A DNA stretch of 64,000 nucleotides from Diacronema lutheri. Its lineage: Eukaryota; Haptophyta; Pavlovophyceae; Pavlovales; Pavlovaceae. The stretch covers positions 62,001 through 126,000 of the forward strand of contig JAGTXO010000029.1 of assembly GCA_019448385.1 (NCBI GenBank), given 5' to 3'. Below are positions 1 to 64,000 of the stretch, piece by piece. The notes beneath the pieces were generated by a model, which ran no database searches, had not been told where the DNA came from, and saw only the letters and a program-made list of their open reading frames with translations. Made by a program: the position numbers and the translations under genes. The number at the start of each line of letters is the position of its first letter. The stretch's first letter is position 1.

Positions 1-53
1 CCGGACATCAACGCATGGCCGGGCGCGCGCACGAGAGAAAGGGAGGGCGTCGG

Positions 54-98
54 CGGCCCGTGCCGGCGCGGCCCGTGCCGGCGCGGCCCGTGCCGGCG
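54..98. repeat. Three perfect 15-bp tandem units in an intron
   Basis: The unit CGGCCCGTGCCGGCG is repeated three times without change (54-68, 69-83, 84-98). It lies inside the intron following the translocator's first exon. It is a small GC-rich minisatellite with no evident function. Confidence 0.9.
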
Positions 99-151
99 CA
101 GCGCGGGCGCGGGGCCGCGGGCGTGCGTAGCGCGCGCGGCGGTTCGCGCAC

Positions 152-781
152 CTTGAGCCCCGGCGCCGACATGAGCCGCGCGTTCTCAGATCCCTTGAAC
201 GCGGCCGCCAGGTTCGCGGCCGAGCCGGCGAGCACGGCGACGACCTCAAACTCGACCTTGTAGTGGCCATCCTTGTCGGGCTTGAGGCAGGCGATCGCGA
301 CGCCGAGCACGATGATGGGAAGCATGAGCGCCTTCGCCATCGTGGGCGGCTTGCTGTAGAAGAGCGTGTTGACGCCCGCAGCGAAGACCGGCTCGGCGGC
401 CTTGACGATCTGGCCAAACGCGACGGAGCCCGCGTTCATCGTGAGCACCGAGCCGAGATGCGCGAGCGCGGAGAAGACCGAGACGCCCGAGACAGACATG
501 CAGTCCGAGAAAGACAGCTTCGGCATGACCTGCCGCGCGAAAGTGATCGGGTTGATCGTGATCATCCACGACGCGATCGCCCACAGGAAGCCGATGCCGA
601 GCTGCGCCGTCGCGATCGTGTACGGGTACGGGCCCGTCTTGCCACCGCCCTCGTTGAGCGCCACCTTGTTGTAGATGTTGTAATAATAGTTGCCCAGGTA
701 CCACAGCAAGAACAGCCCGATCAGCTTCACCTTCTCACCCGCGCTCATCGGCACCGAGCTGCCTCCGCCTCCCCCTGACAT
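152..781 (-). CDS. Phosphate-translocator (TPT/DMT) family carrier, first exon only
   Basis: This exon encodes about 210 residues of a drug/metabolite-transporter carrier of the triose-phosphate/phosphate translocator family, which exchanges phosphorylated sugars for phosphate across plastid or endomembranes. Visible hallmarks are the first helix with WYLGNYYYNIYNK, the segment GPYPYTIATAQLG, and the substrate-site motif VKAAEPVFAA. Several hydrophobic helices follow, and a charged loop KPDKDGHYKVE lies near the end. The ATG at 781 leaves only about 20 residues before helix 1, so no plastid transit peptide is visible here; an in-frame ATG at 808 would add nine residues. The exon ends CTCAAG before a GTGCGC donor at 151 (phase 0), and the rest of the gene is off the left edge. 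The exact substrate cannot be told from this half. Confidence 0.85.
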
Positions 782-805
782 GGTCTTCGGTGGACCTTGT
801 GGATG

Positions 806-863
806 CACGAGCAGTCCCGATGCAATTACCTGAGGGCCGACGGTTTCATCGGGACTGCTCGTG
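806..863. promoter_or_regulatory. Perfect 17-bp inverted repeat upstream of the translocator
   Basis: CACGAGCAGTCCCGATG at 806-822 is matched exactly by its reverse complement at 847-863, with a 24-bp loop. It lies 25-82 bp upstream of the ATG at 781, in the promoter or 5' leader, and could form a stable RNA hairpin or bind a dimeric factor. No terminator-like T run follows. Confidence 0.6.
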
Positions 864-949
864 TCCTTTGACTCCTGTCAATCTTGTGGCACCACACTCG
901 TCAACAGTCACAACAGTCGGGGGCCCGGGGCCGCGCGGGGGCCGGGGCT

Positions 950-1906
950 TCAATCGAGCGAGACGCGCCGCGGCTGCAGCCGCACCTGCGCGTCGCGCGA
1001 AGGCGACAGTGCGGCCGCCGGGTCGGCGCTCGGCGGGTTGCTCCCCACGCGCGACGGCGGCGGCGTCGGTGAGCGCGCGGTGGCGACGGCTGCGCCCAGC
1101 CGCGCGTGTGCCGCGGCTGCGGCGTCGGCGCGCGGCTCGTTGCCGGCGTCCGCCGCGTCCGTCGTGGCGATCGCTGCAGCTGTCGCCTCCTCCGCCTCTG
1201 CGGCGGCCGCGGCGGCGGCCGACGGCGGCTGCTTGGGCGGCGGCGTCGGCACCGCGGCGTCAGAACGCGGCGCGAGCACCTCCTGCGCCTCGGGCTGGTT
1301 GGGCTGCACGGGCATGGGCATGTTGGCCTGCTGTAGCCCCTGCCCGCCGCACAGCAGCTTGAGCAGCCGCGGCCTGGGTGCGACGCGCACGTGCACACGG
1401 GGACGGGGCGCGGCGCGCGGCGCGCGGCGCGGGCGTCGAAAAGCGCGCGCGCGGCGCGCGCGCGAGAGAGCATCTGGTCGAGCGTGGTGCCGATGCGCGC
1501 GCGCGTGCGCCGCCCACCTGAAACGATCGAGCACGGCCTGCCGCTGCACGCGCACCCACCGCCGCACGTCGCGCGCGTGCTGCACGTGCTGCTCCAGGAT
1601 GAGCTCGGCGGAGGCGCGCGACGAGGAAATGCGCAGCTCGGAGGCAGTGCGCTTCTTGCTCGACGGCACCAGCCGGGCGAGCGAGAGCGGCGTGTGCGGG
1701 AGCGGCGCGGGCAGCTGGATCCCGCTCGCCGCCGCGAGAGTCGTCGGCCGGACGATCGGCGGCCTGTTTGGGTTGTTCGCGACCCACTCGCGCGCGAGGA
1801 GGTACATGGAGGGCTCGGGCGCGAGCGCGTCCACGTTGATCTTGCGGTCATGCACCGTGAGCGTGCGCGGCGCGCGCTTGGGCGGCGCACCAGCAAACTC
1901 GTTCAT
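950..1906 (-). CDS. LIN37: LIN37-like subunit of the MuvB/DREAM complex
   Basis: The predicted protein has 270 residues in two exons (1906-1518, 1373-950; intron GT...AG, phase 2). LIN37 is a core MuvB subunit that helps the DREAM complex repress or time cell-cycle genes. Two short blocks resemble the family: SMYLLAREWVANNP (about residues 33-46), comparable to the Y-x-L-x-R-x-W-x-x-N-x-P block of animal LIN37, and RRWVRVQRQAVLDRFR, comparable to the C-terminal RW-K-R-x-R block. The rest is low-complexity Pro/Ala. The start at 1906 is chosen because coding character begins there. Its start codon faces that of the EHD-like gene 68 bp away. The assignment rests on short motifs only; it could be another small nuclear protein. 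Confidence 0.55.
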   Translation of the reverse strand: MNEFAGAPPKRAPRTLTVHDRKINVDALAPEPSMYLLAREWVANNPNRPPIVRPTTLAAASGIQLPAPLPHTPLSLARLVPSSKKRTASELRISSSRASAELILEQHVQHARDVRRWVRVQRQAVLDRFRWAAHARAHRHHARPDALSRARRARAFRRPRRAPRAAPRPRVHVRVAPRPRLLKLLCGGQGLQQANMPMPVQPNQPEAQEVLAPRSDAAVPTPPPKQPPSAAAAAAAEAEEATAAAIATTDAADAGNEPRADAAAAAHARLGAAVATARSPTPPPSRVGSNPPSADPAAALSPSRDAQVRLQPRRVSLD

Positions 1907-1974
1907 CGTCGTGTGCTCCAGGAGCCAGTCAACTTGAAAGCGCGCCCTCGTTGGATCGGCTGGCCGGGTCGGCG

Positions 1975-3552
1975 ATGGGCACGCGGGACGTTGGCCGCCC
2001 GCCCGAGCTTGCGTCGCCGCTGGGCGCGCCGAGCCCACCGCCTGGCTGCACGAACGAGCGCATCCTTCGTGCCATCTCCACGCTCTACGCCGGCGCGCGG
2101 CCGGGCGTCGACGGCCCCGGCCCGCGCGGCGACGGCACGCCAGGCTCGGCGCGTCCCGCGACCGCGACGCCCACGGCGGCTCGGACGGCTCGCGAGCTCG
2201 GGCTCAGGCGGCTGTGCGCGCAGTTTGGCGTGCCATGCGATCCGCCGCGCCGCAAGGTCAGCGTGCTGCTGCTCGGCACGCACTCGTCGGGCAAGTCATC
2301 GTTCGTGAACTGGTACGTCGGCGAGCAAGTCCAGACGACGGGCGTCGCGGTCGAGACGCAGGGCATCTCGCTCGTCACATCCGGCCGGCGGCGAGAGAGC
2401 CTCGGCGGGCAAGCGACGCTTCAACTGTATGAAGCGCTTGCGCCCCTCGGCCGCCTTGGCGCCGCGCACGCGCTCTCGACCGAGGTCTGCGCGTCACGCG
2501 CGCGCCTCTTCCCGCTGCTCACGTTCATCGATACGCCGGGCCTCGTCGACGGCGGATTTGAATACGCCTTTGCCGTCGAGGACTGCCTCGACGCGCTCGC
2601 GAGGCACGCGGACCTCGTCCTGCTCTTCTTCGACCCGCACTCGCAGGCGCTGTGCGACCGAATGCTGCGCGTCGTGCGCCGGCTGTGCGAGCACTCACGC
2701 GCTAAGCTCCGCCCGTTTCTCTCGAAGGCCGACGCGATCCCGACGGACGCCGAGCGCAGCAAGGTGCTCGTGCAGCTGACGCAGACGCTGACAAGCCGCA
2801 CGCCCATCGCGCTGCGCGAGCTGCCATGCATCTACCTGCCAACGTCGCCGTGCGCTGCACGCTCGCCGCCGGCCGCGGCGGCCGAGCGCGCGCGCGCCGC
2901 CGACGTGCGCGCGCCGGCCGAGCCGAGCCCACGTTCGCCACACACGCCTTTCAGCACGAGCGCGCGCTATGCCAACGTCGAGCACGACGAGAGGGGCAGG
3001 GGGCTTGTCGGCGCTCCGTCTAACCATGTTAACGAGCTGTGCGCCGAATTTGAGCGCGCGGTTGAGCGGACGGTGCAGGCCGCGCTCGAGCAGGCCAAGG
3101 CCGACGCAGCCGCGCTGCGCGACGCTGCGCTGCGCCGCCTCGACGGCGCGTGCGCCGCGCGCGCGGCGAACCGCGCGCGCGCCGCGCGCTCGCTCGCGCT
3201 GCTTGCGGCATCGGCACTTCCGCCTGCCCTCCTTTGCGCGTGCGCGCTCGGCGAGGCGGGCTGGCTCGGCGGCGCTGCGCGCGCGCCGCGCGCCGACGGC
3301 TTTGCGCCCGCCGACGGCGACGCGTGGCTCGTCGATGCGCTTTGCGCGCCGTGCGTCGGCGCGCTCGTGCTCCTGCACGTGGTCGCGCAGCTCAGCTGGC
3401 GAACGCGCAACGTCGCGGCTGAGCTGGGGTGCGAGGCGGTCGGGAAGGTGGAGGACGTGGCGGCATGGGTGTCTGACGACGTGATTCCTACGCTCGACGC
3501 GCTGTACGACGAGTATTTCGCGCAATCGGGTGTCGATCGCGACGCAGTCTAG
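1975..3552 (+). CDS. EHD/dynamin-like GTPase with C-terminal membrane segments
   Basis: This single-exon protein has 525 residues; the first in-frame ATG is at 1975. The GTPase core is clear: P-loop GTHSSGKSS (101-109), then VQTTGVAVETQG as switch I, DTPG (in IDTPGLVDG) as G3, FFDPHSQALCD matching the EHD block after G3, and SKAD as G4 in place of NKAD. The N-terminal helix NERILRAISTLYAG also resembles EHDs. EHD proteins are ATP/GTP-driven membrane remodellers of endosomes. Unlike animal EHDs there is no EH domain. Instead a helical Arg/Ala-rich region is followed by two hydrophobic segments, LALLAASALPPALLCACAL and VGALVLLHVVAQLSW, so it is probably membrane-embedded. It converges on UBL3 with 92 bp between stops. 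Confidence 0.75.
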   Translation: MGTRDVGRPPELASPLGAPSPPPGCTNERILRAISTLYAGARPGVDGPGPRGDGTPGSARPATATPTAARTARELGLRRLCAQFGVPCDPPRRKVSVLLLGTHSSGKSSFVNWYVGEQVQTTGVAVETQGISLVTSGRRRESLGGQATLQLYEALAPLGRLGAAHALSTEVCASRARLFPLLTFIDTPGLVDGGFEYAFAVEDCLDALARHADLVLLFFDPHSQALCDRMLRVVRRLCEHSRAKLRPFLSKADAIPTDAERSKVLVQLTQTLTSRTPIALRELPCIYLPTSPCAARSPPAAAAERARAADVRAPAEPSPRSPHTPFSTSARYANVEHDERGRGLVGAPSNHVNELCAEFERAVERTVQAALEQAKADAAALRDAALRRLDGACAARAANRARAARSLALLAASALPPALLCACALGEAGWLGGAARAPRADGFAPADGDAWLVDALCAPCVGALVLLHVVAQLSWRTRNVAAELGCEAVGKVEDVAAWVSDDVIPTLDALYDEYFAQSGVDRDAV

Positions 3553-3644
3553 ACGCGTCAGTTGTGTAGTTCACCCAGTCCGACCGACCGGGCCAGGGAG
3601 CGCCTGCGGGCGGTGCCTGCGGCGGCGCGTCGGTCGAGGCGCCA

Positions 3645-4227
3645 CTACGACACGACGCACTGGCAACGCCCGCTCGCGCTCTGCCGCCCGCTAGCATCGG
3701 TCCCGGTTCCGCTCACGGCGACGACCTTCTCGTTGGGGAGCGCGGCGCCCGTCGGCTTCACCTCAGCGGGCGGCGCCATGACGATGACGTGAAACGTGGT
3801 CGTATCCGAGACGGAAACGTGCTGCACGTCCTGGAGGACCTTGTCGTCCTCGAGAAACTTGCCGGCGAACAATAATCGCACGTGCGTCGCGTCGGGCGGC
3901 TTTGTGGCCGCGGGCAGGTCTGCGCGGAAGGCGAGACCGGCCGTGCGTGGCGCGCGAGCGCGTAAGGCGCGCGCGCGAGCAGGGCACGCGCGCGCGGCAA
4001 GCACGGCGTCAGCGAATGCCCGCTCCCCGGCAGACGTAGCTGTTGCCCGCTCTTTGGCGATGCGCGCGCGAACGCTCGCGCCTGCCAAGGCGCGCGCGCT
4101 CGCCTGACGGCCACTTGTCGACGATGGCGCGTTTGATCGAGATCACCGACTGCGTGGCGGCGACGTCGGTGAAGGTGAACTCGCGGTTCTCCGCCGCGTA
4201 CAGGAACCTAATCGTGCAGGTCGCCAT
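3645..4227 (-). CDS. UBL3: UBL3-type membrane-anchored ubiquitin-fold protein
   Basis: Two exons (4227-4104, 3919-3645) encode a small ubiquitin-fold protein ending in CQCVVS, a CAAX box preceded by a palmitoylatable Cys. Exon 1 gives the first beta-hairpin (TIRFLYAAENREFTF...) and helix (SVISIKRAIVDKWPS). Exon 2 gives the RLLFAGKFLEDDKVLQD and TTFHVIVM strands. This order is that of UBL3/MUB proteins, which sit on membranes by prenylation and guide proteins to vesicles or bind E2 enzymes. The 184-bp intron has a GC donor (CAG|GCGAGC). The GT four bases upstream would break the frame, while the GC site keeps it (phase 1, forming Asp). A perfect dyad lies 53-70 bp upstream of the ATG. Confidence 0.9.
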
Positions 4228-4279
4228 CCCCCTGGGCGCGCGAGGCTCCGCGACGGACCTCGACTTGTGAGGGGTGCAC

Positions 4280-4297
4280 GGTCAGCAACTGCTGACC
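4280..4297. promoter_or_regulatory. 18-bp dyad in the UBL3 upstream region
   Basis: GGTCAGCA and TGCTGACC are exact inverted copies separated by AC. The half-site TGCTGA is the extended half recognised by Maf-type bZIP factors, here in everted order. That link is inference; the symmetry is seen directly. Confidence 0.4.
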
Positions 4298-4425
4298 TTT
4301 CTGTGAAGGGATCAAAAACTCACAGCTGTTGTTGCTCTCAATCAGACCTCCACTCGCAGCCGCGCTGCCGACCGCGCCGCGCGGATTGGATGGCCGCGTT
4401 CGCCGCGGGCAGCCTGTTCGGCCAG

Positions 4426-5025
4426 TCACCCGCCGCTGCCGTCGCTTGGCGCAAGAGTGCCGCCGCCGGGCGGCGTGCGCGCCGCGTGGCGCCTGAGCGC
4501 TCGGACGGCGCCCTCTCGCATCACCGCGAACACGCCCATGAGACCAACTCCCGCGAACTGGACGGCCTGCACGTCGGCGCGCACGATGGTGAATCGGGGC
4601 GCGAACGTGTGCAGCCGCGACGTCGCCTTGCCGTCCGGCCCGACGAGCCCGCCGCCGTCGAGGCTCCAGAGGAGCACGCCCTCACCGTTGCGCACGCGCA
4701 GGCCTCGTAGCGCGTGCTGTCGCTGAAGCTCGAGCGCGTATTCACCCGAGCGCATGCCCACCGTGCAATATGGGACGACCCATCGCTCCTCCGCGAGCGC
4801 CGCCTCGGCGCCGCGCGCGCGCTCAAACTCGTCGCGCGAGACCGCGTTGGGCAGAGTTGACACGCCGCGCTCTGCAGCCGTGCGACAATCAATGAGGATG
4901 GCTCGCGAGCCGAGCGCGTCGATTTCGGCCCGGCTGATGAGCTCTACACCCGCCGGCGCGTACCGCTCGACGAGTGCGACCACCCTGGCTCTCTTGCTAC
5001 CGAGGTCCTCAACGGCCGCGGCCAT
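4426..5025 (-). CDS. Single-domain rhodanese-like protein
   Basis: This intronless protein has 199 residues, starting at the ATG at 5025. The rhodanese fold is shown by ILIDCRTAAERGVSTLPNA (strand, acidic residue, Gly turn) and by the active loop YCTVGMRSG, whose Cys can carry a persulfide; the following segment GEYALELQ is the helix that follows. Rhodanese domains transfer sulfane sulfur or, when altered, act as phosphatase-like or structural modules. The C-terminal half holds a hydrophobic stretch FAGVGLMGVFAVM that may be a membrane segment. No signal peptide is obvious. Its start faces the V-ATPase G start 71 bp away. Confidence 0.83.
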   Translation of the reverse strand: MAAAVEDLGSKRARVVALVERYAPAGVELISRAEIDALGSRAILIDCRTAAERGVSTLPNAVSRDEFERARGAEAALAEERWVVPYCTVGMRSGEYALELQRQHALRGLRVRNGEGVLLWSLDGGGLVGPDGKATSRLHTFAPRFTIVRADVQAVQFAGVGLMGVFAVMREGAVRALRRHAARTPPGGGTLAPSDGSGG

Positions 5026-5096
5026 CGTGCGACCAACCGGACTCCCGGATCGAACCCAGGCCGGGCCCTGAGTTCTGCCCGCAGGCCGAGCGAGAC

Positions 5097-5653
5097 ATGA
5101 TGGGCATTCAGCGCCTGCTCGAGGCGGAGTCGCAGGCCTCGGAGGTGGTTGCGCAGGCGAAGAAGGGTGCGCAGCGCTGGCAGGCGCGCTCGAGAGCGCG
5201 ATGCCGTCACACCTCTCTCCACCGAGCCGCTCACGCCCATTGTCCGCATGCGCGTCGCGCGCGCGCGCTCGCGCGCGGATGCGTCGTCCCGCGCGCGCAG
5301 ACAAGGTCCTCCGGCTCAAGCTCGCCAAGGAGGAGGCTGAGAACGAGATCATGGCGTACCGCCAGCTGCGTGAGGACCAGTTCCAGAAGTACTCCGCCGA
5401 TGTGTGCGCCGTGCGCCTCTACCATCGCCACCGCCACCGCTGCCGCCGCTGTCGGCCGCGCCCCTAAGCGCCCCGCGCGCGGCCGCCGCCACCGTCCTGC
5501 GCCGCGCAGCGCACGGGCAACACCGGCGATTTCACGAAGAAGGTCCAGGCCGAGACCGACTCCGCGATGAAGAACATTCAGATCTCCATCGATGCCAACA
5601 AGGAGAAGATCATCACCTCGCTCCTCCAGTCCGTGACCACCGTCTCCATCTAG
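5097..5653 (+). CDS. ATP6V1G: V-type proton ATPase subunit G
   Basis: Three exons (5097-5166, 5301-5401, 5510-5653) encode 104 residues, the usual length for subunit G of the V1 peripheral stalk, which with subunit E resists rotation in the proton pump of vacuoles and endosomes. Exon 1 holds GIQRLLEAESQASEVVAQAK, exon 2 the basic-to-acidic helix LRLKLAKEEAENEIMAYRQ, and exon 3 the C-terminal helix ending LLQSVTTVSI. Both introns use GT donors and GCGCAG acceptors and keep phase (1, then 0). ATGATG at 5097 gives two adjacent start codons. Confidence 0.95.
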
Positions 5654-6483
5654 CGTGCGCCTCGGCTACGGCCGCGAGGCCACGTTGGCGCTTTCGCGCC
5701 GGGCCGTTGCCGGCCCGTCGCGCGCGAGCAGGAGATGAGAGTGTCGGGACGAACGGAGGTTGCCGTCGCTCGGCTCTGCAGCGCCGCGCACGCACAGCCC
5801 GCCGCGGTCTCGCCGCGCGCCCAACCGTCACGCCACCGGAGTGCCTCGGCGGCGACCACCGCCCAGGCCACGCCGGTGGGGGCCGAGCCGCGAGTACAAC
5901 AAGGGGCAACGCTCGAGTCGAATCTCAGCACCGCCCTGCTCCGCCGCTCGCGCTTTCACCAAGGACGACTTTGCAGTACATGCCGACAGGCGCGACCCCA
6001 TACGCGACGTCGGCTTGGCCAGCAGGATTCCCCACCAACGGGCAACGCAACCGCCACGGACTCATCCGCGCGCCGCCGCCCTCCGCGCGCTCACTTTGCG
6101 CATGGGAATGGCCGGGCATTTTGCCCGGCTTCGACGAGGACAAGCTCGAGCCAGCCTCAGCCACGCTCCTTCGCCTGCGACCTGCCTGCGACTCCTTCGT
6201 GTGCACGACCCCTGGCGCGCTGCCCCAGACCGCCGCGCCACGCTGCACAGCGCGCCTGTGCCCGACGACAGCAGCCACCGCCGCTCCGGCCGATTCAAAT
6301 CCGCGTTCGCGCGCGTGACCGGCCAGAAGCAGTGATAGGCCGCGTGAAAGGGTATCTCTCGTACGCACCTTCCTTCCTCTGGTGTTTGTCAGATGGACAC
6401 CAGACTTCATCAGTCTCGCCGTCGCCGACGCGGGGAGGAAGGTCGAGGGTGACATCGAGCACCCGGGTGAATGAACAAGCGAC
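5654..6483. other. 830-bp interval between convergent genes, no confident gene
   Basis: The space between the V-ATPase G stop and the GARP stop is long for this window. Open frames exist on both strands but codon usage is mixed. A plus-strand stretch near 5973-6060 (YMPTGATPYATSAWPAG...) and another ending FARVTGQKQ near 6330 look faintly protein-like, but I cannot join them to a start. A short hairpin GCCGGGCA/TGCCCGGC sits near 6111-6129. Confidence 0.4.
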
Positions 6484-7861
6484 TCATGCGCGCGCCGCGT
6501 CTGGCCAGCTCATGAAGCCCGCCGGCCGCTGCTGCTGCATCATTTCGAGGATCTTGCTCTGCATCGACGTGTTGGAGAGCACCTGCGTGAGCTCGTAGCC
6601 GCTGGACTGGGGCGCGGGAAAAGCCGGCGGCGAGGCGAGGCAGCAGCCAGCCGAGGCGAACGTCGGCGGCGAGGGCGGCGCCGGGTGTGACGCGGCCGTC
6701 GGCGTCGCGGATGGCGTGTGGAGGCCGCGCGCCGCCGCGTGCGATTGCCTCGGCGACGGCTCCGCGCTCGGGATGGCGCTCGACGAGCTTGGGCGCGGCG
6801 CGCCGGACGAGAGCGACGCGGGCGGAGCTGAGGCGGTGCGCTGCGACAAGTGCGCCGAGAGGCTTCCGCTGTGCGACGGCTGCTTGTGCAGGCGCAGGCG
6901 GTACTTCTGCGCGCGGGCGGGCGCGCGCGGCGCGGCGCGGGCGGCGTCAGCGCGCGCGCACGCGCACGTGCGGCCACCGCCTCTGCTGCCTCACGGCCCC
7001 GCGCGCGCGGTGGGGCGGACCTGCAGGTGGCTTTTAATGTTGCGCGTCGTGATGCCCTCAACGTTCATGAGCTGCTGGATCGCCTGCGGCTTGGCGTCTG
7101 CGCGGCGCGACGCGCAGCGGGCGGACGTGTGAGCCCCCCAGCGCGGCGCAGGCGTGGCGAGGCGCGCACGGCGCGCGCATCGCACGCGCGCGCGGCGACG
7201 CACTCTCGGAGCCGAGCTTGGCGACTGCCTCCTCAAAGCGGCGGTGGAGGTCGTCGGTCCATACAAGCCGGCGGCTCTGCTTGCTGCCCTTGCCGCCGCC
7301 GTAAAACTCGCCGGCCAGGCCCGCGTCCAGCTCGCCGTCGTCGCCGTCCGCCAAGTCACCATGGCCAACGTCAATGTGCAGGTCGACGCGCGCGTCGGCG
7401 CCGTCGGTGTGGCGCATCGTCTCAACGTCCGAGGCAGAGTCCATGTCCTCGCACGAGCGCTCGCCCTCGTCACTCGCCGGCTGCGGGCTGCACGGCGCAG
7501 CGTCGTCGCCCGCGCTGTGCAGCACGCCCGTCGCGACCGCAACGCGCGCCGACGCGGCGACACCGGCGCGCAGGTCGACGCGCTGCCGGTGCGCAGTGTG
7601 AACACCCGAGCTGGCGCTCGAGCCCGAACCGACCTGCAGCAGCAGCTTGGCCGCCCAGATCGACGCGATGTGGTGCGAGATCTCCTCGGCCGAGTGCGCG
7701 TCGTAATATTCCGCCGAGACCTCGTCGCTCTCGAGGAAGGCGGCGATGTCCTGCAGGCCAATGTGCGACGAATGCAGCTCGCAGTGGCGAAGGATAGTCG
7801 GCAGCAGCTCGGCACGGCGGTCCGTCTCGCGAGGGCGCTTCGCGACGCACGACGGCTGCAT
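6484..7861 (-). CDS. GARP-family (SHAQKYF-class) MYB transcription factor
   Basis: Three exons (7861-7204, 7097-7021, 6906-6484) encode about 385 residues. The DNA-binding GARP domain is split across all three: RRLVWTDDLHRRFEEAVAKL in exon 1, KPQAIQQLMNVEGITTRNIK then SHLQ in exon 2, and KYRLRLHKQ opening exon 3. This is the Golden2-like/ARR-B type of single MYB repeat, found in plants and algae. Upstream lies a helical segment (PTILRHCELHSS..., SAEEISHHIASIWAAKLLL) of unknown role, then an acidic region DEGERSCEDMDSASDVE that may activate transcription. The tail is Ser/Pro/Ala-rich with a Gln run near MMQQQRP. No receiver domain is visible, so a phosphorelay role is not supported. Splice phases agree (1, then 0). 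Confidence 0.93.
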
Positions 7862-8308
7862 CCTTGCTCTCGTGCGCTCTGGGGGGGATGCGCGAGAGCG
7901 ATGCCCCGCCAAAGGGCAGCTATTGGAGAAAGTGCTCCGGCCAATGGTTGGCGAGTGCGCAGCGTCGCACAGAGGGCGGACGAAACCCGCTCAATTTCAA
8001 AAAAACCATCGCCGATTATGTGGCAAATATTTCAATTTGGGAAGGGCTGTAAGTGTTGAGTGTTGACGGCCGAGTCACTCCAGGCAGTAGCTCGAGTTCG
8101 CGCCTCGAGCTGTGCTCCTCTGGAGCTCCCACAGTTTGCGCCGCTTCGGTCCTGCTTGATGCACGCGCTTAGCTAACTCGCACAGTCGCAGCATCAACTT
8201 TTGGACCCTGACTGACTCTCGCAGGTTCAAGGTGAGGGCCGCGACACTGCGGACAGTGACGAAGCGCTTCGCACCCTTGATGCGCGAGCCCGGGCTGCCC
8301 ACGCTGAG
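7862..8308. promoter_or_regulatory. 447-bp shared upstream region of the GARP factor and TTD14-like gene
   Basis: This is the longer kind of divergent spacer in the window. It contains an AT-richer patch at 7985-8040 with CGCTCAATTT at 7988-7997, a CCAAT sequence near 7940, and A/T runs. CGCTCAATTT recurs at 23736-23745 upstream of GH9. I see no coding exon. Confidence 0.5.
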
Positions 8309-9250
8309 ATGACGCACCGCATGCTCGGCTCGCTCGTCACGGCATTGGGCGGCGCGACGCTCGGCTTCGCCGCGGCTGCGTGGTTGTACCGCCGCCGGCT
8401 GCGCGCCCTTGCCGCCGACGGCCTCTTGCACAACCTCAATCCGGCGCTCATCGCGAGGGGGCGCGCGCGCGCCGCGCCGCGCCGGCGCGCGAGCAGCGTG
8501 TTCGTGCGAGCCGACGGCAAGTTTGCGCGCGTCGTGCGAATCGCCTTGACGGGCGGTCCGTGCGGTGGCAAGTCGAGCGTCCTGTCCCACCTGATGCGTA
8601 CAGCCACCGCCGCCGGCTACGACGTGCTCGTCGTGCCAGAGACGGCGACGATCCTGTTCAACGGCGGCGTGCAGTTCCCCGCTTCGGAGGAGGACCAGGT
8701 CAATTTTCAGGCGCAGTTGATGCGCATGCAGTTGGCGGGCGAGCGCGCCTTCACCTCAATCGCCGAGCGCACCGGCCGGCCGACCATCATTGTGATGGAC
8801 CGCGGCCTCCTCGACGGCAAGGGCTACCTGCGCTCGCCCGAGCTCTGGCGGTCGATTCTCGAGCGGCACGCGGTCGACGAGGCCTACCTCCTCGGGCGGT
8901 ACGATGCGGTGGTGCACCTGGCCACCTCCGCCGACGGCGCCGAGCCTTTCTACAAATCGGGCGACGTCGTCGACGACGACGGGCGCGCGGTCTTCCGGCG
9001 CGAGTCAGCGGAGGAGGCCCGTGCGCTCGACCTCAAGATGCGCGAGTGCTGGGCGGCGCACGTGGAGCACCACGTGATCGGCAACGCGGGGTACAGATCG
9101 TTCGACGACAAGATGCGCGCGGCGACCGACGCGGTGATGGCCGTCGCGCGCCGCCTCCAGCCGCCGAGCGCGCCCGGCCCGCGCCCGCGGACCGCGCAAA
9201 ATTCGCAACGGCACGATGACGACATGCCGGGCGTGCCGAGGCGCGTCTGA
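8309..9250 (+). CDS. TTD14-like membrane-anchored P-loop (AAA_28) protein
   Basis: This intronless protein has 313 residues. An N-terminal hydrophobic helix (about residues 8-27, LVTALGGATLGFAAAAWLY) followed by RRR looks like a membrane anchor. The core begins RIALTGGPCGGKSS (Walker A 82-90) and continues with VVPETATILFNGGVQF, IIVMDRGLLDGKGYL and an acidic linker, matching the AAA_28 domain of Drosophila TTD14 (a GTP- and phosphoinositide-binding trafficking protein for TRPL). The family also resembles bacterial NadR-type kinases. Cellular role here is inferred as trafficking or signalling; the anchor is an addition I do not associate with TTD14. A second ATG lies four codons in. Confidence 0.8.
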   Translation: MTHRMLGSLVTALGGATLGFAAAAWLYRRRLRALAADGLLHNLNPALIARGRARAAPRRRASSVFVRADGKFARVVRIALTGGPCGGKSSVLSHLMRTATAAGYDVLVVPETATILFNGGVQFPASEEDQVNFQAQLMRMQLAGERAFTSIAERTGRPTIIVMDRGLLDGKGYLRSPELWRSILERHAVDEAYLLGRYDAVVHLATSADGAEPFYKSGDVVDDDGRAVFRRESAEEARALDLKMRECWAAHVEHHVIGNAGYRSFDDKMRAATDAVMAVARRLQPPSAPGPRPRTAQNSQRHDDDMPGVPRRV

Positions 9251-9941
9251 CGCAGGAAGGCGCGCGCGAGCGCGCGCCACACTAGGGCTGTCTCCATAGA
9301 AATGCCCGAGCCGTGGCGCCGGGCCGAGCTGCGCCGACGCGCCGTGCACTGCTCGCCGCCACGCTCGCGGCGCCCTGCGTGCCCGGCAGCGCCCCCGGCG
9401 CGCATGGTGTCGGAAAGCCGGTGACCGGCATGGAGTCGGTGCGTGCTTGTCCTTGTCGCTCGAAGCGCCGAGCGTGGGCGCGCTCCGCGCGCGGCTCACC
9501 GACTCCACCCTCGGCGCTTCGAGCGACAAGGACGAGCGCGGTGACCGCATGGGCGTCGGCGCCGACAGCCGCGGCGCGCCACGACGGCCGTGCGCAACGC
9601 GGGGCGGCCGACGTGGGCGTGCGCGCAGCTCGACGGCGCCACGTTCCTGCACGCGACGCTCGTGCCATCGGCCAACTAGCACGCGCCAGAGGCGCGCGCC
9701 AGTATGCGCTGAAGTGCCTGAAGCCTGCTTGTCTGCCGGCGCGCCGAGAGAGAGCGTGCAAGCTGCAGACGGCAGGCGCTCCTGACACGAGCGCGGAAGG
9801 CGGGGCTGGCGGCGGCAGCGCTGCCAACGCCTGGTCCGACTCGATGCACATCGCCAAAGAAGCCCGCGCCTCGGCGGATGGCGGCGCGCAGGGGCGCCCC
9901 TATATACCATTCTTAAAGCGTCCAACTCCAAAAGCCCAAAC
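9251..9941. other. 691-bp convergent intergenic region with nested repeats
   Basis: This lies between the TTD14-like stop and the katanin stop. It holds the nested inverted and direct repeats at 9417-9558 (separate entry) and a TATATA near 9900. A minus-strand open frame of about 190 codons (9282-9857) is Arg/Ala-rich and has no recognisable motif; I do not call it a gene. Confidence 0.5.
9417..9558. repeat. Nested inverted repeats flanked by imperfect direct repeats
   Basis: A 27-bp arm at 9446-9472 pairs with 9510-9536 (26 of 27 matches). An 11-bp arm TGGAGTCGGTG at 9431-9441 pairs with CACCGACTCCA at 9497-9507, giving the interleaved order A-B-A'-B'. About 21 bp around CGGTGACCG at 9418-9438 recur in the same orientation at 9538-9558. 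It resembles a small foldback element or a duplicated-and-inverted segment. Confidence 0.75.
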
Positions 9942-12625
<2,684 letters not shown>

Positions 12626-12765
12626 GCTTCCGCACCCCAAAACTGCGCAAGGAGGCAGTGCGGGCACAGGATCAGGCCCAGGCCCAGCGGCGCTAGAGGC
12701 GTCAGTTAGCCTTCGATGAGGGGAATCGGCCCCCGATCCCCGCGCGCCAAAAGGCCCGCCCGCCC

Positions 12766-13830
12766 TCATCTCGACACGCTGATCGACGCGATCGTCATGT
12801 TGGAGAGCATCGCCGGTCGCTGCTTTGCGAGGGAGAGGAAGTCGTCGAGCGTAAGGCCGTGCTTGTCCGCCGCGCCCGCCTGCTCGAACGTGGTCGCTAT
12901 CAACGCGTTGAACTGCTCCTCGGAGATGTGCAGCGCGTTCTCTGCAATCGTCGCGCTGAGCATTTTGGAGAGGTCGGCACGCGAGATGATGCCGTCGCCA
13001 TCAATATCGTGGATGCGGAAAGACATGCTCGCCTTGGCCTCGCGGCTCGCGCGCGCGGAGAAGGTGCTTAGCCCGATCACAAACTCCTCAAAGGTGATGT
13101 TGTTGTCCAAGTTTTGGTCAAAGATGGTGAAGACGCGGTTGACAAAAAGGGACGACTTGAGGCCGAGCGCGAGTTCAAACTCGCCCTTGTCGATCAGCCC
13201 ATCGTCGTCGCGCCTGCGCGACGCGACGCAGCATCGCGCGCGCGGCGCAATTAGGGCGTCACGCGCGCGCGCGCCGCACGCCAGTGCGCCGCCGCGCCGC
13301 AGCCCACCTCCGCGCGCGCGGACGCGCGCGTGGACGCGCCAGGCGCTCGCGCGCTCAGCCGCGAAGACGGGGAGGATGACGGAGCGCGCGCGCGCGCACG
13401 CGGAGCTGATGACTTTGAACACCTCGTACAGTCGCTCCACCTGCTTCCGGTCAAAGTTGGTCGCCTGGCAGAGCTGCCCGAGCTCGTCCGCAGAGACGTG
13501 TTTTGGCAGGATGGACGATGTGGCCGCGCGCAGCTCGGGCGGATTGGTGGCAGTCGGGGGCGCTGCGCGTGCGGAGTTCGCTGGCGAAGCGGCCGCCGGC
13601 ACCGCGGCAGGCGGCGCGGCCAGCGGGGAGGCGGGAGCCGCTTGTCCGCCGGCCGCCGGTGACGGCCCGCCGACCACGCGCGCCGCCTTTGCGGCCTCCG
13701 CCACGACAGGCTTTGCGCCGCCGCCCGACGGCAAAGAGGGTGCGCGAGACTGGGAGACAGCCGCCAGCGCATCCTGGGGCATGTCCGACGGCTGTACGGA
13801 CCTCGCCCGCGTGCTCGCGCCGCAGCCCAT
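12766..13830 (-). CDS. Calcineurin B-like (CBL-type) calcium sensor with acylated N-terminus
   Basis: Two exons (13830-13400, 13213-12766) encode 292 residues. The protein starts MGCGAS, a myristoylation plus palmitoylation signal as in membrane-bound CBLs. An Ala/Pro-rich extension of about 110 residues is unusual for the family. The EF-hand body follows the CBL order: variant first hand RDDDGLIDKGEF, then NRVFTIFDQ, a full canonical loop DQNLDNNITFEE, a third loop DIDGDGIISRAD with Asp instead of Glu at position 12, and a degenerate fourth. The end LAKQRPAMLSNMTIASI matches the CBL tail. CBLs recruit CIPK kinases to membranes in response to Ca; calcineurin B proper is the alternative. The splice phase (2) rebuilds ISSARDDDG. 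Confidence 0.87.
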   Translation of the reverse strand: MGCGASTRARSVQPSDMPQDALAAVSQSRAPSLPSGGGAKPVVAEAAKAARVVGGPSPAAGGQAAPASPLAAPPAAVPAAASPANSARAAPPTATNPPELRAATSSILPKHVSADELGQLCQATNFDRKQVERLYEVFKVISSACARARSVILPVFAAERASAWRVHARVRARGGGLRRGGALACGARARDALIAPRARCCVASRRRDDDGLIDKGEFELALGLKSSLFVNRVFTIFDQNLDNNITFEEFVIGLSTFSARASREAKASMSFRIHDIDGDGIISRADLSKMLSATIAENALHISEEQFNALIATTFEQAGAADKHGLTLDDFLSLAKQRPAMLSNMTIASISVSR

Positions 13831-13897
13831 CGGCGCGATGTCCAATCGACCGGCAGGACGGTGCTGGTGCGATTGGAGAGCTGAAACAGCCAACAGG

Positions 13898-15050
13898 ATG
13901 GAGGCCGTGCCAGACGCGATGCACATTCGGGACGAGTTGCTCGCGTCGCTCGGCGACGAGCCGGGCGCGCGGTATTGGAGCACGCTCCGCTCGTTCATCA
14001 TCGCGCGGCTCTCCAAAAAGGAGCTCGACGCCTTCCTTCGCGAGACGCTCAACGACGAGCAGCTCGCGATGCACAACGCGTTCCTCCGCGCAATCGTAGG
14101 CGCTGCCGCACGTGCGCTGCCGAGCGTGCGTGAGCGCGCGAGCGCCGCGCTCGGCGCGCGCGTTGCGCTTGGGTTGTGGGGCTCGGATCGCCCCGCCGTG
14201 CCCCTCGTCCTCCACCAGCTGCCCACAGCCGACGTGCCTCTCGCGTTGCCGCGCGTGTTCCCGAACCGGCTCAAGGTGCGCACACCCGCCGCCGCCGCCG
14301 CCGGCCCGCCGGCCGGCCGAGCACGGCGCGCGCCGGGCAGCGCGCCGTCATGCGCGCTCACCACGCGCGTATGCTTCCGCGCGCTCGGCGCGCGCAAAAA
14401 CTCTTCCCGCGCGCGCGCGCGTGCGCCAGCCGGGCGCGTCGGTACGTGCGCTCCCGCATGGCCGGGGGCGCGTGCGCAGCTGCGCGTTCGCGCAGCCGCC
14501 ATCGCACTCGCAGGCGCTGGCGCTGCGTCGGCGCGTAATCACGGCGCTGCCCAACGAGCCCGGCGCGCCGCGTGAGATCTCGGAGGAGTGCTTACATATG
14601 CTCAGTCAAAGTGTGCAATGCCACCTCCGTGCCCTCCTCAGCGCCATCGCCCTCTCGCGACACGCGGCCGAGCCGGCGGGTGCGCGGCTGGCGGGCACGT
14701 CGTCGTCGGGGCGCGCGCTCGTGCGGCAGGGGCCGGGCGGCCAGCGGCTCGTTCGCCGCGTGTCGCTCGGCGACCTGTACGGCGCGCTCGCACTCAGCCG
14801 GCGCGTGAGCACGGCGGCGGCGTGGCAGCTTCCGCTCTGCCGCACGGCCGCGCCGCTCCGCTGGGCGACGTCGAACCTCGAGGCGGTCAGCTCGGTCACC
14901 GGGCCGCACTTGGCGATGGCGCCGCCTCGCGCCGCGCCGCCATGGGTCCTCGGCGCGCATGCGCGCGGCGGCGACGCCGAGAGCGCGCGCGAGGCGATCG
15001 CGTACGAGCACGACGATGACAGCTGCGAGCGCGACTGGGGCTATGGCTGA
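13898..15050 (+). CDS. TADA1: TADA1/HFI1-like subunit of the SAGA coactivator
   Basis: Two exons (13898-14275, 14514-15050) give 304 residues. The N-terminal helix pair YWSTLRSFIIARLSKKELD and LRETLNDEQLAMHNAFLRAI matches the SAGA-Tad1 domain (yeast Hfi1, human TADA1), where a K/S-K-x-E-F/L-D turn precedes an L-x-x-H-N helix. The second block EISEECLHMLSQSVQCHLRA corresponds to the downstream histone-fold-like helix of the plant and animal proteins. The protein would hold SAGA's core together in the nucleus. The intron is 238 bp (phase 0). The start faces the CBL gene's ATG across 67 bp. Assignment is by short motifs, so moderate. Confidence 0.72.
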
Positions 15051-15160
15051 GCCCCGCTCCAGTGAGTTGCTGCCGAGCACAATTCTGTGGGCATCGCAGG
15101 CAGGCTGCCAGACCATTTCGGCAAGTCCAGCTCTGTTTCGTACGGGTGGGACCAAAGCCT

Positions 15161-17121
15161 TTAGAGGACCTTCTCTGAAAAGCTGAGCAGCTCGACTGAA
15201 AAGCTGTGCGCGGCGCGCGCGCGACGTCGGCTCTCGGCGTGCTCGAACAGATGCGGCTGCCGCTCGGCGTTGGCCGCAGCGAGCGCGTCCGCGTCGATGC
15301 CGTACGCCGCCGCGAACGGCTCGGCGCTCAGACGGCGGTGGTCGTGTGCCCACTCGGGCAGCTCCCACGCGGCGCGGACGGGCGGCACGCGCTGCGGCTC
15401 GAGGAAAGGCGGAGCGCGCTGCTCGGCCACATCGCGCTGATGCTGCTGCGCCGCGCCCAGCTCGCGGCGCAACCGCTCCGTCTCCGCACGCGCCTCGGCG
15501 CGCGCGATCTGCGCCGACTCCTCCGCGAGCGCCGCGCGCTCCTCCGCGCGCGTGAGCTGCGCGCCCATCTGCGAAGTCTCGGACGAGAGCGCACGCCGCT
15601 CGCGGTGCAGCTGGTCCTGCGCGGCCGCGCGCTCGCGCCGCGCGCTCAGCGCGCGCACGGGCCGCCGCGCGCCGCGCGCGCGGGGTTTAATTGGAAAGGG
15701 AGGGGAAGGGAGGGGGCGGGGAGGGAAGGGCGGGAAGGGGAGGGCGGGAAGGGGACTGGCGGGAAAGGGACTGGCGAGCGCACCTGCAGCGTCGCGCGGT
15801 CCGAGTCGACGCGGATGAGCAGCCCCTCCAGCTCGGCGGCCTTTCGCAGCGCGTCGGCCCGCGCCTCCTCCGCGCGGCCTGCACGGTCCTGCGCGCCGCG
15901 CCGCGCCACGCGCGAGGGGACGGGGTGGAGGGGTGGAGGAAGGGCAGGGCAGGGGGAACGGAGAGGGGAGAGGAGAAGCCCGCCGCGCTCAATGCGCGCG
16001 TCTGTCCACGCGATCACGATGGCGCACGTGACACGACAGCGCGATCACGCGCGCCGCCCGCGCCGCCCGCGCCGCGCGCACCTGCGCCGCGTCGAGCCGC
16101 GCGCTCATCGCGTGCAACCTGCTGTGCGCGTCGCCGAGCGCGGCGTCGATTCGGGACGCCGCGTCGCGCGCGGCGGCCGTCTGCGCGCGCGCGGCGGCGA
16201 GCGCCTCGTCGCGCGCGCGTGACGCGTCGCATTCCTCGTCGAAGCGCGCCTTGAGCGCCGCATACTCGGCGATGAGCAGCGCGTTGTCCGAGCGCAGCGC
16301 GTGGGTGCGTGCGCGCAGCGCGGTGGCGCCCCACCGAAGCACGCATCGCGCGACATCGCGCTCGTCGAGGGCAGCGAGCCGGGCGCCGAGCGCGAGCGCG
16401 CGCTGGCGCACGCCGGCGGGCGAGCGGCCGGCGCCGAGCCGCGCTCGCTCGGCCTCCTCCAGCGCGTCCCGTGCGTGCACGCGCGCGCGTGCCGCGTCGG
16501 CGGCGTTGCGCGCCGCGTCCGCCTCGGCCGCGTTGAGCTCGCGCGTGAGCGCGCGCGCGCTCGCGGCGCGCGTCAGCTCAGCGGCGCCGACGGCGCGCGC
16601 GAGCGCGTCGGCGCCGTTCGCGCGCAGCGCTGCGCCCTCCGCCTCCCTCTCCGCCGCGAGCGCGGCGTACCTCGCCTGCAACTCCGCGAGCGACGCGCGC
16701 GCGGCCGCGCAGTCCGCGTCTGCCGCCTCGCGCTCGGCGGCGGCGCGCGCGCTCGCGCGTTCAGCGTCGGCCAGCCGCGCGAGCGCGGCGGCCGCCGCTC
16801 TTTCCGCCTCCGCCCTGCCGCCGCCGTCGCCTCCCTGCGCGCTCGACGCGCCCGCCGCGGCGCGCGTCGCGAGCGAGCGCGCGCGCGCGAGCTCGGCGGC
16901 GAGCGTGTCGGCGTCGGCGCCAAGCCGCGCGTTCTCGTCGAGCGCGGCGTCGCGCGCCTCGCGCGCGCGCGCGGCGGCAGCGTCGAGCGCGGCGCGCTCG
17001 CGCGCGTGCGCCGCGCGCGCGTCCGCCAGCTCGGCGCGCGCGCGCTCGCACGCGCGCCGCAGCTCGTCCGCGGCGTCCGCGTCGCGCGCCCTCTCGGCGG
17101 CTGCGCGCTGAGCCTCGACGG

Positions 17122-17152
<31 letters not shown>

Positions 17153-18889
17153 GGCCGTGGCTGTGGCGGCGGTGGCGGCGGCCGCGCGCGGAGCGATGAC
17201 GCCACCATACGGCGAACGCTGCGCCTCCCTGCGCGCAAACGTCGTGCGCTCCGCCCAGTGGGCAAAGGCGCGCCGGCGCGCGCGCTGCGCGCGCGCGCGC
17301 GCGGGCGGCGCGCCCACGCGCGGGGCGCTCGCGTCCTTGCCGGCGCGCCCGCTCGCGCGCGCGGCGGCCAGCTGCGCGATGGCGGCGGACGTGCGCGCCT
17401 CCTCGTACCGCGCCTTGAGCGCCTCGTGCCGCGCCTGCAGCTCCTGGAACTCGCCGACGACGAGCGCGCGGTCGTCGGTGGCGATCGCCAGCGCGGCGCG
17501 CGCGGACGCAAGGCCGGCGCTCGCCGCTCTGCCGGGCGGCGACGGCGGCGGCGGCGCGGCGGCGTGCGCCGCATCGAGCGCTTCGACCGCCGCCATTGCC
17601 AGCGCGGCGCGGCGCCACCCGTCGAGCGCGCGCGACGTCGCGAGCTCCGCGGCCCCGCGCATCACCGCGCGCACGGCGGCCGCGCGCTGCGCGCCGAGCG
17701 CAAGGCGCAGCTCCGCCTGCTGCTCGCCCATCGTGCGCTGCGAGAGCAGCAGCTTGGCGCGCGCGCGCTCTGCGGTGGCGGCGAGCGCCTCTTCGCGCCC
17801 GCCACTCGACAATGCTGCCGCGCCGGCGCCGGCGGGCGCGCGCGCGGCGGCGACGGCGGCTGCGACGGCCACGTCGGCAGCGGCGCGCGTCGCGCCGAGC
17901 CGCCAGCGCGCGAGCGCGCCGCCGAGCGCCGCCGACTGCCATTGCTCGAGGACGAGGCGCAGGCCGACGGTTGAGCCGCGCGCCATCTCCGCCTCAAGCT
18001 CCGCCTGCGCGTCCACCATCGACGAGCGCATCGCACCCTCCGCCTCAGCGGCCGCGTCCGCGGCGAGCGCGGCGACGGCGACGCCCCAGCGGCGGAACGC
18101 GCCGTCGAGCGCCGCGCCCTCCGCCGAGCGGAGCCACGCGCGCAGCGCAACGACCCCGGCCTCGTGGCCGCGCAATCCGTCCGCGCGAAGTCCTCCGCCA
18201 CGAGCGCCACCCGGCAAGCTGACGGCCTGCGCGACGGCCCGCTGCTCTGCCGCGCGCAGGGCCGCCTCGGCCTGCTCTGCGCCGAGCGTGCGCGCGCGCT
18301 GCGCGAGCGAGCGCACCTCGGCCACGGAGGTGCGCGCGGCGTCGAGCGCACCCTGCCATGGCTCATCTTCACCGTCAGCGTCGCCGGGCGCGCCACCGGC
18401 GCCGTGTGCCTCGCTGCCGCCGACGGCACGCTGCGCGCCGCGCTCGCCGGTGCGCGCGTCAGTCTGCGCCTGGCGCGCGGCATTGGCGCGCGCGAGCGCA
18501 GCCGACGCGTCCGCCGCGCCGTCCGCGGCCGCCTGCGTCGAGACGCGCGCCGCACGCTCGAGCAAGCGTATGCGCTCCTCGGCGACGGCGCGTGCCGTCT
18601 CGGCCGCAGCCAAGCGCGCTTCCACGTCCGCCAGGCGTGCACTGGCCACGCCGCTCGTCGGCTTGTGCGGCGCCGAGTCGGTCTGCGAAGCACCCGGCGC
18701 GTTCGCCCGGCCGCCCGCGCTCGCGGCCGTCGGAACGACGGCAGAACCGCCATCCTCGTCGCTGCCGCTCACGGTGGTGGGTGCGTGCGCGGGCGCGGGC
18801 TTGGCCACACGCACCGCGCTGATCGAGCCGCTTGTATCGCTACCGCCGTCCGAGAACCCGTCGATGCTCTCTATCTCCGCCACCTCCAT
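15161..18889 (-). CDS. Long Ala/Arg/Glu-rich coiled-coil protein with scattered SFI1-like Trp motifs
   Basis: Three exons (18889-16082, 15888-15784, 15616-15161, all phase 0) encode about 1,122 residues, nearly all predicted helix with heptads such as LADVEARLAAAETARAVAEE. The acidic Ser-rich head (EIESIDGFSDGGSDTSG) is the only non-helical part. Short F/L-x-x-W units recur (GAFRRWG, GALARWR, RALDGWR, AFAHWAE, CVLRWGA at roughly residues 268, 329, 425, 544, 853), recalling centrin-binding SFI1 repeats but with irregular spacing. A centrosome or basal-body role is inference. Both introns are pyrimidine-rich on the coding strand. I do not recognise a named family. Confidence 0.75.
15685..15975. 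repeat. G-rich (coding-strand CT-rich) tracts in two neighbouring introns
   Basis: Introns 15617-15783 and 15889-16081 of the coiled-coil gene contain runs of GGGAAGG/GGGAGGG-type units (15685-15770 and 15914-15975). On the transcribed strand these are CT-rich and could act as extended polypyrimidine tracts. The plus strand could form quadruplexes. Confidence 0.7.
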
Positions 18890-18992
18890 CTCCCAATTCG
18901 GGTCAGGACGAGACGTTCGCGACGGCCGACGCCATCGTCTCGCCCTCCCCCATTTTTGAATTTTGAAAGTCGGCAGCGGTTTTTGGCCGGCG

Positions 18993-21171
18993 ATGTCGAT
19001 GGGCGAGTGCGAGCTGCGCGCGTGCAGTGGGCCCTCGCTGCGGCTCAGCGCGACGTGGGACCCGCACTGCCGCGCGTTGCGGCGCTCGGGCACATCCTTT
19101 GCATTATTACCCGGCCCGCGTCCGGGCTCTGGCTTGTCGCGCCGCTGCGGCGAGCTCGGCCTGCGAGCGCCGCCGCCGCCTCCGCCGCTGCCGCAGCCGC
19201 ATGCCGCGTCTCACGCCGCGCACTCGCGCTCGCACGGCGCGCACACGGCGCGCGCGCGGCTGCAACGGAGCATTACGTCTTGCGCCTCGCTCAGCGGCTG
19301 CGGCGTTGCGCCCTTCGCGCCGGCTGCAGCTATTGGCGACGACGAGCTGTGGGCCTGGTCGCCGGCGTCGCGTGGCGCCGCCGCGGGCGGCACGCTGAGC
19401 ACGCGCAGATCCGCAGCGGCCGGCGCGGGCGGCGCGGCGAGCGAGATGAGCTATGAAATCGCCGCAGCGCCATGTGCGGCGCGCGCGCAGGCCCGAACGG
19501 GCGCACAAACCGCGCGCACCTTTGGCGAGCGCGCGCGCGCGAACCCGGCCGTCGTCGCGGCGGAGCGCGCAGAGGCGGCCGCCGCCGCGCGCCGCGAGCG
19601 CGAGGGCGCGGCCGCGCGCGAGGTGGCGGCGCTGCCGTACATGGGCGCAGACGAGCAACCGTGGTGGGACGAGGACACGGACCCGGTCGTCGCGCTCGTC
19701 ATGCGCGAGCTCGAGCTGCTGTGCGCCGGCAGCGGCCACGCGGCCTTCGCGCCGCCGCCGTCACCGCCGTCGCGCGCGGCCATCTTTCACGAGCGCCACC
19801 GCGCGCCGCGCGCCGACGTGTGGCACTCGTGGATCCGTGGCGGCGCGGCGACGCAGGGCGCGCGCGAGCCGCCGTCGGGAGCGCGCGGCTGCTTGCCGCT
19901 CTCGCTCGCCGAGCTGAACGCCGAGCTGTGCGCGCTGCTGCACGCGAAGGTGGCGCACGACCTCGGGACGCGCGCGCCCGCGCGCGTTGAGGACACGGCG
20001 CGCCGCGAAGCCGCGCGCGCGCGCGATGCGCCCGCGCCCGTGCCGCCCGTGCCGCCCGTGCACGCCGGCCGCGGCGGCGCAGCTCCCGTGCCGCCGCTTG
20101 AGCGCATCAGCCTCGCCGAGCTGTGCGGCGAATACTACCAGGGCCGGCTTCAGCTGGGCAGCGCCGCGAGGCGCTTCGTGCGCGACAGGCTTTTGCCCGC
20201 CCTCGACGCATACGCCCAGCCCGGCCTCGGCTGCGGCGAGGCGGCGCGCGCCGGCGGCGGCGCGGCGCACGCGCGCGCGCCCGCGGGCGGGCGCACAGGC
20301 GGCGGTGGCGGCGGCGGTGGCGGCGGTGGCGGTGGCGGTGGCGGCGGCGGCCGTGGCGGCTCGGCGCTCGGCGTGCGTGTGGGCACTTTCCGTGCGCTCC
20401 TTCTCGAATCGTCCATTGGCCGGTGTGACGTGTACTGCCTTGCGCTCACGTTGGCACTCGGCCCGCTCAGCCCGCTCGAAGCCGTGCGCGCGCTCGCCGA
20501 GGGGCGCGTGTGGCTTACGCTGCGCTGCGCGCTCGAGCTCGTCGACGCGTTCGCCGGACCCGGCGCTCGCGCTGGGCACCTCGCGCTGAGCGCGCGCGCG
20601 CGCGCGCCGCTCGAGGAGGCGGTGGTCGAGTCGGCGGCGGACGCGCGCGAAGTGCTGCGCGCGTGTCGGGCGAGCGCAACGCCGCGCGCGCCGCGCGCCA
20701 CCGGCCTCGGCGTCGGGCTTGGCGCGCGCGCCGAGCCGAGGGCGTGGGCCGGGCGGAACGGTGGTTGGGTCCCGCTGGCGCACCTCGTGTGGCGTACCAC
20801 CGAGCGCGGCGCGTCGGGCGAGCTGCGCGCGATGTTCGGCGACGACGGCAGCGACGACGGCAGCGACGACGGCAGCGACGCCGAGTCGGCCAGCGGGGCC
20901 GAGGGTGGCGATGGGCTGCCGTCCGCATCGCAGGCGACGGTGCGTGACAGCAGGCTGGTCGTGTGCATCGACGATCTCCTCGTGAGGCGCACAGCGCCTG
21001 CAGCGCGGCGCGCGGCGCGGCACAGCCGGGCTCGCCGGCCCACGTCCGCTCACGCGTCCGCGCCGTCCATCCCCCACCTCTTCGCCCCTCCCCCTCTTGC
21101 CTGCCGCGCGCCTGCGTCGAGCGCAGGCGCACTTGCTCGAGGCGCGCGATCGAGAGGTCGATGAGGATTGA
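18993..21171 (+). CDS. Unknown protein with polyglycine and Asp/Ser repeats
   Basis: Two exons (18993-20981, 21127-21171; GTGAGG donor, phase 0) encode about 677 residues, the last 14 (AHLLEARDREVDED) from exon 2. The first in-frame ATG is at 18993; starts at 18999 or 19447 are possible because the first 150 residues are low-complexity. Recognisable stretches include WWDEDTDPVVALVMRELELL, LAELCGEYYQGRLQLGSAA and FRALLLESSIGRCDVYCLAL, which look like packed helices. A polyglycine run (coded 20300-20356) and a DDGS repeat near 20850 interrupt them. I recognise no family. The stop lies 27 bp from the end of the convergent GH9 gene, on the other side of a 60-base G run. Confidence 0.68.
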
Positions 21172-21198
21172 GCAGGCCTCAGCTGTAAAGCTGACTAT

Positions 21199-21202
21199 CT
21201 AT

Positions 21203-21262
<60 letters not shown>

Positions 21263-23719
21263 CTGACGTCCGCCGTGAGTGCAGGGGTACTGCTCACGGC
21301 CACGCCGTCCTGCAAATGAGCGCCTGCGAGCTGCGCGCGGTCGGTGAGCAAGAAGACGAGGCCGGCCTGTAGTGCCGTCCAGACCTCACCTCCAATCGCG
21401 CTCGCCGTCCACTCGTCCACCCACGCCGTGTCTGCGCGCAGCGGCGTGCGCGCGACGAACGGGCGCGTGAGTCGCGCGCAAGCGCCACGGCCGCGCTGCG
21501 AGACCGCCGAGGCGCGGCGCACGCCGCCGTGCACGCCGCTGTGCGAGCCGAGCGGTTGCGCGCTTGCGCTGCACTGCCGGCGCATGGCGCGCGCGCACCT
21601 GGCGTGGTGCCGCTGACGAGCAGACCCGGCCACGCCTCGCTGTACAGCTGCGACGGCGCATGGCGCGGGTGCTGTGGCGGCCAGTTGCCCATGCGCGTCA
21701 CGAGGGAACGGCCGAGCGGATTGCGGCCGAGCAGCCGGTCGAGGAGCGCCTGCGCGGCGGCGGCAAGCCGCGAAGAAGCGTCGCCGTGCAAGCGCTGTGC
21801 GGCGGCGAGCAGGATGCCATGGCAGCTCGCCTCGAAGCTCGGTTCGGCGCTGGCCGCGCCTTTGTCGCCCGACAGCCGGCCGTACGCGTCACGCGTCACG
21901 TTGTCGGCTAGCTCGGCAGTGAGCTCCTGCGCAGGGCGGAGCCCGGGCGAGCGGTACGACAGCGAGGCAGCCGCTCGTCGTCGGCGCGCAGGTCGCGCGC
22001 GCGCGTGCCGGCAGTGGACGAGTGCGCGGTGGCGTGCGGCGCGGTCGCGCGCGATGCGCGCACCCGGAAGGTGAGTGCGACGCGCTCCACGACTGCGGGC
22101 TGCCGGAGGTCGGGCTGCCTCGGCGCCGGCGCCAGGAGCAGGTAGCGAGCGAGCGCGATCGGTGCGAGCGCCTGCCAGCCCACCGCCGCGGGCCGCGCGG
22201 CCGCGCCGCCCTCAGCGAGCACGCGAGCGCGCGCGTCGCCGATGCGCGCGATGAGGGCCTCGGCATCGCGGAGCGCCGACACGTCGCCCGACGTGTTCGC
22301 GAGCTCGACCGCCGCCCACAGCCGCGCGCCTAAGCTCTGCAGCCGCCGCTCGGCGTGCGTGCGCGCGAGGTGGCGCGCCGTGGCCGGGTCGAGCTCAGGG
22401 GTCGCCGCCTCCCAGCCGTGCGCGCTGCCCCACGCGCCGCCGTCCGCGCCGCCGTCACCACCGTGCGCGGCGAGCAGCGCGCCGTACGACGCGTTGGAGG
22501 CAACGCGAAGCTCGCTGGCGAGCGAGTCGTCCAGTCCGGTGAGCGCGCGCGCGCCGAGCGCGGCCGCAGCGACAAAGGTGGCGGTCGCGGGCACGGACCA
22601 CGCACTCACACGGCCCCTCGCGCCGTCGGCGTCGAGCCGCGTGGGCGGCGCGGGTGCGCCGCGCGCCACGGCGTGGCGCACGCGGCCGTCGGCGTCCTGC
22701 ATCTTGAGCAGCCAGCGCAGCCCCCACCGCGCCTCGTCGAGCACGGCCGGGAGCGCGGGGAGCGCGCGCGCCGGCGCGCCGATCCGGACGCCCCCGAGGC
22801 CCGTCCGGTCTCGCTCCCAGCTGAGCAGCAGCAGCGCGCTTGTCAGTGCTGCGCCCACGCTGCTCTTCTCGTAGGCGCCGTTGTCGTGCCAGCCACCTGC
22901 CACGTCGCGCGCGCCGCCGCCTCGCGCGGCGTCGTCATCGGGCGCCGCGTGGCACGCGCCGTGCGCGAACGGCGTCCCGTCTCCCGCTCGTCGCGGCGAG
23001 CCGTCGCCTTCGAGCGGGCCGACTCTCACGCCACAGCGCTCGAGGTGAAGCGCGCCGAGCGCGGAGACGAGCGCGGAGGCGTACACGGCCGGGCCGATGC
23101 TGAATGGCGCGCTCGCGCCCACGCCAAGGACCGCGAGGCGATACGTGCCAGGCGTGATCGCCTCGCCGGCGACGCGTACGCTCTCGAGCCCAAAGCGCGC
23201 GATGCACACGGCCGGCGCGTCCGACTCGCGCGCCATCGAGGCGCGCGTGCTGCCGCGCGCTATGATGCGCTCATCTGCCATGCGGATGAGCCCCCACGCG
23301 CCGCCGCACTGGCCAGCCGCCACCGCGGCCACCATGTGCTCCGACGGCGCGACAAATCCGACAGAGTTGAGCGCAACCGCGCTAGATTGGACCTCGAGGT
23401 GCACAAGGTTGGGCGCTGAGCTGGGCAACGGCGACGCAGCAGGGATCTGCGCTCCCGCGTGCGCCGTGCCGCGCGTCGTCGTCGATGGGCGTCCGTCGCT
23501 CGCGGCCGCTCCACCGGGATACGCGCGCGCGCCGCCCTTTGCAGCGTAGAGCGAGAGGATGACGATGACGGCAATGAAGAGTACGGCTGAAGCGAAAGCA
23601 AAGCCACGCAGCTGCATGCGCTGCGCGGCGCGCGCGCTGCGCTTCACCGCTCGCGTAGTTTTGTCTCGCGTGATCGTCCGCCTCTGCTCCTCGAGCTCGC
23701 TCACGTCCACTACATCCAT
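21199..23719 (-). CDS. Membrane-anchored glycoside hydrolase family 9 protein with altered active site
   Basis: Three exons (23719-22064, 21926-21599, 21431-21199; phases 0 and 1). An N-terminal cytoplasmic stretch precedes one membrane helix (FAFASAVLFIAVIVILSLY), so the enzyme faces the lumen or outside, as in KORRIGAN. An Ig-like CelD_N segment (VALNSVGFVAPSEHMVAAV) comes next, then the GH9 barrel: DVAGGWHDNGAYEKS, DEARWGLRWLLKMQDADGRV, NPLGRSLVTRMG, and the C-terminal DTAWVDEWTASAIGGEVW. GH9 enzymes cleave beta-1,4-glucans. The usual GGWxDAGD motif reads GGWHDNGA, so the second Asp (the catalytic base in Cel9A-type enzymes) is Ala, while the acid Glu of the last motif is present. It may be inactive, glycan-binding, or differently specific. 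The tail reads into the G60 tract as polyproline and may not be the true end. Confidence 0.88.
21203..21262. repeat. Uninterrupted run of 60 G
   Basis: Sixty G in a row lie between the convergent unknown gene and GH9. Read on the minus strand it codes 20 prolines at the end of the GH9 frame before a TAG at 21199-21201. Shorter pure runs occur at 32805-32820 (16) and 40826-40847 (22). It could be real, or a sequencing or gap artefact. Confidence 0.9.
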
Positions 23720-23735
23720 TCGCGCCGTTTTTGTG

Positions 23736-23752
23736 CGCTCAATTTTGAAAAC
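23736..23752. promoter_or_regulatory. AT-rich element upstream of GH9
   Basis: CGCTCAATTTTGAAAAC sits 17 bp upstream of the GH9 ATG, in the 57-bp gap after the STPG stop. Its first ten bases match the element at 7988-7997, and CGCTCAA/TTTGAGCG also occurs at 28844-28850 and 38605-38612. Confidence 0.35.
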
Positions 23753-23776
23753 GTGGCCTCAGTCACCACTCGGCAT

Positions 23777-24870
23777 TCACCACTGACCAAGCAACGCGCG
23801 CTCGTTGACCAACTTGAGCTCGCGCTTGAGCATCGACTTGCGCAGCTGGCTGAGCTCGTGCTCGCGCTTCACCGAAATCGTGGGGAAGTATGCGCCCGGC
23901 CCCGGCTTGGCATCCGTCTCGAGGGAGTCGGGCGCGCGCGCCGGCTGCGTCGAGAAGCGGTGCGCCTTTGAGGCCGAGGTGATGCCGAGCGGCACAGAGT
24001 AGCTGGCGGGGCCAGGCTGCACGGCGACCTCGCGCACGAAGGCAATCCGCTTCTGCAGCCACTTCTCCCGCCTGAGATATTCGTTGCGCTCCACCGCGAA
24101 CTTGCCGCCGCCCTGATGCGCGCGGTCCGCGGCGCGGCGGCGGCGCGGCGGGCGGCGGCGCGGCGGGCGACAGCGCGTCAGCGGCACGCGGGCTCGTGGC
24201 GCGGCGCGCGGCGCGCGCGCGGGCCGCCGCACACCTCGCCCTGCGCCTGTTGCGGCGTGTACGACGTGGGCGCGGGCGCGCGCTCGTCGCGCACGACCTC
24301 GCGCGCGGGCACGGCCGAGAGCCCAAAGGGGACGGTGTGCACAGCTCGAAGGTCGATGCGCTCGGGCAGGTAGGCGGCGGGGCCGGGGCTATCGCTCTGC
24401 CCATCCATCGCAAATGTGGTCGGCCGCCCGTTGAATTTGACTGCGCCCGAGCTCTTGTAGCGGTCGAGAAAGTGCGTGGTCGAGTGGTATGCCGCCGGGC
24501 CGGGCGACGAGGCCAAGCCGGCGAGGAGCGGTGGGCGGCCGGCCATCACGCCGAGCGGCTCGATGGCGGACTTGCTGGACTCGGAGAAGAAGCTCGCGCT
24601 CGCCAAGCTGTATGAGCCTGGCCCGGGCGTTGATGACGACGTGCGCGTCACCGAGCTGTGGAACCACTCGCGGTTGGACGCCATCGAGATGTCGTGCATC
24701 CGGCGCGCGGCGACGGTCTGCACGTCGAGGTAGAGCTTCCGCAACGACTCGCGCTCGTCCTGCTCCTGCTGCCGCGCGAGCAGTTTCGCCATCTTTTCCT
24801 CCGTCGCTTTCCGCCGCTTGGCGTGCGCCTCCTCGTGGCGGGTGAGCGCTCGTCGCCCCACTGACGCCAT
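23777..24870 (-). CDS. Sperm-tail PG-rich (STPG/SHIPPO) repeat protein
   Basis: Two exons (24870-24235, 24112-23777; phase 0) encode 323 residues. Five PG-rich repeats are visible: STPGPGSYS, SSPGPAAYH, DSPGPAAYLP, QPGPASYSV and KPGPGAYFP, each followed by a spacer of 25-45 residues. This family includes ODF3-like proteins and inner-microtubule proteins of cilia, so an axonemal role is likely. The N-terminus is a basic helix (HEEAHAKRRKATEEKMAKLL) and the C-terminus another (LSQLRKSMLKRELKLVNERA). Its ATG lies 30 bp from the ATG of the TPR gene on the other strand. Confidence 0.9.
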
Positions 24871-24900
24871 CGCGCACGCACGTACTAAGTAGTAACAGAT

Positions 24901-26704
24901 ATGGGCCCGTTACAGCGAGCGATGAGCGGAGAGCAGCAGCTGCGAACGCTCTCGCAGCGGCGCTCCGAACTGGTGCGGCACGGCGTGGAAGACGCCGCCG
25001 AGGCCGTCGAGCTGTGCACGCGTTGTGATGCTCTCGCCGAGGCCACGTGCGGGCGCGCGTCCGCCGAGTACGCGCACAGCCTGCACTGGTCGGCAAAGCT
25101 CTACGCGCGGCTCGCGCACGACAAGGGCGGCGGGCGCGCGGCAAAGAAGGAGACGATGCAGGCGATTGAGCTGTTTCGCGAATCCGCCGCGCTACTCACG
25201 CAGACGCTCGGCCCGCACCATCTCGACAGTGCGCGCGGCCGCTTTGCGCTTGCTGCCGCGCTCGCCGGCAGCGGCTCCAAGCCACACGCGCGCGAGGCGC
25301 AGGACGTGCATGCCGACGCGCTGGCGGCCTTCTGGCGCGCGCACGCGCGGCCCGACTTGGGCGAGCTCTCGATCTCGCAAATGGCCACCGCGCTCGCCGA
25401 TATTCACCTCCGCGCGCGCGCGCACGCGGATGGCGCGACAGAGGCGCGCGCGGTCGGAGCGCTCGTGAGGGACGCGCTCGCGTTCGAGGAGGCCGGCGCG
25501 GCGGGGATGGGCGGGCCGCTGACGCCGGCCGCGCACGCGCTGCGCTCAGTGCTCGCACGCGTGCTCGAGGCGGCGGGCGAGCTGCCCGCCGCGATCGCCG
25601 CCGCGCAGGCCGCGCGCGAGGCGATCGCGCGCGGCATCAGCGACCCGCCCTCGGCACGGCCGCCCCTCGCCGCCGTCGCCGCCATCGCTGCGCCGCGCAC
25701 GTCGCGCGCCAAGATGTCGCCTGAGGAGGCGACAGCGATGCAAGCGGCCGTCGAGGAGGCGCAGGCCGCCGCGGCCGCCGAGGCTGGCCGCCTCGCTGTT
25801 GAGACGGCGGTCTCGCACGCCGCATGCTGCGTCGAGCACGCGCGGCTGCTCCGCGCCGCCGGCCGCCGGGAGGAGGCGATCTATGCGGAGCGCGCGGCAC
25901 TCGAGCTCCTCTCGGTGCGCGTCGAGCGGATGGACCGGAAGTCGTCGGTGCTCGCGCAGGCCGTGCTCAAGACTGCCGCGAGGCACAACGAGCGGCGCGG
26001 CAGCGGCGACGACGCCGACGCCGCCGCGGCGCGCGGCGCAGCGGCCGCGGCCGCGGCGACCGACGCAGGCGCTCCCTCGCGCCGCATGAGCTTTGCGCGG
26101 CCGCGCAGCGAAGGCTCGCACGATGCGTCGCGCCGCAGCAGCCGCGCACCGCTACTCGACGCACTCGTTCCGCCTACGCACAGCGCTGCCGCCGACCGTC
26201 TGTGGCTCGACGGCTCGCTCGCCGTTGATGGCGCCGTCCGGATCGCGCACGACTGCGTGCAGCTCGTGCTCGACGGCGCGCGCGGCCCCGCGCCCACCGG
26301 CGACGCGCGCGGGCGGCACTTGGCGCCGCCTGCCGTGGCAGCCATCGAAGCGGCGCACGAGGCCATCGACGAGGCGCTCCAGCTCGCGCGGCACGTGGTG
26401 GGCCGCGAGTCGGTCGAGGCCGCGCAGGTGCGCACGCGTGGGTGCGCCGCGCCGCGCCACCGCGCGCCCGAGCGCCGCGCGCTGACACGCACACCGTGCG
26501 CCTTGCGGCGCGCGCGCGCCCCAGGCGCTCGAGATGAGCGCCATGCTGCACGAGGCCGAGCGGCGGAGCTCGGCGGCGGCAGACGCGTGGCGCGAGGCTG
26601 GGCGCATCCTCGTACAGGCGGTCGGCGAGGAGGACGCGCGGTACCAACGCTGCATGGCAGAGCAGGCGCGTTTCCTCACAGCGTGGACTGCGCAGGCTAT
26701 ATGA
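24901..26704 (+). CDS. Tetratricopeptide-like helical repeat protein
   Basis: Two exons (24901-26427, 26525-26704; phase 0) encode 568 residues, almost entirely helical. Pairs such as ASAEYAHSLHWSAKLYARLA / QAIELFRESAALLTQTLG and HAACCVEHARLLRAAGRREE / AIYAERAALELLS look like TPR hairpins of the kinesin-light-chain type (about 42-residue helix pairs with long loops). A Ser/Arg-rich insert (RRMSFARPRSEGSHDASRRS) is a likely phosphorylation region. Exon 2 ends QARFLTAWTAQAI. An alternative ATG is at 24922. Given the shared 30-bp promoter gap with an axonemal STPG protein, co-expression in flagella is a reasonable inference, not evidence of function. Confidence 0.75.
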
Positions 26705-27003
26705 GCGGAGAGAAGCAATGGAATCACAGATTTGGTGTACAGGCCGTAGGGCCACCCGCACTGCTCGCAGGAACAGTTGTCGTGCGCTGAGGCTCACGCT
26801 CGGCTGTGGCCTGCCAGAGCCTGCGCAGGCAGACAGACAGACGCGCTGCTTTTGCGCCCGCACTCAATTGGACGATGTGACGAGGACGGGCACCTGGCCG
26901 AACGATGCGCTGCGTATGCAGCGGGAATCGTGCGGGCGAGGCGAGCGCTGGTGAGCACGCGAGCGCAGCGCGGCTTACGCGCGCCCGCGCCGCGCCCCAT
27001 GCC
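26705..27003. other. Convergent spacer, no feature seen
   Basis: About 300 bp separate the stops of the TPR and LIM-CH genes. No conserved frame or notable repeat was seen beyond a short GACAGACAGAC stretch near 26830. Confidence 0.5.
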
Positions 27004-28734
27004 TCAACGTGCTGCGGCGCGCGCGTACCCGTTGGCCGGTGCGACGCGCTGCGTGCCGGGCGCGACGTTCTCCGAGCCGTAGGGCGCCGCATACGACGGC
27101 GTGCTGTACGGCCCGACTGAACGCTTGGCTGGCGCGCCGTCGCGCGCCGTGCTCGCCCTCTGCGCGTTGGACGAGAGGATCGAGTCGCGATGCATCGCAA
27201 CCGACTCCTCGTACGACTGCGGCGGCAGCTCGAGCGTCGCGCCGGCGTAGCCCGGGCGGCGCGAGGCCACGCGCGCGAGCGCGATCACCGCGCGCACGAC
27301 CGCGCCCATCTGCGAGCCGTCGTAGAGGTCCTTCGAGTGGAAGAGGTCGTGCTCGGCGACGCCGACCTCGCGCGCCGCTTCGAGAAAGGCGGCGATCGTC
27401 TCGAGCGTGCCGAACTTGCTCGTCGCCGGCTTGAGCAAGGCGGGCTGCACGGCGCCCGGCTCGATCGCGTTCGCGACGCGGCAGAGCACGATGCCGTCGC
27501 GCAGGTGCGCGTGCAGGTCGCCCGCCATCACCGAGGTGCCAGAGACGTCTGAGAGCCACTTGCGCACGCGCTTGTCCAGCATCCACTCGTTCAGTCGGCC
27601 GCCGCCGAAGCCGTCGATCTTGCGCGAGAACTCGAAGAGGTGGTGCAGGTTTGCGACAACGAGGTCAAGGTCTGCGGCCTGGTGCAGCGCGCCCGGCGGG
27701 AAGATCGCGCCCGCGGGCATGCCGAGCTCGGCGCAGCCGCGCGCGTAAGCACCGAGGTTCTCGAGCTCGTTGAACGGCGTGCGCGGCCGCGCAAACGGCA
27801 GCCGGACGACGCCGGGCTGCAGCTTGTTGAGGACGAGGCAGAGGGCGACGCCATCCTTGAGCTCGAGCACGGACGGCGGCTCGCCCAGCTCGAGCTCGGC
27901 CACCATCCCGACCCACTCGACCATCGCGTGCTCGAGCACGAGGTCGGACGAGTGCGCCGCCGCCTCGATCACCTCCGCCTGCGCGCCCGTCCCCGCGTGC
28001 AGCGCCGCCGAGACGGCGCCGCCAAAGCCGTAGCCCTTGGGCCCAAACGAGCGCGTGTGGCACGCCTTGCAATAGGGCTTCTTGTCGTGGTCGAGCTGCG
28101 AGCCGAGCGTGAGCGTCTTGGAGCACTCGATGCACTTGAAGCACTTCTTGTGCCACTCGCGCCCAAAGCAGAGCAGCCGCTCCGCCATAAAGACGCGATC
28201 GCCGCACCACGGGCATCCCGATTCATGCAACATGCCGTTCTGCGCCGGGTTGGGCTGGATCGGCGACGGCGGCTTGGGCAGCGGCGGCGGCGAGAGCATG
28301 CGCGTGATCGCGTACAACGGCGAGAGCATCTTTTGCATTGGCGTCGGCTCCTTGGCCAGGAGCGTCTGGTCCTCGCCGTCGGTCTCGACGCAGAGCACGA
28401 CGCTCTCTGGCTCTGCCGCTGGCGCCGACTGCGCGCAAATGCGGCGGCGCGGCGAACGGCGCGGGCGTAAGGCGCAGGCGACGGACGCTGGCGCGGGTCC
28501 CAGGGAGCGCGCGCCGCCACGCGCCCATTTGCGCACCTCTGGCCCGTCGTGCTCGTCTAGCATCGCCGTCGCGGGCGTGGCCGGCTCCTCGTCCATCGTC
28601 TGCGTCGAGAAGGCGGTGGTGGTCACGTGAAGCGGCGCGACGCCGTTTCGCCCGTACTGGATGATGCGCACGTCCTCCTTGAGCTGCGACAGTTGGCCCA
28701 ACTCCGCAGCGCTCTTCGATTGGCACTTGCCCAT
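27004..28734 (-). CDS. LIM domain plus two calponin-homology domains, acylated N-terminus
   Basis: Two exons (28734-28537, 28428-27004; the 108-bp intron is in frame, so a naive reading misses it). The protein (about 540 residues) begins MGKCQSKS, a myristoyl/palmitoyl signal. A single LIM zinc finger follows: CPWCGDRVFMAERLLCFG, then HKKCFKCIECSKTL and PYCKACH, as in CRP proteins. Two CH domains come next: first VEWVGMVAELELGEPPSVLE..LKDGVALCLVLNKLQPG, second NEWMLDKRVRKWLSDVSGTS..LRDGIVLCRVANAIEPG. Tandem CH domains usually bind actin filaments. The end PGYAGATLELPPQSYEESVA is Ser/Pro-rich. LIM before CH-CH is the reverse of LIMCH1/MICAL order. A membrane-tethered actin crosslinker is the likely role. 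Confidence 0.92.
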   Translation of the reverse strand: MGKCQSKSAAELGQLSQLKEDVRIIQYGRNGVAPLHVTTTAFSTQTMDEEPATPATAMLDEHDGPEVRKWARGGARSLGPAPASVACALRPRRSPRRRICAQSAPAAEPESVVLCVETDGEDQTLLAKEPTPMQKMLSPLYAITRMLSPPPLPKPPSPIQPNPAQNGMLHESGCPWCGDRVFMAERLLCFGREWHKKCFKCIECSKTLTLGSQLDHDKKPYCKACHTRSFGPKGYGFGGAVSAALHAGTGAQAEVIEAAAHSSDLVLEHAMVEWVGMVAELELGEPPSVLELKDGVALCLVLNKLQPGVVRLPFARPRTPFNELENLGAYARGCAELGMPAGAIFPPGALHQAADLDLVVANLHHLFEFSRKIDGFGGGRLNEWMLDKRVRKWLSDVSGTSVMAGDLHAHLRDGIVLCRVANAIEPGAVQPALLKPATSKFGTLETIAAFLEAAREVGVAEHDLFHSKDLYDGSQMGAVVRAVIALARVASRRPGYAGATLELPPQSYEESVAMHRDSILSSNAQRASTARDGAPAKRSVGPYSTPSYAAPYGSENVAPGTQRVAPANGYARAAAR

Positions 28735-28846
28735 GGCTCGCGTTGCTGCGGCGGATGTCGAGAAGGAGTTTGAACAAGCGTTTCGTGCAGGCCGTTTCAA
28801 CAATTTGGCCCCAAATTTAAAATCATCGTGATAGGAAAACACACGC

Positions 28847-31666
28847 TCAAATGTCAGGCCGCGTTTGAGCGGGTCGGCATGCGCCCGAGTTTGAGCGCGG
28901 CGAGGCGCTCTCGGGGATGCGCTCGACCGAATCGCTGGCCACAAATACGTCGGAGCCCGAGCTCAACCGTGCGGCCGTCGGCTTCGCTGGTCGCGGCGGC
29001 TGTGCTCTACTCGTGGACGGCGTCGGCGCGGCTTGCTGGCGCTGCTGCACGACGACGTCGTAGTAGAATCGCTCCTCGCTCAGCTTGACAGAGGACAGCT
29101 TGCTGAGCTTGTCCTTCACCGGCCCGTGGTCCACAAAGATCGGGTGCTCGCGCGTGTACTTCTTGGCCGCCATCCAGTCGTCGATCCGCGTCTCGCCCGC
29201 GGCCTGCAAGGTTGGGGCAGCGGGCGGGTGGGCTGGTGTGTCACGCTGTGCACGGTAAACGCCATCCGCCCCCCGCCCCTCTCTTCCTCCCCGCGCCCCC
29301 CCTCCGCTGTGCGCCGGGCCGCACCGCGCGTCGCGGCAGCGGACGAAGCGCCGCACGTTCCACTGCTCGAGGTTCATGATGCAGTTGTCGACGGCGAGCT
29401 TGCCCTTGTCCGACCGCGCAAACATCTGCCATGCCTCGTAGAGCGGCGTCACGATGATCTTGATGAAGCCACTCTGGCACTTTGAGACGGGCGTGTTGTC
29501 CCGATCCATGAACGGCGACGCGGGCAGGCCGACCGACTTCTCCATGTCGCCCTGCGCGCAGGGCGCGCGGTGGTGCACGCGCATGAGCGCGCGCGCGCGG
29601 GCGCTCCACTTCGGCGCACGGGCGCTCGACGCTGCACGCGCGACGCGGCGCGCGGCGGGCAGCGCGCGCGCTGTTGGCGTGCCTGCATGAAAAACTCCTC
29701 CATCACGCGCACGGCCCAGGGCAGGCACGCGTCGGCTGACTTTGCCGGGTTGGACACGTCGGAGCAGTGCAGCGCCATGCGCAGCACCATCTTCGTATTC
29801 TCGGGAGAGAGGCTGTCGAAGCTCTTGGACGACGCCTTCGTCGTGAACTTTGCGAGCTCGTCAAAGTGGCCGCTCATGTCCGTGCCGAGCACCATGTTGA
29901 TCATCGTGTCGCGCACGGTCGTCACGTCCGCGGGCGGCAGATTGCCAAAGACGTTGTGCTCGGGTGCGGTAAGCAGCTGCCACGCGCGCGAGATGTGCAT
30001 GTGCTCAAGCACTGATTGGTCGTTGTACAGCACCGCGACCTCGAGCCTGTTCTTCACGTGGTACAGGTTGTTAAGGCCGGGGTGGCCAAAGTCTGCCGCG
30101 CGCGCGCAACGCGCGGCGTTTCGCGCGCGTGAGGCGCGCGCGACGCTGGGCGCGCGCGCGAAGCGGGCGGCCGAGCGCCGCGCGTTGCGCGGGTGTGCGC
30201 ACCGTGCACGGCGGCCGCGAGAACGGCGGCGAAGAGATGAAGCTCGTTCACGTGCTCGGCCACCTTGTCGCAGAGTAGGAGCGTGTAGAGCGTCTGCGTC
30301 ACGTCCGTCGCGTGCAGCCGGTTGTGGTAGGGCACGGCCGCGTAGCCCGCCTGCAGGGTGTTGAGCGCCTTTGCGAGCTTGTCCGGCCGCACACGGAAGC
30401 GGTCGAAGAACTCGTGGCGGTGGCAGATGGTCATCACGAGCGGCACGAGCGGCTGCCCGGCCGTGACGCGGTGCAGCTCGAAGACGTCAAAGTCCCACTC
30501 CTCCACCTTTGCGAGCAGCGCGGCGAGCGTCGTCTCCTGCTCGGGCGCGAGCCTGTGGATGCCGTACTGGCCGCGCATCGTATCGTCCTCCTTGTTCGAC
30601 GGCGCGAGGCTGTTGCGCTTGGCGCTGTCAGACGTGCGCGTGTCCTGAGGCGCGGCGACGACGGCGTACTGCGACTTGAGCCACGCCTCCGTCTGCGTGT
30701 CCATCTTGTTGCCGCTTGACTTTGGCGAGAGCACGGCCTGATATAGCCGGTTCGAGCCGATCACGTCAATGATCCAGCGGAGGTGCACGCGGTCCGCCTC
30801 AACTTCGGCGCGCGTGGCGAGCTCCTGCAGCAGCGTAAGCACCTTGAAGACCGGCGCCTCGATGCCGCCTTCCAGCGCGCGGTACCTCATCTTCTTCATC
30901 CCGGCCTGCGTCGCGTTGAGCTTCATCAAAATGAGCACGACGCGCACAATTCGGCCGAGCCGCAGCACCGTCACGATCGACGAGCTCAAGTCGGACGACT
31001 GCGCGGCGGCGGCGGCGCGCGCGCGCGCGTGGCGTTGCAGGCGCGGCATCAGAGAATGAGCCAACGGCTGGGCAGCCCAACGCGATGAGCCGGCAGTAAA
31101 AAGGATCCGGGCCCTGCCTGCCGCCGTGAGCCCGCCAAGCACTGCGTGAGCGCGCGCGCGTGAGCGCGCACCGTGAGTTCAAGTATGATGAAACCAAAGG
31201 AGACTACGACGATCGCCGCGTCGAACACGGTGACAAAGCTGTAGTAATATTTTGCGCCGTACGCGAACGACTTGACGATCAGCTCGAGCATGAAGACGGA
31301 GAGGAACGCCGTGTCGACGTACTTCATCTGGCTCAGCGCCATCGCCTGCCACGTCTCGACCGTGCACGAGTCGATTGCAAGCGAGAAGAAGATGACGATC
31401 GAATATAGCACGACGATGACAATCGTCGTGTAGTCCACCGCGCGGATCTCAAAGACCGCCGCAACGTCGACGCGCTGCTTCTCGCCCCAGCTGAGCTCGT
31501 CGTACTGTCGCCTGCCGAACAGCTTGGCGCAGGCAATGTCTGTGCGCTTGCGAGACTCGCTCGTGTCATCGCCCTCCGACAGCTCACTCGGCGGCGACGT
31601 CGCCCCGGGCTTGACGCGCACCTCGATCGGCCCTTCTTCTTCCACCCCGACGCGTGCCACCGCCAT
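28847..31666 (-). CDS. Voltage-sensor domain fused to a cyclic-nucleotide phosphodiesterase
   Basis: Five exons (31666-31172, 30998-30203, 30092-29683, 29551-29357, 29203-28847) encode 750 residues. Residues about 79-192 form S1-S4 of a voltage sensor: S2 with FMLELIVK (Phe125, Glu128, Lys132), S3 with FDAAIVVV (Asp149), S4 LRLGRIVRVVLILMK with Arg178, Arg181 and Arg184 three apart. No pore helices follow. After a linker of about 190 residues comes a class I PDE: PYHNRLHATDV (His390, His394), AAVHDFGHPGLNNLY (His430, Asp431), YNDQSVLEHMH, HCSDVSNPAK (Asp542), and KCQSGFI with the purine-binding Gln. All metal ligands are present. Exon 3 ends at a GC donor (CAG|GCACGC). Architecture implies membrane potential controls cAMP or cGMP breakdown. 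RNF121 starts 89 bp away on the other strand. Confidence 0.93.
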
Positions 31667-31755
31667 GGTCTCAGCCGCCCGGCCGTTGCTATTTTAAGTA
31701 TTTGCGCTTGTCGGAGGAACTAGCAGAAAAAAAGGGGCACACTCGAGCGGCGGCC

Positions 31756-32796
31756 ATGGCCGATATCCCGCGCGTCGGCCGCCGCGTCGCGAGCACGCAC
31801 AAGTACTACGTGCGTCGGTCGCATCGCGAGGAGACGCGAGCGCTACTCGTGCTCGTGCTTTTCGTCGTTGCGCTCGTCGGCTTCCAGGCCTTCCTCGTCA
31901 ACTGCCGCAAGCGGCACGACGCGCTCTACATCGGCGTGTCGCTCGCGGGCCTGTGGGTGATACCGGCCTTCGGCGCGACGTGGCTGATGTGGCCATGGAC
32001 GCTGCTCGTGTGGTCGGCGTTCACGCTGGTCGTCGGCCACGTCATGTTTCTGGCCACGCGCAAAGAGCTCGCGCAGACGACGCCGCGCACCGTGTACGCC
32101 TTCTTCTCGGCGGTCACGCGCTCGTGCTTTGCGCTCGGCGTCGCCGGCTACGCGCTGATGATCGTCGACTTTTTGCACATGGAGGAGCTGGTCGGGTTGC
32201 GCGGGTACGTCGCGCCGCTCGGCGGCACGCTGCTCTGCTACGGCCTCTACCTCGGCGTGCTCACGCGCGACTGCGCGTCGCTCACGTCGGAGCTGATGGC
32301 GAGCCGGATGGGCTTCAGCGCGCGCGACGAAGAGAGCCGGCGGGAGCTGGCGCCGACGGCGTGCTGCGTGTGCGGCGGCGAGCTCGTTGTTGCGGGCGCG
32401 GCGCGCGCCGGCGACGACCACGCCGCCGCGTCCAGCTCACACGACGAGCTCGCACCGCTCATCGAGCCGGCGAGCGCGCGGATCGAGAACCCTTTTGAGG
32501 GCTGCCTCGACGCCGCACAGCCCGAGCCGATCGTCACGCTCGAGTGCGGCCACCGCTACCACGAGCAATGCATCCGCGGCTGGACGCTCATCGGCAAGAA
32601 GGACACGTGTGCCTACTGCTGCGAGCGCGTCGAGCTCAAGCAGGTCTTCCCCTGGGAGCGCCACTCGCTGCTTTGGCTGCAGCTGCTTGACGCGATCCGG
32701 TACCTCATCGTGTGGAACCCGATCATAATCGTCTTCGTTGACTCCGTCTTGCCGCTCGTCGCGGGCCGCGGCGGCGGTTCGATCGGTGGGTACTGA
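31756..32796 (+). CDS. RNF121: RNF121-type membrane RING ubiquitin ligase
   Basis: This intronless protein of 346 residues follows RNF121/RNF175 along its whole length: N-terminal helices (LLVLVLFVVALVGFQAFLV), GLWVIPAFGATWL, the conserved ATRKELAQTTPRTVY loop, CYGLYLGVLTRDCASLTSEL, a RING finger (CCVCGG, LECGHRYHEQCIRGW, CAYCCERVEL) and the final PWERHSLLWLQLLDAIRYLI..WNP. RNF121 is an ER/Golgi E3 ligase linked in animals to quality control and surface delivery of voltage-gated channels (zebrafish sodium channels). Here it sits between a voltage-sensor enzyme and a Ca channel, which is suggestive. An acidic insert separates the two halves of the RING. Confidence 0.95.
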   Translation: MADIPRVGRRVASTHKYYVRRSHREETRALLVLVLFVVALVGFQAFLVNCRKRHDALYIGVSLAGLWVIPAFGATWLMWPWTLLVWSAFTLVVGHVMFLATRKELAQTTPRTVYAFFSAVTRSCFALGVAGYALMIVDFLHMEELVGLRGYVAPLGGTLLCYGLYLGVLTRDCASLTSELMASRMGFSARDEESRRELAPTACCVCGGELVVAGAARAGDDHAAASSSHDELAPLIEPASARIENPFEGCLDAAQPEPIVTLECGHRYHEQCIRGWTLIGKKDTCAYCCERVELKQVFPWERHSLLWLQLLDAIRYLIVWNPIIIVFVDSVLPLVAGRGGGSIGGY

Positions 32797-32804
32797 AGGG
32801 GGAA

Positions 32805-32820
32805 GGGGGGGGGGGGGGGG
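32805..32820. repeat. Run of 16 G between convergent genes
   Basis: A pure G16 tract lies in the 82-bp gap between the RNF121 stop and the Ca-channel stop, within a wider G/A-rich patch. Confidence 0.9.
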
Positions 32821-32878
32821 AGCAAGGGCCGAGGGGGGACTTCGGGGGGAAACAGTGTGAAAACAGAATCGGTCTCTC

Positions 32879-35800
32879 TCAAGCCGGTAGTACCTGCGCT
32901 GGCTTGACACCGGGCGATTTCGCGCCGTACTGCAGCACGGCTCGCGACCGCTGGTGCAACTCCGAGCCCGACGCCGCCGCAGAGGCCCCGGCCAAGGCCG
33001 CGGCCGATGCTTTCAAGACGCCGCCGCACCGTATTCTCTCGCCCTCGTCGGTGCCGGCGTGCGCCGGCTCGTCCTGCGCCGGCTCGTCCTGCGCCCTCTG
33101 CGTCGCCACAAAGTTGCGGTACCTGCGCGCCGCGAGGCGACGCGCGCCGAGGAGGACAGGGCGCATGCTAAGGGCGCACGGACGCCAACCCGGTAACGGC
33201 ACGTGCCGTGCCCTCGCCCTCCGCCCCACGGCGCGCGCACCGGTGCTGCAGAAGCGAGACGAGGTAGGACGTCATCGCGCTGTGCTCGGCCGCGTCGCCG
33301 CCGCGCACCGCGGCCGCCCGGCTGTTCGAGACCTTGTCCGCTTCTCGCGCCTGCGCAGAGACGGCCGCGGCGGCGTGGCGAGCGGTGAGCGACGCGCGCG
33401 CACGCCGAGCGGGTCGCTCCGCGGCTGGGCGGCCGAGCGGCGCGCGCGCACAATCTTGCGCGTCTCATCGCACAGCGGGAGGGGCACGCCGACGTGCGAA
33501 TTGACGATGGCGGTCATCGTCTCCATAAAGTGGATCTCGCCATCGTGGTCGGGCACGTCGATGCGTTGCAGCCGCTTGAGGAGCTGCGCCCTGCTCGCCG
33601 CCGGCTTCATCCCGCCGAGCCCGAGGGGCGCGCTCAGCTGCGCGAGGATGGGCAGCAGCTGGAACGACTTGATCGTGAACGTGCCCTTCGGGTCGTAGCG
33701 CATCCAGATGTCGCGAAACTCCTGCGCGCGCGCAAAGCCGCCGGCGGCGGCGGCGGATCGGTTGAGCGCGCGCCGCCGGCGGGCGCGCGGCGAAGGCGGC
33801 GCGCGGGCGCGCGCGCGCCTCGAGCTGCTCGACGGTGATTGGCTTGCTCTCTGAGCCGATGGCCGAGAAGTTCTCGAGGATGACGCCGATGACGAGGTTG
33901 AGAAGGATGGCCTGGCCGAGGATCCAGTAGGACAAGAAGTAGAGCGCGGCGATCGTCGTCGAGCCGCACGCGCCCGCGCTCGCGTCGGTGCAACGCGCCG
34001 CGTTGTCCGCCCAATCGGCGCCCATCGCGTCGTGCATGAGGCAATTCCAGCTCTCGCCGGTGGAGCACCGGAAGAGCGTGAGCAGCGAGACCCAGAAGCC
34101 GCGAAAGTTTGCGTGCCGCGTGAGGCACTCGCCAAACGGCACGTCCGCGAAGAGGAAGACGCCCGCGATGGCGTAGATGTACATGACGAGGCCGAGAAGC
34201 AGCCCGACGTTCTGCAGCGCGGGCAGCGAGCTCCACAGCGTGACGAGCAGCGTGCGCAGCCCTTTGGCCGTCTTGACGACGCGCAGCAGCCGCACGACGC
34301 GGAACATGCGCAGCACGCGCAAGGTGTTCGGGTTGATCGGCAGCACGAGCGCGCCGCCCGCGAGCTCGAGCGTCAGGTCGACGACGGACAGTACGACGAG
34401 CAGCGCGTCGAAGGCGTTCCACCCGTTCGTGATGTACTGCCGGCCGCCGAGCGCGGTGAGCTTGAGCATCATCTCGGCGCAGAAGACGAGCGCGAACGCG
34501 TAGCTGAGCGCCTGCACGCCGAGCGAGTAGCCGCGCGGCGAGTCGTGCCACTCGAGCATCATCACGACCGCGTTGGCGACGATCGCGCACATGATGCCCA
34601 GCTCGAAGGCGCTCGACTGCACCAGCCGGAACGCGCGCTGCCGCGCGGGCAGGCGCGACGGGCACGTGAACTGGCGGATCGGCCGCATCGCGTACACGGC
34701 GCGCTGCGCCTCCATCCAATCGCGCTGGCTCGCCGTCATGAAGGCGGTGCCGTCCGCGCGCTTGCGCAGCGTGTTGAACGTGTCAAGCACGACGCCGACG
34801 AACATGTTCCACACGAGGAAGGCGCCGGCGAAGATCCACACGATGAAGAAGAGCGCGAAGAGCACCCGCGGCGACCTGTCGTCGCGCAGCGGTGCGCGGT
34901 CGATGTCGGTCGCGTAGATCGCGCGGAACATGACGGACGGCCAGCCCTCGAGCCCGACCATCTCGAGGAGCACGAGGACGCCGACGCCGACGTGATCAAA
35001 GTTGCCGAACGGCGGGTTCACCCAACGGCCGCCCGCGGCGAGGCACTCGGCGCGGCTGGGGGACATTCCGTCGGTGCACTCGTAGAACTTGCCCTTGAAG
35101 AGCTGCACGCCGACGATCGCAAAGACGAGCACGAACATGCCCATCAGCAGCGACACGTTGGCGCACTGCGGCACGGCCATGAAGAGCGACGTGACCACCT
35201 TCTTCATGCCCGCGACCCGGTTCGCCATGCGCAGCGGCCGGAGCGCGCGCACGACGCGCAACGCCTTGAGCCACGAGAGGCGCGTGCTCACGTCGCCTCC
35301 CGACTCCTCGAGCGCGAGCAAGACGACGGAGATGGAGACGATAGCAAAGTCGAGCACGTTCCACGCCGAACGCAGGTACGCACTTCCTGCCGGCCAGACG
35401 AAGCCAAGCGCGACCACCTTGACGAGCATCTCGACAGCGAATGCGAGCGTGAAGATCCAGTTGAGCACGCGCAGCACGTCGGTCGTGAGCGCCGTCTGGC
35501 TCGGCGTGTCGTACGCGAGCGAGATGGACGAGGCGCAGATGAGCACGAGCACGGCGCGATCAAAGTGGCCGCCCGACAGCAAACGCACGCACGCGCGCCG
35601 GACCGGGTGGCTGCGCGAGAAGAGGGCAAGAGAGCGGTCGGGCCGCACGTCGGGCTCAGTCGTGCCGCCGAGCGACACGCCGCGCGGGTTGGCCGCGGGC
35701 GAGAGCGCGGGCAAGCCCTTGCGCACGGCGACCGGGTCGTCGGCGCCACCGCCGCACCCGGCCGCTGCCGCCGCTGCTGCCGCCGCCGCCATTGTTGTTG

Positions 35801-38186
35801 CGCCGGCGGTGCCGAGGGGGCCAAGGCCGACGCCGAGGCCGCTCACCGTGGTGCGCGTCGACGACCTGTTCGCGCGTTGGAAGAGGAGTTGCGAGATGGA
35901 CTGCACGCCCTCGGGCAGCGCGTTGGCGCCCGCAAAGGGGCGCGAGTGCAGCTCGGCGAGGATGGCTCGCGAGCCGGCGCCATCGTGAATCCGCTGCGCG
36001 TGCTCGTCGTCGACGTGCACGAGCGTGCCGAAGGCGAAGACGATCTTGCCCGTCCCCTCGACGCGGCTCGCCTTCTCCGCGTCGCTCAGCGCCTGCGCAT
36101 CGTCGTCCAAGTCGATCTGCCGCAGGATGATCGCGACGAAGAGGTTGAAGACGACGTAGTTGCCCAAGATGAAGAGCGACAAGAAGTAGAGCGTCGCCAG
36201 CTCGCGCGACGCCGCGTTCTGGTAGAGCGTCTCGAGCCCGTGCGCCGTGTCAAAGTAGACCTCGTTCCAGTTCTCGCCCGAGATCACGATGAAGATTGAG
36301 ATGCACGCCATCGCGAGCGAGTCAAAGTTTGCGGACGGGACGCCGTCGCCGTCGAAGCGCGGGTTGCGCCCGCGCGGCGGCTGCGTGTAGATGCCGCCGA
36401 AGAGCTCAATGCCGAGGAGCGCGTAGACGATCACGAGGAGGAGGAGAAGCAGCGCGAGGGAGGAGACCTCGCGCAGCGAGCCGACGAGCGCGCGCATCAG
36501 GCGGTTGAGCCCGTCGAGGGATCGGACGAGTTTGAGCACGCGCACGAGGCGCAACAGCCTGAAGGTGCGCAGCACGGCCAGGTTGACGAAGGACGCGCCG
36601 GTGAAGTCGAGCGCCACCTCGAGCAGCGAGAGGAGCACGACGGCCGCGTCGAAGCGGTTGAAGGCGTCGCGCATCGCGTTGCGCGCCCCCATCGCGAGCA
36701 GCTTTGCGAGCAGCTCGAGGCTGAAGACGACGGTGAGCGCGTAGTTGAGCGAGGCGAGGATGAGCTCCTCCTCGACGGGCTGGCCGTAGTACTCGCAGCA
36801 CATGAGCAGCGTGTTGAGCATGATCGCGCCGTGGATGCCATGTCGGAAGGGCGCGGCCGAGACGAGCGCGTAGCACCGGCGCTGCAGCCATGGCCGGCCG
36901 GCCATGTCGAGGTCCATGATGCCGTCGCCGTCCTCGTCCGCGTACCGCTCCTCCGCCTCGGCGGCCGCCGGAGCGCCGTGCGCGCGGTCGCTCTCGCGGT
37001 TGAACGCGTCGGTGAGGACGGCGAGGAAGAGCTGCACAACGAGGAAGGCGCCGAAGGCGACGACGAGCACAAAGTAGGCCCACGTGTACAGGTGCGCGCC
37101 GTCCTGCGCAAAGTACATGTTGTCCACCCAGCCCTCGAGCGTGATCGACTGGAAGATCGTGATGAACGCCGCCCACGTGTGGTCGAAATGCGTGATCCCA
37201 AAGTTTGGGTTGTCCGACTCGACGCACGACGAGCGAGCGCCGCGCGCGCCGCCGCGCGTCAGCTGCGGCACCAGCCCGGACGCGCCGCAGCGGCACTCAG
37301 CGGGCGGCGGGCACTGGTACGTGAGCGGGTCGCCAAACGGATTGCACACGTCGCCCGTGCTCGCCCAGGCGCCGCCGTCGTCCGGCGCCCAGCATTGGTG
37401 GCGCAGCTGGCCGTTGAAGAGCTGCACGCCGAGCACGCCGAAGATGAGCAGGAAGAAGAGGAGAACGCCCACCACGTTGCCCAGTTGCGGGAGCGAACCG
37501 AGGAGCGAGCCGATGAGCTCGTGCATCCCCGGCAGCTGCGTCAGCGTGCGCAGCGGCCGCAGCACGCGCACCGCGCGCAGCGACGTGAGGACGCTCGCGC
37601 TGCTGCCGCCGCCGCCCCACGTGCTCGCGAGGTCAACCCAGCCCGACACGACGCAGGTGAAGTCGACCCAGTTCCACTTGTCGCGGAGGTAGGCGTTGCG
37701 GTGGAGGACGAAGCCCATCGCCAGCACCTTGACGATCATCTCGAGCGTGAAGAGCGGCACGAGCACCGAGTTGAAGACGAGGTAGGCGCGCTGCCGATCG
37801 GCGTACGCCGCGCTCGTCGTGTCGAGGAGCGGATCGACGGTCGCCATCTGCAGGCAGCTCGCCAGGATGGCGGCCATTGCGGCGCGGTCGAACATCGGGT
37901 GGCGGATCATCCGGATGCACACGAGCCGCAGCGGGTTGTCCGGCGCCAGGCAGAAGAGCGCGCGCTGCAACTCGTACCGCCCGTCAATCTGCTCGGCGTT
38001 GAGCATCTCGCCGAGCAGGTTCTCGGCGGCCGTGCGGCTGCCGCGCCGGCTCTCGCGCGTGGACGTGCCGCGGCTCAGCGCTACGGACGGCCTCTCATCG
38101 CCCGTCTCGCCCACCGGCTCATTGAGCGCAGGCGCATGGCTCGGGTCGCCCTCCGGAGCCTGCTCATCCTTGCGCGCGTCCGCCAT
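32879..38186 (-). CDS. Four-domain voltage-gated calcium channel alpha-1-like subunit
   Basis: Four exons (38186-33819, 33721-33452, 33350-33241, 33122-32879) encode about 1,663 residues with four S1-S6 repeats. S4 helices are Arg-rich in each (LRAVRVLRPLRTL, LRTFRLLRLVRVLKLV, LKALRVVRALRPLR, LRVLRMFRVVRLLRVVK). The filter residues are Glu in all four: TLEGW (Glu351), SGENW (Glu638), GLEGW (Glu1080), TGESW (Glu1378), the EEEE ring of Ca-selective Cav channels. The C-terminus has the Cav EF-hand/GPHH region (EFRDIWMRYDPKGTF, APLGLGGMKP) and SYLVSLLQHRYRNF where Cav channels carry the calmodulin-binding IQ motif. The first intron has a GC donor (GAG|GCGCGC); no GT lies nearby. The ATG at 38186 is preferred; an open frame extends to 38462 but is Arg-rich and unlike the channel. 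Confidence 0.95.
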
Positions 38187-38689
38187 CCGCGCGGTGCACG
38201 AGCGCGCGGGCGGCGGCGCGGACGCGCCCGCGCCGTCGGCTTCCCACACCTGCGCGGACGCGAGGGGAAGCGGGCGGCGAAGAGCGCACGCACAGCGGCC
38301 GCGGTCCGAGGCCATCAGCCGACCTGCGCTCTCGCGCCGAGATGCACGGCGCGACGCGCGCGCGCATCGGTGCGCCGCGCGTTGCGCGCCACACGCCATG
38401 GCGCGCAGCGCGGCGCAAGGGCGGCTCGTCCGGAGGAGCCGCAAAGCGCACCTCGGTGACACGCAGCGGTAACTTGCTCGAGCTACCCGCGCGCAACGTC
38501 GGCGTAGCGCTGGCCGGCCGGTGCCAGCCTAGCGCTCCGGTCCAACGCCCAGGCGACGAAGTGCGGACCCCTCGCCACCGCTGGCCTCAAGTCGTTACCA
38601 CTTGTTTGAGCGAAAATCGTGGTATCATAGGGTTATATAAAAGAGCGGACTGCCTTGCCTCGCCGTGGTGCTCCACCGTTGGGGTGGCG
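38187..38689. promoter_or_regulatory. 503-bp divergent region of the Ca channel and ARM/IQ genes
   Basis: The right part is AT-richer and holds TTTGAGCG at 38605-38612 and a TATA box just before the ARM/IQ gene. The left part stays open in the channel frame but looks non-native. Confidence 0.5.
38634..38643 (+). promoter_or_regulatory. TATA box
   Basis: TATATAAAAG is a canonical TATA element 46 bp upstream of the ATG at 38690. It is the clearest core promoter element I found in the window. Confidence 0.6.
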
Positions 38690-39741
38690 ATGGCCACGGA
38701 CGTGGGACTCTTCAACATCGCGCCGCAGCCGCCGGCGCGCCGGCCCGCCGGCCAAAGTCGGAGCCCGCGCGCGCCGCAGCTTGGCCTGCCGCCTTCGCGC
38801 CGGCTGCTCTCCGCGGTCGGCGGCAAGACGGCACGCACACGCGTGGCGGTCCTGCTAGCGCAGGCCTCGCGCCACGAGGCGGCGATGGTGCGCCAGTCGG
38901 CTGTACAAGAGATTGCGCTGCTCGCGTCGTTCGACGGCTCGATGCGCGCGGAGATCATCCTTGCCAAGGGCGACTTTGCGCTCGTGCGCGCGCTCAAGTC
39001 GGCGACATCCGAGCCGGTGCTCCTTAAGTGGCTGCTCGTCGCGCTCTCGCACCTCGCGGTCGACGATCGGACGCGGCAGCGGCAAAACTCGGCCGTGCCG
39101 CGGATGGTGCAGCTCCTCGATTCGCACGTGAGTGCCGTCGCCGAGGCGAGCGCGCAGGCTCTCCTCGCGCTTGCGCCCTCCGCCGTCTGCCGCGAGACGC
39201 TCGAGCGCTGCGCGCGCGCCGACACGCTCTCACGCGCGCAGGCGCTGCGCGATGGCGTTGCGACGGCGGGCGCGGTGCGGCACAGCCCGCGCGACGCGCC
39301 GCTGTTACCCCTAGGCGCGCGCGCGAATCATTTGGTGGCCCTGAGCGGCGCGGGGAGCGAGGCGACCCTCATCCAGGCGCGCGTGCGCGGACGCGCCACG
39401 CGAGAGCGCTTCTTCGCGGCGCGCGAGTTCCGCACGGAGCAGGCCGAGCGTGCTCGTGCGAGGCAGAGCGCGCGTCTCATTCAGGCGAGGAGCCGCGGGG
39501 CCCTCGTTCGCGTTGAGCTTGCCAACGGGCGGCAGGTGCGCGCGCCGCGCGCGCGCCGCGCCCACGCTGGCGGTGCGTTGCGCTGCGAGCGACGCCTGCC
39601 GCCCAGCTCATGCACGCCGCTGCACGCCTCCGCTGCCTCGCGCAACGCGGCATAGGTTGCCCTCGCGACCGACGACACCGGACTCTCGACCACAGTTGCA
39701 CCGCACGCCGATACCTCCGGCGCTCGTACCGCGCACGATGA
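38690..39741 (+). CDS. Armadillo-like helical protein with IQ motifs
   Basis: Exon 1 (38690-39535) encodes 282 residues. Helical repeats such as VRQSAVQEIALLASFDGSMR and EPVLLKWLLVALSHLAVDD resemble armadillo/HEAT units. Two IQ-type calmodulin sites follow (LIQARVRGRATRERFF and LIQARSRGALVRVEL). A GTGCGC donor at 39536 and a CAG at 39604-39606 join in phase 0 to a second exon (39607-39741) ending in ARRYLRRSYRAR and a stop. The second exon is basic and short, so the true end is less sure. A calmodulin-binding scaffold beside a Ca channel is a natural reading, but inferred. Confidence 0.6.
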
Positions 39742-39958
39742 CGAGAGAAGCCATCTCGCGTGTACTCTCACCGTCACCCGCGCCGCAAATGGCCCGCACG
39801 TGCACCTTCGCTTCGCCACATCTTTGGCCGCACCCAACCTTCCGGTACGCCGGCACGTGCGTACGTACCTCGGATGCGCACGCGCAAGCCGGTGTGCACG
39901 CTCCGCCCGCTCGTCCTTCATATACCGCGCGCTATTTCGTTGCTCGCGCCGCGGATAG

Positions 39959-40402
39959 GTGCTCAACGAGCAAGCCCGCCTTCAACACCGACTGCTCTCG
40001 CAGGTTTCGCCCTTTTGCAGCGCGCTCGACGCGCTCGCGGCCTGTGCGCCAGGAGATCCCGTGCGCGCCGTCGCAGAGAGCGTGGCAGCTGTGCCGAAGC
40101 TGCGATCATTTAACCCCACGGGGTCCGCGGCCAAACTTGAGGTGCTGCCGGCAGACGCGCTTGCGAGCTGCACGCCGTTCACCGATGCGCTCGACGCTCT
40201 TGCCGAGGCCATCCCTCGCGACGCTGCGGGAAACGTTGCTGTGGGCTCGGCCGCCACCGACCAGGAGCGAATAGCCGCCTCACGAGCGGATGCTGCTCAG
40301 CTCGAAGCCAACGCCACGCTCGCGGTCGATTCGCCCTTCACGCAGGCGCTCGACAAGCTGGGCCACAGCAAGTGCCAACAAGAAGAGAATGGCGAGTGCT
40401 AG
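39959..40402 (+). CDS. Possible exon of an unknown protein with three S/T-P-F-x-x-ALD repeats
   Basis: The open frame has no ATG at its head; it begins right after GCGGATAG, which could be a splice acceptor, so upstream exons are likely. The motif occurs three times, SPFCSALDALA, TPFTDALDALA and SPFTQALDKLG, about 54 residues apart, which argues for real coding. It ends KCQQEENGEC. I do not recognise it. Its last 120 bp overlap the convergent minus-strand frame. Confidence 0.35.
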   Translation: MLNEQARLQHRLLSQVSPFCSALDALAACAPGDPVRAVAESVAAVPKLRSFNPTGSAAKLEVLPADALASCTPFTDALDALAEAIPRDAAGNVAVGSAATDQERIAASRADAAQLEANATLAVDSPFTQALDKLGHSKCQQEENGEC

Positions 40403-40825
40403 CGCGCACACAAGTGCGCGCGGCACGCGCGCTGCGCGCTGCGCGAGAAGCCGCACGATGCGCGAATCAATCAGCACCGTGACTTCGATGTGGTCGCTGA
40501 TCTCGGCGGCCGTGTGCGTGCCGACAAATTTGAGACGCCCAGCTTGTGCGTCTCGAGCTCGCCGGTGAGTGGATCGGCGCAGCGCAGCGCCAAGGAGCTG
40601 TATGCATCGCCAGAGTGCCGTGCGGTCCTCATGTCTGTCGTCGCGTGCGCCCAGCGCAGGCCACTGTACGCGTCGCGGACCACCGTGAGGCGCGCCTGGT
40701 CCTCCGGCTGAATAAACGAGTAGCTGTTCACCTGCCCTTCTCTTCTTCAAAGTCAGCTTTGGCTGCTTGGCATCGGGAGCCTAAACGCGGAGGATGACAG
40801 TGATAATGAGGCCCGGGAGGAGAGA

Positions 40826-40847
40826 GGGGGGGGGGGGGGGGGGGGGG
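40826..40847. repeat. Run of 22 G
   Basis: A pure G22 tract; on the minus strand it is a C22 run inside a probable intron (GTAAGA donor at 40887 to GTTTAG near 40790). Confidence 0.9.
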
Positions 40848-40951
40848 ATGGAGAGTCCCCCCAGAGCGCTCTTACCGGTATCTCATGGCAGGGGTCGAGG
40901 ACGGCGCCACAGGCGCGGCCGAAGCCGAAGGCAAGCTGAGTAAGCCCAGAA

Positions 40952-40970
40952 CCCCTAACACTAACCCTAA
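40952..40970 (-). repeat. Short telomere-like hexamer array
   Basis: The minus strand reads TTAGGGTTAGTGTTAGGGG: two TTAGGG units around a one-base variant. TTAGGG is a common algal and animal telomere unit. The array is too short to call a telomere remnant with confidence. Confidence 0.4.
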
Positions 40971-41645
40971 TTCTGACAGTCGGTGGGACCGTTGCCGAGA
41001 GTGGTAGTCCTATTCCGTTTGCGTTCCCATGGCGCGGCGAGTGAGTCCGTTCCGTACAGGAAATTGCGTCGAGAGTATGTCGATGGTCTCGCAAGCCCCA
41101 TTCGTCAATTAATCACCTGAAAGGGCTACTACTTTTTTGACATTATTTTGGCGCAATATTTGTTAAATGCCGACGAGTTGCGCGCCTCGAGCTATGACAG
41201 CGATGACGATTATAAAGCAAATCATCTTCACAATATTTTAAAAACAGCTCAAGGCGCCAACGACCAGAATCGCGACGAGGCACGAGTTAACAAGGGGTGA
41301 GCGCGGTATCGTCGGCGACCGCACCCGGCGAGTTCTTTCGGAAGTCCAGAGATTCGAACTTTAATAGGTTTGCTCCAAACGGGCGCTCCTCCTTGTGAAG
41401 GGTCGTCCGCGCTCCTGCTGCCATCGCCACCATCGAAGATGCCGCCGCCATCGCCGCCGTACATGTCGAACGAAATTCGCCTCTGAAGCTTCCGCGACGC
41501 TCGCAGGCGGAGGCGCGACCCTGCGCCGAGCCGCGCTCATTGAGCATCGAATTATATATTGGAACGTGCAGCCTGAGATCGTGAGGACGGCATGGTATCA
41601 CGTGTCGCGCCACCGCATGAGAGCTGCTCGAGAGCCGAAACGCCC

Positions 41646-42230
41646 CTACGCCGCCGCCGCACCACCAAAACAGCGCCCGCCGCCCCCCTGCGCCATGAGC
41701 GCCACCTCAAGCGAGCGCATGGAGAAGACACTGCGCGCGGGCGCGCGACTGGACGCGCGCTGCGCGGCGAGCGGGGCGATAAATTGCAGGCGCGCGTGGA
41801 TGAGCTGCGCATGGCCGCGCGCGGCCATCGTGCCGACGTGCGAGATGAGCACCTGCCGCGCGGCCGCCGCGGCGGCCGCCGCGCTCAGGCCCATGCGATT
41901 GCAGTTTGCGCCCCGCCGCCGCAGAGATGTCAGCGATGAGGCTGTAGAGGCCGGCACTGACCTCGTTTAAGCCGCCCACGACCGCACCGCGCACGGGCGC
42001 CACCGAGCAGTACTTGGCCTCGATCGGCCCGATCGTCGCGTTCTCGGTGCCCGCACCCGGCTGCGCAAGGCCAATTTCGCGGTCAAGCGCGCGCGCCTAG
42101 CGCAGGTACGCCGGGGCCGCTCGCGTCGGCCGACACCGTCGTGCGCGCCAGACGAGTACCACGATTCGCAAAAGCTGATCATCTTCACCTCGACGAGCTC
42201 GACGCCACGCGCGTTATCGTGCTATGACTT
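41646..42230 (-). pseudogene. Decayed coding fragments, family unknown
   Basis: Minus-strand pieces with good codon bias lie in different frames: GVELVEVKMISFCESWYSSG near 42200-42140, REIGLAQPGAGTENATIGP and GAVVGGLNEVSAGLYSLIAD (42095-41915), then VLISHVGTMAARGHAQLIHA and FSMRSLEVALMAQ (41870-41690). Frame changes without plausible splice sites suggest a broken gene. I do not recognise it. Confidence 0.3.
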
Positions 42231-42841
42231 GTGTGAGTTGGACGAGCACAGCTCTGCTTCCACACAAGCAGACCTTCCTTTTCGTACCTGCATGTGGTGC
42301 CTGTTCGGATGAAGGGAGCCGTCTTACCATGGTCTAGCCGGTGATGCGCCGTGTATATTGTTGGATGAGTGCATCTCGCCGGTCATCTCGTCGACAAGCG
42401 CCGCATCGCGCCATTTTGCGAGAAGCACTTCCGGCGTAGCTGTGGCGCGCGCTGTGGCACAGGCTCAGTAATGCCATCGGGTGTGAAAGTGTCATTGATG
42501 TGAAGCCTCCGTATGCATGCCCATCGCGTCCCACTCATCATGCCTTCAAAGCGCACGACGGCGATAAGTATGAGAACATCTGCTGGTTTCGTGCGCAGTT
42601 AGACAGTGTGTTACGCACGGGAGCAGTCTAGCCAGGTTCAGCGCGGAATAAGGGGTGTTGCCCTGGGGCTGGAGACCCCGCAATTGGCCAGGCTAGTTCG
42701 ATTGGCTGGTCATATACCAAAATGACGAGACGCTAGGGAGAAACTCGTTTGGATTATAGTATCTCAGGGCTCGGTGTCCACCTCAGCCCTGTTGAAAAAG
42801 CTGAGGGGTCAGGATTGCAGCGCACTCATTGCAACTGCCAA

Positions 42842-45800
42842 CTACGACCCACCAGGCGCATCGGCGTGCGAGAGACGCGCGGCCTCGGCGGCGTCCGAAC
42901 TTCCGCGCTGTGGCATGTTGGTGACTGCGGCGTCGGAGCGCGCAGCCGCGGCGGCAGGAGGCGCAATCGACGCGACGGGCGCACCTGTGGAGGCGACGAT
43001 GGGCTCGGGAGTCGCCGGCTGTGTATTCGACTCCCGCCTGGCGCTGACAAAGAAGGATGGTGGAACGGAGGCGCGCCGAGTGTCGCGCAGGTAGGCGGAA
43101 AAGTCGCGTTCGCTGTCGTCCCTGCGCTTTGTGCGGCTCAATGCCGAAAGCGCCGCCGGGTCCGATTTGCCGGTATTTAAGCGCGACAGCTTGCCGTGCC
43201 CGACCGTGGTCCGCCCGGAGTGGATATCGGGCGAGTTCCCACGCGCAGCGGACGCCGAGGTCATGTCGAAGAAAGCGCCGTCACTCGCCTCGTCGCCGAG
43301 CGGCGCGAGAGTGCTCGTCAGGAAGTGCGCGACGGAGATTGAGGGAACCATCTGCGTAGGCGGGGGTGATAGCTCGTTGAGCGCTTCATCCCAGCGTGGG
43401 TCCAAAACCTGCATCACCACGTGCGGGCGCTTGTAGCGCGGAAGGTGGTCAAAGATCGAGTTGCAAATGGAAAAATTGGCCTCGTCGAAAGGCGTAAAGA
43501 CCAAGACGAAGTCGAGGCTCGCCACCATCCTCAGGACGCGGTGCAGCTTCAGCCTGTCCACCTCGAACGCGTCAGACTCGCCATCGGACGCCTCCGGATC
43601 GTTGGAGAGCACAGCATCGTCTGGAAGCAAAGTTGCGCCGTCCGTCGAAAAGCGGCGGAAGCGGCGAGCTACCCTGTTCACGTCCTCGCTCGCGCTTCCG
43701 GCGTGGAAGACCTGCCCGATCGGCAGCGAGTCGAACAGACTCGGCGAGGAAAGCAAATGCGGCGACGCAGTGGGGCTAGAAGGACAGCCGCCGCCGTGTA
43801 CTACCGCGTGCCACGAGCCCGAGCGTGAGAGCGAGGTGCCAGCCACCGTGTGCGCTGCGGGTACGGCGGACGAGCCCAGCCTCGCGCTTCTTTTCGTGTC
43901 GGCGGAGGTTCGGCGTACAGCGGCAAGGTCTGCGATCGCCACCTCCCATCCCGCGCTCACGAGGTGCGCACAGATGTCGCGCACGTTCTTGTCGTCGTGC
44001 GGCTCGAGGAAAACGACCACACCGTGCTCGCGCTTGTTCGGCAGCTTGATAGCCTCCTTTTTGCCACGGCCCGCCTCGCCCAATGCCTGCGCAGCCAATC
44101 AATCGGCAATTCGTGGGAGGGTGAGGCGGGCGTAGGTGGGGGTAGGGGGAGAGGTGGGAGTTGGGGGAGAGAGGGCAGAGCCGCGCGCGCACCTTGATCG
44201 CGTACTTGAACAACGGTGGTCCGGTGAGTTCGTTGCACACGACGACGGCGACAACCGAGGTTGCGAATTGGGGGCCCCAACTGAAGTGCGACGCAATCTG
44301 CCGCGCGAGCCCAAGCGTAACGCCTGCCTGCGTCATGAACGCCATCCACGCGTGCTCTTGATGCGCCTTGGGAAGCCCAGCCAACCAGCCGCCGAAGCGC
44401 GTGCCCGCCATGATACCAAGCGTGCGCGCGGTGAAGATTACGGCGCAGACGGGCAGCATCTTGGGAACCGCGTCAAGCTCAATTTCGCTGCCCGTGAGCG
44501 TGAAGAACGAGACGTACACGAAGGGTGACGTAGCGTCGCACAGGTGGTGGAATGCCTCGCGGTAGTTCGAGTAGTTCACGAGCGCAGCGCCTGCCTGTAC
44601 GTGCGTAAGCGGGCGCACGAGGGGGCGCGTGAGCGGCATATAAGCCATTTTATCATGTGCGCGCGGCGCTCGCCATTGCGCACGCACCATCATGCACACG
44701 ATCATGGGCTGCATGACTGCAAAGCCAAAACGTTCGGAGGACATGACCTCGAGCACGAAGACAGAGTAACCAATCGCGAGGAAGAGGACGATGCGGAAGT
44801 ACTTATACACGAACGAAAGAAATCGCACGCCGTGGTGCGCAGCCGCCGTCGTACGTGGTCCGAAGCGGCCGTTTGGCACGTCGCACGCAGGCAAGCGCAC
44901 CATTGTCAGGACGAGGAGATTGGCGAACACGAAGCCGGCGATGACCGAGACTACCATCTGCAGCGCAAAGATAATCAGCACGTCCGACGATTGCGCGTCG
45001 CGCCCGCCGCTTTCCATCTCGTTCTCCTCTCGGCCAGCCTTGTCGAGCGCGATCGCGGCCAACGAGGTCAGCGAGAAGAGGATGACGACGAGCACATCCA
45101 TGAGGACAACCACTGCCAGCATGATAGTCGTGAATGGCCCTGCCGCGTTCATCTCCGAAATGATCGCGATGGAGGATGACGGCGAACGTGCCACCGACAG
45201 GCACGCGAACAGGAGGGCGATGGCAAGGCGCTGCGACGATGTCATCCCGTGCATGTACGGGATCACGTCGCCAAAGGTGCTCACTGCGAGGAAGACGGAG
45301 GTGTACGTGAACGCGACGACGCCGGCCATGACAAGAGCCACCTTGTGAAAATACTCCTTCAGCTCGTTGATGTAAAACTTGGCTCCCGCCGTGAAGCCGA
45401 TGAAGCCGAGTGCGAGCTTGCCGACAAAGGAGAGGTGGCTCGGGCCGTTGAAAGGCAGAAGCATCAGCCCGTGCGGCCCGACGAGAATCCCGACGATGAG
45501 GTAGCCTGTCACCAAAGGCACGCCGAGCTTCGCAATCATCTTGGCAACGTGCTTGGAGCCGATGGCAAGAAACACGAACGCAAGGATGAGCAGGAGCTGG
45601 TCCCGCGTAGACTGGCTCCCACCCTCGAAGCGATAGGGAGACGCCGGCAGGAACGCGTTGCGCGGGGGCGTGACCAGCACGCTGCCAACAGCCGCGCGCC
45701 CTCCACTTGCAAAGGTCACCTGTGTCGGGCCCATGCGCCCGGCGATAAAGCTGAAGGACAGATGCGCGCGCTCTGCGTCGATGCCCACGGGCGACGCCTT

Positions 45801-48800
45801 GATAAGCTGGCCGGACGAGTCGAGCACGTGCACGTCGAGCGTCTTGAGAAGGCGGGCCAGGTCAGACTGCGAGTCTCGTAGAGCCTCTCCGTCGCCGTTG
45901 GAAAGCTGTGGCGGCGGCAGTTGCAGGGCCGCGACGTTGCCAAAATGATCTTGCGCCGTCACCCGGCAGATGGCACGCTGGCCTTGGATCACGGGGTTTG
46001 GCGCGCATGTCATCGTAGAGAGATCCATTGCCGGTGCACCAGGAATGATCGTGATCGCCTCTTGGAAGAGCACGCTCTTCTGACCCCATCGCTCGCAGCG
46101 GAACCGTATCGAGATGCTCGATTCTTGCGCGTGCTCCGCGTAGACCACAAACCCGAACTCGTCGATGCCAGAGGCGTGCACCGCTGAGTTGTACGAGAAC
46201 CCTGGCCCAAGGAGCACCTCAAAGTCCGACTTTTGTGCACCAGCAGCACGGTTGCCAAAGGGGCCTCGCGTGATGATCGTGCACTGCGTCACCTCGCCAG
46301 CGACGATTGGGTTCGGCGCGCACGTGAAGTCCGTCATGCTGGGCACGAGCATGCCGGCGAAAATGCTGATGGGCTGCTCGTACAGGTCGCGAGTGCTGCC
46401 GTTCGTCGCGTTGGCGGCGGGCCAGTCCACGACAATAGTCGCGACGCCGGTGTGGGCGGTCATGAATGTGAAATTGAGCTCTGGGCTGCCGCCATTACCC
46501 ATGCTCACGTCGATCACCCTGCCGTTCGACTCGATGATGTGCACTTGCACGTCGGATGGCGATGCAGCTGTGTTGCCGTACAAGTCGCTGAATGTGACGG
46601 TGCACGACACAGATTGCCCTGCGAGGACGTGCTTGTGCCCACACGAGACGTGCGTCGAATTGGGACTCAGCGTGTCGGGCATGACCGCGAGTCGGGTCGA
46701 GGAGTCCGCAGCGAGGCCAGGGGCGGATGCCACCAACCTGATGGGCACAGCCTTGTAAAGTGTGAGGGTCATGTTTGCAATGCCGTCGACCTCATTGATA
46801 GAGGTAGTGGAGATGCCCTCGAAGATCTGCTGGTCGAATGACATGACGATGAGGCTGACGGTGATGCGTGACTCTCCCTTCAGGTCAATGTGCCGGTGGC
46901 CGTCCGGGTTGAGGATGTCGACAAGCACGTTGAATGCGTGCCCTGCGATGATGGTCGAGGGCACGCCCAGCAGCCGTAGCTTGCTTGCCGCGACCACTTC
47001 GCACGCCAGTGAGACCGGTGCTGGCGGACGGAAGAGCTCAGCGTCGGGACCAGACAGTGCGAAAGCGAGCGTCAAACTGCCGCTCGTGAGGCCAGTCAAC
47101 GTGAATGGGTGGGACGTCGCGTGGCCACCAAAGTCGACGGTGGCTGGCTCAGCGCGCAGCGTGCTGCTGCCGTTCAACACCAGGGACACGTTGGATCCAA
47201 TCCCTTCGTCGGGAACGCGCGCCACGTACGCTTCCGACGCAACACCGGCGATTAGCTTGGCAAAGCTCTGTGGGACCCGAATCTCCATGGGTACGATGAT
47301 GATCCGTGCGTCGGGCGGAGAATCGACGTGCGCGGCACCTTGGCCGGTGAGCAAAAACTGCACGATGTACTCGGCCGGCCGCCGACCGACGACGCTGAAG
47401 CGAGCCGTCTGATTGCCGCCTTCGGGGCCCATCGCAACCGCGGCCGGGTTGAAGGTCAAGCCATCCGCGACTGGTCGAACCGTGAGCGTGGCGCGCGCTG
47501 CGCGGCTCAGCTCGACGGTGAAAGTGCCCGTCTGCAACGAGGTGATGCTCTTCTCCTCGAAGGAAACGTTCAGACGCTCGTATGGCATGACGACGATGTC
47601 GGAAGGCGCCGGGGGGGCGAAATGGCGAGCTTCGCTGCCCGAGAGACTCTCGTCCAATGAAAAGCTCAGTGTGCATACCGCGGGCTTGTCGCTCTTCACA
47701 CGGATTGAGCCCGTCATTGCGTGCTCGTTGAACGTGAGGAGTGGTGGCGCTGCAGAGCACGGCTCCTGGACGTGAACACTCAGCGCAAGGTCACCCACGG
47801 GCGCCTCGTGCAGCCGCAGGACGCGTGTGGACTCCTCGCGCACGTACTGCGCACCAGCGTCATCTGCGATCTCGAAGCGCTTCAGCGCAGCCACGCGAAC
47901 AGACACGGATGACGGTGCATCGTAGAATGGCGCATCAGCGCCTGTGCACAGCAGCGTGATCGTGGTCGCCAGCGGACCCGGCAGCGCGATTGCGTGGAAG
48001 AGCGCGATGGTGTCCGATTGGGCGGTGAATGTTGCGGACTGCGGCTCAAAGCGCAAGCCCTCGGCCCTCGGCTCAATGACCACGCCGCGCAGAGGAGTGG
48101 ACGCGAGTACCACGGAGAAGGCGGCTCGCTCGAGCTCGTACAGCAAAAGCTGGTCGACCGGCGCAAGGAGCGCGTCTGCGTCCTGCGCATGGGCGTCCAC
48201 CGACGGCGCCTGGGCAAAGGATGCAGAGCTCCGCTGCCTGAGTTGCAGGACCAGCGGGGCAGGGGCCTCGTAGTGCGTGGCGAGCGCGCCGCCAAGCTTG
48301 AAAGAGACGCTGCTCAAGCCTGCCGAGAAGCACATCACCGTAAAAGCCTGCTCCTCTGGCATGCTCGCGTTGAACTCGAGCGTCGGCGGGTCGAAGCGCA
48401 AGTCTGGACCTTCGGCGACGACTGTGACGCCCACCGGCGCGGGGGCGGATGATGGTTCGCCGGCAATGGCCCTGGCCAATGCGCTGCTGGACGTACGGAG
48501 CTTGATCTGTATCTTCTCGCCGACGTAGAACTTTCGATCGTCGGCTGGGATGGAGCCGTCTCCGGCGGGCGCAAGGAATTGGCCAGTCGATGCATTGAAG
48601 GGCATCTCCCCCTGCAGCGCCTCGGAAAACTTCTCGAGCGGAGTGTGCAGGACGACGATTTCCTGCGGCTGCTCGAAGTGAAGCCAATCTTTGCCCGAGA
48701 AGTCAACCTGCACGTAGATGCTGCGCTCTTCTCCGCCCGGCGACGCCTCGGAGTGCACCTCGAACGTCGCTGTCGGTCCCTCGGCGCTCGAATCCTCAAG

Positions 48801-51800
48801 AGAGAGGCTCGCCGTCGTTGGCACGAATGAGAGGCCGGGCGCATGTGGCCTCACCGATAGGCGCCCACATTCGGCCTCGGCAGCTGCGCACGCAGCGCCG
48901 GCATGCACGCTCAGCCTCGCTGTGCTCGAAGCGTAGAGCCGGAGCGCGGTCGGCTGCGCGAGTCGCACCAGAGGAAGGACCGTGACGACTTGCGCCGCGG
49001 GGGCGGCGAAGTGCAGGCGATTAGGACCAGACGTGCGCCACTGCACGGTGCACGAGCCCACCGAGCGATACGCGATTGCCAGCTCGAATGTGTCGGTCTC
49101 GGACGTGAACTCGAGCGACTGCGGCGAGAAGTCGACGCATGGCGCGCTCGGCGTGAGGGCCACGAGCGTATAGGGTGCGGCTGAAAGGCGCACTGTGATC
49201 GCGTCCACCTCTCCAACGTAGCGCGTCTGGAGCACACGGGAGAACGCGAACGTCTCGGGCACCTTGATGCGGATGTGCGATTCGACAGGCTCGATGAAGT
49301 GCGCGGCGTCCGCGCCGCCAATCGCGTACTTGATCGGGATGTCGCCTGTCACCGTGCCCTGCACCGCAAACGTGCGCTGCCGCTCCGTTCCGGCCAGGAA
49401 GCGGATGATTGGCGGGCTGAAGAGGAGGCCTCTACCGGTGGGGCGTATCGTCACCTCCTGGGCGAGGTGCTTGGTCACGGAGATGCGCAAAGCCGCGAGA
49501 TCGCCAACGTACAGATCGGGGTAGGTCGCGAGGATGGAAAAGGTCTCAAGCGTGATGACCTGCACCTGGCATACGTCGCCCTCGGGCACACGGATGTGTG
49601 CCGTCGCGCTCCCGTTCCCAACCAGCGAGAGCCGCAATGGCTCGCTCGTCGACGCGGTGGCCGTGCTCAGCGTGAACGTTCCAAAGCGCTGCGCCGAGGA
49701 GAGCGTGATCGCCGACGGCTGGATAGGCACGTCAAGTGAGCACGCGAGCATGAGCGAGAGCGACTCGCCGGGCACCACGCGCGGCGCGCTCACGTTGACG
49801 TGCACGATGTCACCGACGTACGCGACGCTCGTGGATGCGAGCACCTTAAGCTCCTCCATCGGCGCAAAGACAAGCGAGAGTGGCTCCTGGCTTGTAAAGA
49901 GGCCCGCGCTCGAGCCGGAAAGCTCAAACGAGACGGCCATCGTGCACGGCGTGCTCGACGAGAAGGACAGCCGCCGGCTGCCGACGTGCCCTTCGTTGAA
50001 CACGAGGCGCTCAGAGGCAGCCGGCTGCACTGGCGTACAGCCTTCTCCCTCGGCGCGCGGCGTAACGATCAGGTCGCCCCGCCACTCCGACGGGGGGGTT
50101 TGCGGCTGCACCTCGACGAAGACGCTGTCGCCCGCGTATGAGAAGTCGCCGGTGTCGGTCCGAAGCGCCTGGACGAGCGCGATCGGCAAGACAGTCACCG
50201 TCGTGTTTGGCGGCGACGCAAACGTGCTTGATGCGACGCGGTGGTCGTCGACAGCGACGCTCCAGCCAATGCTGACCTCGCCGAGCGCCGATGACGCGTG
50301 CAGCCGGAGGACGACTGTCGTCGGCCCGCAGGCGCCAATGCGTGCGGGCTCGCACGGATCGAAACGCGCGGCGCGCGGCTCGAGCTCGAGGCCGGTGGGA
50401 ATGGAGATGGGACGCACGACGACAGAGTAGAGCGGTGGCCGTGAGATACTCACGTTGATATGCGCGTGCCCCTTGTACTCTGGCAACTGGATCGCGCCCG
50501 CCGCGTCCGCCGCCCACGGCACAACGCTGACGACCTCGCGGCGGCGCGCGCTCACCAAGAGCGCATCGGGCGGGGAGAAGGCGATCTGGTCGGTGTCGCT
50601 CGCAAGCTCGAACCGCACGACCGCCATCCCATCTGCCACCGCTCGCACGGTCACCGGCTTGGCGGCCCGCTCGCCCGCCGCCCACGAGAGCACCGTCGGA
50701 CTCAGCTCGACGGCGGCGTGCGCGCCGGTTGCGGTGTCAGCACCCGCGGCGGTGAGTAGGAGGGTGACGACTTGGTTCTCGTCGAGAGAGCGCAGCGGCG
50801 AATGAGCGACCGCCACCTCAAGCTCGAGCTCGTCGCCCACGTACATCGGGACAAGCGCGGCCGGCGAGATGGAGAAGGCACCGCGCTCGATGACCGTGAT
50901 CGTGCCGTTTGGCGGCGGCTGCATCCAGCTCACCGCGCCAGCGGCGTCATCCGCGGCGTCGAGCGACGACCAGATGGTGTACTCACCGGGCGAGCCGCCG
51001 TACACGCTGACGGCCTGCGCGTCGAGCAGTCCGGCGCCAAAGCGCAGCTGCGCCGGCGAGATGTGCAGGCCGTCACTCGGTTCGGCGCGCGTGTTGCGCG
51101 CTGCGGACACATATCGCGCGTGCAGCGAAAGGCGCACGTCGCGCTGCGGAGGCACGGTGGGCGCGATGCGAATGGCGAGCCTCTCCTCCACGTACACGGG
51201 CTCTGCCGGCCAGCTGACCACGAACGTGGGCATCTCGTCCACACGCAGCGCGATGGCTGCCGACGCGCGCCGGTGTGCGCTCACTGCGCTCGCGCGCGCG
51301 TAGATGAGCGCATCCCCCGCGCTCTGCGCCGTCAGCCAGAACAGGGCGCGCGAGCAGTTTGCGCCGCGCACGAGGCGCGCCGAAGCGGGCGAGACGGAGA
51401 ATGTGGCCCACGCACCGCTGCCTCCCAGGCTGCTCGTCGAGCCGCCGCTACCGCCGCTGCCGCCGCTGCCGCCGCTCGAGCTCGTCGCGCGTGCAGCGCC
51501 AATGTCAAAGCCGCCAATCTCCGCGTCGGAAGCGCCCGGCGCACCGTCTGGCGTAGCGGCGCGCATCGCAACCACGACGTCAAATTCGAGCGGCGCGTCA
51601 GCGGCGAGGCTGGGCAGCTGAGGATCCGGCGCAGTGACGACCAACGCCCTCTGCTGGCCCACGTACCACGGCTGCGTGACCTCCTCCCCGCCCGCCGGCG
51701 GCAGCAGCCGCACGCTGAGCGGCAGCTTGGGCCGCACGGACACCTCGAGCGGGGCGGGCGCGGCGTACGCGCGCGCGTCCGGTCCTGCGACCATCGCAAA

Positions 51801-53072
51801 GACGAGAAGCGCCCCCTCGCCCTCGTCCAGCTCCTCCGGCACGCTGAGCGTGAACGACGACTCGCACCGGTCCGCCGCGTCGCTCGCGCCGTTGCACAGC
51901 ACTGTGCTCGGCGAGAACCACAGCGCCGCCTGCCCCTCGCCACCGCCCGCCTTCAGCCGCACCTCGAGCGCGCCCGCACCGCTCCGCGTTGGCGCGAGCT
52001 CGGCGACGACGCGGACTGTAACCGTCTCGCCGGGCCACGCGAGAATGCGCGCTGGCGTGAAGGCGATCGCGAGCTGCGCGCGCACGAGGAGCGGAAGCGG
52101 CGGCGGCGGCGCGTAGTGGAGCAGCCCCTCGCCACTCACGTAGAAGGCGACCGCGCCGCTCCCGGCGACCGCGCCCGTCACGGCAAGGCGCGCCGTCACG
52201 CCGCCAGGCGCCTGCGAGCGGCTGCGCTGCGCCTCGAAACGTATGCTTGTCGGCGCGAACGTCGCGTTGGCGCACAACGGCGACAGCGTGATCGGCTCGT
52301 CTGGCGGGCGAGCGAGCGTCACGTCGTAGACCGCGCTCTCGCCCACGTAAAGCTCGTGCGTCCATGCGGGCGAGAGCGAGAAGGAGTCGAGCTCAAGGAC
52401 GGTCAGGTTCAGACCGCCCGCACCGGCGGCGCCCAAGACTGTGAAGTGCGCCGCATCGGTACCTTCCAAATTGAACGCGAGCGCCGACCGTCCGACGGGC
52501 AGCCCATCAACCTCAATGCGGCCTTGCAGCGCCGAGCTCGACGTGAACGCGAGCGTCTTGGGCCGGAAGCTCGCAGCGCCTTTTCCGTTGAGCTGGCGTG
52601 GGGTCAGGATGAGCATATCGCGCGGCTGGTGCGACAGCGTGATGAGCAACGAGAGCGGCTCGTCCTCGTACAGCTGCCCGCCCGACGGCTCAGTAGCGAC
52701 GTCCACGCTGCCCGCGGGCAGCACGGGTGGCAGCGACGCGACCATCGGCCAAGAGCGGCCGTCGCCGGCGACGATCGACAAGCGACTCGCAGTCGAGCTG
52801 AGCATCTGCGCCCGTACAACCAGCGTGTAGACCGTCGGCCCGCCCGCATCCGCTTCCGGCCGCAGCATGGCCGGCTCGATCGTGTAGCTCGGTGATGAGG
52901 GCACGGCAAAGTCGACACCCGGGCCGCACTCGACCAGAACGTCCGCCTGCTCGCCGACGTAGAGCGCAGACGGCAACGCGCGCGCAGGCGCCAGCGCGAT
53001 GCACTCGGAGGATGCGCTGGCGTTCTGCCTCGCGCCGAGCGCCGCGGCGAGCACGAAGAGTGCCGCGAGCAT
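42842..53072 (-). CDS. Giant secreted-repeat ectodomain fused to a CPA2-type cation/proton antiporter
   Basis: Three exons (53072-44688, 44594-44193, 44086-42842; all phase 0) encode about 3,343 residues. The ATG at 53072 opens a textbook signal peptide (MLAALFVLAAALGARQNASA). About 2,400 residues of beta-sandwich-like repeats follow, many opening with YVGE/YVGD and containing F-x-P-x-x-L-x-F and G-x-D-A-x-H-F signatures, with many N-x-S/T sites. The last repeats (TFSDLYGNTAASPSDVQVHI, ICRVTAQDHFGNVA) look like bacterial Ig/invasin-type units. Then a KefB/NHE-type antiporter: GVPLVTGYLIVGILVGPHG, GFIGFTAGAKF, MVVSVIAGFVFANLLVL, AGAALVNYSNYREAFHHL, VYVSFFTLTGSEIEL, WMAFMTQAGVTLGLARQIAS. A cytoplasmic tail of about 400 residues begins GVVVFLEPHDDKNVRDICA, a nucleotide-fold-like segment. 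The 93-bp in-frame intron in the membrane part is easily missed. Confidence 0.9.
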
Positions 53073-53208
53073 CGCTACGCCTTCCTCCGACCCTTTTACT
53101 TCAGTTTTCACTTTTTACGATCTTGATCGATGGCCTCGCACGAGAGAGGTACTCATACCCCGCCCATGGTCGCGCGCCAGTACCTGATGCCACGCCTTCA
53201 GCCCGCAG

Positions 53209-54171
53209 TCACAGAAGCATCGTCTGCAGGAAGCGCTCGAATGACGCGCTCCCGTCGCCGCCCTCCCCCCTGTGCTGACCCGGCTGAGCGTGCTGCGAAC
53301 TGGGCGTGGGCAACCTCGACCCTCCCTGTCCCGGTTGTCCGTTGCGCCCTTCCGCGACGGCGCCCGACCATACGCCGCGAGCCGTGGGCTCGCGTCCGGC
53401 ACAAACCGTCTTCGGCGTCGACGCGCGCTGCTCTTCGCACGCGTCGCGACCTTCTTCTGCTGGAGGCTGCGCGCCAAGCTCCTTGCGCCTCTTGCGCGGC
53501 GCATCGTCGCTCGCGGCATGCTGCGGCGGTGGCGCGGCGCGCTTGTGCGCCGTGCGGTGGTTCAGCTTGAGCGCGCACGGCCCGCAGCAGCGCAGCTTGA
53601 CGAGGGCATTGTGCGTCTCGCCGCGCTCCGCATAGCGAAAATTGATTTCGTAGCTGCAAAGGCCGGCGGTCTCGGAGCATCCACGGCTCGCGCAAACAAA
53701 TTGCCCCTTGCCGTCTACAACCTCCGCCTCCGTTCGCCAGCGCAGGCCGATGCGGCCGTGCTCATACTGCGCGAGGTCTGCGATGGCGTACTCCTTAAAG
53801 AGCCGTTCGTAGTAGTTCTTCGCGACGCGCTCTTCCCACACGAGCGGCGCCGCAGATGCCCTCCAGATGAAGCGCGAATGCTCACGCGCGATCGCATACT
53901 CACTCGCGCCCAGCGGCGCCCCGCCGTGCGCGGCCGGGTCGGCGGACCGCGACGCGTAGCGCGACGCGTACTCGGCCACGAAGCGCCGGTGGCGATCGTA
54001 CGCGTTCTCAAAGTCGCCGACGGCGGGCTGCCGACGGTGCTCACGCGCGAGCAGCTCCGACCGGTCGACCGGCCGCCGCGCGGCTTGTGCCTCCGGGCGG
54101 CGCTTGAACGACGGTTCGTCCGCACCTCGGGTCGCGGTCGTCAGGAGGGAGAACCGGCGGCCGTCCGCCAT
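53209..54171 (-). CDS. FRA10AC1: FRA10AC1 homologue (spliceosome-associated)
   Basis: This intronless protein has 320 residues; the first ATG is at 54171. The conserved core is clear: EHSRFIWRA, WEERVAKNYYERLFKEYAIA, DLAQYEHGRIGLRWRTEAEV, GKGQFVCASRGCSE, CSYEINFRYAERGETHNALV and KLRCCGPCALKLNHRT, with Cys pairs suited to zinc. FRA10AC1 is a nuclear protein found in spliceosomal C complexes. The C-terminal third is basic and low-complexity (PRKRRKELG) and likely carries the nuclear signal. Its ATG is 31 bp from that of RPE, so both must be driven from a tiny shared promoter. Confidence 0.95.
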   Translation of the reverse strand: MADGRRFSLLTTATRGADEPSFKRRPEAQAARRPVDRSELLAREHRRQPAVGDFENAYDRHRRFVAEYASRYASRSADPAAHGGAPLGASEYAIAREHSRFIWRASAAPLVWEERVAKNYYERLFKEYAIADLAQYEHGRIGLRWRTEAEVVDGKGQFVCASRGCSETAGLCSYEINFRYAERGETHNALVKLRCCGPCALKLNHRTAHKRAAPPPQHAASDDAPRKRRKELGAQPPAEEGRDACEEQRASTPKTVCAGREPTARGVWSGAVAEGRNGQPGQGGSRLPTPSSQHAQPGQHRGEGGDGSASFERFLQTMLL

Positions 54172-54202
54172 CTCACAGATCACACGAAGACCTCACAAAG
54201 CC

Positions 54203-55056
54203 ATGGCGACGTGCGCGCCGCACAAATGCCCGGCGAAGATTGGCCCATCCTTGCTCGCGAGCGACCTGGCGGATCTTGCCGGCGAGTCCCGGCGCGTTCT
54301 TGCTGCTGGTGCGGACTATCTTCACCTTGACATCATGGTACAGCGCCGTTCGGCGCGGCGCGCGACGAGAGCGCGGCGAGCGCGCTTTTACGCCATGCTG
54401 CGGCCGCGGCCCCTGCGGCCCCTCGCCGCCCGCTGCCGGCGCGTGCGCGCCCGCAGGACGGTCACTTCGTGCCCAATTTGACGTGGGGCGCTCCGGTGGT
54501 CGCATCGCTGCGCAAGCACACGGACGCCTTCCTCGACTGCCACCTGATGGTCTCCAGGCCGTCGCAGTGGATCGACGACATAGCAAAGGCTGGCGGCAAC
54601 ATGTACACCTTCCACCTTGAGGCCGTCGAGAGCGATGAGCTAAGCGTCGAGGGGGTATGCGCGGCGATCCGGCAAGCGAAGATGCAGGTTGGCATCTCGA
54701 TCAAGCCCGGCACCGCTGTGGAGTCGCTCGAGCCGTACGTGCACCTCGTCGACCTCGTGCTCATCATGTCGGTCGAGCCGGGCTTTGGCGGGCAGTCCTT
54801 CATGCCGCAGATGATGGCCAAGGTGCTCTGGCTACGCAACAAGTATCCTGACTTAGAGATCCAGGTGGACGGCGGCCTGAGCCCCAAGACGATCGACGAG
54901 GCGGCCAAGGCGGGCGCGAATTCAATTGTCGCCGGCTCGGCTGTGTTCAAACCGGGGCAGGACGCGCGTGTGCCGATCGCCGAGATGCGCCGATCGGTGG
55001 AAAAATACGGCCAGGGGCGGGCCGACGACCAGCTCACGCGCATGCCCTCCGCATGA
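54203..55056 (+). CDS. RPE: Ribulose-phosphate 3-epimerase
   Basis: Two exons (54203-54337, 54457-55056; phase 0) encode 244 residues. The enzyme interconverts ribulose 5-phosphate and xylulose 5-phosphate in the pentose-phosphate or Calvin cycle. The TIM-barrel motifs are intact: KIGPSLLASDLADL, LHLDIM|DGHFVPNLTWG with the intron exactly between M and D, DCHLMVSRPSQWID, GISIKPGTAVESL, IMSVEPGFGGQSFMP and QVDGGLSPKTIDEAAKAGAN then VAGSAVF. Metal ligands (the two His and two Asp) are all visible. No transit peptide precedes the barrel, so the cytosolic isoform is likely. Confidence 0.97.
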
Positions 55057-55080
55057 CGGCCGACGGGCGACTCAGCATTG

Positions 55081-56121
55081 TCATTTCCAGACCGCTCGGG
55101 CTCCGAGTTTGCGCGCAGAGCGGACGTCGATCTCCGCAAAGTTGAGCGACTTTTGAAAGTCGACGGGCGCACGTGGCCGAGCCTTTGAACCCTTTGAGGC
55201 TGCGCCCTTACGCTGCTCGTGCATGCGCGGCTCGGACGCATCGACTCGGACGCCGAGCACGGGCTCGCGTGGCGAGTCCGTGCGCGCAATCTCGCGAAGC
55301 AGCGCACCGAGCGCCTGCTCTCGCGCTGGGTCGCGCTCGCTGCGAACCGGTGTCGTGCGCTTGCCCGCCACCTTGGCGGCACGGGCGGGCGCGGCCGTTG
55401 CGAAGGCGCGCTCGCCCTCGCCGCACACGGCGTCATGCGCCGAGCCGCCCTCCTCCCGCTCGCGCGTGTAGAAGAAGGACTCGTGTAGGGGCGAGCTGAA
55501 CGCAACATGCCTGCTGCGCTCGAGCTCGGCCATCTTGGGCGTCTCGATGTGCAGGCCGTCAGGCGTGCACACGGACGCCGCGCGGATGTGCGGCAGCATT
55601 GGCTGCGGGGTTGGCCACGCGCGTGCCGCCGTCGGCGCGGGCGGGCTGTCGCGCATGCTCGGTCGGCCAAATGGTACACTTCCACGCAGCAGCAGCCTCC
55701 GAGCCGCCGGCGCGACGTGCGCAAACGCGGGCGACTGCTCTGCCTCCATGCCGACGCGCCTTGCCGCCGACGGCGGCTGGCGGGCTATCGGCGCGCCGTC
55801 AACCCGCCAGCCGCCATTGGCGAGCGCGCGCACGGCGCTGCGCGAAGGTGCGGCGGCGTGTGCCAGGGTGCGCGTGGTGGGCGTCGAGTAGGACGCCACG
55901 TGCGCGCTGCCCACGGCAGGCGTGCCGTGCAACGGCCGTGCCGGCGCATCGCGCATCTGCCGGCGCATGGCGAGCTCGCGGACAAAGGATGAGGACGAGT
56001 CAGGCGTGCAAAAGTGGCGGCGTTCGACCGGGTACTCCGAGGGCGAGAATCCGGGCTGGTCGAGCGGCTGGAGGAACGTCGGACGACCGTGAGACGGCCA
56101 TCCGCCCTGGTGCGCCCTCAT
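55081..56121 (-). CDS. Unknown Ser/Pro/Ala-rich protein
   Basis: A single open frame of 346 codons from the ATG at 56121. Content is mostly disordered with short blocks (FSPSEYPVERRHFCTPDSSS, HVASYSTPTTRTLAHAA, HVAFSSPLHESFFYTREREE, VDFQKSLNFAEIDVRSARKL). I recognise no family. It starts 51 bp from the divergent gene at 56173 and ends 24 bp from the RPE stop, so it fits the regular gene array. An axoneme or cytoskeleton role would be a guess from its SSP and Arg-rich blocks only. Confidence 0.6.
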   Translation of the reverse strand: MRAHQGGWPSHGRPTFLQPLDQPGFSPSEYPVERRHFCTPDSSSSFVRELAMRRQMRDAPARPLHGTPAVGSAHVASYSTPTTRTLAHAAAPSRSAVRALANGGWRVDGAPIARQPPSAARRVGMEAEQSPAFAHVAPAARRLLLRGSVPFGRPSMRDSPPAPTAARAWPTPQPMLPHIRAASVCTPDGLHIETPKMAELERSRHVAFSSPLHESFFYTREREEGGSAHDAVCGEGERAFATAAPARAAKVAGKRTTPVRSERDPAREQALGALLREIARTDSPREPVLGVRVDASEPRMHEQRKGAASKGSKARPRAPVDFQKSLNFAEIDVRSARKLGARAVWK

Positions 56122-56172
56122 CCTTCACGTTCAAAGGTTTCGTTGGCGCGTTTCGGCGCCATTCAAATTGGA

Positions 56173-57708
56173 ATGCTCGCATCCGGGATCGTCGACGCCT
56201 TCGACAAGGGCGGGGGCGAGTTGCAGCAGCCCGCCGACCTGGAAGCCCTCATACACGGCCTCGAGACCAAGCGCGTCGTCACTTTGGCCGAGCGCTCAGC
56301 CGTCCGGGCGGCGCTCGCGGACGTGCGCTTCCCGCTCACGCTCCGCACTCTCCAGGACGCCCTGCTGCGCACGTACGCGACCGCGCAAGATGCGCTCATC
56401 GACGAGGTGCTTGCGGACTGCGAGCCGCAGGTCGAGCAGCTCGCGCTCACCTTGCACGGTTGGGAGGCATTTGGAATGCCGGAGGCGCAGGCATCGCAGC
56501 TCGGGGACGCCGTCAACAGCTTATCCGCGCTTGTGGGCGGCACGCTCGACCAGGTGAGCGCGCACCTCGACGCGATCGATGGCGTTGCGGCTGCGCGAGA
56601 GGACGTGCAGCTGCTCATCTGGGACATGCTACCGCCTGGACTCCCGCCACCTTCGCTGCACACCAAGCCTGACGCTTTCCAGCGCGAGAGGGCCGTCGGC
56701 ATCGAGCTTTTGTGCGCGCAGCGCGCGATCAGCCCGCTCACCGTCAAGCTGCCGGCGCCGGCGCCAGCGGCCGTGAGCGTGCGCGCGCGCTCGCCCGAAT
56801 TTGCGCACGAGGTTGAAATCATTCGGCTTCCCACTGGCGCAGACGTAAGCGAGCGCGCGCTCGCAGACCGAGCTGTACGCAAACACATCCGCGCACAGCC
56901 CGCACGGCAGCAGGGTGCTGCACAGTCCACGGTCGACCTGCGCGCGACGCACTACCTCGAAGCCTCACACGGCCACGCGCTTGGCTGGCTCGTGGCTCGC
57001 GGTGGCCAGCTGCCCGAAGACAGCGCCGCCTGCCGCCTCATCCGCCATCTGCTCGTGCAGGCGTGCTTCGACCTCGTGACGCAGTGCACCCATCCGCTCC
57101 TCGCCTCGGCAGCAACACCAGCCGCCCTGCTCGGCGTCGAGCACGTCTTTGTTGACATTGTGCACCTGCCGCCCGACGAGCGCGCGAGCGGCGAGGTGGT
57201 GCTCGATGAGCGCGAGCATGGCTTCCCGTGTCTCACGCTCAAGCTATACGAGCTCGAGTTTGGGGATGCGCTGGACGCGGGCGGCGCCGGCGCGAGCGAC
57301 AGCGGCACCGAATCGGTCGGCGAGCAGCTCGCGGCCGACGTGGCCCTCATCGTCGACGCGATCACGGCCCGCACCGCAGCGCTGCCCACGAGCTCGCCAG
57401 AGGCAACGCCAACTGCCGCACGCACACCGATGGTGAGCGCGCTCCTCGAGAGCTGCGTCCACGGCCCACGCGCGGCGGCGGCGCTGCGCGCGCACCGCGC
57501 GAGCGCACGGCGAAACGTCGCGCTCGGCGCGGAGCGTGGAGGAGCGACAGGCGCGGAATGGCTGCGCGAGATTGCCACGCCAGCCCAGCCATCAGTCGCG
57601 CATCTGCGCGCGCACCCATACTTTGCGCCGCTCGGCACTGTCGAGGCGCGGCAGGCTGCAGTCGAGTGGATGGAGCTGATGCACGCACTCTCAGGTCGGG
57701 CCCAATGA
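56173..57708 (+). CDS. Unknown helical protein
   Basis: A single open frame of 511 residues from the first ATG (56173). The N-terminal 160 residues are helical with a heptad flavour (LEALIHGLETKRVVTLAERS, QVEQLALTLHGWEAFGMPEA). The middle contains an exposed hydrophobic patch and PSLHTKPDAFQRERAVGIEL. The C-terminus ends FAPLGTVEARQAAVEWMELM. I recognise no domain. It converges on CAF-1 p60 with 99 bp between stops. Confidence 0.65.
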   Translation: MLASGIVDAFDKGGGELQQPADLEALIHGLETKRVVTLAERSAVRAALADVRFPLTLRTLQDALLRTYATAQDALIDEVLADCEPQVEQLALTLHGWEAFGMPEAQASQLGDAVNSLSALVGGTLDQVSAHLDAIDGVAAAREDVQLLIWDMLPPGLPPPSLHTKPDAFQRERAVGIELLCAQRAISPLTVKLPAPAPAAVSVRARSPEFAHEVEIIRLPTGADVSERALADRAVRKHIRAQPARQQGAAQSTVDLRATHYLEASHGHALGWLVARGGQLPEDSAACRLIRHLLVQACFDLVTQCTHPLLASAATPAALLGVEHVFVDIVHLPPDERASGEVVLDEREHGFPCLTLKLYELEFGDALDAGGAGASDSGTESVGEQLAADVALIVDAITARTAALPTSSPEATPTAARTPMVSALLESCVHGPRAAAALRAHRASARRNVALGAERGGATGAEWLREIATPAQPSVAHLRAHPYFAPLGTVEARQAAVEWMELMHALSGRAQ

Positions 57709-57807
57709 AGGCTTCATGCAATCATGCTGTCATGCCAGGCCCCCGCGAGCCTCGTCCGTACCGGCGCTCGCCGACATGGCGTCAGGCAGTGCGGCCCAGC
57801 TTGGGCC

Positions 57808-59688
57808 TCACGCCGCGATCGGCACGGGCGAGATGCGCTTCTTCTTCTTGGCCGGGTCGACGCACGCGCTCAGCTCGGTCGGCAGCGCGGCGAGCGCGTC
57901 GGGTGCAGCCGCATTGGCCGCGACTGGCTCGCGCACATGGTCCGCGGCCGGCGCTTCGGCATGGACGTGCGCGCCAAGGTTGTGCGCTTCGCACGCCTCC
58001 GCCGCAGCATGGCAGCACTCGTCCGCCGGCGAGGCAGCGCACGGGGTGAGAGGACGCTCCGTCGGCGCGCCCGGCGCGGGCTGCGCGCGCACGAGTGGCT
58101 GCTCGGCAGCTGGCAGCGGCGTGCCCAACTGGCCCTCGTCGAAACGGATGAGCGTCGCGTAGCCATCGTGCGACGTGACGACGAGCAGCCGTCCGTCCGC
58201 AGCCCAGGCGAGGTCAGTGAGCGGCGCAAAGTGGGTGCCCTGCACCACGGCGAGCGGCAGCGCGCTCTCGGAGTCGTAGACCAGGATCGAGTCCGCGGTG
58301 AGCACGGCCCACACCGTGCGGTGCGGGAGGGGCAGCCACGGACGCGCGGATGCGGCGGGCGCGTCTGTGGCGCCGCCCAGCGTCTCGGCCGCGCGCTCGC
58401 TGAGCGGCTGGCTGGCCTCGGGCGCGGGCTGCTCGCGGCGCAGCTTAAAGAGGAGCGGGCAGAAGCGCACGGCGATCGTCGGCTTGGGCACGGGCAGGTG
58501 CGCGATCGGAGCGTCGAAGGCACCGCGCGCGAAAACGAGCGTCGTCGGCGCGCCCCTGTCGAGCTGGCCGCACGGGATCACAACGACTTGCGCATCGGGC
58601 GACCATGCCGGCCGGCGACAAAACGTCTGCACACCGTCGCCGAGGAAGAGTCGAGAGGCCGTGGCGCCGTCGCCCGCGGCCGCCTCGCGGCTCGAGTGCG
58701 GCGGCGGCTGCGTGCACGTGTCGGCTGGCGCCGCCGCTGGCGCCGCGGCGGGCACGGCGGGCGGCAGCTTGGACTCGCGCGGTGCAAGGACGCGCTTGCC
58801 GAGCACGGCGGTGCACGCCCAGCCGCGCTGCACCGAGTCGGCGACGGATGCGTCCGGCTGCGCCGGCGGCGCCTTGCCGCCCTTCTTTCCCGCCGGTATC
58901 GTGTGCGCGTAGACGCGGCAGGTGCGGTCGGTCGAGACGCTCAACACTGAACGGCCGCACGGCGCCCACGCGACGCCCTGCACGTAATGCGAGTGCTCAG
59001 CAAAGTCGCACGCCACCTTGAGCGTGCGCACATCCCATACGAGCACGCGATTGTCCACCGAGCCGGAGACGAGCGCCGTGCCGTCCGGCGCCCACGCGAG
59101 GTCGCACACGTCCATGCGGTGGCCGAGCAGCAGCCGCGCGTCGCCCCAGCTCGCCTCGTCCGCACCATCCTTGTGCCGCCACAGGATGATCGACTTGTCG
59201 TCGCTGCCCGAAGCGAGGTATGCGCCTGCAGCACGCACGAACAAGGCAGCGCACACGCCACCCCGTCGGCCGCGCGCGCGCGCCGCGCGCGCGCCGCACA
59301 GCGTGGCGCACGCAGGCCCCGCTCACCGTCCGGCGAGAAGCGCACGATGTTGACGGGGCCTTGATGGTTCGTGAGAGACTGCACGTGGCGGATCGCCACG
59401 CCATGCGCCGAGCTGATGTCGTCTTTGAGCCGCCACAGCTGCGCGCAGGCCGGATTGCGGCGCGTGTGGCGCGCGGCACGACATGGGCACAGCGCGCGCG
59501 AGGACGCGGCCGCACGCGCGCCGCGGCGTTCGGCGCGCCGCGCGCACCCGGATTTCCGAGTCGGAGCTGCCTGTCGCGACGAGCCCGCATGATCGTACGT
59601 CCACCGTCATGATCGGGCTGAGCGCGTGCCAAGACACCTCGGGGACGCACACGGCGCTCCTCACCGCGTTGCTCGTCCCCGCGCTCAT
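57808..59688 (-). CDS. CHAF1B: CAF-1 chaperone p60 subunit (WD40)
   Basis: Three exons (59688-59548, 59438-59327, 59225-57808; phases 0 and 1) encode 556 residues. CHAF1B/FAS2 is the WD40 subunit of the chromatin assembly factor that deposits H3-H4 behind replication forks. Exon junctions rebuild the first blades (DSEIR|LWRLKDD, FSPDG|AYLASGSDDKSI). Later blades: GHRMDVCDLAWAPDGTALVS, HSHYVQGVAWAPCGRSVLSV. Family-specific segments are FCRRPAWSPD, TTLVFARGAFDAPIAHLPVP, IAVRFCPLLFKL and LTDLAWAADGRLLVVTSHDG. A Pro/Ala-rich insert interrupts one blade. The basic tail KKKKRISPVPIAA may bind Asf1 or act as a nuclear signal. The ATG sits beside the TnpB-like remnant. Confidence 0.95.
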
Positions 59689-59729
59689 CCTCCCACGGGT
59701 TTTTCCCGCGCGTTTGGAGGCGGTTTGCT

Positions 59730-60060
59730 CATGAGTGAGTATGGATGGCCGCGTGCGTGGCTACGCGAGCATGGCTGCGAGTGGTGCAGCCGGAGTGGCC
59801 AGACGGCGACTCGATAATGCAATGTCCCGCGCGCGGCACGCTCAACCACCGCGACTGCACGGCGGCGCGCAACATCCTCCACACCGTGCTCGACATGGTC
59901 GCCAGTCACCTCGGCAAGCCTGAGCGCATCACGTCCGAGCCCGCACGCTTCAAGCACCTCAAGGAGCCTGGCGGCGCGCTCTTCGCACCGCCAAGAAGCA
60001 CGACGAAGACGAGATGGGACGTGCGCAACCGCACGGTCTCGTGCTGGGCGTACGGTAGCA
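59730..60060 (+). pseudogene. Decayed C-terminus of a TnpB/Fanzor-like nuclease
   Basis: The segment HRDCTAARNILHTVLDMV matches the end of TnpB/Fanzor proteins, where the second zinc pair is followed by an N/H-RD-x-x-AA-x-NI motif carrying the last RuvC Asp. Just before it, MQCPARG keeps one Cys of the expected CxxC; a GCEWCSRSG pair lies 20 codons upstream but in another frame, with a stop between. Only the C-terminus is present, since the CAF-1 gene starts at 59688. It is a fossil fragment in the 399-bp gap between CAF-1 p60 and myosin. The zinc-ribbon reading is good, but the family call rests on about 25 residues. Confidence 0.5.
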
Positions 60061-60087
60061 GAAGGAAGACGAGACTGGGTTGTGAGG

Positions 60088-63000
60088 CTAAGAGACGACG
60101 CAGCAGCCCTTGGGCGCTGGCTTGCGCTGCTGCTCGCCCGTCAGCTTGGCGCCAGCTGCCTCGCCGCCGGCCGCCTGCGCCGGCCCCGCACGCGCGCCTC
60201 CGCCGTCCGCAGCGGCGGGGCTGCCGGCCCTGCCGTCCGGCGGCGGCGCGCGCACGCGCGCGTTCGTCGCGGCGGGCAGCGGGCTGCTACCGGCAGTGGT
60301 CAGCGGCGACTGCAGCCCCTCGCCGTCCGCCAACGCCGCGCGCGCGTCCGACGAGGCGCGCCGCACGGCGGCGGGCGCGGGCTCCGCGGGCACTGGCGCC
60401 GCTGCCGCGCCGCCGGCGTACGACGAGAGGAGCGAGTTGTGGCGCGAGTCTGTGTCGCGCTTGTGCACGGGCGTGACGGGCACGCCCGCCTTGTCCACGT
60501 ACCTGGTCCGGCTCTCCTCAACGTATGTCTGCGGGACGAGCCCGACGGCGTCATGAAAGGAGGCCATGAACCAGCCCTCTGGCGCGACCTCCCCTCCCAA
60601 GATGGTCACCACCTCGCCCGGCCGCACGCTCATCTCGCCAGCCTCCTCGGCGGAGAAGGGGTAGAGGACGACAGCTCGCCACGTCGAGAACTCGGGCAGC
60701 GCGGCCAAGTCCTCGGGCGTGAGCGTGTGCGGCGCGACCTGCCGAAGCAGCTGTACGCGCTCGCGGTAGTAGAGCTGCTGGTAGTGGAAGTCGCACGGGT
60801 GCTGCAGCGACACGTCGGTGGTCACCACGTTCTGGAAGAAGGTGCCGCCGGTCGGGTCGAGCTGCTGCTCCCAGCCCGGCGGCGCCGGCGTCGCGAGCGC
60901 CTCGTCCGCGATCCAGAGGAGCTGCCAATCGCGCTGCGGGTCCATGCCGAGGTAGCGCGCGTAGGCGAGGAGCTCGTCGGCGGGCGCGCGCAGCCCAAGC
61001 CGCTGCAGCAGGCCCGACGCCGTGAGGCGCGCGGCGGCCTCCGCCTCGGCGCGCGTGAGCTCGGCCTCCGCCGCAGCCTTCGGGGCCGTCGCGTAGAGCA
61101 GCGTGTACCCCTCCATCACCTCCTTGAATGAGATGGCGACGTCGCCGGGCGCAACGCCCGGCGCGCGCGCGCCGGCGGACGACGCGCTGCCCGCGGGCTT
61201 GGGCGCGGCGGGCATCACGACCTGCAGGCGGGGCGAGGGCGCGACGGGCGGCGCGAGCCGGCCTTCCGCCTGGTCGCGCGCCGCCGCCGCCTCGGCCGCC
61301 TCCTGCGCCCTGCGCAGCAACTCGTCCTGCTCCGCCCTGCGCGCGGGCGGTCGGGCGGCGCGGGCGGCGCGCAGCCGCGGCGAAGGGCGAATGAGCGCGC
61401 GGCCGGCGACGGCCGTGGGCCGAGCGGCGGAGCGGAACGGGCGACGAGGCGGCGCGCGCCGCGCAGCGCGCACTTGAGCTTCGCCTCGTCCTCGGCGCGC
61501 TGCCGTTCGGCCTCCTCCGCGCGCCTCGCCTCGGCGAGCTCCGCATCGACGCGCGCGCGCTCGGCGGCGGCGTTGCGCGCGCGCGTGGCGAGCCTGCGCG
61601 CGAGTTGGCCGCGGCCGATGCGCTGCACGACGCTCGCGGCCTGTGCGACCGCCTCGGCGCGCCGGTTGTTCAGATCGATCACGACGCCGTGCTTGAAGAA
61701 GGCCTTGGTGTGCCCAACCGCGTACTGCGAGCTGGGCACGCCAAGCGCGGCAAGGATCGCGGAAGCGGCCGTCTTGTCGGGAGGCGCCGCCTTGCCGCCG
61801 CGGACGCTCCCGATGCCGACGAGCAGGCCGTATCGGCCGACCACTTCCGCGTGCTCGAGCGAGTCTGCGCAGCGGGCGGGTGCGCGCGCGCGGGCGGGCG
61901 CGCGCGCGTGGGCGGGAGGGGCGGGAGGGTCGGGAGGGTCGGGAGGGGCGAGAAGGGGAGGGAGGGTCCGGGAGGGTCGGGAGGGTCCGGGAGGGTCGGG
62001 AGGGTCGGGAGGGTCGGGAGGGTCGGGAGGGTCGGGAGGGTCGGGAGGGTCGGGAGGGTCGGGAGGGTCGGGAGGGTCGGGAGGGTCGGGAGGGTCGGGA
62101 GGGTCGGGAGGGTCGGGAGGGTCGGGAGGGGCGAGAAGGGGAGGGAGGGTCCGGGAGGGTCGGGAGGGTCGGGAGGGTCGGGAGGGTCGGGAGGGTCGGG
62201 AGGGTCGGGAGGGTCGGGAGGGGCGAGAAGGGGAGGGAGGGTCCGGGAGGATCGGGAGAGGCCGGGAGGGGCGAGAGGGGCGGGAAGGCGCGCGCACCGG
62301 GGTACGCGGCCCTTGCGAGCTGGATGGCGTGGAGGAGGCCGGACGACGCGAGCTGCGTCCGGACGAGCGGCTCGTCAAACAGGAGGGCCGCCTGCGCGCC
62401 ATTTGGCCGGAAGCAGCGTACGAATGAGATGTCGCTCGCTTCGACGGTGCGCATGAGCGAGTCGAGCGAGCGCGTGAACTGGTCGGCGACGCCGGTGAAG
62501 CGCAAATTGCCGCCGCCTGTCGAGCCGCGCCGCGTCGTCCGCTGAAAGGAGGCGGAGCGCGCGACGCGCGCGCCGCCCGGCGCGACGGCGCTCGCCGCCG
62601 GCGCGGCGGGCGGTGGGCGCGCGACGGCCTCGTCGGCGGGCTCGGCGGAGAAGAGCGCGGCGAGGAACGGCCGCTTCGACTTTTGCAGCAGCACGGCGAG
62701 GTTCTGATTGAGCGGGTCCTTGTTCTTGCCGAGGAAGCCGCCGATCGTGTAGTCGACCGCGTGCGCAAAGTGGACGATGCGGAAGGTGCTCTCGCGCGGC
62801 GGCGCGCCGGCGGCGGCGGCGACGCCGCCGCCACCGCCGCGCGAGACGCGCTGCGCGCCGTCCGCGCCGCCCGCCTTGTCGAGTGGCAGCGCGAAGCGCG
62901 CGTGCGCGCGGTGCTCGCGCGCGAGCTTTGCGAGCAGCGCGTCGTCCGAGCCGTTGCGCAGCACGCACTCCTCGGCGAGCAGCGGCAGGACGCCGGCGGG

Positions 63001-64000
63001 ACGGCCGTCGAGCAGCGCGATCGTCTGCTCGCCGTCTCGCGCGCCCACAAAATCGACGTGCTCCACCGTGACGCCCTGCTCGGCGTACTGCCGCTGCGCC
63101 TCAACAAAGACGCACTGCACGAAGAGCCGTTGCAGCTTCTCATTCGCATAGTTGATCAGCAGCTGCTCGAGGGAGTTGATCCCAAAGTGCTCGAAGCCAA
63201 AGATGTCGATGATGCCGATGAAGAGCTCGCCGCCCGCCGCGCTCGGCGCACCGCCGTTCGAGCCGCCGAGCGCAACGCCACCGTCCGCGCCGGCGGCGCG
63301 CGGCGACGGTGGCGCGGGCGCGCCAGCGCGCGGCGACGTGAGCGAGACGGTCGACGCGCGGCCTCCGACGTCGGAGGCGCGCGAGCCGGCGCTATCGGCG
63401 CGCAGCGACTCAGAGATGCGACGAACGAGCCATGAGAAGAGGCGCGCATAGAGCGCCTTTGCGAGCGCGTCGCGCGCCGCCTCTGCCTCCGACAGGCGGT
63501 GCGCGCGCGTCACCCACTCGGCACCCGCGCGCATCGTCTGCGAGAGGAGGCCGTCAGTGAGCTGCGCCTCGTCGAGCCCGAGGATCGCCCCCGCCGTGCG
63601 CACCGCCTTCTTCGCCGGCTCGCCGGCGAGCGCCGCCTCCGACTCGTCGTCGGCCGCCGCGTCCGCGCCCGCGGCCGCGCCGCCGCTCGCGCGCACCGCC
63701 ACGTTACCGAGGTGCAGCACGCCGGCGAGGACGGCGAGGACGTCGGCCTGCTCGGCGGCGCCGACGCCCAGCCGCTCAAATGCGTCACGCACCGTCGCCA
63801 TCGTCGCGCTGTCGTCCTCGCCCGCGCGCAGCGCGCACGGCTGCAAGTAGACGAACGCTTCGGCGGCGCTGCTCGGCGCGAGCGAGAGCGTCGAGCGCTC
63901 CGCGCGGCTCGCGCCGGCGCAGAGCGCGTAGAGCGCGGTGTACGAGCGCTCGGCACTGCCGTGCGAGACGACACGGCTCTTCTCGAGCAGGTAGGTCGTC
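60088..64000 (-). CDS. Myosin heavy chain with IQ, WW, SH3 domains and a CAAX end (5' part off the edge)
   Basis: Visible exons are >64000-62298, 61864-61474 and 61336-60088 (phases 1 and 2). The motor part has TYLLEKSRVV at the right edge, the switch II region IDIFGFEHFGINSLEQLLIN, VDYTIGGFLGKNKDPLNQNL, SFVRCFRPN, and the converter GHTKAFFKHGVVIDLN; P-loop and switch I lie beyond the window. One IQ motif (SVVQRIGRGQLARRL) and a charged helix follow. Next is a CEP164-like unit: YLGMDPQRDWQLLWIADEAL, then WW domain PPGWEQQLDPTGGTFFQNVV whose second Trp is Leu. Then an SH3 domain (VVLYPFSAEEAGEMSVRPGE, GLVPQTYVEE), a low-complexity stretch, and the end KGCCVVS, a prenylation box with an adjacent palmitoylatable Cys. 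A membrane-tethered, single-IQ myosin is implied. Confidence 0.95.
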   Translation of the reverse strand, partial: TTYLLEKSRVVSHGSAERSYTALYALCAGASRAERSTLSLAPSSAAEAFVYLQPCALRAGEDDSATMATVRDAFERLGVGAAEQADVLAVLAGVLHLGNVAVRASGGAAAGADAAADDESEAALAGEPAKKAVRTAGAILGLDEAQLTDGLLSQTMRAGAEWVTRAHRLSEAEAARDALAKALYARLFSWLVRRISESLRADSAGSRASDVGGRASTVSLTSPRAGAPAPPSPRAAGADGGVALGGSNGGAPSAAGGELFIGIIDIFGFEHFGINSLEQLLINYANEKLQRLFVQCVFVEAQRQYAEQGVTVEHVDFVGARDGEQTIALLDGRPAGVLPLLAEECVLRNGSDDALLAKLAREHRAHARFALPLDKAGGADGAQRVSRGGGGGVAAAAGAPPRESTFRIVHFAHAVDYTIGGFLGKNKDPLNQNLAVLLQKSKRPFLAALFSAEPADEAVARPPPAAPAASAVAPGGARVARSASFQRTTRRGSTGGGNLRFTGVADQFTRSLDSLMRTVEASDISFVRCFRPNGAQAALLFDEPLVRTQLASSGLLHAIQLARAAYPGARAFPPLSPLPASPDPPGPSLPFSPLPTLPTLPTLPTLPTLPTLPTLPDPPSPSRPSRPSRPSRPSRPSRPSRPSRPSRPSRPSRPSRPSRPSRPSRPSRPSRTLPTLPDPPSPSRPSRPSRPSRPSRPRARARPRARTRPLRRLARARGSGRPIRPARRHRERPRRQGGASRQDGRFRDPCRAWRAQLAVRGWAHQGLLQARRRDRSEQPARRGGRTGRERRAAHRPRPTRAQARHARAQRRRRARARRCGARRGEARGGGRTAARRGRGEAQVRAARRAPPRRPFRSAARPTAVAGRALIRPSPRLRAARAARPPARRAEQDELLRRAQEAAEAAAARDQAEGRLAPPVAPSPRLQVVMPAAPKPAGSASSAGARAPGVAPGDVAISFKEVMEGYTLLYATAPKAAAEAELTRAEAEAAARLTASGLLQRLGLRAPADELLAYARYLGMDPQRDWQLLWIADEALATPAPPGWEQQLDPTGGTFFQNVVTTDVSLQHPCDFHYQQLYYRERVQLLRQVAPHTLTPEDLAALPEFSTWRAVVLYPFSAEEAGEMSVRPGEVVTILGGEVAPEGWFMASFHDAVGLVPQTYVEESRTRYVDKAGVPVTPVHKRDTDSRHNSLLSSYAGGAAAAPVPAEPAPAAVRRASSDARAALADGEGLQSPLTTAGSSPLPAATNARVRAPPPDGRAGSPAAADGGGARAGPAQAAGGEAAGAKLTGEQQRKPAPKGCCVVS
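61865..62297. repeat. 10-bp G-rich minisatellite filling a myosin intron
   Basis: The 433-bp intron is mostly tandem GGGAGGGTCG units (about 30 copies between 61918 and 62285). Three times the array is broken by the same longer unit GGGGCGAGAAGGGGAGGGA (about 61937, 62126 and 62218), which shows higher-order duplication. Each unit carries two G-triplets, so the plus strand could form quadruplexes throughout. The RNA strand is CCCTCCCGAC repeats, an extreme polypyrimidine tract. Confidence 0.9.

Follow-up and report, generated by a model that had tools for sequence, protein, structure and literature searches.

The question raised by this locus of the haptophyte Diacronema lutheri is whether a single protein could couple the membrane potential directly to the breakdown of cyclic nucleotides. 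The window, a 64,000-nucleotide stretch of contig JAGTXO010000029.1, contains on its minus strand (31666-28847) a gene in which a voltage-sensor domain (VSD) is followed by a class I phosphodiesterase (PDE). The organization of the gene, the residues of both domains, the relatives of the protein and its probable mode of action are considered here in turn.

Gene structure

The gene is composed of five exons, all on the minus strand, and encodes 750 amino acids (750 codons). Both an Ion_trans and a PDEase_I domain are found in this model, in agreement with the first-pass annotation, which had proposed a single spliced frame for a VSD and a class I PDE. Exon 1 (31172-31666, with the start codon at 31666) encodes the N-terminal tail and S1-S3 (residues 1-165). 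It is followed by intron 1 (30999-31171, GT-AG, 173 nt), which separates S3 from S4, and by exon 2 (30203-30998), which carries the S4 helix, the linker and the N-terminal half of the PDE in a single uninterrupted frame. Intron 2 (30093-30202, GT-AG, 110 nt) interrupts the H|D metal motif. Exon 3 (29683-30092) encodes the central part of the PDE domain, from DFGHPG to FFMQ, and exon 4 (29357-29551) its end, with the purine-binding Q593; between them lies intron 3 (29552-29682, 131 nt), which has GC-AG borders. Intron 4 (29204-29356, GT-AG, 153 nt) precedes exon 5 (28847-29203), which carries the C-terminal tail and the stop codon. Intron 4 might be retained, as its length is a multiple of 3 and it is open in the frame of the exons. 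The GC content at codon positions 1, 2 and 3 (0.605, 0.414 and 0.877) fits coding sequence.

The junction between the sensor exons had been placed at 31172/30998, and two kinds of evidence agree with this position. Intron 1 is not readable through, because its length of 173 nt is no multiple of 3 and a stop is present in the frame of exon 1. In addition, a family VSD profile, which includes the D. lutheri protein itself, matched the frame of exon 1 at positions 1-96 and that of exon 2 at positions 95-202, so that the two matches adjoin at the junction to within a few residues. A profile built without the D. lutheri protein gave 70 bits in the frame of exon 1 (positions 1-92) and 117 bits in that of exon 2 (91-197). 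The 5' end of the gene is closed by an in-frame stop in the frame of exon 1, nine codons ahead of the ATG, and by a divergent gene 89 bp away.

Voltage-sensor domain

The Pfam Ion_trans profile matches residues 81-193 of the protein with 33.4 bits, and this match spans only profile positions 7-113 of 241, corresponding to the S1-S4 half. Ion_trans and PDEase_I were the only domains detected in the Pfam scan up to an E-value of 1. The four helices are located at 31367-31435 (S1, about residues 78-100, with a hydropathy peak of 2.63 at residue 80), 31253-31318 (S2, about residues 117-138), 31175-31237 (S3, about residues 144-164) and 30918-30980 (S4, about residues 172-192). S2 contains the pattern Fxx[ED]xxx[RK] as F125, E128 and K132, and the acidic residue of S3 is D149. 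Along S4, three charges are regularly spaced (R178, R181 and R184), L187 occupies the +9 position, and no further basic residue occurs until K191 at +13. An S1-S4 sensor with the S2 Phe/Glu/Lys motif, an S3 Asp and an Arg at every third residue of S4 had been claimed; its S2 and S3 parts stand, and the arginine repeat has to be reduced to three residues.

No S5-P-S6 pore follows S4, since the Ion_trans match ends at profile position 113 of 241 and no later hydrophobic segment exists. The hydropathy profile has four peaks above 1.5, the last ending by residue 190. The absence of S5-S6 helices noted earlier is thus confirmed by the extent of the Pfam match and by hydropathy, and a full voltage-gated channel is ruled out by the missing pore. 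In all 14 proteins tested, no 19-residue stretch above 1.33 (Kyte-Doolittle) was found from the linker start to the PDE motif, and none of them has a hydropathy peak above 1.5 after S4.

By sequence search, the D. lutheri VSD resembles those of Cav, Nav, Hv1 and voltage-sensing phosphatases (VSPs). The match to Cav reached 3.8e-10 for the whole chain, with four repeats summed, and 0.00079 for the best single repeat. The entry 3wkv, a chain with a single sensor that bears the deposited name 'Ion channel' and that we take to be an Hv1 construct, matched at 4.3e-8, Hv1 at 1.5e-5 and Ci-VSP at 0.0022. For the VSD of the homologue P0004, T-type calcium-channel chains were matched with a whole-chain E-value of 1e-26, in which four repeats are summed (5.4e-8 for the best of them alone), and the human VSP homologue TPTE2 with 1.4e-6.

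Phosphodiesterase domain

The PDEase_I profile matches residues 389-612 with 261.2 bits, against a cut-off of 24.8. The class I catalytic region extends over residues 330-632 (29357-30506, with introns 2 and 3 inside). In class I PDEs, the HNxxH, HD and D residues bind the metals and a Gln binds the purine. Alignment with PDE1B and PDE4D places H390, H394, H430, D431, D542 and Q593 at these sites, so that every metal ligand and the Gln listed in the first-pass annotation are recovered. The nearest structures by sequence are PDE1B (2.6e-60) and PDE4D (4.6e-59). N545 aligns with the Asn of the SNP motif of PDE4D, and C553 aligns with a Tyr of PDE4D. The encoded enzyme is predicted to hydrolyse cAMP or cGMP.

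Homologues and conservation

Three protein searches, the first of which was restricted to the 8000 candidates with the most words in common, yielded at least 36 distinct homologues. Both Ion_trans and PDEase_I are recognised by Pfam in ten of these 36 (P0001, P0004, P0005, P0006, P0015, P0023, P0026, P0028, P0029 and P0030), and in P0002 and P0003 the alignment reveals S1-S4 and PDE in one open frame. The domain order, VSD then PDE, is the same in these 12 homologues. Of the remaining 24, 12 are family fragments and the other 12 are PDEs in which no VSD was recognised; the latter include PDE3B of a bird and a fungal protein, from Paraphysoderma. When 24 of the 36 were scanned with Pfam, PDEase_I was detected in all 24 and Ion_trans in 11. 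Absence of the fusion from every related genome had been proposed as a refuting condition; this is answered by the 12 homologues, in which the same fusion occurs in sequences of other organisms. Judged from these sequences, the VSD-PDE fusion is a conserved family that is also present in environmental DNA.

P0001 is 58% identical over 93%; its frame of 631 aa, which starts inside S1, is free of introns and lies on a contig of 2,065 bases. It runs unbroken through the places of the D. lutheri introns, and its contig is probably a spliced message. The frame of P0002 enters extra sequence at the intron 2 and intron 3 sites and that of P0003 at the intron 3 site, as expected of genomic contigs; between S3 and S4 both frames are continuous. 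The frames of P0001 and of P0002/P0003 point only indirectly to a transcript shared by VSD and PDE. When the VSD and linker (residues 72-280) were used as query, only P0001 was found at E 0.01 among 857 candidates; the protein's own branch, to which P0002 and P0003 belong, is therefore thinly sampled.

Conserved residues were counted in 21 aligned rows (D. lutheri and 20 homologues), which are related, so that the counts are not independent. The S2 Phe is present in 17 of the 17 rows with a letter there, the S3 acid in 18 of 18 and the S2 acid in 17 of 18, the one deviating row being the truncated P0023. The family S2 motif, F-x2-[E/D]-x3-K, is nearly invariant across the rows; an S2 pattern of this kind served to find voltage sensors in work described in part of PMC4878010. 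The first S4 charge is a Lys in 15 rows, an Arg in five and a Gln in one, while the second Arg is found in 21/21 rows and the third in 20/21. The +9 position is hydrophobic in all 21 rows. The usual S4 pattern can be written as [R/K]xxRxxRxx[L/V/M]xxx[K/R], with three regular charges and then a basic residue at +13. P0003 has a Leu at the third S4 charge, and P0002 has an Asp at the S2 acid and a Glu at the S3 acid.

In a tree of the linker and PDE (17 rows), the 13 rows labelled VSD-PDE are placed on one side and the four others on the opposite side, with a support of 84/89, which is below the starred level. This grouping makes a single fusion event plausible for the family. P0007 and P0032 are labelled VSD in the tree, with only the S4 end present in them. 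The PDE-only tree (29 rows) does not resolve a single origin, with six label changes; as its 'no VSD' label wrongly includes five truncated family members, this label count is set aside. Compared with this 29-row set, the 17-row tree omits five D. lutheri paralogues, P0009, P0010, P0012, P0013, P0018, P0024, P0035 and P0036; both trees are without P0015, P0017, P0019-P0023, P0025, P0027, P0031, P0033 and P0034.

Some members of the set have unusual architectures. P0027 and P0031 are identical at 171 of 172 residues from RLQRSRERYRRMKM (S4 end) onward, and only 58 of 155 aligned columns match in their VSD parts; an exchange of sensor cassettes, the use of alternative 5' exons or a chimeric assembly may account for this difference. 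P0011 (EukProt) has HNOBA and PH domains, which are unusual input domains, joined to a PDE through a similar linker. A scan of viral contigs gave 17 pattern matches, none of which was confirmed as a relative.

Linker and structure models

The two domains are connected by a conserved linker (30669-30857, minus strand, residues 213-275) with the pattern APVxKV...WL. This linker may predate the VSD, because a looser form of it is found in P0008 and P0011, both without Pfam Ion_trans.

In AlphaFold2 models of the homologues P0028 (mean pLDDT 74.1) and P0001 (77.4; S1 cut short), helices at S1-S4 are followed, after a short interruption, by a pair of linker helices and, beyond a stretch of low confidence, by the PDE fold. 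The PDE is mostly modelled with a pLDDT above 85. The S4 helix is 30 or 39 residues long, and its last part is of low confidence, with a pLDDT below 50 at residues 206-214 of P0028 and 124-135 of P0001. Values below 50 are also found from the linker helices to the PDE (P0028 251-271 and 275-337; P0001 171-187 and 198-232). These low-confidence stretches, in the region of coupling, argue for a lid or tether over a rigid rod.

In Foldseek comparisons, the models had a TM-score of about 0.9 by target length with most PDE4 chains among the matches listed. The best 50 of 567 and the best 50 of 655 matches were all PDEs, and are therefore uninformative about the VSD. Among the listed matches, the PDE half was aligned with long-form PDE4B, including its regulatory region, over 447-475 alignment columns with an rmsd of 12.8-14.4. 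This match is no more than a hint of a possible UCR-type lid function of the linker.

Genomic context

The D. lutheri genome has at least 12 PDE loci, obtained by grouping the 22 matches of a six-frame search. In six-frame searches, only one of the 12, the VSD-PDE gene, has an Ion_trans match within 10 kb; a VSD-PDE expansion in this genome is rejected on this basis. The family VSD profile, which detects both D. lutheri VSD exons, gave a best E-value of 0.78 in the other 11 loci (6-8 kb each, open frames of at least 25 aa). Guanylate_cyc has at least four strong and two weak matches in the genome, all of them more than 40 kb from any Ion_trans match listed, so in D. lutheri the sensor sits on the breakdown side. 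Cyclic-nucleotide (cNMP)-binding domains account for 115 matches.

The gene is bordered upstream by a RING-finger gene, which starts at 31756 (plus strand), 89 bp from the VSD-PDE start codon and head to head with it; a shared promoter is possible. Past this gene, about 1.8 kb beyond the VSD-PDE start codon, lies a four-repeat channel (33468-38528, minus strand), a single frame of 1687 aa with four Ion_trans stretches (713 bits). Its filter motifs, TLEGW, SGENW, GLEGW and TGESW, form an EEEE filter, as in calcium channels. The next gene downstream (27004-28734, minus strand) encodes a LIM and CH-domain protein with two CH stretches.

Proposed mechanism

We consider the protein to be, quite probably, a membrane-bound, voltage-controlled class I cyclic-nucleotide phosphodiesterase. 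A change in membrane potential would move S4, with R178, R181 and R184, through a charge-transfer centre provided by S1-S3 (F125, E128 and K132 of S2; D149 of S3). S4 would continue out of the membrane into the conserved helical linker. The linker would then alter the position, the lid or the oligomer (dimer) contacts of the PDE, presumably located in the cytosol, and thereby change its activity or the access to its active site. By analogy with the voltage-sensing phosphatases, depolarisation is assumed to activate the PDE, which would result in local breakdown of cAMP (or cGMP). The case for voltage control is weakened by the presence of only three regular S4 charges with a hydrophobic +9 position, by the low confidence of the models where coupling must happen, and by the deviations of P0003 and P0002 at the S4, S2 and S3 sites.

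The same features could belong to a VSD that is no longer voltage-responsive and serves as a membrane anchor or targeting module for a constitutive PDE. The short series of S4 charges and the low-confidence stretch between linker and PDE would suit such a protein, as would P0008, a related PDE in which, judged by eye, other hydrophobic segments replace the VSD. However, proteins down to about 30% identical to that of D. lutheri retain the S2 F/E/K residues, the S3 acid and the arginines at the second and third S4 charges, which counts against this explanation, as a mere anchor could do without them; we regard it as unlikely.

It is improbable that the VSD docks onto another channel, for instance the nearby four-repeat calcium-type one, and delivers the PDE to it, the channel itself sensing the voltage. 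The EEEE-type gene about 1.8 kb away could supply the partner, but physical proximity says little in so compact a genome. A slightly lower probability still is given to a VSD that conducts protons or cations itself in the manner of Hv1, with the PDE as regulator or passenger. Hv1 needs an Asp in the middle of S1 as its selectivity filter, and mid-S1 of the D. lutheri protein has no acidic residue, which may speak against conduction. In P0031, P0033 and P0034, the outer half of S1 contains a Glu. The similarity of the D. lutheri VSD to Hv1 is in favour of conduction, as is the description of Hv1 in part of PMC10651576 as a conducting VSD without a pore domain. Finally, although the gene model is inferred from sequence, the artefactual joining of two separate genes is highly improbable and is rejected, given the common exon of S4 and PDE, the closed 5' end and the identical domain order in 12 homologues; fusion of VSD and PDE in one gene is close to certain.

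Relation to known systems

For the voltage-controlled phosphodiesterase proposed here, no VSD-PDE was found in the open-licence PMC papers searched; the first-pass annotation likewise knew of no well-described one. According to its legend, a figure of a 2023 review (PMC10651576) shows all proteins reported with a VSD. Section 4 of this review covers channels, sNHE, a pore-bearing cyclase, Ci-VSP and Hv1, and no PDE, and the word 'phosphodiesterase' occurs zero times in its main text.

Like Ci-VSP and TPTE2, the D. lutheri protein has one pore-less S1-S4 VSD on the N-terminal side of a cytosolic hydrolase. This is the layout of voltage-sensing phosphatases, in which the VSD is followed by a cytosolic phosphatase. 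Their catalytic domain is a PTEN-like lipid phosphatase, whereas that of D. lutheri is a class I cyclic-nucleotide PDE; membership in the VSPs is rejected, since the PTEN-like domain is absent (Pfam, only Ion_trans and PDEase_I up to E 1). The S4 of Ci-VSP carries R223, R226, R229 and R232, as given in a section of PMC13095418, compared with three regular charges in D. lutheri.

The nearest reported systems are the VSD-cyclases of Stramenopiles and Alveolates, such as Phytophthora PPTG_13136 and PPTG_13761, which in the account of PMC12223298 also combine a pore-less Ion_trans VSD with a cyclic-nucleotide enzyme. They are the enzymatic opposite of the VSD-PDE: both functions are predicted, and the Guanylate_cyc domain would make the cyclic nucleotide that the VSD-PDE would destroy. 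The D. lutheri protein is not one of them, as Pfam finds no Guanylate_cyc domain in it. In the same account, the VSD-cyclases come from flagellated or ciliated organisms, a trait in which D. lutheri is likened to them, and one oomycete/alveolate VSD-cyclase was located mainly in the zoospore flagellum (PMC12223298).

The ciliate/apicomplexan adenylyl cyclase (Weber 2004, as cited in a section of PMC10651576) also joins a voltage sensor and cyclic-nucleotide metabolism in one chain, but has a K channel pore and a cyclase. The sperm Na/H exchanger SLC9C1, as presented in part of PMC13095418, has a VSD in a non-channel protein with a link to cAMP; it is a transporter with a cAMP-binding domain and without a PDE. 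In four Euplotes groups, PDEase_I and Ion_trans genes are always adjacent, according to a passage of PMC8670190 that does not state their fusion status. Class I PDEs such as PDE1 and PDE4 share the catalytic domain of the D. lutheri protein and, unlike it, are without a VSD. PDE1 and PDE4 are regulated by CaM or UCR modules. Rhodopsin-phosphodiesterase is likewise a sensory membrane domain fused to a PDE, but rhodopsin senses light and the VSD would sense voltage.

On balance, the VSD-PDEs would constitute a further class of voltage-controlled enzyme, through which unicellular algae and their relatives would place the breakdown of cyclic nucleotides under direct control of the membrane potential. 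If this is true, a hydrolase would end, rather than start, a second-messenger signal upon a voltage change. As the counterpart of the protist VSD-cyclases, it would allow an excitable cell to translate an electrical event into a drop of its cAMP or cGMP level by means of one protein. With a conserved VSD-PDE, the coupling of electrical signals to cAMP in algae could be tested on a single protein, which is also a possible tool for the electrically controlled breakdown of cAMP or cGMP. In these cells, a chemical signal may be shut down directly by the electrical state.
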